DNA of 37,670 nucleotides. It comes from Thiomicrorhabdus sp. (GTDB lineage: Bacteria > Pseudomonadota > Gammaproteobacteria > Thiomicrospirales > Thiomicrospiraceae). The stretch is from positions 1-37,670 of the forward strand of contig JALSJT010000204.1 in NCBI GenBank assembly GCA_026989175.1, given 5' to 3'. Under the pieces are notes generated by a model. The model had not been told where the DNA came from and ran no database searches. It was given only the letters and a program-made list of their open reading frames with translations. A program made the position numbers and the translations under genes. Numbering within the stretch: position 1 is the stretch's first letter; each line of letters starts with the position of its first letter. Shown piece by piece: positions 1-37,670 of this stretch.

Positions 1-660
1 CATCGGTGATGGTTCCCGACAGCATGATGGGGACTTCATAACCGATCTCTTCTTCCACTTCTTTGACCGCAAAAATGGCGGCTTTGGCGTTTAACGTATC
101 AAACACGGTTTCAATCAGAATGGTGTCTGCTCCGCCTTCAAGCAACGCCACGGTGGCTTGTTTAAAGGCCGTGACCAGTTCATCAAAACAGGTGTTTCGA
201 TAGCCAGGATCATTCACATCGGGCGAGATAGACGCGGTACGGTTGGTAGGGCCAAGTACGCCCGCAACAAAGCGAGGCTTACCATCTTCTGCTTCGGCAA
301 TATCACACGCTTCTCGCGCAAGTTTAGCGGACTGGAAGTTGATTTCAGTGACGTAATCCTCCATGTCGTAATCGGCTTGCGCAATGGTGGTGGCATTAAA
401 AGAGTTGGTCTCAAGAATGTCGGTGTCTTGACGTAGAAAAGCTAAATGGATGTCTCGAATAACATCTGGTTTAGTCAATACCAAGATGTCATTATTGCCT
501 TTGATGTCCATGTGATAGTCGGTAAAACGATCCCCGCGAAAGTCCTCTTCGCTTAAATGCAGGTCTTGCACCATGGTGCCCATGGCACCATCCAGTACGA
601 CGACGCGTTCATTTAGTAAGGTTTTTAAGGCATTTAAGCGTTGGGTACGTTGGGTCATTT
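1..660 (-). CDS. metH: Methionine synthase MetH, N-terminal homocysteine S-methyltransferase domain (partial, runs off the window start)
   Basis: Reverse-complement reading from the ATG at 660 gives [97 protein letters not shown]..., a MetH-type start. Not in the ORF track because it is truncated. Confidence 0.9.
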
Positions 661-928
661 AAGCATCATCATATTCGGGTGAGGGGGCGATATTTTAACG
701 GAAAGCGTTGAATTCTTAAATGTTTCTAGTGAATAAAATAGGGGGGGAGAAAATTTTAGCGCACTTTTTTCAAGGTGGCTTGGGTGATCTTGTACCGAGA
801 AAGGGGGCTAAATTTCGCCTATTAATCTTGAAAATTTAGTAAAATATCTGGCTATTATAATTATATCGTTACTCCACTCAAATAATGATATGTCATGCCT
901 AACCTTCCTCAAGTAAAAGAGATCTTTC

Positions 929-2692
929 ATGAAGCAGAAAATTGCGCAAATATTAGCCGATGTTGTTCAACAGTTAAAAGAGCAGAGGGTGATTCCTGAA
1001 TCGCTGAACCCGAGAGTGAATGTTGAAAATACACGAGATAAAGCGCATGGTGATTTTGCGACCAATTTGGCGATGATGCTCACCAAAGCGGCGGGTATGC
1101 CGCCAAGAGCGTTGGCTGAAAAAATTGTTGCGTTGGTGGCCGATGAGGCGGTGATTGAAAAGGTTGAGATTGCGGGACCGGGATTTATTAACTTTTTTGT
1201 CAATGACTCCGCTAAATTTGCAGTGGTTAAAACAGTGCTGAGTCAGCAAGGTGATTTTGGTCAATGCAATGTGGGGCAAGGGCGTTCAGTATTGGTAGAG
1301 TTTGTTTCGGCAAATCCAACGGGGCCTTTGCATGTAGGGCATGGTCGAGGTGCGGCTTATGGAGCCAGTGTTGCGAACTTATTAGCCGTGGCAGGATTTA
1401 AGGTCTCTCGTGAGTACTATGTGAATGATGCTGGGCGTCAGATGGATATTTTGGCGACCTCTGTTTGGTTGCGTTATTTATCGTTGTGTGGCGAAACGTT
1501 TGTTTTTCCAAGCAACGGCTATAAAGGCGACTATATCTATGCGATCAGTGAGTCTTTGAAAACTCAGTTTGGTGAGACCTTAAAACGAACCGCTTTAGAG
1601 GTGTTTGCGGGAGTGACGCCTGATGAAGGGTGTGAAGAGGGGGATAAAGAAAAACATATTGATGGTCTGATCGTTAAAGCAAAAAACCTGTTGGGTGCCA
1701 CGCATTACGAGGAAGTCTTTAGTGCCGCAGTAAACAGTATTTTATCGGATATTAAAGAAGATTTAGCTGGGTTTGGTGTGACATTTGAAGAGTGGTTTTC
1801 AGAGCGCGCTTTAATGGAAACGGGCGTGATTGATGCGGCGATTGAAAAGTTGCAAGCGGCCGATAAAATTTATGAAAAAGGTGGCGCACTTTGGTTCCGA
1901 TCGACCGATTATGGCGATGAAAAAGATCGTGTTGTGGTGCGTGAAAATGGCTTAAAAACCTACTTTGCCTCAGACATCGCCTATCACTTCAATAAGTTAG
2001 AGCGCGGCTTTGATCTGTTAATTGATATTTGGGGTTCCGATCATCATGGCTACGTACCACGGGTCAAAGCGGCGATGCAGGCAATGGATACCAACCCTGA
2101 TGCACTCGAGGTATTGTTGGTGCAGTTCGCTATTCTGTATAAGGGGGGGGAGAAATTAGCGATGTCAACGCGAAGTGGTCAGTTTGTGACGTTGCGTGAG
2201 TTGCGTGATGAAGTTGGACGGGATGCCGCGCGTTTCTTCTATGTGCAACGGAAATCAGAACAGCACATGGATTTTGACTTGGATTTAGCGGTCTCTAAAT
2301 CCAATGAAAACCCAGTCTATTATATTCAGTATGCCCATGCGCGAATTTGTCGTGTACTGGTGCAGTCGGAAGAGAAAGGCTATGTCTTTGATGCTGAAGT
2401 AGGATTGGCTTCGTTGGGTCTTCTTGAGAGTGAGCAAGAGGTACACATTGCCACGGAATTGGCAAAATACCCAGAGATTGTGGCACGTGCCGCTTTGGTT
2501 TATGAGCCACATCAGATCGCCTATTATTTAAAAGATTTAGCACACGCACTGCATGCTTATTACAATGCGAGCCAGTTTATTGTGGAAGATGATGCCTTGC
2601 GTCAAGCACGCTTAACGCTGATCTCTTCGGTGCAACAAGTGCTCAAAAATGGCTTGGCAATTTTAGGTGTGTCTGCGCCAGAGAAGATGTAA
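929..2692 (+). CDS. argS: Arginyl-tRNA synthetase
   Basis: 587 aa; FVSANPTGPLHVGHGRGAAYG (HIGH-like) and GGEKLAMSTRSGQFVTL (KMSK-like region). Confidence 0.97.
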   Translation: MKQKIAQILADVVQQLKEQRVIPESLNPRVNVENTRDKAHGDFATNLAMMLTKAAGMPPRALAEKIVALVADEAVIEKVEIAGPGFINFFVNDSAKFAVVKTVLSQQGDFGQCNVGQGRSVLVEFVSANPTGPLHVGHGRGAAYGASVANLLAVAGFKVSREYYVNDAGRQMDILATSVWLRYLSLCGETFVFPSNGYKGDYIYAISESLKTQFGETLKRTALEVFAGVTPDEGCEEGDKEKHIDGLIVKAKNLLGATHYEEVFSAAVNSILSDIKEDLAGFGVTFEEWFSERALMETGVIDAAIEKLQAADKIYEKGGALWFRSTDYGDEKDRVVVRENGLKTYFASDIAYHFNKLERGFDLLIDIWGSDHHGYVPRVKAAMQAMDTNPDALEVLLVQFAILYKGGEKLAMSTRSGQFVTLRELRDEVGRDAARFFYVQRKSEQHMDFDLDLAVSKSNENPVYYIQYAHARICRVLVQSEEKGYVFDAEVGLASLGLLESEQEVHIATELAKYPEIVARAALVYEPHQIAYYLKDLAHALHAYYNASQFIVEDDALRQARLTLISSVQQVLKNGLAILGVSAPEKM

Positions 2693-3340
2693 GTGACTCG
2701 GGATTATCGCCATGGTCATGGCCAGAAACAGTCGTTTCAGCGCCGGTCTCAACAAGAAGCGCCGAGTAAGGAGGCCTCCTCTGTCGGTGCAATCTGGTGG
2801 GCGACCATTATTGTTTCTACTGTATTAATCGCTGTTTTTTTTATTGTTAAACACTTCTTGATGCAAGAAAGTGCGCCTTTAAAAATAACGGATCAAGTGG
2901 TGCTTCAAGAAGAGGGGGAAGAAGAGTCGATCGCGTCGCCTGAAGCCGTGGTTGAATCGTTATCGTTGCAGGCAACTGAGGACGTATTACAAGAGGACGA
3001 GTCTGAGAGTGTCGACACAAAAGTTTTGAAGCACTACTCTTTTTATCATGGCTTAAGTCAAACGGAAGTGGTGGTTGAGGCGGAGTTGATTTCAGTCGCG
3101 TTAACGCAACCTTATTACATTCAGGCGGGCTCTTTTGGTTCGGAAAAGGTTGCCAAGCAAGAGCAGAGGCGTTTAGCAAAGCATGGACACGTTTTAACGG
3201 TTTCCGCTCTAACCAAGGGCAGCCGAACTTATTATCGTTTACGGGCGGGGCCTTTTACCGATCGGCTTGTTATGAATAAACAACGTAATGAGCTACGAAA
3301 GTTTGGTGTGGATACGTTGTTAATTAAAGCGACCAAGTGA
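2693..3340 (+). CDS. SPOR-domain membrane protein (FtsN-like)
   Basis: GTG start directly after the argS stop; single TM segment; C-terminal YYIQAGSFGSEKVAKQEQRRLAKHGH...YYRLRAGPFTDR is a SPOR domain. Confidence 0.85.
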   Translation: MTRDYRHGHGQKQSFQRRSQQEAPSKEASSVGAIWWATIIVSTVLIAVFFIVKHFLMQESAPLKITDQVVLQEEGEEESIASPEAVVESLSLQATEDVLQEDESESVDTKVLKHYSFYHGLSQTEVVVEAELISVALTQPYYIQAGSFGSEKVAKQEQRRLAKHGHVLTVSALTKGSRTYYRLRAGPFTDRLVMNKQRNELRKFGVDTLLIKATK

Positions 3341-3365
3341 TGGTACGATAATTTTTTAAATCCAG

Positions 3366-4421
3366 TTACTTGCTACTCTCTGGGGGAATTTGTGTTTCAT
3401 CAATCACACAGTTTCGACCGCTGTTTTTGGCTTGATAGAGTGCTTTGTCTGTACGCTCAATAAAGGACTTTGCATCTTCATAGTCTCCTCGGTAGGTCGC
3501 GACACCAAATGAGGCGGTAATGGTTTTAAGTGGCTCGGATGAGTTTTTCCGTTTTAAGTGGGCGGACTGAATCGCCTCTCTAATTTGATGCGCACGTTCG
3601 ACGGCTTCGTCTAAACTGGAGTTTGCGAGTAAAATAGCAAATTCTTCCCCCCCATAGCGACAGATGGTTTCATTGTCCGTTTTGTCTTTTTGCATAATAC
3701 TGGCAAAGTAACGCAGTACACTGTCACCGACCAAATGACCATAGGTGTCATTGAATAACTTAAAGTGATCAATATCACAAAGAATCATCGCGAGGCTTTC
3801 AGGGGCATTTTCCGCTTCCAGCATGAGCTCTTCAATGGCATTATTAAACGCTTTTCGATTGCCTATTTGGGTTAGTTCATCTTTTAAGGCTTCCGCTTGT
3901 GCTTCTTGTAACTGTTTACGAAGCTCTTTCACCGCTTCAGCATTGTGAATCATCTCATTCTGAATATTGAGAGAGCCCTCTTTAATTGAAGAGGCGGCGC
4001 TGATTACGGAGTCTGTGATGCGTTTAATATCTTCACTGTTTAAGTCTGGATTGGAGAGTTCACTGGAGCACTCATCAAGCTGCTGGGTGTGACTTTCTAA
4101 TTTGTCACTCCATGCATTCATTTTTTTGACCATCGCATCAATTAAGCGTCGAAAGGCTCGGTCAAACTCAGAAGTGCTATCTTCTTTTTCTGCTAGGTAG
4201 GTGTCATAAAGTCGTTTACCAACTCGATCATTGTAGCCAAAAGGGTCATTTAAAATTGCATCCATCTCTTGGCGTAGGGCAGGGATGTTCCCTTTAACAT
4301 ATTGATACCAAACATAGTAATTTAGCGGGCTGGGGTTGATGTTTTGCTCTTTAAAGGTCTCAACGAGCCTGTCAAAAATACGAATGGCTTTTTGGGGGGC
4401 ATCTTTTACATCAACGATCAT
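3366..4421 (-). CDS. GGDEF-domain diguanylate cyclase
   Basis: RYGGEEFAILL motif with DELTQIGNRKAFN. The ORF track extends to 4655, but the homologous-looking protein begins at MIVDVKDAPQKAIRIFDRL (ATG at 4421). Confidence 0.88.
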   Translation of the reverse strand: MIVDVKDAPQKAIRIFDRLVETFKEQNINPSPLNYYVWYQYVKGNIPALRQEMDAILNDPFGYNDRVGKRLYDTYLAEKEDSTSEFDRAFRRLIDAMVKKMNAWSDKLESHTQQLDECSSELSNPDLNSEDIKRITDSVISAASSIKEGSLNIQNEMIHNAEAVKELRKQLQEAQAEALKDELTQIGNRKAFNNAIEELMLEAENAPESLAMILCDIDHFKLFNDTYGHLVGDSVLRYFASIMQKDKTDNETICRYGGEEFAILLANSSLDEAVERAHQIREAIQSAHLKRKNSSEPLKTITASFGVATYRGDYEDAKSFIERTDKALYQAKNSGRNCVIDETQIPPESSK

Positions 4422-4637
4422 AATGAGTTTAGACCTTTTTTTGAACAGAGAAAATTTCTGAGTGTGTTCGACAATTCTAACATGAATAAAATAGGGATAG
4501 TTAATGTTGAAAACAGCTCTATTTAAAAAAGGGGTAAGGGGTCTATGTTTCTTTATTTCGAGTGGTATAAATAAGGAGAACAGAGTATAGTTTGGCGATA
4601 GAAAAAAGATGTTAAACAATCGATATAGGAGTAGAAA

Positions 4638-4874
4638 ATGCTGAATGCAAGTCAATTAGACGAGATGGCGAGAAAGATAGCGGGCGTGATTCCACAAGGG
4701 GTGGGTGGGATTCCTTCCGAGGTTCAAGCACAAGTTAAAGTCATTTTAGCACGCACATTTGAAAAAATGGATCTAGTGAGTCGAGAGGAGTTTGATATTC
4801 AGGTTGCGGTGTTGGCGAAAACACGACAAAAGCTTGAAAAACTTGAGAAGACGGTGGCAGATCTTGAAAAATAA
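4638..4874 (+). CDS. ubiK: Ubiquinone biosynthesis accessory factor UbiK (BMFP/YqiC family)
   Basis: 78 aa with N-terminal amphipathic region and C-terminal coiled coil (REEFDIQVAVLAKTRQKLEKLEKTVADLE). Confidence 0.85.
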   Translation: MLNASQLDEMARKIAGVIPQGVGGIPSEVQAQVKVILARTFEKMDLVSREEFDIQVAVLAKTRQKLEKLEKTVADLEK

Positions 4875-4883
4875 GGGTTCATT

Positions 4884-6416
4884 ATGAACCTTGCAGAGGT
4901 GACAAGTCGGGCATTAAATGGCATTCACTCGCCAAAAGTTTTGGTTGAGGTTCATGCGAGCAATGGGTTGCCCTCGTTTTCGATTGTGGGACTGCCTGAA
5001 GCCTCGGTTAAAGAGAGTAAGGATCGAGTTCGCAGTGCGTTATTGAGTTCAGGGTTTGAGTTTCCAGCAAAAAGAATCACGGTTAATTTAGCCCCCGCGG
5101 ATCTTCCAAAATCTGGTGGGCGTTATGACTTACCGATTGCGGTGGGTATTTTGGTGGCAACCGGGCAACTAAATGCGGTGAATCTCTTCAATTTTGAATT
5201 GATCGGTGAGTTGGCATTAAATGGAGAGATCCGTGCTGTAAAAGGGGCGTTACCCAGTGTTCTTGCGGCTAAAGAGGACGGTAAGTCTTGTATTTTACCG
5301 GTGAATAATGATGAGGAGGCGATGGTCTCTTTACTGGATGGACAAGAGCAAGCATACTTTGTTTTGGTTAAAGACTTAAAAGAGGTGTGTCAGGTTTTGC
5401 AAGGGGAGAGGATCTCTCAACCCGAAATGTATGCAGGAATTCACTCAATAGCATCGTTGCATTATGACCGTGATTTGTCTGATGTGGTGGGTCAATATCA
5501 GGCCAAGCGAGTGTTGGAGATTTGCGCCAGTGGACATCACTCTTTAATGATGGTTGGTCCTCCGGGTTCTGGTAAAAGTATGCTGGCTTCTCGTTTGGTA
5601 ACATTGCTGCCACCATTAACCAATGAAGAGGCGATTGAATCTGCTGCGATTCATTCAATTTCAAATGCAGACGTTCGGATTCAGGGGTTTTATCAGCGAC
5701 CGTATGAAAGTCCGCATCATACCTCATCGGCGGCGGCCTTAATTGGCGGTGGCTCTTATCCAAAACCTGGTTCGATCTCTTTGGCGCATCACGGAATTCT
5801 ATTCTTAGATGAGTTACCAGAGTTTAATCGTAATGCGTTAGAAGCGTTGCGAGAACCATTAGAGACAAAGCATGTGGATATCTCTCGGGTGAATCAACAG
5901 ATTCGCTTTCCCGCGGATTGCTTGCTTGTCACGGCAATGAATCCTTCGCCATCTGGATTTTTTTCGGACGACCCACTAGGTCGTTGTACGGATACGCCTG
6001 ATCAGATTGCTCGGTATCAGAAGAAAATTTCAGGGCCTTTGTTGGATCGAATAGACCTTCACTTGGAAGTTCCGCCTGTTGATATTTCTGAATTACAGGG
6101 AGAAGGAGAGCGGGGTGAGAAGAGTGCGGATGTTCGTCAGCGTGTGATGACAACACGAACTATTCAATTGGAGCGTCAAGGGTGTTTAAATTCTGCATTA
6201 ACGGTACCGGATTTACAGCATTATGTCTCGCTAGATAGCATGAGTAAAACCATTTTAGAGGGTGCGGTTAATCAGTTAGGGCTCTCTGCACGTGGCTATC
6301 ATCGCGTCTTACGTATTGCTCGAACCTTAGCCGATATGTCAAATTCAAAGACGGTAGAGAGCCCGCATATTGCAGAGGCTTTAAGCTATCGCGCTTTAAA
6401 TCGGAGTAAGGTGTAA
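4884..6416 (+). CDS. comM: YifB/ComM family Mg-chelatase-like AAA ATPase
   Basis: 510 aa; VKESKDRVRSALLSSGFEFPAKRITVNLAPADLPKSGGRYDLPIAVGIL; Walker A GPPGSGKSMLASRL; FLDELPEF. Confidence 0.93.
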   Translation: MNLAEVTSRALNGIHSPKVLVEVHASNGLPSFSIVGLPEASVKESKDRVRSALLSSGFEFPAKRITVNLAPADLPKSGGRYDLPIAVGILVATGQLNAVNLFNFELIGELALNGEIRAVKGALPSVLAAKEDGKSCILPVNNDEEAMVSLLDGQEQAYFVLVKDLKEVCQVLQGERISQPEMYAGIHSIASLHYDRDLSDVVGQYQAKRVLEICASGHHSLMMVGPPGSGKSMLASRLVTLLPPLTNEEAIESAAIHSISNADVRIQGFYQRPYESPHHTSSAAALIGGGSYPKPGSISLAHHGILFLDELPEFNRNALEALREPLETKHVDISRVNQQIRFPADCLLVTAMNPSPSGFFSDDPLGRCTDTPDQIARYQKKISGPLLDRIDLHLEVPPVDISELQGEGERGEKSADVRQRVMTTRTIQLERQGCLNSALTVPDLQHYVSLDSMSKTILEGAVNQLGLSARGYHRVLRIARTLADMSNSKTVESPHIAEALSYRALNRSKV

Positions 6417-7102
6417 TGGATCCTATTTTAATTACGGCTTTAGTGGTTGGTTTTTTAGGAGGGGTGCACTGTTTAGGCATGTGTGGTGGCGTCGTTGGTA
6501 CTTTGACCTTTAGCTTGGACTCAAAAGTACAAGCCAGTTGGTGGCGAATGTTGCCTTATCAGATGGCTTATAATTTAGGTCGCATTTCAAGTTATGTTCT
6601 GATTGGGGCGCTATTTGGCTTTTTGGGCGCATCCATTGGTTCAATTGCAACCTTTCTCCCGATTCAGCAAGGGTTGCAGGTGGTTGCTGGGTTGTTTATG
6701 ATTGCGTTAGGGTTGTACTTGGGCGGTTGGTGGTTCGGTATTGTTGTGATTGAGCGCGTTGGACAGGTGGTTTGGAAAAAAATAGCCCCTTACACCAAAC
6801 GATTAGGAGCGGTTAAAACGATTCCTCAAGCGTGGTTATATGGTCTTATTTGGGGCTGGCTACCGTGTGGGTTGATTTATAGCATGCTGATTATGGCAAT
6901 GAGTTCAGGGAGTGCAATGGACGGAGCTTTGATTATGTTTGCGTTTGGTCTAGGAACTTTACCCAATTTATTGTTGATGGGAGTGTTTGCCTTTTATTTT
7001 ACTAAGTTGGCTCAAAACCGATGGGTTAGACGATTTGCGGGGATAAGTGTTATCTCAATGGGGATTTGGCAGCTTTATCTTGCTTTTTCAGTGAGCGTTT
7101 AG
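6416..7102 (+). CDS. Sulfite exporter TauE/SafE family membrane protein
   Basis: GGVHCLGMCGGVVG and WLPCGLIYSML, typical of the UreH/CcoH-like branch of this family. Confidence 0.85.
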   Translation: MDPILITALVVGFLGGVHCLGMCGGVVGTLTFSLDSKVQASWWRMLPYQMAYNLGRISSYVLIGALFGFLGASIGSIATFLPIQQGLQVVAGLFMIALGLYLGGWWFGIVVIERVGQVVWKKIAPYTKRLGAVKTIPQAWLYGLIWGWLPCGLIYSMLIMAMSSGSAMDGALIMFAFGLGTLPNLLLMGVFAFYFTKLAQNRWVRRFAGISVISMGIWQLYLAFSVSV

Positions 7103-7108
7103 ATGCGT

Positions 7109-7137
7109 GCTATCCCCTGTATTTTTTAGGGGATAGC
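7109..7137. terminator. Hairpin between convergent genes (candidate bidirectional terminator)
   Basis: GCTATCCCCTgtatttttTAGGGGATAGC: 10-bp perfect stem between the stops at 7102 (+) and 7148 (-). Confidence 0.6.
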
Positions 7138-7147
7138 CGTGGATGGA

Positions 7148-8482
7148 TTACTCTTGTGAGTAGTCTTTATCGACGGTTGCGTAGTTAATGTTGATATTCA
7201 GCGCCTCAATGAGTTTTCCCATGGCGTTGAGCGTTCGATACTGTGCGGTATTGAGCTCCGCTTCGGTTTCAATTCGAGTTAATTGCGCACTGATATACTC
7301 ATTTTCGGTGTTGAGCAGATCCAAGAGGGAGCGACGTCCTAAATGGAACTGTTTACGATAACCCTGTAAGGTTTCGTAGGTCAGTTGAATGTGTTGGTCA
7401 ATATAGATCATCTGCTCTTCTAAATATTCATTCGCTGCCCAAGCGTAGCTTAGATTTTCAATGGTTTGTCTGCGAGAGTTGTTTCGGATCTCTGTTGCTT
7501 GCTGTACTTCACTGGCGGCGGAGTCTCGTTGTGCGATATCTTTTCCGCCATTATACAAGTTGTAACGGAGTCGTAACATCGCTTGTAAGTTATGATTCTT
7601 TCCTTCAAACCCATTGATATTATTGTCGAGTGTTTTTTGAAGTTCTAAATCAATTCGTGGGTAATAAGCTTGCGCAGCCGTCGCATGTTGTGCTCGGGCT
7701 TCCGCAATGTCGGCATTAGCAGAGCGCAGTGTTGGATGATCTGTTAACGCAATATTAATCGCTTCTTCCAACGAAGATGGGAATTGAAATTGCATGGTTG
7801 GTTTGATTAACTGTGTTTCGGGCATGCGACCGAGTACCCGTTGAAATCGAGAGCGGGCATCAATGTAATTGTTACGTGTAGAGATTAAATTTGAGTTCGC
7901 AAGCGCCAGTCGTGCTTTTGCTTGATCGACTTCAACCTGGTTTCCAATACCGGCTTCTGTGCGCTGTTTAATTTGATCTAAAATTCGTTCATGTGTCGCT
8001 TTGCTTTCACGCGCTAATCGCATTGAGTCTTGTTGTTTTACCAACTCAATATAAGCGACAACCATATCGATGGCAATTTTATTTGCCGTCGCTTGAGCAT
8101 TGTAGCCTGCGGCATCTAAACGTGCGGTTTGACGGGAAATCTCATTAACCGTGGCATACCCTTCAAAAAGATTTTCAGTCAAACGCAAGCTGGCTTCGGT
8201 TCTCGCTAAGCTGGTTTTGGGGGAACCTTCGCGTTCAATCTCTTCTAAGCCAATGCCTGCATTGAGATCAATTTTAGGATACCAGCTGCCTTCGGCACCC
8301 TTTAGGTCGGCCTGTACTGCTTGATGTATTTTAAGTTGTTCACGAAACTCTGGATTATGCAGTATGGCATCTTCCACTGTGGTTGCCAGATCCATGGCAT
8401 AGCTGGTATTTGTCATGCTGAATAAAGCAACAATACCACTAAGTGTGACTAAAAATTTAGGGCGTGAGAATGGTCTATTCAT
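7148..8482 (-). CDS. TolC-family outer membrane protein (LapE-like)
   Basis: 444 aa with signal peptide and repeated TolC/OEP-type heptads (e.g. GNQVEVDQAKARLALANSNLISTRNNYIDARSRFQRVLG); adjacent to T1SS genes. Confidence 0.88.
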   Translation of the reverse strand: MNRPFSRPKFLVTLSGIVALFSMTNTSYAMDLATTVEDAILHNPEFREQLKIHQAVQADLKGAEGSWYPKIDLNAGIGLEEIEREGSPKTSLARTEASLRLTENLFEGYATVNEISRQTARLDAAGYNAQATANKIAIDMVVAYIELVKQQDSMRLARESKATHERILDQIKQRTEAGIGNQVEVDQAKARLALANSNLISTRNNYIDARSRFQRVLGRMPETQLIKPTMQFQFPSSLEEAINIALTDHPTLRSANADIAEARAQHATAAQAYYPRIDLELQKTLDNNINGFEGKNHNLQAMLRLRYNLYNGGKDIAQRDSAASEVQQATEIRNNSRRQTIENLSYAWAANEYLEEQMIYIDQHIQLTYETLQGYRKQFHLGRRSLLDLLNTENEYISAQLTRIETEAELNTAQYRTLNAMGKLIEALNININYATVDKDYSQE

Positions 8483-8521
8483 AGATAAGGTTCTTTTGTG
8501 TAGTAGGTAATTATCAGTATT

Positions 8522-9124
8522 CTACCAGTTGTGTATCTTTAAAGCTAAGGCTAATCGATCAGATACTTGAAGTTTTTCAAAAACATTATGTAGGTGTGAT
8601 TTTACGGTGCGTTCTGTAATGCTTAATGTCTTGGCGATTTCTTGGTTACTTTTCTTGTTAAGCACTTGTTCAACCACTTGAATTTCTCTAGGGGTTAGTT
8701 CCTTTTTCCAATCACTGCTTTTAATCGGGGATTGACCAACTTGACCAATCATCGCTTGCATGATCTCTGAGCCTAGCCAAATGCTTCCTGAGTTAATGGT
8801 TGTGAGTGCTTGCTGAATTCGATCGGCTGTTGCATGGGTATTCAGATACCCTTTTATGCCTTTTTTAAAAAGCTCTATGCCCTCTGTTGTTGAAGGTCTA
8901 TCACTAAAGGCTAAAACATCAAAGCCTTGTTGACACAGCAGTGAAATCTTTTCTGGATTCATGTTACTGGATAGATGAATAAGTAAAATAACATCGGAAT
9001 AAGAAAATTCTTGACTGAGCGTTTCTAGATCGTAAAGAATTTTAGCATCCGAACCACAAGCAGTTAGCCAGTTTTTTAGGGCGTTTGGACTGTTTATAAA
9101 AATTAAAGGGCGTTTCATTTGCAT
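8522..9124 (-). CDS. LuxR/FixJ-family regulator with degenerate receiver-like N-terminus
   Basis: C-terminal HTH LTPREIQVVEQVLNKKSNQEIAKTLSITERTVKSHLHNVFEKLQVSDR; the N-terminal region lacks a clear phospho-acceptor Asp. Confidence 0.87.
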   Translation of the reverse strand: MQMKRPLIFINSPNALKNWLTACGSDAKILYDLETLSQEFSYSDVILLIHLSSNMNPEKISLLCQQGFDVLAFSDRPSTTEGIELFKKGIKGYLNTHATADRIQQALTTINSGSIWLGSEIMQAMIGQVGQSPIKSSDWKKELTPREIQVVEQVLNKKSNQEIAKTLSITERTVKSHLHNVFEKLQVSDRLALALKIHNW

Positions 9125-9218
9125 CTTTAGCCTTAATTTGATTAAAGGTAAGTGGTCTATTCAAAGGGGTATTCATTATTTTTTGAATGCCTTCCCCCCC
9201 CCCAGCCACTAAGTGCGT

Positions 9219-9224
9219 ATTATA
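9219..9224 (-). promoter_or_regulatory. Candidate -10 element (TATAAT on minus strand) for the luxR-tolC pair
   Basis: Minus-strand TTGTATATAATACG about 95 nt upstream of the luxR ATG; no good -35 hexamer seen. Confidence 0.4.
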
Positions 9225-9253
9225 TACAATATTTTTAGCAGTATCATTTAATT

Positions 9254-10687
9254 TTATGACTCTCTTAAGGCTTGGTCTTTGGCTTTGATTATCGGCTTTA
9301 ACAGGTAGTCTAGTAACGTATGTTTACCCACAATAATATCAACACTTGCGGTCATTCCTGGGAGTAGGTATAAAGGGTTGTTTGCGGTGCCTAAATGGTT
9401 CTCATTGGTCTTAATTCGAGCAATATAGAAGCTGTTTCCCTCTTCATCGGTAATCGTATCGGCAGAAATTTGTGTGACAACCCCGTCTAATCCACCATAG
9501 ATTGAGAAGTCATAGGCGGTAAATTTAACCTTTGCCGTGAGTCCGTTGTAAATAAAGCCGATGTCGGCGGGTAGGATTTTGGTTTCAAGGACGAGAGTGT
9601 CATTTTCGGGAACAATTTCTATAATATCGCTTCCTGGTTGAATAACCCCACCAATGGTATTTACAAAAAGTTGCTTGATGGTTCCACTAACGGGAGACCT
9701 TATTTCGGTTCGAGTGACTCGGTCGGCCAATGCCGTTTTGGACTTTTCAAGTTGACTGATCTCTGCCAGTACTTGGTTGAGCTCTTCATGCGCTTCATTC
9801 ATAAAGTTCTCTTTCGCTTCAATTCGTTTTGAACGGAACTCTGTAATCACCGATTGCAGTTTTGGGATTGAAAATTCAACCGATTTTAATTTGGAATAGG
9901 CTTCGTTCTCTTCGCGTTGAAGTTTGAGTAGGTCTACGTGTGAAGCAATCCCTTGATTGACCAAGGGTTCCGTTAAATCAATTTCTTGTTGTAACAGCTG
10001 AAGTGTACGCTTGAGTTGAACCAGTTGATTTTGAGCTTCACGTAACTCAAGCTTTTTTTGCTCAATTTGTTCAACAATAATCGTATCATTGGTTTTGTGT
10101 TGTCGAGCTCTTGCTTTGTACAAATGATGTTCACGGTCATATAAGGATTGTATTCGACTGTCTTGTGAAATTTCATGCGGTTTAAACGGTTTATTAAAGG
10201 CTTCAGCTTTTAAGCGTTGGGCACGTGCCGTAAGCTGTGCTTCTTTGACTTCACTTTCATCATAGGAGCTTGAAAACTGTATATTGTTGAGCTTCATTAG
10301 TATTTGGTTTTTTGTAACATGGTCTCCGGTTCGTACAAAAATCTCTTCAACAATCCCGCCCTCTAAGTTTTGAATGACTTGAATTTTGGTGGAGGGGACA
10401 ACCTTGCCTTCGCCTCGTACAATTTTATCTAACTCGGCGTAGTTTGCCCAAGTGATGAGCCATATTACTACAAATAAAATAACCCATACCAGCCACTGTG
10501 ATCGTGCGGTGGGCTTTTCAAGTGCAGCCTGACTCAGGCTAGACATGAATTCAATATCTTGTGCGATAATTTTCTCTTTTTTCTGTTTTGCGTGCTCTTG
10601 TTTTTTTAGTAATGCATCCGCCTCCTCTTGTGTCGAGGCGTCTTTAGAGGTTTTGTGAGAAGTAGGCAGATTATCTGAGTTTGTCAT
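9254..10687 (-). CDS. lapC: HlyD-family T1SS periplasmic adaptor (LapC-like)
   Basis: 477 aa; VVPSTKIQVIQNLEGGIVEEIFVRTGDHVTKNQ; RSPVSGTIKQLFVNTIGGVIQPG. ATG overlaps the stop of the upstream ABC transporter gene. Confidence 0.92.
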   Translation of the reverse strand: MTNSDNLPTSHKTSKDASTQEEADALLKKQEHAKQKKEKIIAQDIEFMSSLSQAALEKPTARSQWLVWVILFVVIWLITWANYAELDKIVRGEGKVVPSTKIQVIQNLEGGIVEEIFVRTGDHVTKNQILMKLNNIQFSSSYDESEVKEAQLTARAQRLKAEAFNKPFKPHEISQDSRIQSLYDREHHLYKARARQHKTNDTIIVEQIEQKKLELREAQNQLVQLKRTLQLLQQEIDLTEPLVNQGIASHVDLLKLQREENEAYSKLKSVEFSIPKLQSVITEFRSKRIEAKENFMNEAHEELNQVLAEISQLEKSKTALADRVTRTEIRSPVSGTIKQLFVNTIGGVIQPGSDIIEIVPENDTLVLETKILPADIGFIYNGLTAKVKFTAYDFSIYGGLDGVVTQISADTITDEEGNSFYIARIKTNENHLGTANNPLYLLPGMTASVDIIVGKHTLLDYLLKPIIKAKDQALRES

Positions 10688-12918
10688 GAGGTTTTCTTTT
10701 TACTAATTTTGCCCGTTTTAAGGGCGTCTAATACGGATTGCTTCGGGCCATCCGCAATCATTTTTCCGTGATCCATCACCATGAGTCGATCGACGAGTTG
10801 TAATAAGCTCATTTTATGGGTTACTAAGATTGTGGTGCTACTTAGTGTCCCTTTTTTCAATCGGTCAATCATGATTTGCTCGGTTTTGGCATCCATCGCA
10901 TTGGTGGGTTCATCAAATAGATAGATGGGCGAGTCGAGGAGAAGTGCTCGTGCGACGGCAATACTTTGTCGCTGCCCACCTGATAATGATTTTCCACCTT
11001 CATCAACTTTTAAGCTGTAACCTGAGGGGTGTTGTTTGATAAAGTCATCTACACCAGCTAATTTGGCCGCTTTGAGGATTGCACTGTCGTCAATATAGGG
11101 GGCTTTATAGGAGATATTATCACGTACGTCACCGCTAAAGAGGGTAACGTCTTGTGGTACGTAGTTAATATTACGCCTTAACTCCGCAGGATCGAGTTGT
11201 GAGATATCAATACCATCAATAAGAATTGACCCTTCATCAATTCGATAGAACCCTAAGATAAGTTTTTCAATCGTCGATTTACCGGAGCCAATTCGGCCAA
11301 TAATGGCGACTTTTTCGCCGGGTTCAATAATGAAACTTACTTGATGAAGTGCTTGCTTCGTTTCACCAGGGTAGGTAAAGCTTACGTTATTAAACTCAAT
11401 GCGCCCTTCAATATGAGGGTGTTGAATAAATCGCTTATTGGCCGGTCTTTCAATCTCTTTTAGCATGAGTTCATTTAACGAGTCGAGCGCTGTTTTCGTT
11501 TGAGAGTAGGAGGTGGTTAGATTGGCAAACTGCCCCATAGGGCCGATGGCTCTTTGACTGAGCATAACCGTGGCAATGAGTCCGCCCATGGTTAAATTGC
11601 CTTCGGTAATAAAGTAAACACCAGTAAGGACAATGAGAACGGTGCTGATTTGTTGCATAAATCCAGTCATTCTTCCAATGGAACTTTGTAACATTTTAGA
11701 GCGCAGACTGGCTTGAGCAATCTCTCCGATGGCTTGTTCCCACTTCCATTGAGAGCGTGCTTCAACCCCAAGTGATTTGATGGTTTCCATTGCGGTAAGC
11801 GTTTCAATCAGTACCGCATTTTTTTGACTATTAGCTTGATAGGTTGCTTCAATACTACGTTGAATAGGGCCTTTTAATAAAAAGCTATAGAGCAAAATAA
11901 TGAGGATAATGGAGAGGGGAACTAAAACAATGAGACCAGCAATATAAAAGATAACCAGTAAAAATATAATCGTAAAGGGAAGGTCTACCAGTGATGCAAT
12001 CGTACCAGAGGTAAAGAAATTTCGAATGCTATCAAACTCTTTAAGGGTGTTGGCAAATGCCCCAATAGAGCCATTGCGATTGGCCATGGTTAAGCCTAGG
12101 GTTTGCTCAAAAATTTTACCAGACATGATGACATCGCTTTTTTTACCAGCAACTTCCAGAAAATAGGAGCGTAAATATTTGAGTAAAATATCAAATAGAT
12201 AAATAACACTGACACCGATAGCGAGTACCCATAACGATTCGATGGCATTATTTGGTACGATGCGGTCATAGACGTTCATGACAAAAAGAGGGGTGGCTAA
12301 AACAAAAATATTGATGACAATGGAGGCGATTAATACATCTCGATAAATGGATTTTGATGCCCATAGGGTGCTCCAAAACCAGTGACCATCTTGAAATCCA
12401 AGTAAGTTTTCGGTTTTTTTCTCATGATGCATTTTGACGGTGAGGTAGATGGCATAGCCTGTATAGTCGGCTTCCAGTTTTGCAATGTCAATCGTTAGTG
12501 AGCCCTCTTTTGCTTCGGGTAAAATAATTTTAGCAGTACCCGCCTCGATATCGAGCTGTTCTAAAATACAGGCTTGGTTTTTTTTAAGCACAAGAATACA
12601 AGGAAGGACTAAATTAGAAATACTCTGTAGAGGCCTCTCTTTAAAGCTGGCGATTAAGTTGGCACGCTCGGCTGCGCGGGCAAAAATTTTAGGAGGAATG
12701 CAACCATCTTCAATAGGAAGCCCAGCAATTAAGGCCTCTTTCGAAAACGGTTGGCGGTTTAATTTGGTATAGATAACTAAACAGTCCAATAGAGGACTGT
12801 GAAGTTCCGTGTGCAAGGGCGCTTGATGATCTTTATCGGTCTCTTTTTCGAAATTATCTGAGGTTAATTTTGCTTCGGTATCGGATTGAGATACGGTGTT
12901 TTTTGCTATTGATTCCAT
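10684..12918 (-). CDS. lapB: T1SS ABC permease/ATPase (LapB/LssB-like, N-terminal C39-like domain)
   Basis: 744 aa; IIGRIGSGKSTIEKL Walker A; LSGGQRQSIAVARALLLDSPIYLFDEPT; N-terminal LDCLVIYTKLNRQPFSKEALIAGLPI region. Confidence 0.93.
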   Translation of the reverse strand: MESIAKNTVSQSDTEAKLTSDNFEKETDKDHQAPLHTELHSPLLDCLVIYTKLNRQPFSKEALIAGLPIEDGCIPPKIFARAAERANLIASFKERPLQSISNLVLPCILVLKKNQACILEQLDIEAGTAKIILPEAKEGSLTIDIAKLEADYTGYAIYLTVKMHHEKKTENLLGFQDGHWFWSTLWASKSIYRDVLIASIVINIFVLATPLFVMNVYDRIVPNNAIESLWVLAIGVSVIYLFDILLKYLRSYFLEVAGKKSDVIMSGKIFEQTLGLTMANRNGSIGAFANTLKEFDSIRNFFTSGTIASLVDLPFTIIFLLVIFYIAGLIVLVPLSIILIILLYSFLLKGPIQRSIEATYQANSQKNAVLIETLTAMETIKSLGVEARSQWKWEQAIGEIAQASLRSKMLQSSIGRMTGFMQQISTVLIVLTGVYFITEGNLTMGGLIATVMLSQRAIGPMGQFANLTTSYSQTKTALDSLNELMLKEIERPANKRFIQHPHIEGRIEFNNVSFTYPGETKQALHQVSFIIEPGEKVAIIGRIGSGKSTIEKLILGFYRIDEGSILIDGIDISQLDPAELRRNINYVPQDVTLFSGDVRDNISYKAPYIDDSAILKAAKLAGVDDFIKQHPSGYSLKVDEGGKSLSGGQRQSIAVARALLLDSPIYLFDEPTNAMDAKTEQIMIDRLKKGTLSSTTILVTHKMSLLQLVDRLMVMDHGKMIADGPKQSVLDALKTGKISKKKTS

Positions 12919-12947
12919 ATTGCCTGTCGTCTTTCGTATGATGCGGG

Positions 12948-14900
12948 TTAACGCTTTTCTTTGTGTATTAAGGCCGAAGGAGCGCCATAATAGTACCCTT
13001 GGAAGTACTCGGTACCTAAATCAGCAAAGGCTTTCTGTTGCTCTTGATTTTCAATGGCAACGGCAATGATATTAATATCTAAACTTTTGGCAAGTTCGCA
13101 TAAACTCGCAACATAATTTTTGGTTTGTTCATCGATGCAGATGGTTTTGCTAAAAGAGGGGTCTAATTTAATGTAATTGGGTCGTATTGTTTGAAGATAG
13201 CTTATATTGGTTAGTGCACTCCCAAAATGGTCTATTCCAAAGCCAACCCCGAGTTGTTTGAACTCTTCAATAAGAGGCCAAGCGGTTCCTTTTTCTTCAA
13301 GAATGAGTCTTTCGGGCAGCTCAAATGATAAGCTTGAGAGGTGTGCTTTTGACGTTGTTAATGTTGTGATGAGCCACTTTTTAAAGAGGGGGTTCTCTAA
13401 CACGGACTTGGATAGATTTACGGCAACCGGGTGGTTAGAAGGGTGCTGTAAAAATTGTAAGACTTTCTGAATAACCAGTTTGTCAATTTCTTCAATTCGA
13501 TTAAGTTGTTCAATCGCAGGCATAAAGTAGCCAGCAGAGCGAACGATACCATCAAAGTCGGTTAAGCGAATTAAGACTTCTTGATCGTGAATTTCACGAT
13601 TATGGTCATAAGAATTTTGTTGAAAAAGTAAAAAGCGTTCTTCAAAAAAGGCTTGATCCAATTTTTTATCCCACGCAAGGTGAGAGGGACGACTACTTTT
13701 TTCCGTCTCATAGAAATAGACTTGATTTTCTCCTAATTGATTCGCCTCACTCATTGCAAAATCTAAGTTTGCTAAGAGTGTGCTACGTGTTTGACCTGGT
13801 TCATAGCAAATATAGGCGATGGATAGACTGGTTTTTGATGCTTCAATAGAGAGCTGCTTTAGGATTTTTGAGAGGCGCTTGGTAATAATTTCTGCTTGCG
13901 GTTGAACTTGTTTGGGGTCTGAGTTGGGTAAGACAGCAACAAGCTCCGTGCCATTGAGGCGAGCAAAAAGGCTGTTGCGATGGTACAGGTTTGACTGTAC
14001 TTCTTCAGCCAGTGACTTGATGAGTTTATCCCCGGTAATATAACCATATTGTTCATTGAGAATTTTAAGGTTTTGTATACGCACAAGGCAAATGGTACCT
14101 GGGATGGCGTCCTCTTTAGGGTCTAATAAGCTATCGAGCAACATCTCAAAGTGGCGGCGATTATGAAGCTCAGTCACCGGATCTTGAAAAGCCATTTTTT
14201 GTAGCTTTTCGGCCGTATTAGCATCCCGTTCAAAAATCATTTTTAGCTTAGAAACCATGGCATTCATTGCCGCAACGACTTCACGAAACTCCGTCGTTTT
14301 AGGCAGAGGTTCCTGAATTAAGTACTCTTTTTTGACAATGGCCTTTGCTTGTTCTTCCATTTTTTTGAGTGGTGCAAGCATGACTTTAAGAGCATAAATG
14401 ATGATGAGTGTTGAGACGATTGCTGCCAATAAGAACCAAGTTAATAGGGTTACGGTGGAGTTCCATAGTTCAATGTATGCATAGCCTGTATGACTGGTTA
14501 CGCTAAGCGTACCAACGGGAATCCAACCCGACTGAACCAGTGCTTCTGCGGTAGGGGCAGAGAGCTCTATGGTATGGATAAAAAATTCAGGAACATCTTC
14601 CATAGTTTCTGTGTTTTCTCTCTGGTAAAGGAGCTCTCCTTCCGTATTTTTTAATGTAATGTTTTTGTAATAGCCTCGATCAAATACCGCATTAATCATG
14701 GTTTCCATGCTGGATAGGTCATTTGGGTCTTGAAGTGAGCTAAGAGAGAGTCCAAGAGAGGTTGCAGTATCTTGTGCGTGAGAGTGAAGTTGTTCTTGCA
14801 GAAAGTTTTTAGTGTTGCTCAAATTTAAGCTAAAGGTACCGGCTAATAGAATCATTAGTAGTGAAGCGATAAAAAGTACCATTTGTTTGTTTAAACTCAT
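12948..14900 (-). CDS. lapD: LapD-like inner-membrane c-di-GMP receptor (LapD/MoxY N-terminal domain, HAMP, degenerate GGDEF and EAL)
   Basis: 650 aa; TM-periplasmic-TM-HAMP; degenerate ARLNGTELVAVLP at the GGDEF position and QEVLIRL at the EAL position; neighbours LapG and T1SS. Confidence 0.9.
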   Translation of the reverse strand: MSLNKQMVLFIASLLMILLAGTFSLNLSNTKNFLQEQLHSHAQDTATSLGLSLSSLQDPNDLSSMETMINAVFDRGYYKNITLKNTEGELLYQRENTETMEDVPEFFIHTIELSAPTAEALVQSGWIPVGTLSVTSHTGYAYIELWNSTVTLLTWFLLAAIVSTLIIIYALKVMLAPLKKMEEQAKAIVKKEYLIQEPLPKTTEFREVVAAMNAMVSKLKMIFERDANTAEKLQKMAFQDPVTELHNRRHFEMLLDSLLDPKEDAIPGTICLVRIQNLKILNEQYGYITGDKLIKSLAEEVQSNLYHRNSLFARLNGTELVAVLPNSDPKQVQPQAEIITKRLSKILKQLSIEASKTSLSIAYICYEPGQTRSTLLANLDFAMSEANQLGENQVYFYETEKSSRPSHLAWDKKLDQAFFEERFLLFQQNSYDHNREIHDQEVLIRLTDFDGIVRSAGYFMPAIEQLNRIEEIDKLVIQKVLQFLQHPSNHPVAVNLSKSVLENPLFKKWLITTLTTSKAHLSSLSFELPERLILEEKGTAWPLIEEFKQLGVGFGIDHFGSALTNISYLQTIRPNYIKLDPSFSKTICIDEQTKNYVASLCELAKSLDINIIAVAIENQEQQKAFADLGTEYFQGYYYGAPSALIHKEKR

Positions 14901-14970
14901 GATGTTTTTTCCTTTGAGATCTCTATTTAACTATCTGGAAGCGGGAGCGTTTGTGCTTAATTATTTCATC

Positions 14971-15672
14971 TTACTGGATTTTAAGTCGTTCTAATAGGTT
15001 ATTCCAAGCTTTTAGCTTCTTGGTTCCACCGGAGACTGAGCGTCCTTTTCCTCGCTGTTTTGCTAGCCAGAGTCCATCTCCGTTAAAGCTGTAGACAGGT
15101 ACTAGATCATTACGTTGGGTCGCTTTTAAAATACGTTTGTTAATGTTATCTAAAACGAGAGGGATAGATGTTGGTGTTTTAAAATAGGTTAAGACCATGT
15201 GTGCTTGGTTTAGGCGAATGGCCTTAACGTAAGTAAGGTATAGCTTTTTTTCTGAGACCCCAAGTGCTTTTAGGGTGAAGTATTTGGCAATGGTATAGTC
15301 TTCACAGTCACCAGCATCCGTTGAGAGCATCTCAACAGGGGTTGCCCAATAGTCTTTTTGCTTCCAATGAATAATATCGTCAATAAAACGTACTTCATTA
15401 AAAAAATCATTTACATTTTTAAGCTTGGTTGCTTCGGGTTGATTGATGTTGTCATCCACAAGCTGTTGCCAGGCTTGAAGACGCCGACCGGCAAATAAAC
15501 CATATGTTTGTATGGCATTTTGAATCTCTTGTTGTGATACGACTTGAGGAGCGGTACTCGCCGTCGACCAAATGACTCCAGAGGTGAGCAGTGTCAAACA
15601 AAAAATAAATGCCTTTAATCCATGCCATTTTTTCATAGCGTTAAGCTTATCGAGGCGCAGAGATAAAGGCAA
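14971..15672 (-). CDS. lapG: LapG-like periplasmic transglutaminase-like cysteine protease (BTLCP)
   Basis: 233 aa; STDAGDCEDYTIAKYFTL (Cys), QAHMVLTYF (His), LVLDNINKRIL (Asp) match the LapG catalytic triad context. Confidence 0.92.
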   Translation of the reverse strand: MPLSLRLDKLNAMKKWHGLKAFIFCLTLLTSGVIWSTASTAPQVVSQQEIQNAIQTYGLFAGRRLQAWQQLVDDNINQPEATKLKNVNDFFNEVRFIDDIIHWKQKDYWATPVEMLSTDAGDCEDYTIAKYFTLKALGVSEKKLYLTYVKAIRLNQAHMVLTYFKTPTSIPLVLDNINKRILKATQRNDLVPVYSFNGDGLWLAKQRGKGRSVSGGTKKLKAWNNLLERLKIQ

Positions 15673-15732
15673 ATGATACCCGTTAAATTTTGATTAAAAA
15701 AAATAATTGGTATCACTTTATTAGTCGTTTGG

Positions 15733-16656
15733 TTATTTTGGAATCATTTCAGCGGGCAAGGTTAAGGTTGCATCATCCGGAAGTTCATTGAGTTTAATCA
15801 CTTGTAGTTCAATGCGGCGGTTTTTTTGGCGACCCTCTTCAGTTGAGTTATCGGCAATTGGGTACTGTTCGCCGTAGCCATTAATATAAACTTTAGGTGC
15901 AATATGTCCGAGCTCTTGAATAATAAACGCTTTTGCACTATTGGCTCTGCGCCAAGAGAGGCGAAGATTTAAGTCGTCGGATCCAACATAGTCCGTATGC
16001 CCTGTAATGAGAACAACGTCATCCTCTTTTAAGTTACTTAGCATGGCGGCATCTTTTCTTAAGATTGCTTTTTGGCTCTCTTGAATATCATGCGAATAGG
16101 TTTCAAAAATAATATTTGTTAATACGTATTCATGGGGTTCGCAACCGTGGCGATTTACCGTAGTATTGAGAGGTGTATCTAAGCACTCATCAATATTGTC
16201 ATTGACGTTGTCATGGTCGATATCTATGATTTCACAGCCATGCGCATCTACGGTTACCCCTTTTGGTGTGCCAGGGCACTTATCTTTACTATCAGGGACA
16301 CCGTCTTTATCTTCATCATTCTCACAGCCAAACCGATTTACCATGACGCCGGGCGCCGTATTTAAGCATTGATCAATACGATCGACAACGCCATCTTTGT
16401 CGTTATCCACTTCACAGCCATATTGATCAACTGCGGCACCAAAAAGGGTATTTAGACAGTGGTCGTATTGGTCTTTTACGCCATCTTGGTCTAAGTCTTT
16501 ATAGTAGGTTGTCGTTATTTTTGCATCATAGCTGGTTAACGCTTTAATCGCATGGGTTACAGGCTTCTCTTGGGAAGTCTCTTCTGCGTAAGAAGGGAGA
16601 GCGAGGCAGGTTGTTAATAAGCTGCTGGTAACGAGGGCTATTTTAATTTTTTTCAT
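15733..16656 (-). CDS. OmpA-family protein with thrombospondin type-3-like calcium-binding repeats
   Basis: Repeats such as DLDQDGVKDQYDHCLNT...YGCEVDNDKDGVVDRIDQCLNT...FGCENDEDKDGVPDSKDKCPGT; C-terminal OmpA domain ITGHTDYVGSDDLNLRLSWRRANSAKAFI...NRRIEL. Confidence 0.92.
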   Translation of the reverse strand: MKKIKIALVTSSLLTTCLALPSYAEETSQEKPVTHAIKALTSYDAKITTTYYKDLDQDGVKDQYDHCLNTLFGAAVDQYGCEVDNDKDGVVDRIDQCLNTAPGVMVNRFGCENDEDKDGVPDSKDKCPGTPKGVTVDAHGCEIIDIDHDNVNDNIDECLDTPLNTTVNRHGCEPHEYVLTNIIFETYSHDIQESQKAILRKDAAMLSNLKEDDVVLITGHTDYVGSDDLNLRLSWRRANSAKAFIIQELGHIAPKVYINGYGEQYPIADNSTEEGRQKNRRIELQVIKLNELPDDATLTLPAEMIPK

Positions 16657-16719
16657 AAACGGCTCTAAGGTTTTTAAATAGATGTTTTTTCTGAAGGTTT
16701 TTACTTTTTTTATTTTATA

Positions 16720-16880
16720 GAGACCTTTGCACGAGGGGGACGCGAGAGAAAAAAGAGCTAAAATTTGACTGATTGAGGCGGGAATCGTAGGGAATAGCTA
16801 GCTATTCGCAAGATTTTCAACAAAAATCAGGCATATTTTTTAGCCTTTTTTATCCGTGTATTCTCTCGTGCAAAGGTCTC
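16720..16880. mobile_element. MITE-like palindromic element, IS5-group-like termini
   Basis: Perfect 16-bp TIRs GAGACCTTTGCACGAG (16720-16735) and CTCGTGCAAAGGTCTC (16865-16880); TTATA direct repeats at 16715-16719 and 16881-16885; centred on palindrome GAATAGCTAGCTATTC (16792-16807). Confidence 0.85.
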
Positions 16881-17031
16881 TTATAATTTTATAATAATTT
16901 AGGTAAAAGACTGTTTTAGCCTATTTTAATGGACATAATCATACACGTTTTTTTATTTTTGGTAAGGAATACTACTCAATTTATTTAGATAAAGTTGATT
17001 TTCGAGTTATATTTTTTACTTTTTAATGGAA

Positions 17032-18255
17032 TTAGAAGGTTTGTTTGAGTGCGTTTAAAAGTTGCTGATCTGTTAACCGTACAGGGTTTCCGAGCATACT
17101 GCCGCTACGGCAGTTTTCAATAACCTTGTCTAGGTTGCTTGATGTTAGACCATATTGGCTTAACCCATTGGGCGCATAGTGTTGAGTGAGTTTATGCAGG
17201 GTTTGTACCAGGTTTTGTAAGTTCACATCAGAATTTTGGGTAGTGATTGTGTTGAATAGTTGACTAATTTGTCGATACTTTTCTAAGCACTGCGTGGCAT
17301 CAGCGGTATCAATTGACTGCAAGGTTTCAATATTAAGTTGGGTGATTGGCGCAAGTAGTTTTGCACAAACAATACCATGTGGGGCTTTAAAGAACGCGCC
17401 AATCGGCCCAGCCAAACCATGTACCGCACCTAGCCCCGCATTGGCTAAGGTAATGCCGGATAGCGAGGCCGCCAGCATTAAGTTGCTATACCCTTCCTGT
17501 TGAATCGCTTCATTCGCATGGTTAATTTTTTCAAACGCCCCTTGAAAGAGGGTCATGCCTTGCCAAGCCAATGCATCCGTGATCGGGTTGCTTTTCAGTG
17601 TGGTGTACGACTCTAACAACTGAGTAAAGGCATCCATTCCGGTGGCATAAAGTATCTCTTTCGGGCAGGTTTTGAGCAGTTCGGGATCGAGCCAAACGTG
17701 TTTTGCCAGTAATTTATCGTCTCGAAACGATTTTTTAAACTGGCCGAGCTTGGATAACACGGCGTTTTTGGTGGTTTCACTGCCTGTTCCAGCGGTGGTT
17801 GGCACGGCAATAAATGGGCAGGTGTTTACGTTAAATGGCTTGCCGAGTCCAACACCCTCTAAATAATCCATCACGGAGGTTTGGCTTGGAATTAATCCTG
17901 CAATGGCTTTCGCCGCATCGAGTACACTGCCACCTCCCAATCCAACCACGGCTTGGGTGTCGGTATCGCACTGCTGTACGATCTCATCGACTTGATCAGG
18001 AGAGGGTTCACCTGAAATGATAAAGTGTTGCAGCGTAATATTGTGTGCTTGCAACTGGTTGAGTAGTGTGTGACCAAAGTAGCCTTCTATTGCTAAGGTT
18101 TTTCCCGTGATAGCGACCAGTTTTTTAGGACAATTTTGAATTAAAAAATCGGTCAGTTGTTGGCGAATGCCCCAGCCAAAATGTAGGGCAGGCATGGGGG
18201 CAAATTCAAACGGGGCGATAGAGGTTGATGCGATTGACATATTTATAGGTCTCAT
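17032..18255 (-). CDS. Iron-containing alcohol dehydrogenase family protein
   Basis: 407 aa; AVVGLGGGSVLDAAKAIAGL; VPTTAGTGSETTKNAV; GAVHGLAGPIGAFFKAPHGIVCA. The start may be the internal ATG (MSIAST). Confidence 0.92.
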   Translation of the reverse strand: MRPINMSIASTSIAPFEFAPMPALHFGWGIRQQLTDFLIQNCPKKLVAITGKTLAIEGYFGHTLLNQLQAHNITLQHFIISGEPSPDQVDEIVQQCDTDTQAVVGLGGGSVLDAAKAIAGLIPSQTSVMDYLEGVGLGKPFNVNTCPFIAVPTTAGTGSETTKNAVLSKLGQFKKSFRDDKLLAKHVWLDPELLKTCPKEILYATGMDAFTQLLESYTTLKSNPITDALAWQGMTLFQGAFEKINHANEAIQQEGYSNLMLAASLSGITLANAGLGAVHGLAGPIGAFFKAPHGIVCAKLLAPITQLNIETLQSIDTADATQCLEKYRQISQLFNTITTQNSDVNLQNLVQTLHKLTQHYAPNGLSQYGLTSSNLDKVIENCRSGSMLGNPVRLTDQQLLNALKQTF

Positions 18256-20288
18256 TAATTTTTTTTCAAAAAGGATTTTAAATTTGCAAGATGGGCATTC
18301 CCATGTTCCATCTGCTCCTCTTTACTCACCACCACACCGGGTTTTCCCTCCCATTGCAATGCGTCTTGGGGCAGCTCTTCTAAAAAACGGCTGGGTTCGC
18401 AGGGCGTGTCTTCGCCATATTTTCGGCGCTTGGTGGCATAGGTCATGGTCATGGTGCGTTGTGCTCGGGTGATGCCTACGTAGGCTAAGCGTCGCTCCTC
18501 TTCTAAGCCAGGCGATTCCATGTTCTGTTTGTGAGGCAGCATCTCCTCCTCCATGCCGATTAAAAAGACATGCGGAAATTCCAATCCTTTTGAGGCGTGG
18601 AGCGTCATTAAGCTCACCATGTCGTGTTTTTGGTCGGACTCATTACGCTCCATCATATCCATCAGCATCATGTGCGTCACAATCGTATTGAGTTTTTTAT
18701 CCTCGCCATCCTCCTCTTTGGCTTTGTTGACGATTCGTTCAATCCAAGTGACCAGCTCGCGAATATTATTGATGCGCTTCTCTGCGGCCTTTGGAGTGTT
18801 GGCATTTTCATGAATCCAGTTGTCGTATTCGATGTTCTCAATGAACTGGCGAATAAACTTAGTGACCTCTTCGCCTTCCGCCGCCTCGGCTTCTTGTGCC
18901 CAGCGGAGCAGTTGTTCACCAAAAAATTGCACGCGTTTTAACGCTTTTTCAGACAGGATGGTGGTCAAGCCAAACTCCTGCGTGGCGTCAAATAGACTGA
19001 TTTCACGCTTTGTCGCATAGGTGGCGAGTTTTTCTAGGGTGGAGGCACCAATTTCTCTGCGCGGGGTGTTCACAATGCGCAAAAAGGCCGCGTCATCATC
19101 GGGATTCACAATCAAGCGCAAATACGCCATGATGTCTTTGATTTCAGCATGGTCAAAGAATGACTTTCCACCCGAAATAACATATTGAATGTTTTGCTCT
19201 CGTAACGCACGCTCCATCAATCGTGATTGATGATTGCCTCGGTACAGAATGGCATAGTCGCTATTTTTACTGCGGGTTTTAAATTTATGGACAATAATTT
19301 CAGAGACCACCCGTTCGGCTTCTTGGTTCTCATTGGCGCAGGCAATCACTCTTAACGGATCGCCTAAGCCCATCTCGCTCCACAGCTTTTTTTCAAACAG
19401 ATGCGGGTTGTTCGAGATGAGTTGGTTGGCGCTTTGCAAGATGCGATTACTGGAACGGTAGTTTTGCTCGAGTTTAATTAGTTTAAGCGCAGGAAAGTCC
19501 TCTTTCAGCAATGCTAAGTTTTCAGGTTGCGCTCCACGCCATGCATAAATGGATTGATCGTCATCGCCCACCACGGTAAAGCGTGCTTGAATGCCTACCA
19601 AATATTTCACCAGTGCATATTGTGAGGCGTTGGTGTCTTGATACTCATCCACCAAGAGGTAGCGAACTTTGTTTTGCCACTTTTCAAGGGCTTCTGGGTT
19701 TTCGCTAAAGAGTTTAACGGGCAGGCCAATCAGATCATCAAAATCGACCGCATTATACGCATGAAGCTGTTTTTGATAGGCTTGGTATAAGATGGCGCGT
19801 GCTTGTTGCTGTGCATCTTTGGCTTGCTCTAAGGCTTGCTCAGGGGTGACGCGGTCATTTTTCCAACTCGAAATATCCCACTGCACGCCATCAAGCACTT
19901 CAGGGTCGATGGTCTGCTTGAGCATCAACTCTTTTAAAATTTGTCCGCTGTCTGCCGCATCCATAATCGAAAAGCTGGCTTTATAGCCTAACGCTTTGTA
20001 CTCTTGGCGAATGATGTTCAGCCCTAAGTTATGAAACGTCGAAACATTTAAGCCCTTAGCATTTTCATTCTTAAGCAACTTGGTGACCCGCTCTTTCATC
20101 TCTTTGGCCGACTTATTGGTAAAGGTAAGTGCGTAAATATTGTGGGCTTTAAAGTCGCATTTTCGAATTAAGTAAGCGATCTTTTCCGTAATCACGCGGG
20201 TTTTACCTGAGCCAGCGCCCGCTAAAACAAGGGCTGGGGTTTCAATGTGAAGTACGGCTTCGCGTTGTCGTTCATTTAGGCTGTGCAT
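18255..20288 (-). CDS. rep: ATP-dependent DNA helicase Rep (UvrD/Rep superfamily 1)
   Basis: 677 aa; LNERQREAVLHIETPALVLAGAGSGKTRVITEKIAYLI; VGDDDQSIYAWRGAQPENL; LMTLHASKGLEFPHVFLIG. Confidence 0.95.
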   Translation of the reverse strand: MHSLNERQREAVLHIETPALVLAGAGSGKTRVITEKIAYLIRKCDFKAHNIYALTFTNKSAKEMKERVTKLLKNENAKGLNVSTFHNLGLNIIRQEYKALGYKASFSIMDAADSGQILKELMLKQTIDPEVLDGVQWDISSWKNDRVTPEQALEQAKDAQQQARAILYQAYQKQLHAYNAVDFDDLIGLPVKLFSENPEALEKWQNKVRYLLVDEYQDTNASQYALVKYLVGIQARFTVVGDDDQSIYAWRGAQPENLALLKEDFPALKLIKLEQNYRSSNRILQSANQLISNNPHLFEKKLWSEMGLGDPLRVIACANENQEAERVVSEIIVHKFKTRSKNSDYAILYRGNHQSRLMERALREQNIQYVISGGKSFFDHAEIKDIMAYLRLIVNPDDDAAFLRIVNTPRREIGASTLEKLATYATKREISLFDATQEFGLTTILSEKALKRVQFFGEQLLRWAQEAEAAEGEEVTKFIRQFIENIEYDNWIHENANTPKAAEKRINNIRELVTWIERIVNKAKEEDGEDKKLNTIVTHMMLMDMMERNESDQKHDMVSLMTLHASKGLEFPHVFLIGMEEEMLPHKQNMESPGLEEERRLAYVGITRAQRTMTMTYATKRRKYGEDTPCEPSRFLEELPQDALQWEGKPGVVVSKEEQMEHGNAHLANLKSFLKKN

Positions 20289-20395
20289 AAGGGGGTTTGG
20301 TGTTACCAGTTTTCAAAAAGGGCGAGAGTAAAGAGGTACAATATGATAAATCAAAACGACATAAATTACTTTAGTTACTTTAGGGATTCAGAACT

Positions 20396-20977
20396 GTGGC
20401 CACAATTGACGAACTTAAAAAAGATTTACAGATTCAAACCGAATTAATGGGTGCTTCCCTTATCTTTGCGACCACGTGGGGCGTGTTTAGTCCACGTGAA
20501 ATTGATTCGGGTACCGAGCTGTTCTTAAAGTATTTAGCTATTGAAGAGGATGAAGTGGCATTGGATATCGGCTGTGGCTATGGCCCACTGGGTTTAGCGA
20601 TTGCAGCTAATGCGCCAAAGGGTGAAGTTCACATGGTTGATAAAGATTTTGTTGCTGTTGATTATGCCAATAAAAATGCACAAAAAAATGGGTTATCCCA
20701 TGCGAAAGCGTACCTTTCAAATGGACTGAGTGCAGTCCCCAAAGACATTCAATTTTCAACGGTGGTGTCGAATATACCCGCCAAAGTGGGCAAAGAGATG
20801 TTGAGCATTATGCTGCATGACGTACATCGTCAATTGAAACCGGGCGGGCAGTTTGTGGTGGTGACCATTAATGGCTTGCGTCAATATATGAAACGTAATT
20901 TTATTGAGGTGTTTGGCAATTACGAGAAAGTTAAGCAAGGAAAAGACTACACCATCTCGAGAGCCATAAAAGAGTGA
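20396..20977 (+). CDS. Class I SAM methyltransferase (RsmC/MTS-like small domain)
   Basis: 193 aa; FSPREIDSGTELFLKYL; ALDIGCGYGPLGLAIA; VVSNIPAKVGKEM. GTG start. Confidence 0.87.
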   Translation: MATIDELKKDLQIQTELMGASLIFATTWGVFSPREIDSGTELFLKYLAIEEDEVALDIGCGYGPLGLAIAANAPKGEVHMVDKDFVAVDYANKNAQKNGLSHAKAYLSNGLSAVPKDIQFSTVVSNIPAKVGKEMLSIMLHDVHRQLKPGGQFVVVTINGLRQYMKRNFIEVFGNYEKVKQGKDYTISRAIKE

Positions 20978-20979
20978 AT

Positions 20980-21037
20980 ATGACATAGGGGGGGGAGAAA
21001 TTTTCGTAATTAAATTTTCTCCCCCCCCCCCATGTCA
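20980..21037. repeat. Inverted pair of G-run motifs forming a long hairpin
   Basis: ATGACATA-G8-AGAAATTTT (20980-21004) pairs with AAATTTTCT-C11-ATGTCAT; follows the methyltransferase stop. Confidence 0.75.
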
Positions 21038-21087
21038 TTATTGTTTTTGATCTAAAAAAGGTACAATGCCTTAACTTTAATTAAATT

Positions 21088-22056
21088 ATGTATTTGGAGC
21101 GTATTGTGTTCAGTATTTTTAAACCGTCTTTTGCCCTGTTTTTAGTGGTGTTTTTTAGTTTGTTTACGATCTCGCAAGCGGCAGATGCCAAGCGTTTTGG
21201 TGGTGGAAAAAGTTTTGGTTATTCTAAATCTGTGCCCCCTAAATCCTTTGATAAATCGTCTTCTAAGCAACAAGCCGCGCCAAAAGCGGCACCTGCTACC
21301 GCAGCGGGTGCGGGTGCAAAATCTCGTTCAGGCATGATGGGTATTTTAGGTGGTCTAGCGGCGGGTGGTCTATTGGCCGCGATGTTTATGGGCGATGGCT
21401 TTGAAGGGATTCAAATTATGGATATTCTGCTGTTTGCGTTACTCGCGTTTGTTTTGTTTAAACTCTTTAGACATTTTGCAGGGCGTTCAAGGTCTGAAAA
21501 TACGCCACAGCCTGCGTATCAAGCCAGCCACGAGCCTGAGGGAAATCTTCAAACGACACCTCAACCACAGAACATTGCTTCACGTGAAACGGCGCAAGAA
21601 TATAACCCAAAATCTGGCGAATCCATTTTTGGTTCTAATCTAGGCGGTTCGGTCAGTGAAGAGGCGGTGCATGTTAGTGAAGCGCCTGCTTGGTTTAATG
21701 CCGAACAATTTGTAGAAGGCGCAAAGGGCCACTTTATTACGCTGCAAAAAGCGTGGGACAGTGCCGATTTATCCGAGGTAGAATCTTATTGTTCACCTGA
21801 ACTGTTTGCTGCCATTAAGCAAGAGATGCAAGGGCAACAAGCGGGCGAGCATCAGACGGTGGTGGATACACTGGATGCTGAAATTGCCGATATGGCGGTT
21901 GATGGAGAGTACTTTGTGGTTAGCATTCGTTTCAGTGGCTTTATTGAAGAAGACGCTTCAGAAGGTGCTCATGCCTTTAATGAAGTTTGGCATATCCGTC
22001 GTTTAGCAAATGATGAAGGCACATGGGAAGTGGCTGGAATTCAACAAAAGAGCTAG
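21088..22056 (+). CDS. Tim44-like domain protein
   Basis: Signal/TM N-terminus, low-complexity linker, second TM (IMDILLFALLAFVLFKLFRHF), C-terminal Tim44-like domain (FVEGAKGHFITLQKAWDSADLSEVESYCSPELFAAIKQEM). Start could be the GTG at 21106. Confidence 0.85.
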   Translation: MYLERIVFSIFKPSFALFLVVFFSLFTISQAADAKRFGGGKSFGYSKSVPPKSFDKSSSKQQAAPKAAPATAAGAGAKSRSGMMGILGGLAAGGLLAAMFMGDGFEGIQIMDILLFALLAFVLFKLFRHFAGRSRSENTPQPAYQASHEPEGNLQTTPQPQNIASRETAQEYNPKSGESIFGSNLGGSVSEEAVHVSEAPAWFNAEQFVEGAKGHFITLQKAWDSADLSEVESYCSPELFAAIKQEMQGQQAGEHQTVVDTLDAEIADMAVDGEYFVVSIRFSGFIEEDASEGAHAFNEVWHIRRLANDEGTWEVAGIQQKS

Positions 22057-22068
22057 GGATAATTTACT

Positions 22069-22545
22069 ATGGCAATGTTGTATGTAGCAAGAAATCGTAG
22101 ACGAACTGTTTTGCGTAGCATGGCAATTTTTACATTTTTTTTAGTGACATTAACAGGCTGTAGTAAAGCGCCCGTGAGCTTAACCTCGGCACAGTTTTTA
22201 GAGAGCTTGGATCGAGGGTCGGGTAATTTTGATCGGGTGTTAAAAATCTGTTTTTCAGAGCCTTTGAAGGATACCTATTATCATAAGGTGGCGATTGTCA
22301 CCAAAGAGAATGTTAAAATTTTGGGTGGTGGTTTTTTAAAGCCGCTGGCGTCTGATCCAACCAGTAAGTGCCATTTACGAAATGTGTATTCGTATATCAA
22401 TAAAGACTCGCCGGTTGAAGCGCGTCAGTTGATTAAAGATTACGTGGTTGGGGGTAATGTGAGTCAAGTGTTGATACAGGTTTATAACGACAAGCCAAAA
22501 GGCAAAGAGTTACCCATTGCAGAGAAACTATTCCGAAATTTATAA
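22069..22545 (+). CDS. Putative lipoprotein of unknown function
   Basis: Lipobox-like FLVTLTGCSK; possible true start at the later ATG (MAIFTFF). Confidence 0.7.
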   Translation: MAMLYVARNRRRTVLRSMAIFTFFLVTLTGCSKAPVSLTSAQFLESLDRGSGNFDRVLKICFSEPLKDTYYHKVAIVTKENVKILGGGFLKPLASDPTSKCHLRNVYSYINKDSPVEARQLIKDYVVGGNVSQVLIQVYNDKPKGKELPIAEKLFRNL

Positions 22546-22571
22546 GATGATTTTGGGGTGTTAATTTATCA

Positions 22572-22602
22572 AAGCCTGGTTTTTTAAACTGGGCTTTTTT
22601 TA
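22572..22602 (+). terminator. Rho-independent terminator
   Basis: AAGCCTGGTTttttAAACTGGGCTT followed by a T run, just upstream of truD. Confidence 0.8.
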
Positions 22603-22605
22603 TGG

Positions 22606-23826
22606 ATGTTTAAAGTGACAGAATTTCAAACCGCAGACATGATCGCTTTACATTATGCTTGGGGCAAGCCAACCATCTCAGGGCTGTATAAAGTATTGCC
22701 TGAAGATTTTATTGTGGAAGAGCAGATTGCATTTGAGTTAAGTGGCGAAGGGGAGCATCTTTGGTGTTGGGTTGAGAAAAAATCGGAAAATACCGACTGG
22801 GTGTTGCAACAACTGGCGAAGTGGGCAGGTGTGTCACCTGCTAAAGTGAATGTCGCGGGGCAGAAAGATCGTCATGCCGTGACGCGACAGTGGTTTAGTA
22901 TTCACCTGCCAAAGCGTAATAACCCCAGTATTGAGACCTTTAATGTTAATAATGTCACCATTTTAAACACGGTTCGTCACCAACGAAAACTGCAAAAAGG
23001 GGGCTTGTCGGGTAATCGATTTACTTTAACGATTCGTGACCTTCAGGGTGAAGAGGGGGGGCAAGGTGAATTGAGCTTGCTCAAGAGAGGGTGCCCTGGG
23101 GTAGAAAATTTAATTGAAATATTGCAAGACCGTTTACAAACGATTCAAACAGCAGGTGTGCCCAATTATTTTGGAGAACAACGCTTTGGTTTACATGGGC
23201 GCAATATTAAGCAGGGCGTTAAATTATTAGCGGGTGAGCTCCCCAAGGTTAAGCGTAATCAAAAAAGTTTGTACCTCTCCTCAATTCGTTCTTGGATGTT
23301 TAATGTGCTGTTGAGCGAGCGGATTGAAGCGGGAAGCTGGAACCAACTGCTTTTGGGCGATATATTGCAGTTAGAAGGCTCGAACAAATGGTTTGTTGAG
23401 GATGGTTCAGAGGATTTGTCGGCACGTGTCGCGAGTGGCGATTTGCACCCAACTGGGGCTTTGTACGGCCGTGGTGTGTTGCCAACACAAGCACTGGCGT
23501 TGACGGTAGAGCAACAAATAGCCGACGGTTTTTCAAGCTGGATTACAGGGTTGGATGAGTATGGCGTTGAACAAGCGCGTCGTGCGTTACGGGTCATGCC
23601 ACAGGCGTTCACATGGCAGTGGTTGAGTGCGTCAAGTACCACCTCAGAACAGGGTGAAGCCTTGGCTCAGGCGTTTAAACCCTTTGAAGAGCGTTCGTTG
23701 CGGTGGCAAGAGAATCCTGTATTAGAACTGTCGTTTACGTTACGTGCAGGCAGTTATGCCACGATGGTGATGAGAGAGCTTTTATTAGGAGAGGATTATC
23801 AACTTAAATTAAAAGCATTGAAATAA
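22606..23826 (+). CDS. truD: tRNA pseudouridine(13) synthase TruD
   Basis: KVLPEDFIVEEQ; AGQKDRHAVTRQWFSI; GVPNYFGEQRFGLHGRN. Confidence 0.96.
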   Translation: MFKVTEFQTADMIALHYAWGKPTISGLYKVLPEDFIVEEQIAFELSGEGEHLWCWVEKKSENTDWVLQQLAKWAGVSPAKVNVAGQKDRHAVTRQWFSIHLPKRNNPSIETFNVNNVTILNTVRHQRKLQKGGLSGNRFTLTIRDLQGEEGGQGELSLLKRGCPGVENLIEILQDRLQTIQTAGVPNYFGEQRFGLHGRNIKQGVKLLAGELPKVKRNQKSLYLSSIRSWMFNVLLSERIEAGSWNQLLLGDILQLEGSNKWFVEDGSEDLSARVASGDLHPTGALYGRGVLPTQALALTVEQQIADGFSSWITGLDEYGVEQARRALRVMPQAFTWQWLSASSTTSEQGEALAQAFKPFEERSLRWQENPVLELSFTLRAGSYATMVMRELLLGEDYQLKLKALK

Positions 23827-23854
23827 AAAAAAACCGCCAGATGGCGGTTTTTTT
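23827..23854. terminator. Bidirectional rho-independent terminator between convergent truD and the MCP gene
   Basis: AAAAAACCGCCAgaTGGCGGTTTTTTT. Confidence 0.9.
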
Positions 23855-23871
23855 AGAACGATGGTTTGGTA

Positions 23872-26646
23872 TTAAAAATCTGTCCACTCATCATCCGAGC
23901 CTGCACTCGGTTGTGCGGGGGCAGGGGTTTGTAGTGCCGCAGGTTTAGGCGCTGTTTTAACATAGGTTTTTATGGGGTTAGCTTGCGTAACCGCCATGGT
24001 TTTTTTAGCTGATGTTTTTGCTACACTAGCCGGGTTTCTTGTGGGGGTACTTATTGCTGGAGCTGGTCCTGAGCCAGTAACTTCTTGTTCTAGTTGGGTG
24101 ATGAGTTCAATCACCTCGTTGGATTGTTCAATCAATTTTTCAATGGCTTCATTGGCTTCATCGATTTTATTGTCGTGTTTTAGATCGACGATTTGACCAA
24201 TTTGTGCATGGAGTTCATTGTGAATATTGATCAGCTTTTGAAAGGTGCTTGAGCTGGCGAATTGCTGCCCTTCGCTATTTATCCATTTGCCCAGCGCACA
24301 AAGTGTTGGGTCTTTTGCAGAGGTTGGATCAAAGTCAATGTCAATGTCATTAACATAAGCACGCGCCTTGACTCGCCACTGTTTATGACCGCGTCGTGCA
24401 CTTTCAAAATCAAAGTCATCATGATTTTGAAGATTTATGTTATTCGATTCATTAATGGTGAATTTTGCTACATTTCGTTGCATGTGCTTGGAGATCTCTC
24501 CCAGCTCTTCTGAGGTGGCCGCCGTCTCCTCGACTAGTGCAGCATTTTGTTGTACCGCCGTATCAATGTTGGTGATGGAGGAGTTGACTAGGCTCACCCC
24601 TTCACTTTGTTCATTACTGGAGGCAGCAATCTCTTCAATGATCTGGTTTACATTAGAGATGGACTCGACAATATCATTTAAGACATCACCAGAGCCTTTC
24701 ACATGAACCGTACCTTCGGAGACTTTTTTAACGGTATCTTCAATTAGGTTACGAATATCTTTAGCGGCCTCAGAGGATTTTCCGGCTAAATTACGAACCT
24801 CGCCTGCCACAACTGCAAAACCACGACCATGTTCACCCGCACGTGCCGCTTCTACCGCTGCGTTGAGAGCTAATAGGTTGGTTTGGAAGGCGATGCTGTC
24901 AATTAAGCCGATAATGTCATTAATTTTTTGACTCGACGCATTGATCTGCTCCATCGCATCAATGGCACGGTGCATGACCTCAACCCCTGAGCTGGCTTGT
25001 TGTGCGGTGGTTTGCGTGACTTTCGACGCTTCTCGAGAGTTATCGGCATTTTGTTTCACTGCGGCGGTCATCTGCTCCATGCTGGAGGCGGTCTCTTCTA
25101 GTGAGGCCGCTTGATCTTGAGTTCGACTATTGAGGTCAATACTGCCTTGATAAATTTGCTCCGCTCCGCCGTTGACAGCATTGGTCGCCGCTTTGGTTTG
25201 TGAAATCATTGAGTTTAAACTGTCTACCGCGACATTTAAACTGTCTTGCAGTACGGCAAACAGCCCAGAGTAGTGCCCTTCAATGTGACTGGTCAAGTTC
25301 CCTTCTGAGAGAGAGATGGCAACTTTAACGGTCTCATTAATGGGTTTTTCAATGGCGATAAGCAGGTCATTGATCGATTGGCTGAGCTCTTTTGCGACAC
25401 CGTCAACACGGCTTAAGTCAATACGAGCATCGAGTTTACCTCGTTTAGCGGATTGAATGGTGCTATTCACCTCTTGCAGTAACTGCACCTCAGCGGTTTT
25501 ATCTCGCCACTCTGCAATGGTAGCGGTACGAATGCCTGCGCGGTTAAAGACAGGAATCGCATAGATCTCTAAATGGGTGTCACCGAGCGTAATTTTTCCT
25601 AGATAGGGTTCCGTTAGGTTCTCAAGAATTGTTCGCTGATGCGAGGGCGTTTTGTGAAATACATCAATATTTTTCCCAATTAAGGTGGAGGCATTAAAGT
25701 TAGGTAAGACGGCTTGAAGAATCTGTTCTTTGTCTTTTAAGAAGGCAACCATACCATGGTTCATATAGTTGATATTAAGGTTCGCATTGGTAATCATGAT
25801 ATTGCTTGACACTTGGTCCATCGCCGTTTGTAGGAGGTGTGCTTGGTCAAGTTGGTAAGCGGACTCCTCTATTTGTTCGCGTGCCGCTAAGTAGACCGAG
25901 CGAATTGCGGTTTTACGTTGTCCAAGAGGGGTTGAGGGGTCAAACCACTCATTGCTTAAGTGCTCCCGAGATGCGATGGTTTTGAGATCTTTTTGAGTGA
26001 GTGCATGCGATTTATTGAGGTATAGACCGTATAAAAAAGGAGGAACAAGCCCAGCAAAAAGGATTGCTAACATGGTTGGGATGCTGTAACCATCAATAAT
26101 GGCATAGGTTAACATTGGAACCAGATAGATTAAAAATACCAGCAGGGGGAGTTGGTATTGCGGCGAAAGCCGAGCTAAAACATTAAGTTTGCGCCAGTTA
26201 GGACCATAAAAAATACGCCCAGATTGAATTTTCGCCTTGCCCGCTTTAATGTCTTGATAGGCTTTGATCGCGGCTTGTTTTTCAGCTTCCGTTGCAGGGG
26301 TACGGATCGACATATAGCCACTAACTTTACCGTTGGTGTAGATGGGGGTCGCGTTGGCTCTTACCCAGTAAAAACCGCCATTTGCACGGCGATTTTTGAC
26401 AATTTGTGACCAAGTGTTACCAGCTTTAAGGGTGGCCCATAGATCGGCAAAAACGGCTTCAGGTACATCGGGGTGGCGAATAATATTATGCGGTTGACCA
26501 ATCAGCTGATCTCGGCTAAAGCCACTGGCGGCTTCAAAGGCATCATTGCACTCAATAATATTTCCAGTCAAGTCTGTTTTAGAGACTAAGGTTAGTCCGT
26601 CTGGAACAATGTACTCTTCATTCGTAATGGGCTGATTATTGCGCAT
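23872..26646 (-). CDS. Aer-like PAS methyl-accepting chemotaxis protein with C-terminal CZB domain
   Basis: N-terminal PAS FSRDQLIGQPHNIIRHPDVPEAVFADLW; signalling tip DIIGLIDSIAFQTNLLALNAAVEAARAGEHGRGFAVVAGEVRNLA; CZB-like HKQWRVKARAY...DPTLCALGKWINS...H; ends in DDEWTDF. Confidence 0.93.
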   Translation of the reverse strand: MRNNQPITNEEYIVPDGLTLVSKTDLTGNIIECNDAFEAASGFSRDQLIGQPHNIIRHPDVPEAVFADLWATLKAGNTWSQIVKNRRANGGFYWVRANATPIYTNGKVSGYMSIRTPATEAEKQAAIKAYQDIKAGKAKIQSGRIFYGPNWRKLNVLARLSPQYQLPLLVFLIYLVPMLTYAIIDGYSIPTMLAILFAGLVPPFLYGLYLNKSHALTQKDLKTIASREHLSNEWFDPSTPLGQRKTAIRSVYLAAREQIEESAYQLDQAHLLQTAMDQVSSNIMITNANLNINYMNHGMVAFLKDKEQILQAVLPNFNASTLIGKNIDVFHKTPSHQRTILENLTEPYLGKITLGDTHLEIYAIPVFNRAGIRTATIAEWRDKTAEVQLLQEVNSTIQSAKRGKLDARIDLSRVDGVAKELSQSINDLLIAIEKPINETVKVAISLSEGNLTSHIEGHYSGLFAVLQDSLNVAVDSLNSMISQTKAATNAVNGGAEQIYQGSIDLNSRTQDQAASLEETASSMEQMTAAVKQNADNSREASKVTQTTAQQASSGVEVMHRAIDAMEQINASSQKINDIIGLIDSIAFQTNLLALNAAVEAARAGEHGRGFAVVAGEVRNLAGKSSEAAKDIRNLIEDTVKKVSEGTVHVKGSGDVLNDIVESISNVNQIIEEIAASSNEQSEGVSLVNSSITNIDTAVQQNAALVEETAATSEELGEISKHMQRNVAKFTINESNNINLQNHDDFDFESARRGHKQWRVKARAYVNDIDIDFDPTSAKDPTLCALGKWINSEGQQFASSSTFQKLINIHNELHAQIGQIVDLKHDNKIDEANEAIEKLIEQSNEVIELITQLEQEVTGSGPAPAISTPTRNPASVAKTSAKKTMAVTQANPIKTYVKTAPKPAALQTPAPAQPSAGSDDEWTDF

Positions 26647-26905
26647 GCCTTAAACTCCTAACTGAATGTAAATGGTTATTGCCATTCTATGGTAAAGCTA
26701 GGTTGGATTCTAGTGTAAAAGTAATAAACCTTTTGATTTGTCTATACAATGAGTAGATACACCTAGGTAGCTTGGTGCGAAAGGAGGGGCTTAATCTCTT
26801 AGGCGGGTAAAAATACTAAGTATTGTGTGTAAGTTTCATTGATATTTAAAACGTGCTCAGGTAGAGTGAGTGGTTTGATTGTTTTTATTATTTTAGGCGA
26901 TTACT

Positions 26906-29866
26906 TTGGGTAAAAATACGCTCTCATTCGGTACCCCTTTTTCACAAACCTCAACCTTAAAACGTGGTCTCTCTTTTGGGGTTTTCACTCTGGTGTTCTG
27001 GTTGTTCATGGTAGGGCTTACGGTGTTTGTCTACTTCTTTTCAGACTACTTGATTAAACAGCACTATGAAAGAGTTAAAGCCGGTGTGACGATTTCAGCA
27101 AAAGGACTTGCGAATGTCATTGATGAACGGATTGATCAACAGCGTTTAATGGTAAAAGCGCTGGCGATTCATAATGAAGAGCAAATTTATGAACTCGCAG
27201 CAGGTGGCGGCTATCCATTTGATCTTTTTAAGTTATCAGAGCACATTAAGGATCTTTTGCCCAATGCAACGCAGTTTGCGATTTTAGATGGGCAGGGAAA
27301 TTTGGTGGCTGGCAGTGAGCGATTACATATTGGGGGTAGTTGTCACACAGATATACAACATAGTATGCATTCCTTCCCTAGTGAGGTCTCTTTTTTAGGG
27401 CCTCATAGCTCGCCTGATGGCACAATTCATTATGACGTGGCTTATCCGCTGAAAAATAACGCTGGAGACTTTGAACAGCGTGCGGTACTTTTTTTAAGTT
27501 TTAATTTTAATGATCTTCATGAGAAAATTGTTCACTTTAATACCGATACTTTTGAATTTGTTTTAGTGAAGTCAGAAAAGAACCCTATGGTCATCGTGTC
27601 AGATAAAGGTATTGCTGTCAGTGAATACGGAAGCAAGCTGGAGCCATCGGTTTTGGAGAGTGCTTTGGTTCAAACCCCTGTTTTAAGTGGTCAGTGGCTA
27701 TTACTTGGGCTGCCAAAGCCTGGTGTATTTGCAAATTATGTTCAGCGTGTTTGTTGGACAGCCTCTCTCTTTTTAGGCGCCTTTTTTATTTTTATGGTCT
27801 TGCTTTTACAGTATCTTCGTAAAATTGAGCGGGCACGGCAGCGACTTGAGAGTAATTCGGTTCAGGATGCGCTGTTTAATACGGGGCCAACCGTCCTGTT
27901 TCAGAAAAAAGCCGATAGTAATATGGCGGTGGAGTATGTCTCGCCAAATGTACATGCTCTGCTGGGCTGTAGTGTACAAGAGGTGTTAAACAAAGGCTCT
28001 TTTGTGGAATTGATTATGCTGGAAGATGTGGCCACCGTGCGAATGGCGGTGTTAAATGCCTGTACACACCATGAGCAGGAGGTCAGTTTAGAGTACCGTG
28101 TTAAGTATGCTCAGTATCAAGGCTATCACTGGGTGTATGACCTAACGCGTATTGTGTATGACGCACAGGGAAAAGCCTCCCATCTACAAAGTTATGTCAC
28201 CTCCATTCATGCACAAAAAATGGCAGAGCAGCGCGCCAGTCATCTGATCGAAAGTGCGCCTGATGCGTTGGCGGTAACAGATCGCTATGGTATCGTTCTA
28301 AGGGTGAATCAGGCATTTGAAAAAATGTTTGGTTATGAGCGTGAAGATTTGGTTGGGCTCTCTTTAGATTTGTGCATTTATGAGAACACGCAAGACGATT
28401 GGCACCAACGCATTAAGCAACTGTTGGATGATGAAGGGCTGGATTCGGTATTATTGGGTACCGATGCAACAATCTCTGCGATTACACGAGAAGGAAAAAC
28501 CTTTACGGTTGAGGTGGGTTTTAGTCGAGTGAATACGTTGGACGATATTCAGTTGGTGCACACCATTCGCGATGTCTCGATACAAGTTCAAGCGCAACAT
28601 CAAATGCAGGTCGCAAAGGAGCGTGCGGAAGCCTTGGCAAAAGCTCGAAGTCGCTTTGTTGCCACCATGAGCCATGAAATTAGAACCCCATTAAACGGGG
28701 TGCTGGGGATGTCTAACTTATTAAAAAACACATCATTAAGTTCACAGCAATCAATGTATTTGGATGCGATTGAGCAGAGTGGTCAAGCATTGTTAAAGGT
28801 CGTCAATAATATTTTAGACTTTGCCAAGTTAGATGAAGGGGGGGTGAATTTAGAGGCGAAAGCGTTTGATTTGAATGCAGTGGTTCGAGATGCCTTACAA
28901 ATTCTGAATTTGCAAGCGATTGAAAGTGAGGTGGAGGTCTCTTTTGAAAGTCGTTTGCCCAGCCAACTTCAGTTGATTGGCGATGCAGGGCGTGTTCAGC
29001 AGGTCTTGTTGAACTTATTAAGCAATGCCATTAAATTTTCACCACAAGGTCGAGTGGAGGTGATAGTTACCCTTCGAGCGGTTGAGCAATCTCCTTCAGG
29101 AGTGGTGAGGGTATTGGTTGAAATAAAAGATACCGGTATCGGTATTTCAGAAGACTCACTGGAACAACTGTTCGATTCTTTTACTCAAGCAGATGACTCT
29201 ACGACACGTAAATTTGGTGGCACAGGGTTGGGTTTGACGATCTCAAAACAGTTGGTGGAACTTATGGGGGGTACAATTGGGGTGGTCTCCGAAGAGAACG
29301 TCGGAAGTCTTTTTTGGGTTGAGATACCCTTTCAAACGGCTTTAGCTCAGCGATGTTTAGAGAATCTTGAAGTGCATGAAAAAAATGAACCTGTCCGGCT
29401 ACCGGACTTATTGAAAGAGACTAAAAAAACAGAGGGGTCTACACCAGTTTTAGAGAGGCAAGCGTCTCCCATTTTAGCTGGAAAAACCATCTTGTTAATT
29501 GAAGATAATGAGACAAATCAGGAGATTGTGTTAGCGTTTGTGCAGCGTTTAGGTGCACGAGTTGATATTGCTAAGAATGGACTGGAGGGGTTGTCTTTTT
29601 GGCGCATGGGGGCTAAACAATATGATCTGATTTTAATGGATTGTCAGATGCCGGTTATGGATGGCTATGAGGCGACGATTTTGATTCGTAAAGAGGAGAT
29701 GTTATCACAAACAACGGATGCTATTCCAATTGTCGCTTTAACCGCAAATGCTATGCCAGAAGACCGAGCGCGCTGTTTTTCGGTTGGCATGAACGATTAC
29801 ATTACTAAGCCGATAGATATTGAGCTGTTTAATCAAACCTTGATTAAGTGGATTATTTCAGCCTAG
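26906..29866 (+). CDS. Hybrid sensor histidine kinase (periplasmic sensor, two PAS domains, HisKA, HATPase, REC)
   Basis: MSHEIRTPLNGVLGMSN; GTGLGLTISKQLVELMGGTI; ILLIEDNETNQEIV...LILMDCQMPVMDGYEAT. Predicted start is TTG, so it is uncertain. Confidence 0.92.
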   Translation: MGKNTLSFGTPFSQTSTLKRGLSFGVFTLVFWLFMVGLTVFVYFFSDYLIKQHYERVKAGVTISAKGLANVIDERIDQQRLMVKALAIHNEEQIYELAAGGGYPFDLFKLSEHIKDLLPNATQFAILDGQGNLVAGSERLHIGGSCHTDIQHSMHSFPSEVSFLGPHSSPDGTIHYDVAYPLKNNAGDFEQRAVLFLSFNFNDLHEKIVHFNTDTFEFVLVKSEKNPMVIVSDKGIAVSEYGSKLEPSVLESALVQTPVLSGQWLLLGLPKPGVFANYVQRVCWTASLFLGAFFIFMVLLLQYLRKIERARQRLESNSVQDALFNTGPTVLFQKKADSNMAVEYVSPNVHALLGCSVQEVLNKGSFVELIMLEDVATVRMAVLNACTHHEQEVSLEYRVKYAQYQGYHWVYDLTRIVYDAQGKASHLQSYVTSIHAQKMAEQRASHLIESAPDALAVTDRYGIVLRVNQAFEKMFGYEREDLVGLSLDLCIYENTQDDWHQRIKQLLDDEGLDSVLLGTDATISAITREGKTFTVEVGFSRVNTLDDIQLVHTIRDVSIQVQAQHQMQVAKERAEALAKARSRFVATMSHEIRTPLNGVLGMSNLLKNTSLSSQQSMYLDAIEQSGQALLKVVNNILDFAKLDEGGVNLEAKAFDLNAVVRDALQILNLQAIESEVEVSFESRLPSQLQLIGDAGRVQQVLLNLLSNAIKFSPQGRVEVIVTLRAVEQSPSGVVRVLVEIKDTGIGISEDSLEQLFDSFTQADDSTTRKFGGTGLGLTISKQLVELMGGTIGVVSEENVGSLFWVEIPFQTALAQRCLENLEVHEKNEPVRLPDLLKETKKTEGSTPVLERQASPILAGKTILLIEDNETNQEIVLAFVQRLGARVDIAKNGLEGLSFWRMGAKQYDLILMDCQMPVMDGYEATILIRKEEMLSQTTDAIPIVALTANAMPEDRARCFSVGMNDYITKPIDIELFNQTLIKWIISA

Positions 29867-29884
29867 AAGGGTGTTTTTTTTTAA

Positions 29885-30487
29885 ATGAATTGTTTTAAAA
29901 AAATTCCCCCCCCCTGTTTCTCCAGCCTGTCAGTGGTGATTTTAGCGGGCGGGCAGGGTAAGCGCATGGGAGCTCGTCAAAAAGCGTTGCTTCCTTATCA
30001 AGGAAAGCCACTGTTAAGTTGGGTGATTCAGGGACTCGCAGAGAAACAACTTCCGGTTTTATTGAATGTTAATTCGCAGGACTCTGCTTATCAATCGTAT
30101 GATTTACCGCAGTTTTCAGACCAGTATCAAGGATTTTTAGGACCGCTTGCGGGAATGCAGGCCGCTTGGGACAATGTTGCATCGGATTGGATTGTCTTTG
30201 TTCCCTGTGATAACCCAAGTTTACCGAACCATTTAATTGAACGACTATTGCAAAGCTATTTCATACATCCTGCGCCATTGGTGGCGGTTCATGATGGAAA
30301 AAGAGTACAGCCACTATACTTATTAATGCATCGTAGCATGAAGCCTGCATTAGAGAGGGCACTTGAGCAGTCCCATCTAAGTGTTTCACGCTGGATTCAG
30401 GAGAACTCGCATGTGCTGGCGGATTTTTCAGATCAACCACAATTTTTTCAAAATATAAACACGATAAACACGCTTGAATCGTCTTAA
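29885..30487 (+). CDS. mobA: Molybdenum cofactor guanylyltransferase MobA
   Basis: VILAGGQGKRMGARQKALLPYQGKPLL; FLGPLAGMQAAWDN; FVPCDNPSLP. Confidence 0.9.
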   Translation: MNCFKKIPPPCFSSLSVVILAGGQGKRMGARQKALLPYQGKPLLSWVIQGLAEKQLPVLLNVNSQDSAYQSYDLPQFSDQYQGFLGPLAGMQAAWDNVASDWIVFVPCDNPSLPNHLIERLLQSYFIHPAPLVAVHDGKRVQPLYLLMHRSMKPALERALEQSHLSVSRWIQENSHVLADFSDQPQFFQNINTINTLESS

Positions 30488-30590
30488 CTGAATGCTTGCG
30501 TGATCGCTCAAGCGACTCAAAAATCCCGCCTTTCCATGTGATTTGAGTATAAAATAGCCCCCTTCCTAATTTAATAAAAAACGAATCACT

Positions 30591-31667
30591 ATGAGCAATG
30601 CACAGCTAATCCTAATTGATAAACGTAATCAACCTTTAAAAGAGTATCTTGTTGCGGTCGCCGCTTCGGATGGCCTGAATATTCGTGGGGTTGAAATCAT
30701 GGCTTCACCGGCCAAAGGAGAACGGTCATTGCTCAATGCCAATGTGGTGATTCCGCCTTTAGAAGCCTTTGATTTTGACGTTAAAAAAATAGCCGATTCG
30801 TTGCTTGAACAATTAATGGTTGGCGAAGAGGCGGTACCAGTACAAACGTTTATTGAAAAGTGCTCAGAAGAGGAAGCTGTTCGTACGGCTCTGACTAAGT
30901 CGCTTCCTAAACTGCGTAAAAAAATAGAAGCGTTATTGAAAGAGTTTTGCCAGTCGGATGTGATCGGTTTGATTCAAGAGCGCCGTAATGATGCGTTGTA
31001 TAAGTTAAAGCAACACGATTCGGAATTGAAGGGCAAAAAGGTTGTCTGTATTGATATTGAAGCCACCAATGTCTCAACGCACCCTGAAGCAGATATCATT
31101 CAAATCTCCGCCTGTGACCTTGAAGGCAATGAACTGTTTAACCAGTTAATTAACCCCGGTTACGACATTCCAGAGAATGAAAAACACAATATCACCACCG
31201 AAATGGTCGAAGGCCAGCCGTTATTGGCCGAAGCGTGGGATGATATTCATGCGGTCTTAAAAGAGGCCGACGTGGTGTTAGCGTATAGTACGGAAAGTGA
31301 CTACATGTACCTTGAAAAAAGTGCAGAAAAAAAACTGCTCCCCTTTGAATTGGATTACAACCACTGGTTGGATGTGGCAGAGTTGAGTAAAGATTTACAC
31401 GGTGCACTGCGTTGGCACAGTGAAAAAATGTACTGGTTCTATAAGACGCCTAAATTGACCATGGCGTATGAAAAGGTATTGGGCAAAGAGTTTCCAGGCG
31501 ATGCGCATGATGCCTTGGCCGATGCACGTGCCACCGCAGAGTTGTTTAATGCGATGTTAGAAAAAGGTCGTAAGTCACAAGTACAGCAAAAGAAGGTGGT
31601 GAAAGCCAAAGAAGTGATTACCAATAATCCTTTTGCCGCAGCATTTGCGAACGCCAAGCGTAAGTAG
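30591..31667 (+). CDS. DEDDh 3'-5' exonuclease (DnaQ/exonuclease-like) with uncharacterised N-terminal region
   Basis: VVCIDIEATNVSTHPEADIIQISA ... HNITTEMVEGQPLL ... DAHDALADARATAELF. Confidence 0.85.
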   Translation: MSNAQLILIDKRNQPLKEYLVAVAASDGLNIRGVEIMASPAKGERSLLNANVVIPPLEAFDFDVKKIADSLLEQLMVGEEAVPVQTFIEKCSEEEAVRTALTKSLPKLRKKIEALLKEFCQSDVIGLIQERRNDALYKLKQHDSELKGKKVVCIDIEATNVSTHPEADIIQISACDLEGNELFNQLINPGYDIPENEKHNITTEMVEGQPLLAEAWDDIHAVLKEADVVLAYSTESDYMYLEKSAEKKLLPFELDYNHWLDVAELSKDLHGALRWHSEKMYWFYKTPKLTMAYEKVLGKEFPGDAHDALADARATAELFNAMLEKGRKSQVQQKKVVKAKEVITNNPFAAAFANAKRK

Positions 31668-31679
31668 GGGAGAAAAATT

Positions 31680-32132
31680 ATGTGTGAAAAAAATTTCCCC
31701 CCCTCTTTTAAGCAACTTGAGAAAGCCAGTCAGGGTGACTGTTTTGATTGGGAGGCGCTTAAATCTCAGGTTAAGTTTGATGCAAACGGTTTAATTCCCG
31801 CCATCGCTCAGCAATTTGACAGTAAAGAAGTGCTCATGATGGCATGGATGAACTTACAATCGCTAGAAGAGACGCTCGCCACAGGGCGTGTCTGTTACTG
31901 GTCGCGTTCACGACAAAACTACTGGCGCAAGGGCGAAGAGTCTGGGCAAGTGCAGTTACTAAAATCCTTAGCGTTTGATTGCGATGGCGATACGATTTTA
32001 CTGAGTGTCGATCAAACAGGCCCCGCGTGTCATACCGGCAGAAGGAGTTGCTTTTACAGTCAAGTGGCAGGTAAGCAAGTTGAAATTACCAGTGCACCCT
32101 TGATTGATCCTGAAACACTGTATAAAAAATAA
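31680..32132 (+). CDS. hisI: Phosphoribosyl-AMP cyclohydrolase
   Basis: EVLMMAWMNLQSLEETLATGRVCYWSRSRQNYWRKGEESG; DCDGDTILLSVDQTGPACHTGRRSCFY. Confidence 0.95.
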   Translation: MCEKNFPPSFKQLEKASQGDCFDWEALKSQVKFDANGLIPAIAQQFDSKEVLMMAWMNLQSLEETLATGRVCYWSRSRQNYWRKGEESGQVQLLKSLAFDCDGDTILLSVDQTGPACHTGRRSCFYSQVAGKQVEITSAPLIDPETLYKK

Positions 32133-32249
32133 CGACAAAATTTCTTCCCTCCCTGCCAAGGGTAGGAGTTAAAGTCTTATATCCAGATTTAAATACGCCA
32201 GCAACATAATATCGTTACCCCAACTCTCCCATTGCCAGGGGAGAAGTTT

Positions 32250-33889
32250 TTAAGCCAGCGCTTCATTCACGATCGCTTTGGCCTCTTCTAAAATCTGCTC
32301 TAAATGCGCCGTGTCTTTAAAACTTTCCGCGTAAATCTTATAAATATCTTCGGTGCCCGATGGGCGAGCGGCAAACCAGCCATTCTCAGTGGTAATTTTT
32401 AACCCCCCTATGGCGGCGCCATTGCCGGGTGCGTGTGTGAGTTTGGCGGTAATTTTTTCACCGGCAAGGGTATCGGTCTTAACCATTTCGGGTGAGAGGT
32501 TGCTTAAAATCGCTTTCTCTTCTCGATTGGCGGGCGCATCAATGCGACGATAAACGGGGTTACCAAATTTTTCGGTCAGTGCGTGATACAGCTCAGCGGG
32601 GTCTTTGCCTGTTACGGCCGTTATTTCTGCGGCCAGTAAATTGAGGATGATGCCATCTTTATCGGTGCTCCAAGGTGAGCCGTCAAAACATAAAAAAGAC
32701 GCACCTGCCGACTCTTCGCCACCAAATCCAAAGGTGCCCGTTTGTAACCCCTCAACAAACCATTTAAAGCCAACGGGTACTTCGATTAAGTTCAGGTTAA
32801 GTGCATTGGCGACACGGTCAATCATCGCACTGGAGACAAGCGTTTTTCCAACAGCGGCATTTTTTGGCCAGTTAGGGCGGTGGGTAAATAGGTATTGAAT
32901 CACCACCGCTAAATAGTGGTTGGGATTCATCAGTCCAGCGGACTTGGTGACAATACCATGTCGATCGACATCGGGGTCATTGGCAAAGGCTAAATCGTAA
33001 CGCTCTTTTAGCTCAATTAGCCCCGCCATAGCATAAGAGGAGGAGCAATCCATACGGATTTTTCCATCTTTATCAACATGCATAAACGAGAAGGTCGGAT
33101 CAACTTGTGGATTCACAATCTCTAAATTTAAACCATAATAATCAGCAATGGGTTGCCAAAAATCAATGGCCGCGCCACCCATTGGATCGACCGCTAAGGA
33201 GAGTCCAGCTCCTTTAATCGCCTGCATGTTGACCACTTTATCAAGGCTTTCGACATAGGGGGTGATAAGATCGGTTGGGGTCACAAATTCCGAAGCGAGT
33301 GCATCGGTTAAAGGGAGTCGTTTTACCGCAAGCAGACCTTTTTGAATAATAACATTGGCACGGTCTTGAATCCAAGACGTCGCCTCGGTATCCGCTGGAC
33401 CACCATTAGGGGTGTTGTATTTAAAGCCACCATCTTTGGGAGGGTTATGCGAGGGCGTAATCACAATGCCATCGGCCAGCCCTGCGGATTTCCCTTGGTT
33501 ATGGCGTAATATGGCATTGGAAATAACCGGGGTAGGCGTGTATCGTCCGTTGGATTGAATAATCGTGCCTATCTGGTTGGCCGCAAACACTTCAATCGCC
33601 GTGGCATGTGCGGCTTCCGATAAAGCGTGAGTGTCCATGCCAATGTAGATGGGGCCATTGGTGTTTTGTAAATAACGATACTCAACAATCGCTTGGCAGA
33701 TGGCGGCGATATGGTCTTCATTAAAGGTGCAAAGCGTTGAGCAACCACGATGCCCCGAGGTACCAAAGCTCACCGCTTGGCTGATTTGTTGCGCATCGGG
33801 TTTTAACACATAATAATCCGTCATTAATTTTGGAATATTTTCTAATAGATGATAGGGGGCTTTTTTACCCGCAAAGGATGTATGTGTCA
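32250..33889 (-). CDS. pgm: Phosphoglucomutase (alpha-D-glucose)
   Basis: [59 protein letters not shown]. Start placed at [12 protein letters not shown]; the ORF track extends to 33935. Confidence 0.93.
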
Positions 33890-34025
33890 TAATAGGTCTC
33901 ATTGTCAAAAGTTTGCACAGATCATAGCTTGTCATGACGTGAAAAGCGAAAAAAAAGTTGCGATCACACCATGGAATGATGAATGGGTATTTGAGAGTAG
34001 TATGTATGAATTTTAATGCATTTCT

Positions 34026-34054
34026 CTTGAATTCGTCTGCTTTAACCCTTATCT
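34026..34054 (+). promoter_or_regulatory. Candidate sigma-32-type (heat shock) promoter upstream of cbpA
   Basis: CTTGAA (34026-34031), 14-nt spacer, CCCTTATCT (34046-34054), compared with CTTGAAA-N(13-15)-CCCCATNT. Confidence 0.5.
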
Positions 34055-34104
34055 ATTAGAGTATTATTGATGTGTATTAAGATTATAGAGAGAGAATTAG
34101 ATTA

Positions 34105-35031
34105 ATGAGCCAAGATTATTATGCGAGTTTAGGAGTTTCACGCTCCGCAAGCGATGCGGAAATAAAAAAAGCCTACCGTAAAATGGCGGCTAAATATCAC
34201 CCAGATAAACCAACGGGGGATGAGACTAAGTTTAAAGAGATTAGTGAGGCCTATGAGACCTTAAGCGATCCAGAAAAGCGCAAACTGTATGACCAGTTTG
34301 GTGCCGATTACGAACAACGCCAAGCAGGTGGTTTTGGTGGTTATCAACAGCATCATGCTGGTGGGTTTGGCGGCGGAGAGGATTACAGCGATATTTTTAG
34401 CTCTATGTTTGGCGGCGGAGGTTTCGCGGGTGGACAAGGTAGTCAAGGAGGCTTTGGTCAGCAGCAAGCTCGCCCTCAAAAAGGTGAAGATCAAACCGTT
34501 GCTGTTATGGTTACCTTAGAAGAAGCGATTGAAGGTACGGAAAGAATTATTAATGTGCAAACGGGCAATGCACGTTCGAGCGCTTCTTCGTACGATACCC
34601 AGCCAATCAAAGTGCGAATTCCTGCCGGGATTACCCAGGGCAAAAAAATTCGTGTGAAAGGTAAAGGGTATAGTGGCTTTAATGGCGGGCCAAATGGCGA
34701 TGTCATTATTGAAATCAATCTGCAAAAACATCCGTTGTTTCGAGTGGAAGGCAATGATGTTTATTTGGATCTTCCGGTGACCCCATGGGAAGCCGCGCTG
34801 GGTGCAAAGGTAGAAGTCCCAACGCTTAAAGGTAAGGTTAAGATGAACATTGCCGCAGGGACACAATCGGGTGGTAAATTGCGAATCAAAGGACGAGGTT
34901 TAGGCCAAACACCGGGGCATCAGTATGTGATTGTACAAATTCATACCCCGCCCGCTAAAACAGATGAGCAAAAAGCCTTCTATCAACAGATGGAAGAAAA
35001 AATGCCTTTTAATCCAAGGGCGCATTTTTAG
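34105..35031 (+). CDS. cbpA: DnaJ-family co-chaperone CbpA-like
   Basis: J domain [33 protein letters not shown]; Gly/Phe-rich linker; no zinc-finger CxxCxGxG repeats; C-terminal DnaJ domain. Confidence 0.9.
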
Positions 35032-35044
35032 AAAGTCGTAAATA

Positions 35045-35070
35045 AAAGGGAGCAAGTTGCTCCCTTTTTT
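35045..35070 (+). terminator. Rho-independent terminator after cbpA
   Basis: AAAAGGGAGCAAgTTGCTCCCTTTTTT. Confidence 0.9.
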
Positions 35071-35087
35071 ATAGTCAAATTAAATTT

Positions 35088-35149
35088 GGGGTCAGAGTAA
35101 GGTTAGCAGACTGCTTGGAAGGGTATCAAAGGGTTTTTACTCTGACCCC
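35088..35149. repeat. REP-like inverted repeat with GGGGTCAGAGTAA ends
   Basis: GGGGTCAGAGTAA (35088-35100) and TTACTCTGACCCC (35137-35149), 13-bp perfect arms. Confidence 0.85.
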
Positions 35150-35224
35150 AGTATTTGAATGTATGATGAATAGTCTCTACTTTATGGTAAAGTATGCGGT
35201 AACAATGATTAAGGAAGATAGAAT

Positions 35225-36331
35225 ATGAAACGTAGAGATTTTATTGGTGCCATTGCAGGGGCAACCGCAGCGACCGCGTTAACCGCGTGTGGAACGGAGA
35301 GTGGTTCGATGAACAGTGGGGGCGATTGTACGCCTGCGAAACCAATTAAATGGAAGATGGTGACCACTTGGCCTAAAAACTTTCCGGGTTTAGGCACGGG
35401 CGCGAATAATATTGCCAAGCTAATTACCGATATGTCAGGCGGTCGTATTGAAGTTAAGGTGTATGGCGCAGGTGAGTTAGTCGGTGCGTTTGAAGTGTTT
35501 GATGCTGTCTCACGTGGTAATGCACAGTTGGGTCATGCGGGGGCGTATTACTGGAAAGGTAAAATTCCAGCGGCCGCTTTTTTCTCTGCGGTGCCTTTTG
35601 GTTTGACCGCGAATGAGATGAATGCGTGGTTATATTATGGCGGCGGTTTAGAGCTGTGGGAAGAGGCGTATAAACCGTTTGGTTTGATTCCTAACCCCGG
35701 TGGAAATTCAGGTACTCAAATGGGTGGCTGGTTTAATAAAGAGATTAACAGCCTAGACGATTTAAAAGGGTTGAAGATGCGCATTCCTGGGTTAGGAGGC
35801 GAGGTATTGAGCCGAGCGGGTGGTATTCCTGTCACACTTCCCGGGGGCGAACTTTTTCCAGCGTTACAGTCGGGCGCATTAGATGCGACCGAATGGGTAG
35901 GCCCTTACAATGATTTGGCCTTTGGGTTTTATAAAACCGCTAAATACTACTACACCCCCGGTTGGCATGAGCCCGGTACCGCGATGGAGTGTATGATTAA
36001 TGAAGAAGCGTTTAACGAACTGCCTGCCGATTTACAAAGCATTGTGCGCAATGCTATTAAAGTCGCCAATGCCGATATGTTGGCGGAATATACTGCACGT
36101 AACCAGCAAGCACTGCACACGCTGTTAACCGAACATAATGTGCAGCTGCGCCACTTCCCAGATTCGGTACTGAAAGCGTTAAAAGAAATTTCAGCCGAAG
36201 TGGTGGAAGAGGAAGCTAAGCGTGATGCGCTCTCCACTAAAGTTTGGGCATCGCAAAAAGCATTTAAAGAGCAGGTGATGCAGTGGACGGAAGTGTCCGA
36301 ACAAGCCTATTTAAGAGCGCGTTCTTTGTAA
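35225..36331 (+). CDS. TRAP transporter substrate-binding protein (DctP family, TakP-like), Tat signal
   Basis: MKRRDFIGAIAGATAATALTACG twin-arginine leader; VTTWPKNFPGLGTGANNIAKLITDMSGGRIEVKVYGAGELVGAFEVFDAVSRGNAQLGH. Confidence 0.9.
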   Translation: MKRRDFIGAIAGATAATALTACGTESGSMNSGGDCTPAKPIKWKMVTTWPKNFPGLGTGANNIAKLITDMSGGRIEVKVYGAGELVGAFEVFDAVSRGNAQLGHAGAYYWKGKIPAAAFFSAVPFGLTANEMNAWLYYGGGLELWEEAYKPFGLIPNPGGNSGTQMGGWFNKEINSLDDLKGLKMRIPGLGGEVLSRAGGIPVTLPGGELFPALQSGALDATEWVGPYNDLAFGFYKTAKYYYTPGWHEPGTAMECMINEEAFNELPADLQSIVRNAIKVANADMLAEYTARNQQALHTLLTEHNVQLRHFPDSVLKALKEISAEVVEEEAKRDALSTKVWASQKAFKEQVMQWTEVSEQAYLRARSL

Positions 36332-36362
36332 ATAAATCAGAATACATCGGAGGTTATACCCC

Positions 36363-37346
36363 ATGAAAATCGTATCCTATAGCTGTAAACCGTATGATAA
36401 ATGTGCGTTGAGTGAAGTGTTTGATGCGTCATGGACGTGTACCTATTTAGATGTGCCACTGAATTTAGATTCCATTGGCTGTGCTCAGGGTGCTGAGATA
36501 GTCACTGCTTTTGTCAATGATCGTTTGGATGCTGAGGTGCTAACTCAGTTGGCCAGCGGAGGCACGAAACTGTTGGCATTACGGTGTGCGGGCTTTAATC
36601 ATGTAGATTTGGTGTGTGCAAAATCACTTGATATTGCGGTGGTTCGTGTTCCCGCCTATTCGCCTTATGCCGTTGCAGAACATACCATTGGACTGATGTT
36701 GGCACTCAACCGCAAGTTGTATCGTGCCTATAATCGTATTCGAGAGGGCAACTTTTCACTTAACGGCATGTTAGGGTTTGATATGCACGGCAAAACCGTT
36801 GGTATTGTGGGTGCAGGACGCATTGGTCGACTGGTTGGCTCCATGTTAAAGGCGTTTGGTTGTCGAGTCTTAGTGTACGATCCTTACGAAAGTGAGGTGT
36901 GCCAAGCACTAGGCTTTGAACAAGTTGCGTTAGAATCTATTTGGCAAGCGGCAGATATTATCAGTTTACACTGCCCGCTTACCGAAGAGACCAAGTGCTT
37001 GATTAATGGGCGCAGTATCGCTCAAATGAAAAAAGGGGTGATGCTGATTAACACTGGGCGAGGTGATTTGATTTCAACCCCTGATGTCATTAACGCCCTT
37101 AAGTCCAAACAGATTGGGTATTTAGGGTTAGACGTCTATGAAAAAGAGGGGGCACTCTTCTTTGAAGATCACTCCGATGAGATTATTTTAGACGATGTAT
37201 TCGAGCGACTGCTCACCTTTCCGAATGTTTTAGTCACTGGGCATCAAGCCTACTTCACTCAAGAAGCCTTATCGCATATTGCAGAAACAACCCGAGATAA
37301 TATCCGAGCTTACCAGCAAAATGAACCGCTATTAAATAGCTTGTAA
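36363..37346 (+). CDS. ldhA: D-lactate dehydrogenase / 2-hydroxyacid dehydrogenase
   Basis: LALRCAGFNHVDL; VGIVGAGRIGRLVGSMLKAFGCRVLVYDPY; HCPLTEETKCLINGRSIAQMKKGVMLINTGRGDLI; VTGHQAYFTQEAL. Confidence 0.9.
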   Translation: MKIVSYSCKPYDKCALSEVFDASWTCTYLDVPLNLDSIGCAQGAEIVTAFVNDRLDAEVLTQLASGGTKLLALRCAGFNHVDLVCAKSLDIAVVRVPAYSPYAVAEHTIGLMLALNRKLYRAYNRIREGNFSLNGMLGFDMHGKTVGIVGAGRIGRLVGSMLKAFGCRVLVYDPYESEVCQALGFEQVALESIWQAADIISLHCPLTEETKCLINGRSIAQMKKGVMLINTGRGDLISTPDVINALKSKQIGYLGLDVYEKEGALFFEDHSDEIILDDVFERLLTFPNVLVTGHQAYFTQEALSHIAETTRDNIRAYQQNEPLLNSL

Positions 37347-37365
37347 TAGGGGGGGGAGAAAAACT

Positions 37366-37433
37366 GGGGTCAGAGTAAGATAAGGCCATGCTTTTCTAAC
37401 AGAACAAGCATGGCTTTATCTTACTCTGACCCC
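37366..37433. repeat. Long REP-like hairpin with GGGGTCAGAGTAA ends
   Basis: Arms GGGGTCAGAGTAAGATAAGGCCATGCTT (37366-37393) and AAGCATGGCTTTATCTTACTCTGACCCC (37406-37433), 28 bp with a single G/A difference; followed by a T run. Confidence 0.9.
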
Positions 37434-37442
37434 TTGTTTTTT

Positions 37443-37670
37443 TTACTCCGTTGTTTCATCAGGGCGACACTGTTTTTGACTGGCTTTGGCAAACATCGCT
37501 TGATGGTTCTTTTGGCGATAGCTACGATCAACATACTGCTCGGGTTGTTCTGGAATGAGGTAGATGTATTGGCCACGGGTTAAATCTTCATCGCTGTAGC
37601 TGGGATTTTGGTTGTCTTCAACGGTAACGGGGGCGATGACGGCAATCTTTAGATCTGGCGCTCGGGCTTT
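37443..37670 (-). CDS. Hypothetical protein C-terminus (partial, runs off the window end)
   Basis: Open reading frame in reverse complement ...KARAPDLKIAVIAPVTVEDNQNPSYSDEDLTRGQYIYLIPEQPEQYVDRSYRQKNHQAMFAKASQKQCRPDETTE*; stop at 37443-37445. Confidence 0.7.
   Translation of the reverse strand, partial: KARAPDLKIAVIAPVTVEDNQNPSYSDEDLTRGQYIYLIPEQPEQYVDRSYRQKNHQAMFAKASQKQCRPDETTE

Follow-up and report, generated by a model that had tools for sequence, protein, structure and literature searches.

This locus raises the question of what separates an iron-containing alcohol dehydrogenase gene from ompA/TSP3, both on the minus strand, and whether it alters the expression of the Lap-type genes that follow. 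The window, meaning the whole stretch of 37,670 nucleotides from Thiomicrorhabdus sp. that was analysed, holds here a 161-bp palindromic element, which the first-pass annotation described as MITE-like with ends of the IS5-group type, and placed in the promoter region of the Lap-type block, where it could rewire or insulate the adhesin-export genes. The features are collected in Table 1. The genes past ompA are of the LapG, LapD, ABC, HlyD, LuxR and outer-membrane-efflux types, and the Lap-type block is flanked by genes for a diguanylate cyclase, a PAS/HAMP chemoreceptor with a CZB domain and a hybrid histidine kinase (window 3366-4655 and 23872-29866).

Table 1. Features of the element and of the neighbouring genes (window coordinates).
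Feature	Coordinates	Strand	Domains or basis
MITE copy, whole-length imperfect hairpin, no ORF, 161 bp	16720-16880	+	sequence, repeat finder, copy comparison
Left terminal inverted repeat (TIR) GAGACCTTTGCACGAG	16720-16735	+	sequence, repeat finder, genome count
Right TIR, same 16 bp on minus strand, CTCGTGCAAAGGTCTC	16865-16880	-	
5-bp target-site duplication (TSD) TTATA, left copy	16715-16719	no strand	
5-bp TSD TTATA, right copy	16881-16885	no strand	
Central perfect palindrome GAATAGCTAGCTATTC, hairpin tip	16792-16807	no strand	
Conserved promoter-like block upstream of ompA, includes TTACCA-16-TATGAT (16965-16938)	16936-16981	-	six-species alignment, promoter scan
Iron-containing alcohol dehydrogenase, upstream tandem neighbour, stop 151 bp from element	17032-18255	-	
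OmpA-family protein (thrombospondin type 3 repeat), first gene on the downstream side of the element	15733-16656	-	PF00691, PF02412
LapG-type cysteine proteinase	14971-15672	-	Peptidase_C93
LapD-type c-di-GMP receptor	12948-14900	-	LapD_MoxY_N, GGDEF, EAL
Type I export ABC transporter	10684-12918	-	
HlyD-type adaptor	9254-10687	-	

The earlier description of the element itself was borne out by the sequence and the repeat finder, including the size, the perfect TIRs (16 of 16 bp matching), the duplication, the imperfect palindrome and the lack of an ORF (none of 100 aa within the 161 bp). The central palindrome was also present, its centre lying half a base off the element midpoint. Between the element and the ompA/TSP3 ATG at 16656 there are 63 nt, in agreement with the about 64 bp given before, and, as noted there, the scan of the window's 19 main proteins turned up no transposase. 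The element folds nearly end to end, with an RNA fold of -78.5 kcal/mol compared with -37.3 for shuffles (z = -11.3), and as single-stranded DNA the fold gave z = -8.5. No Rfam family scored above the gathering score. The element was not assigned to the Correia or ERIC type, its TIR GAGACCTTTGCACGAG apparently differing from the characteristic TIRs of those repeats, and a REP/RAYT repeat, with no target duplication, a GTAG-type foot and a RAYT partner, does not fit the 5-bp TSDs and the long TIRs.

In the genome to which the window belongs, a 1.98-Mb draft of 212 contigs that is 93% complete, the TIR with at most 2 mismatches was counted at 112 + 115 = 227 ends, while the reversed-pattern control gave 0, pointing to about 110 copies or, by our estimate, close to 0.9% of the genome. 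Whole-element comparison gave 40 scored copies with 88-100% identity. Nearly all of the 57 paired copies were 158-161 bp long and 46 had exact 5-bp duplications; the target sites were AT-rich, with Y at -6 in 44 of these 46 copies and R at +6 in 41. A partner copy of at least 99% identity was observed for 27 of 58 copies, indicating that movement of the family was recent, and one MITE was nested inside another (L062, at G000:C97). According to a simple ORF scan, few copies overlap a gene, and where a copy lies between tandem genes it is mostly found shortly past a stop codon.

Length variants were also observed, among them longer derivatives of 196-220 bp. Larger forms of 184-220 bp (L126:2834-3017, L126:8276-8479, L042:1501-1720 and L044:1501-1695) carry an extra GC-richer segment inside one arm, with ends and duplications intact, and remnants of 24 bp (L033, position 1516, minus strand, with a CCAAG duplication) and 48 bp (L079:1099-1146) look like products of a deletion of the palindrome body. 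A TIR-to-TIR interval of 808 bp at C182, considered as a candidate IS, was actually two MITEs flanking a glutaredoxin-like gene.

Among 76 relatives scanned, the TIR was abundant only within the same bacterial family, and the number of ends in species of one genus ranged from 0 to 471. Carriers found in the genome-wide scan were Thiomicrorhabdus sp. Milos-T2, T. chilensis, MAGs of Thiomicrorhabdus and Thiomicrospira, and MAGs labelled, as deposited, Thiotrichaceae and Cocleimonas, whose MITE bodies share about 67-73% identity with the window copy. A stray misbinned contig is unlikely for the latter, since these genomes hold 54-117 ends each. Exact 5-bp TSDs were found at 41 of 59 copies in Milos-T2 (G015) and 14 of 24 in another relative (G018). 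Body identity across the MITE family falls to about 65-70%, and the SZUA-128 and NORP131 MAGs have the same TIR with dissimilar bodies. Elements of 79-87 bp with the same or nearly the same TIRs were seen in other genera or species of the bacterial family (L092, L102, L109, L089) and are apparently either centre-deleted forms or separate small MITEs. No relatives of the element were found in the plasmid collection, the phage collection or the viral contigs. A literature search found no MITE report for this group of sulfur-oxidising bacteria, and the family appears to be undescribed.

At the locus itself, the orthologous intergenic regions of five sister species (L166-L170; OmpA identity 72-85%) were without the element, so that empty sites exist as would be expected for an insertion, and conservation of the element at this position across distant species was not observed. 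Short length, TIRs, TSDs of constant length, dispersed copies and empty sites were thus all found, and the sequence at 16720-16880 is a MITE, as the first reading had held.

The assignment of the ends to the IS5 group also held. Full-length IS5-family elements of 1.24-1.25 kb with the same TIR are present in G007, G029 (1244-1254 bp in these two, reached via a DDE_Tnp_1_2 search), G089 and others (reached via protein search), so neither other copies nor a matching IS is lacking. Their transposase has 326-328 aa and reaches 261.7 bits with the NCBIfam model transpos_IS5_4, for which the cut-off is 140. The G089 copies L137 and L160 have the exact 5-bp TSDs AATAA and AAGAT, and clear TSDs were not seen at L111, L112, L114, L138 and L152. 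Similarity between the MITE and these IS is confined to the TIR, with no internal sequence left from a parent IS, and the family is therefore IS5-mobilised in type and not a demonstrated internal-deletion product. We propose that an IS5-family DDE transposase with the same GAGACCTTTGCAC ends would act in trans on the gene-less MITE and would make the 5-bp duplications at AT-rich Y-N5-R sites.

A transposase of the IS5_4 type was not found in the window's own draft genome, nor in Milos-T2, a nearly complete genome that has the most TIR ends (471), indicating that MITE load is not tied to the presence of the transposase. The 22 DDE_Tnp_1 copies of Milos-T2 were rejected as partners because their ends are unlike those of the MITE, and searches of the own genome with PF01609, PF13586 and PF13359 gave only a weak transposase remnant without convincing TIRs. 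Loss of the transposase after a burst, or its absence from the draft, is possible. Short ORFs near a contig end (L080, G000:C2) resemble, by our reading, transposase remnants of two other IS families. That the element is a host regulatory repeat of the terminator or REP-like kind that never transposed is hardly credible: the strong hairpin and the intergenic positions would suit such a repeat, but 5-bp TSDs, empty sites, nested copies and IS with the same ends would not, and the scan for intrinsic-terminator-like sites found none in either direction.

Comparable ends are known from described elements. The ISNme1 TIR is GAGACCTTTGCAAAA and the BrickBuilt TIR GAGACCTTTGCA, the latter motif being common to the MITE, ISNme1 and other IS5-family IS (PMC4596501), and IS5-family transposases occur in the relatives of the Thiomicrospira group; the MITE, by contrast, lacks an ORF and has only the TIR in common with the IS found here. 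The BrickBuilt MITE of Porphyromonas gingivalis likewise has IS5-family-type ends and is non-autonomous without a transposase remnant, but its core is a 23-nt minisatellite, it is present in about 19 copies and its TSDs are irregular (PMC4596501), whereas the family described here consists of 159-161 bp hairpins with about 110 copies and a regular 5-bp TSD. The Correia elements of Neisseria are of similar size, also form hairpins and exceed 100 copies, and one lies just downstream of the mtrCDE promoter, in the leader, as is proposed here, where RNase III cleaves at the TIRs (PMC10969869); their sequence is unrelated, and promoters and IHF sites are known in them. QMITE1 and QMITE2 of Coxiella burnetii are gammaproteobacterial MITEs as well, making up about 0.9% of the genome with hairpin transcripts, but they have other TIRs, some copies encode peptides, and QMITE2 has direct repeats of 7-9 bp (PMC5896051).

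To characterise the hairpin, pairing was analysed in 22 elements from different genomes with 50 consensus pairs, and two-sided changes that preserve pairing were observed at 28 of the 50. Paired cells amounted to 95.5%, compared with 85.5% in shuffles (0 of 500) and 38-50% in slid versions, exact figures that lean towards structure, given the relatedness of the 22 rows and the use of this same alignment to derive the structure. Among 55 copies of the own genome, 60 two-sided changes retained a Watson-Crick pair and 0 broke it, and in the central palindrome a G-C pair was swapped to C-G in 37 of the 55. Compensatory change indicates that the hairpin itself was preserved while the family spread, the possible reasons being considered below.

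The main rival for compensation as such is arm-to-arm correction during replication (quasipalindrome template switching), which would keep the palindrome without structural selection. It agrees with the frequency of compensated changes in the own-genome copies, with the joint change of the arms even within the TIR (C-G to G-C in three species) and with the 24- and 48-bp remnants, which show that the palindrome readily suffers internal deletions; however, it predicts no strand asymmetry, and an excess of G.U over A.C was found. We regard it as a possible explanation, though a somewhat doubtful one.

As for this asymmetry, where only one side of a Watson-Crick pair had changed, the plus-orientation reading gave G.U:A.C cells of 68:15, 37:6 and 34:7 in three separately expanded sets from three species. 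Counted as distinct changes, 55 made G.U and 30 made A.C at paired sites (p = 0.009), compared with 34 G.U-type and 47 A.C-type changes at other sites, and the consensus folds of all three sets were 12-15 kcal/mol more stable on the plus strand than on the minus strand. In the own copies the raw tally came out flat at 180:162, being dominated by fixed consensus mismatches; the bias is present only in changes from Watson-Crick consensus pairs. The asymmetry hints at a constraint at the RNA level, and is suggestive but not decisive. A structured RNA encoded in the plus orientation, with the copies forming a transcribed repeat under RNA-level selection, would account for these three observations and would have a parallel in QMITE1 of Coxiella, which yields small RNAs (PMC5896051), but we consider it unlikely: the singletons by themselves fall short of significance (27:16, p = 0.13), the copies are of common ancestry, the 22 divergent elements gave only 100:60, orientation to tandem flanking genes was balanced (about 14 same and 15 opposite by our count), and Rfam offered no family above threshold. 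A shade less likely still is the joint reading of a mobile RNA hairpin, in which a plus-orientation transcript functional for the element or its host would keep the pairing, G.U pairs included, across several genera as the sequence turns over, and the family would spread in genomes that have ceased to contain a recognisable transposase.

With respect to the adjacent operon, the placement in the promoter region was not supported. Six species, namely that of the window and the five element-free sisters, share a strongly conserved promoter-like block (AATTGAGTAGTATTCCTTACCAAAAATAAAAAAACGTGTATGATTA on the minus strand) ahead of ompA, and this block lies upstream of the element. The promoter scan independently picked the TTACCA-16-TATGAT site inside this block as the sole minus-strand sigma-70-like match, with transcription predicted to start at about 16931, and the 5' part of the block (GAGTAGTATTCC), upstream of the -35-like hexamer, may be an operator. 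With the block in this position, the element falls within the predicted 5' leader of ompA/TSP3, which by coordinate arithmetic from a start near 16931 would be about 275 nt long in the mRNA instead of the about 109 nt expected if the element were absent. The insertion leaves the conserved AGAG..TTTATG start region of ompA intact.

The -10-like TATAAAAT on the minus strand, said to be created at the junction of element and TSD, consists of the TSD copy TATAA and the flank AAT; it is already present in the reconstructed empty site and thus predates the insertion. It lies directly downstream of the element and would fit a rewired or insulated Lap block, in which the element blocks the upstream promoter and transcription of ompA comes from a promoter beside the element, either new or already present. 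This we consider quite improbable, because the motif was there beforehand and lacks a good -35 at a distance of 16-18 nt, because the promoter scan found no sigma-70-like site beside the element, its only minus-strand match being the upstream block, and because no intrinsic-terminator-like site occurs in either direction.

Our preferred explanation is instead that of a bystander MITE. The insertion came after the split from the sister species, at a point downstream of the promoter-like block and upstream of the ompA/TSP3 ribosome-binding region, and the ompA mRNA leader would then carry a long hairpin. In all likelihood the insertion is tolerated and affects mRNA stability or processing modestly if at all, as with the Correia elements in Neisseria leaders that are cut by RNase III; an effect on expression of the Lap block is possible. 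As a whole, the explanation of a high-copy MITE, mobilised in trans by an IS5-family transposase, with its hairpin kept and inserted in a leader, is in our judgement highly probable.

The element is a real, recent insertion of a high-copy MITE, and this kind of element is already known. What is added for sulfur-oxidising bacteria is an apparently undescribed MITE family with up to several hundred ends per genome. The family provides many natural replicates for the question of why the full-length hairpin of some MITEs is maintained through compensatory changes, as well as for that of how MITEs reach high copy number where no matching transposase is found. The locus offers a clean case for testing the effect of a hairpin inserted into an adhesion-related operon's leader.
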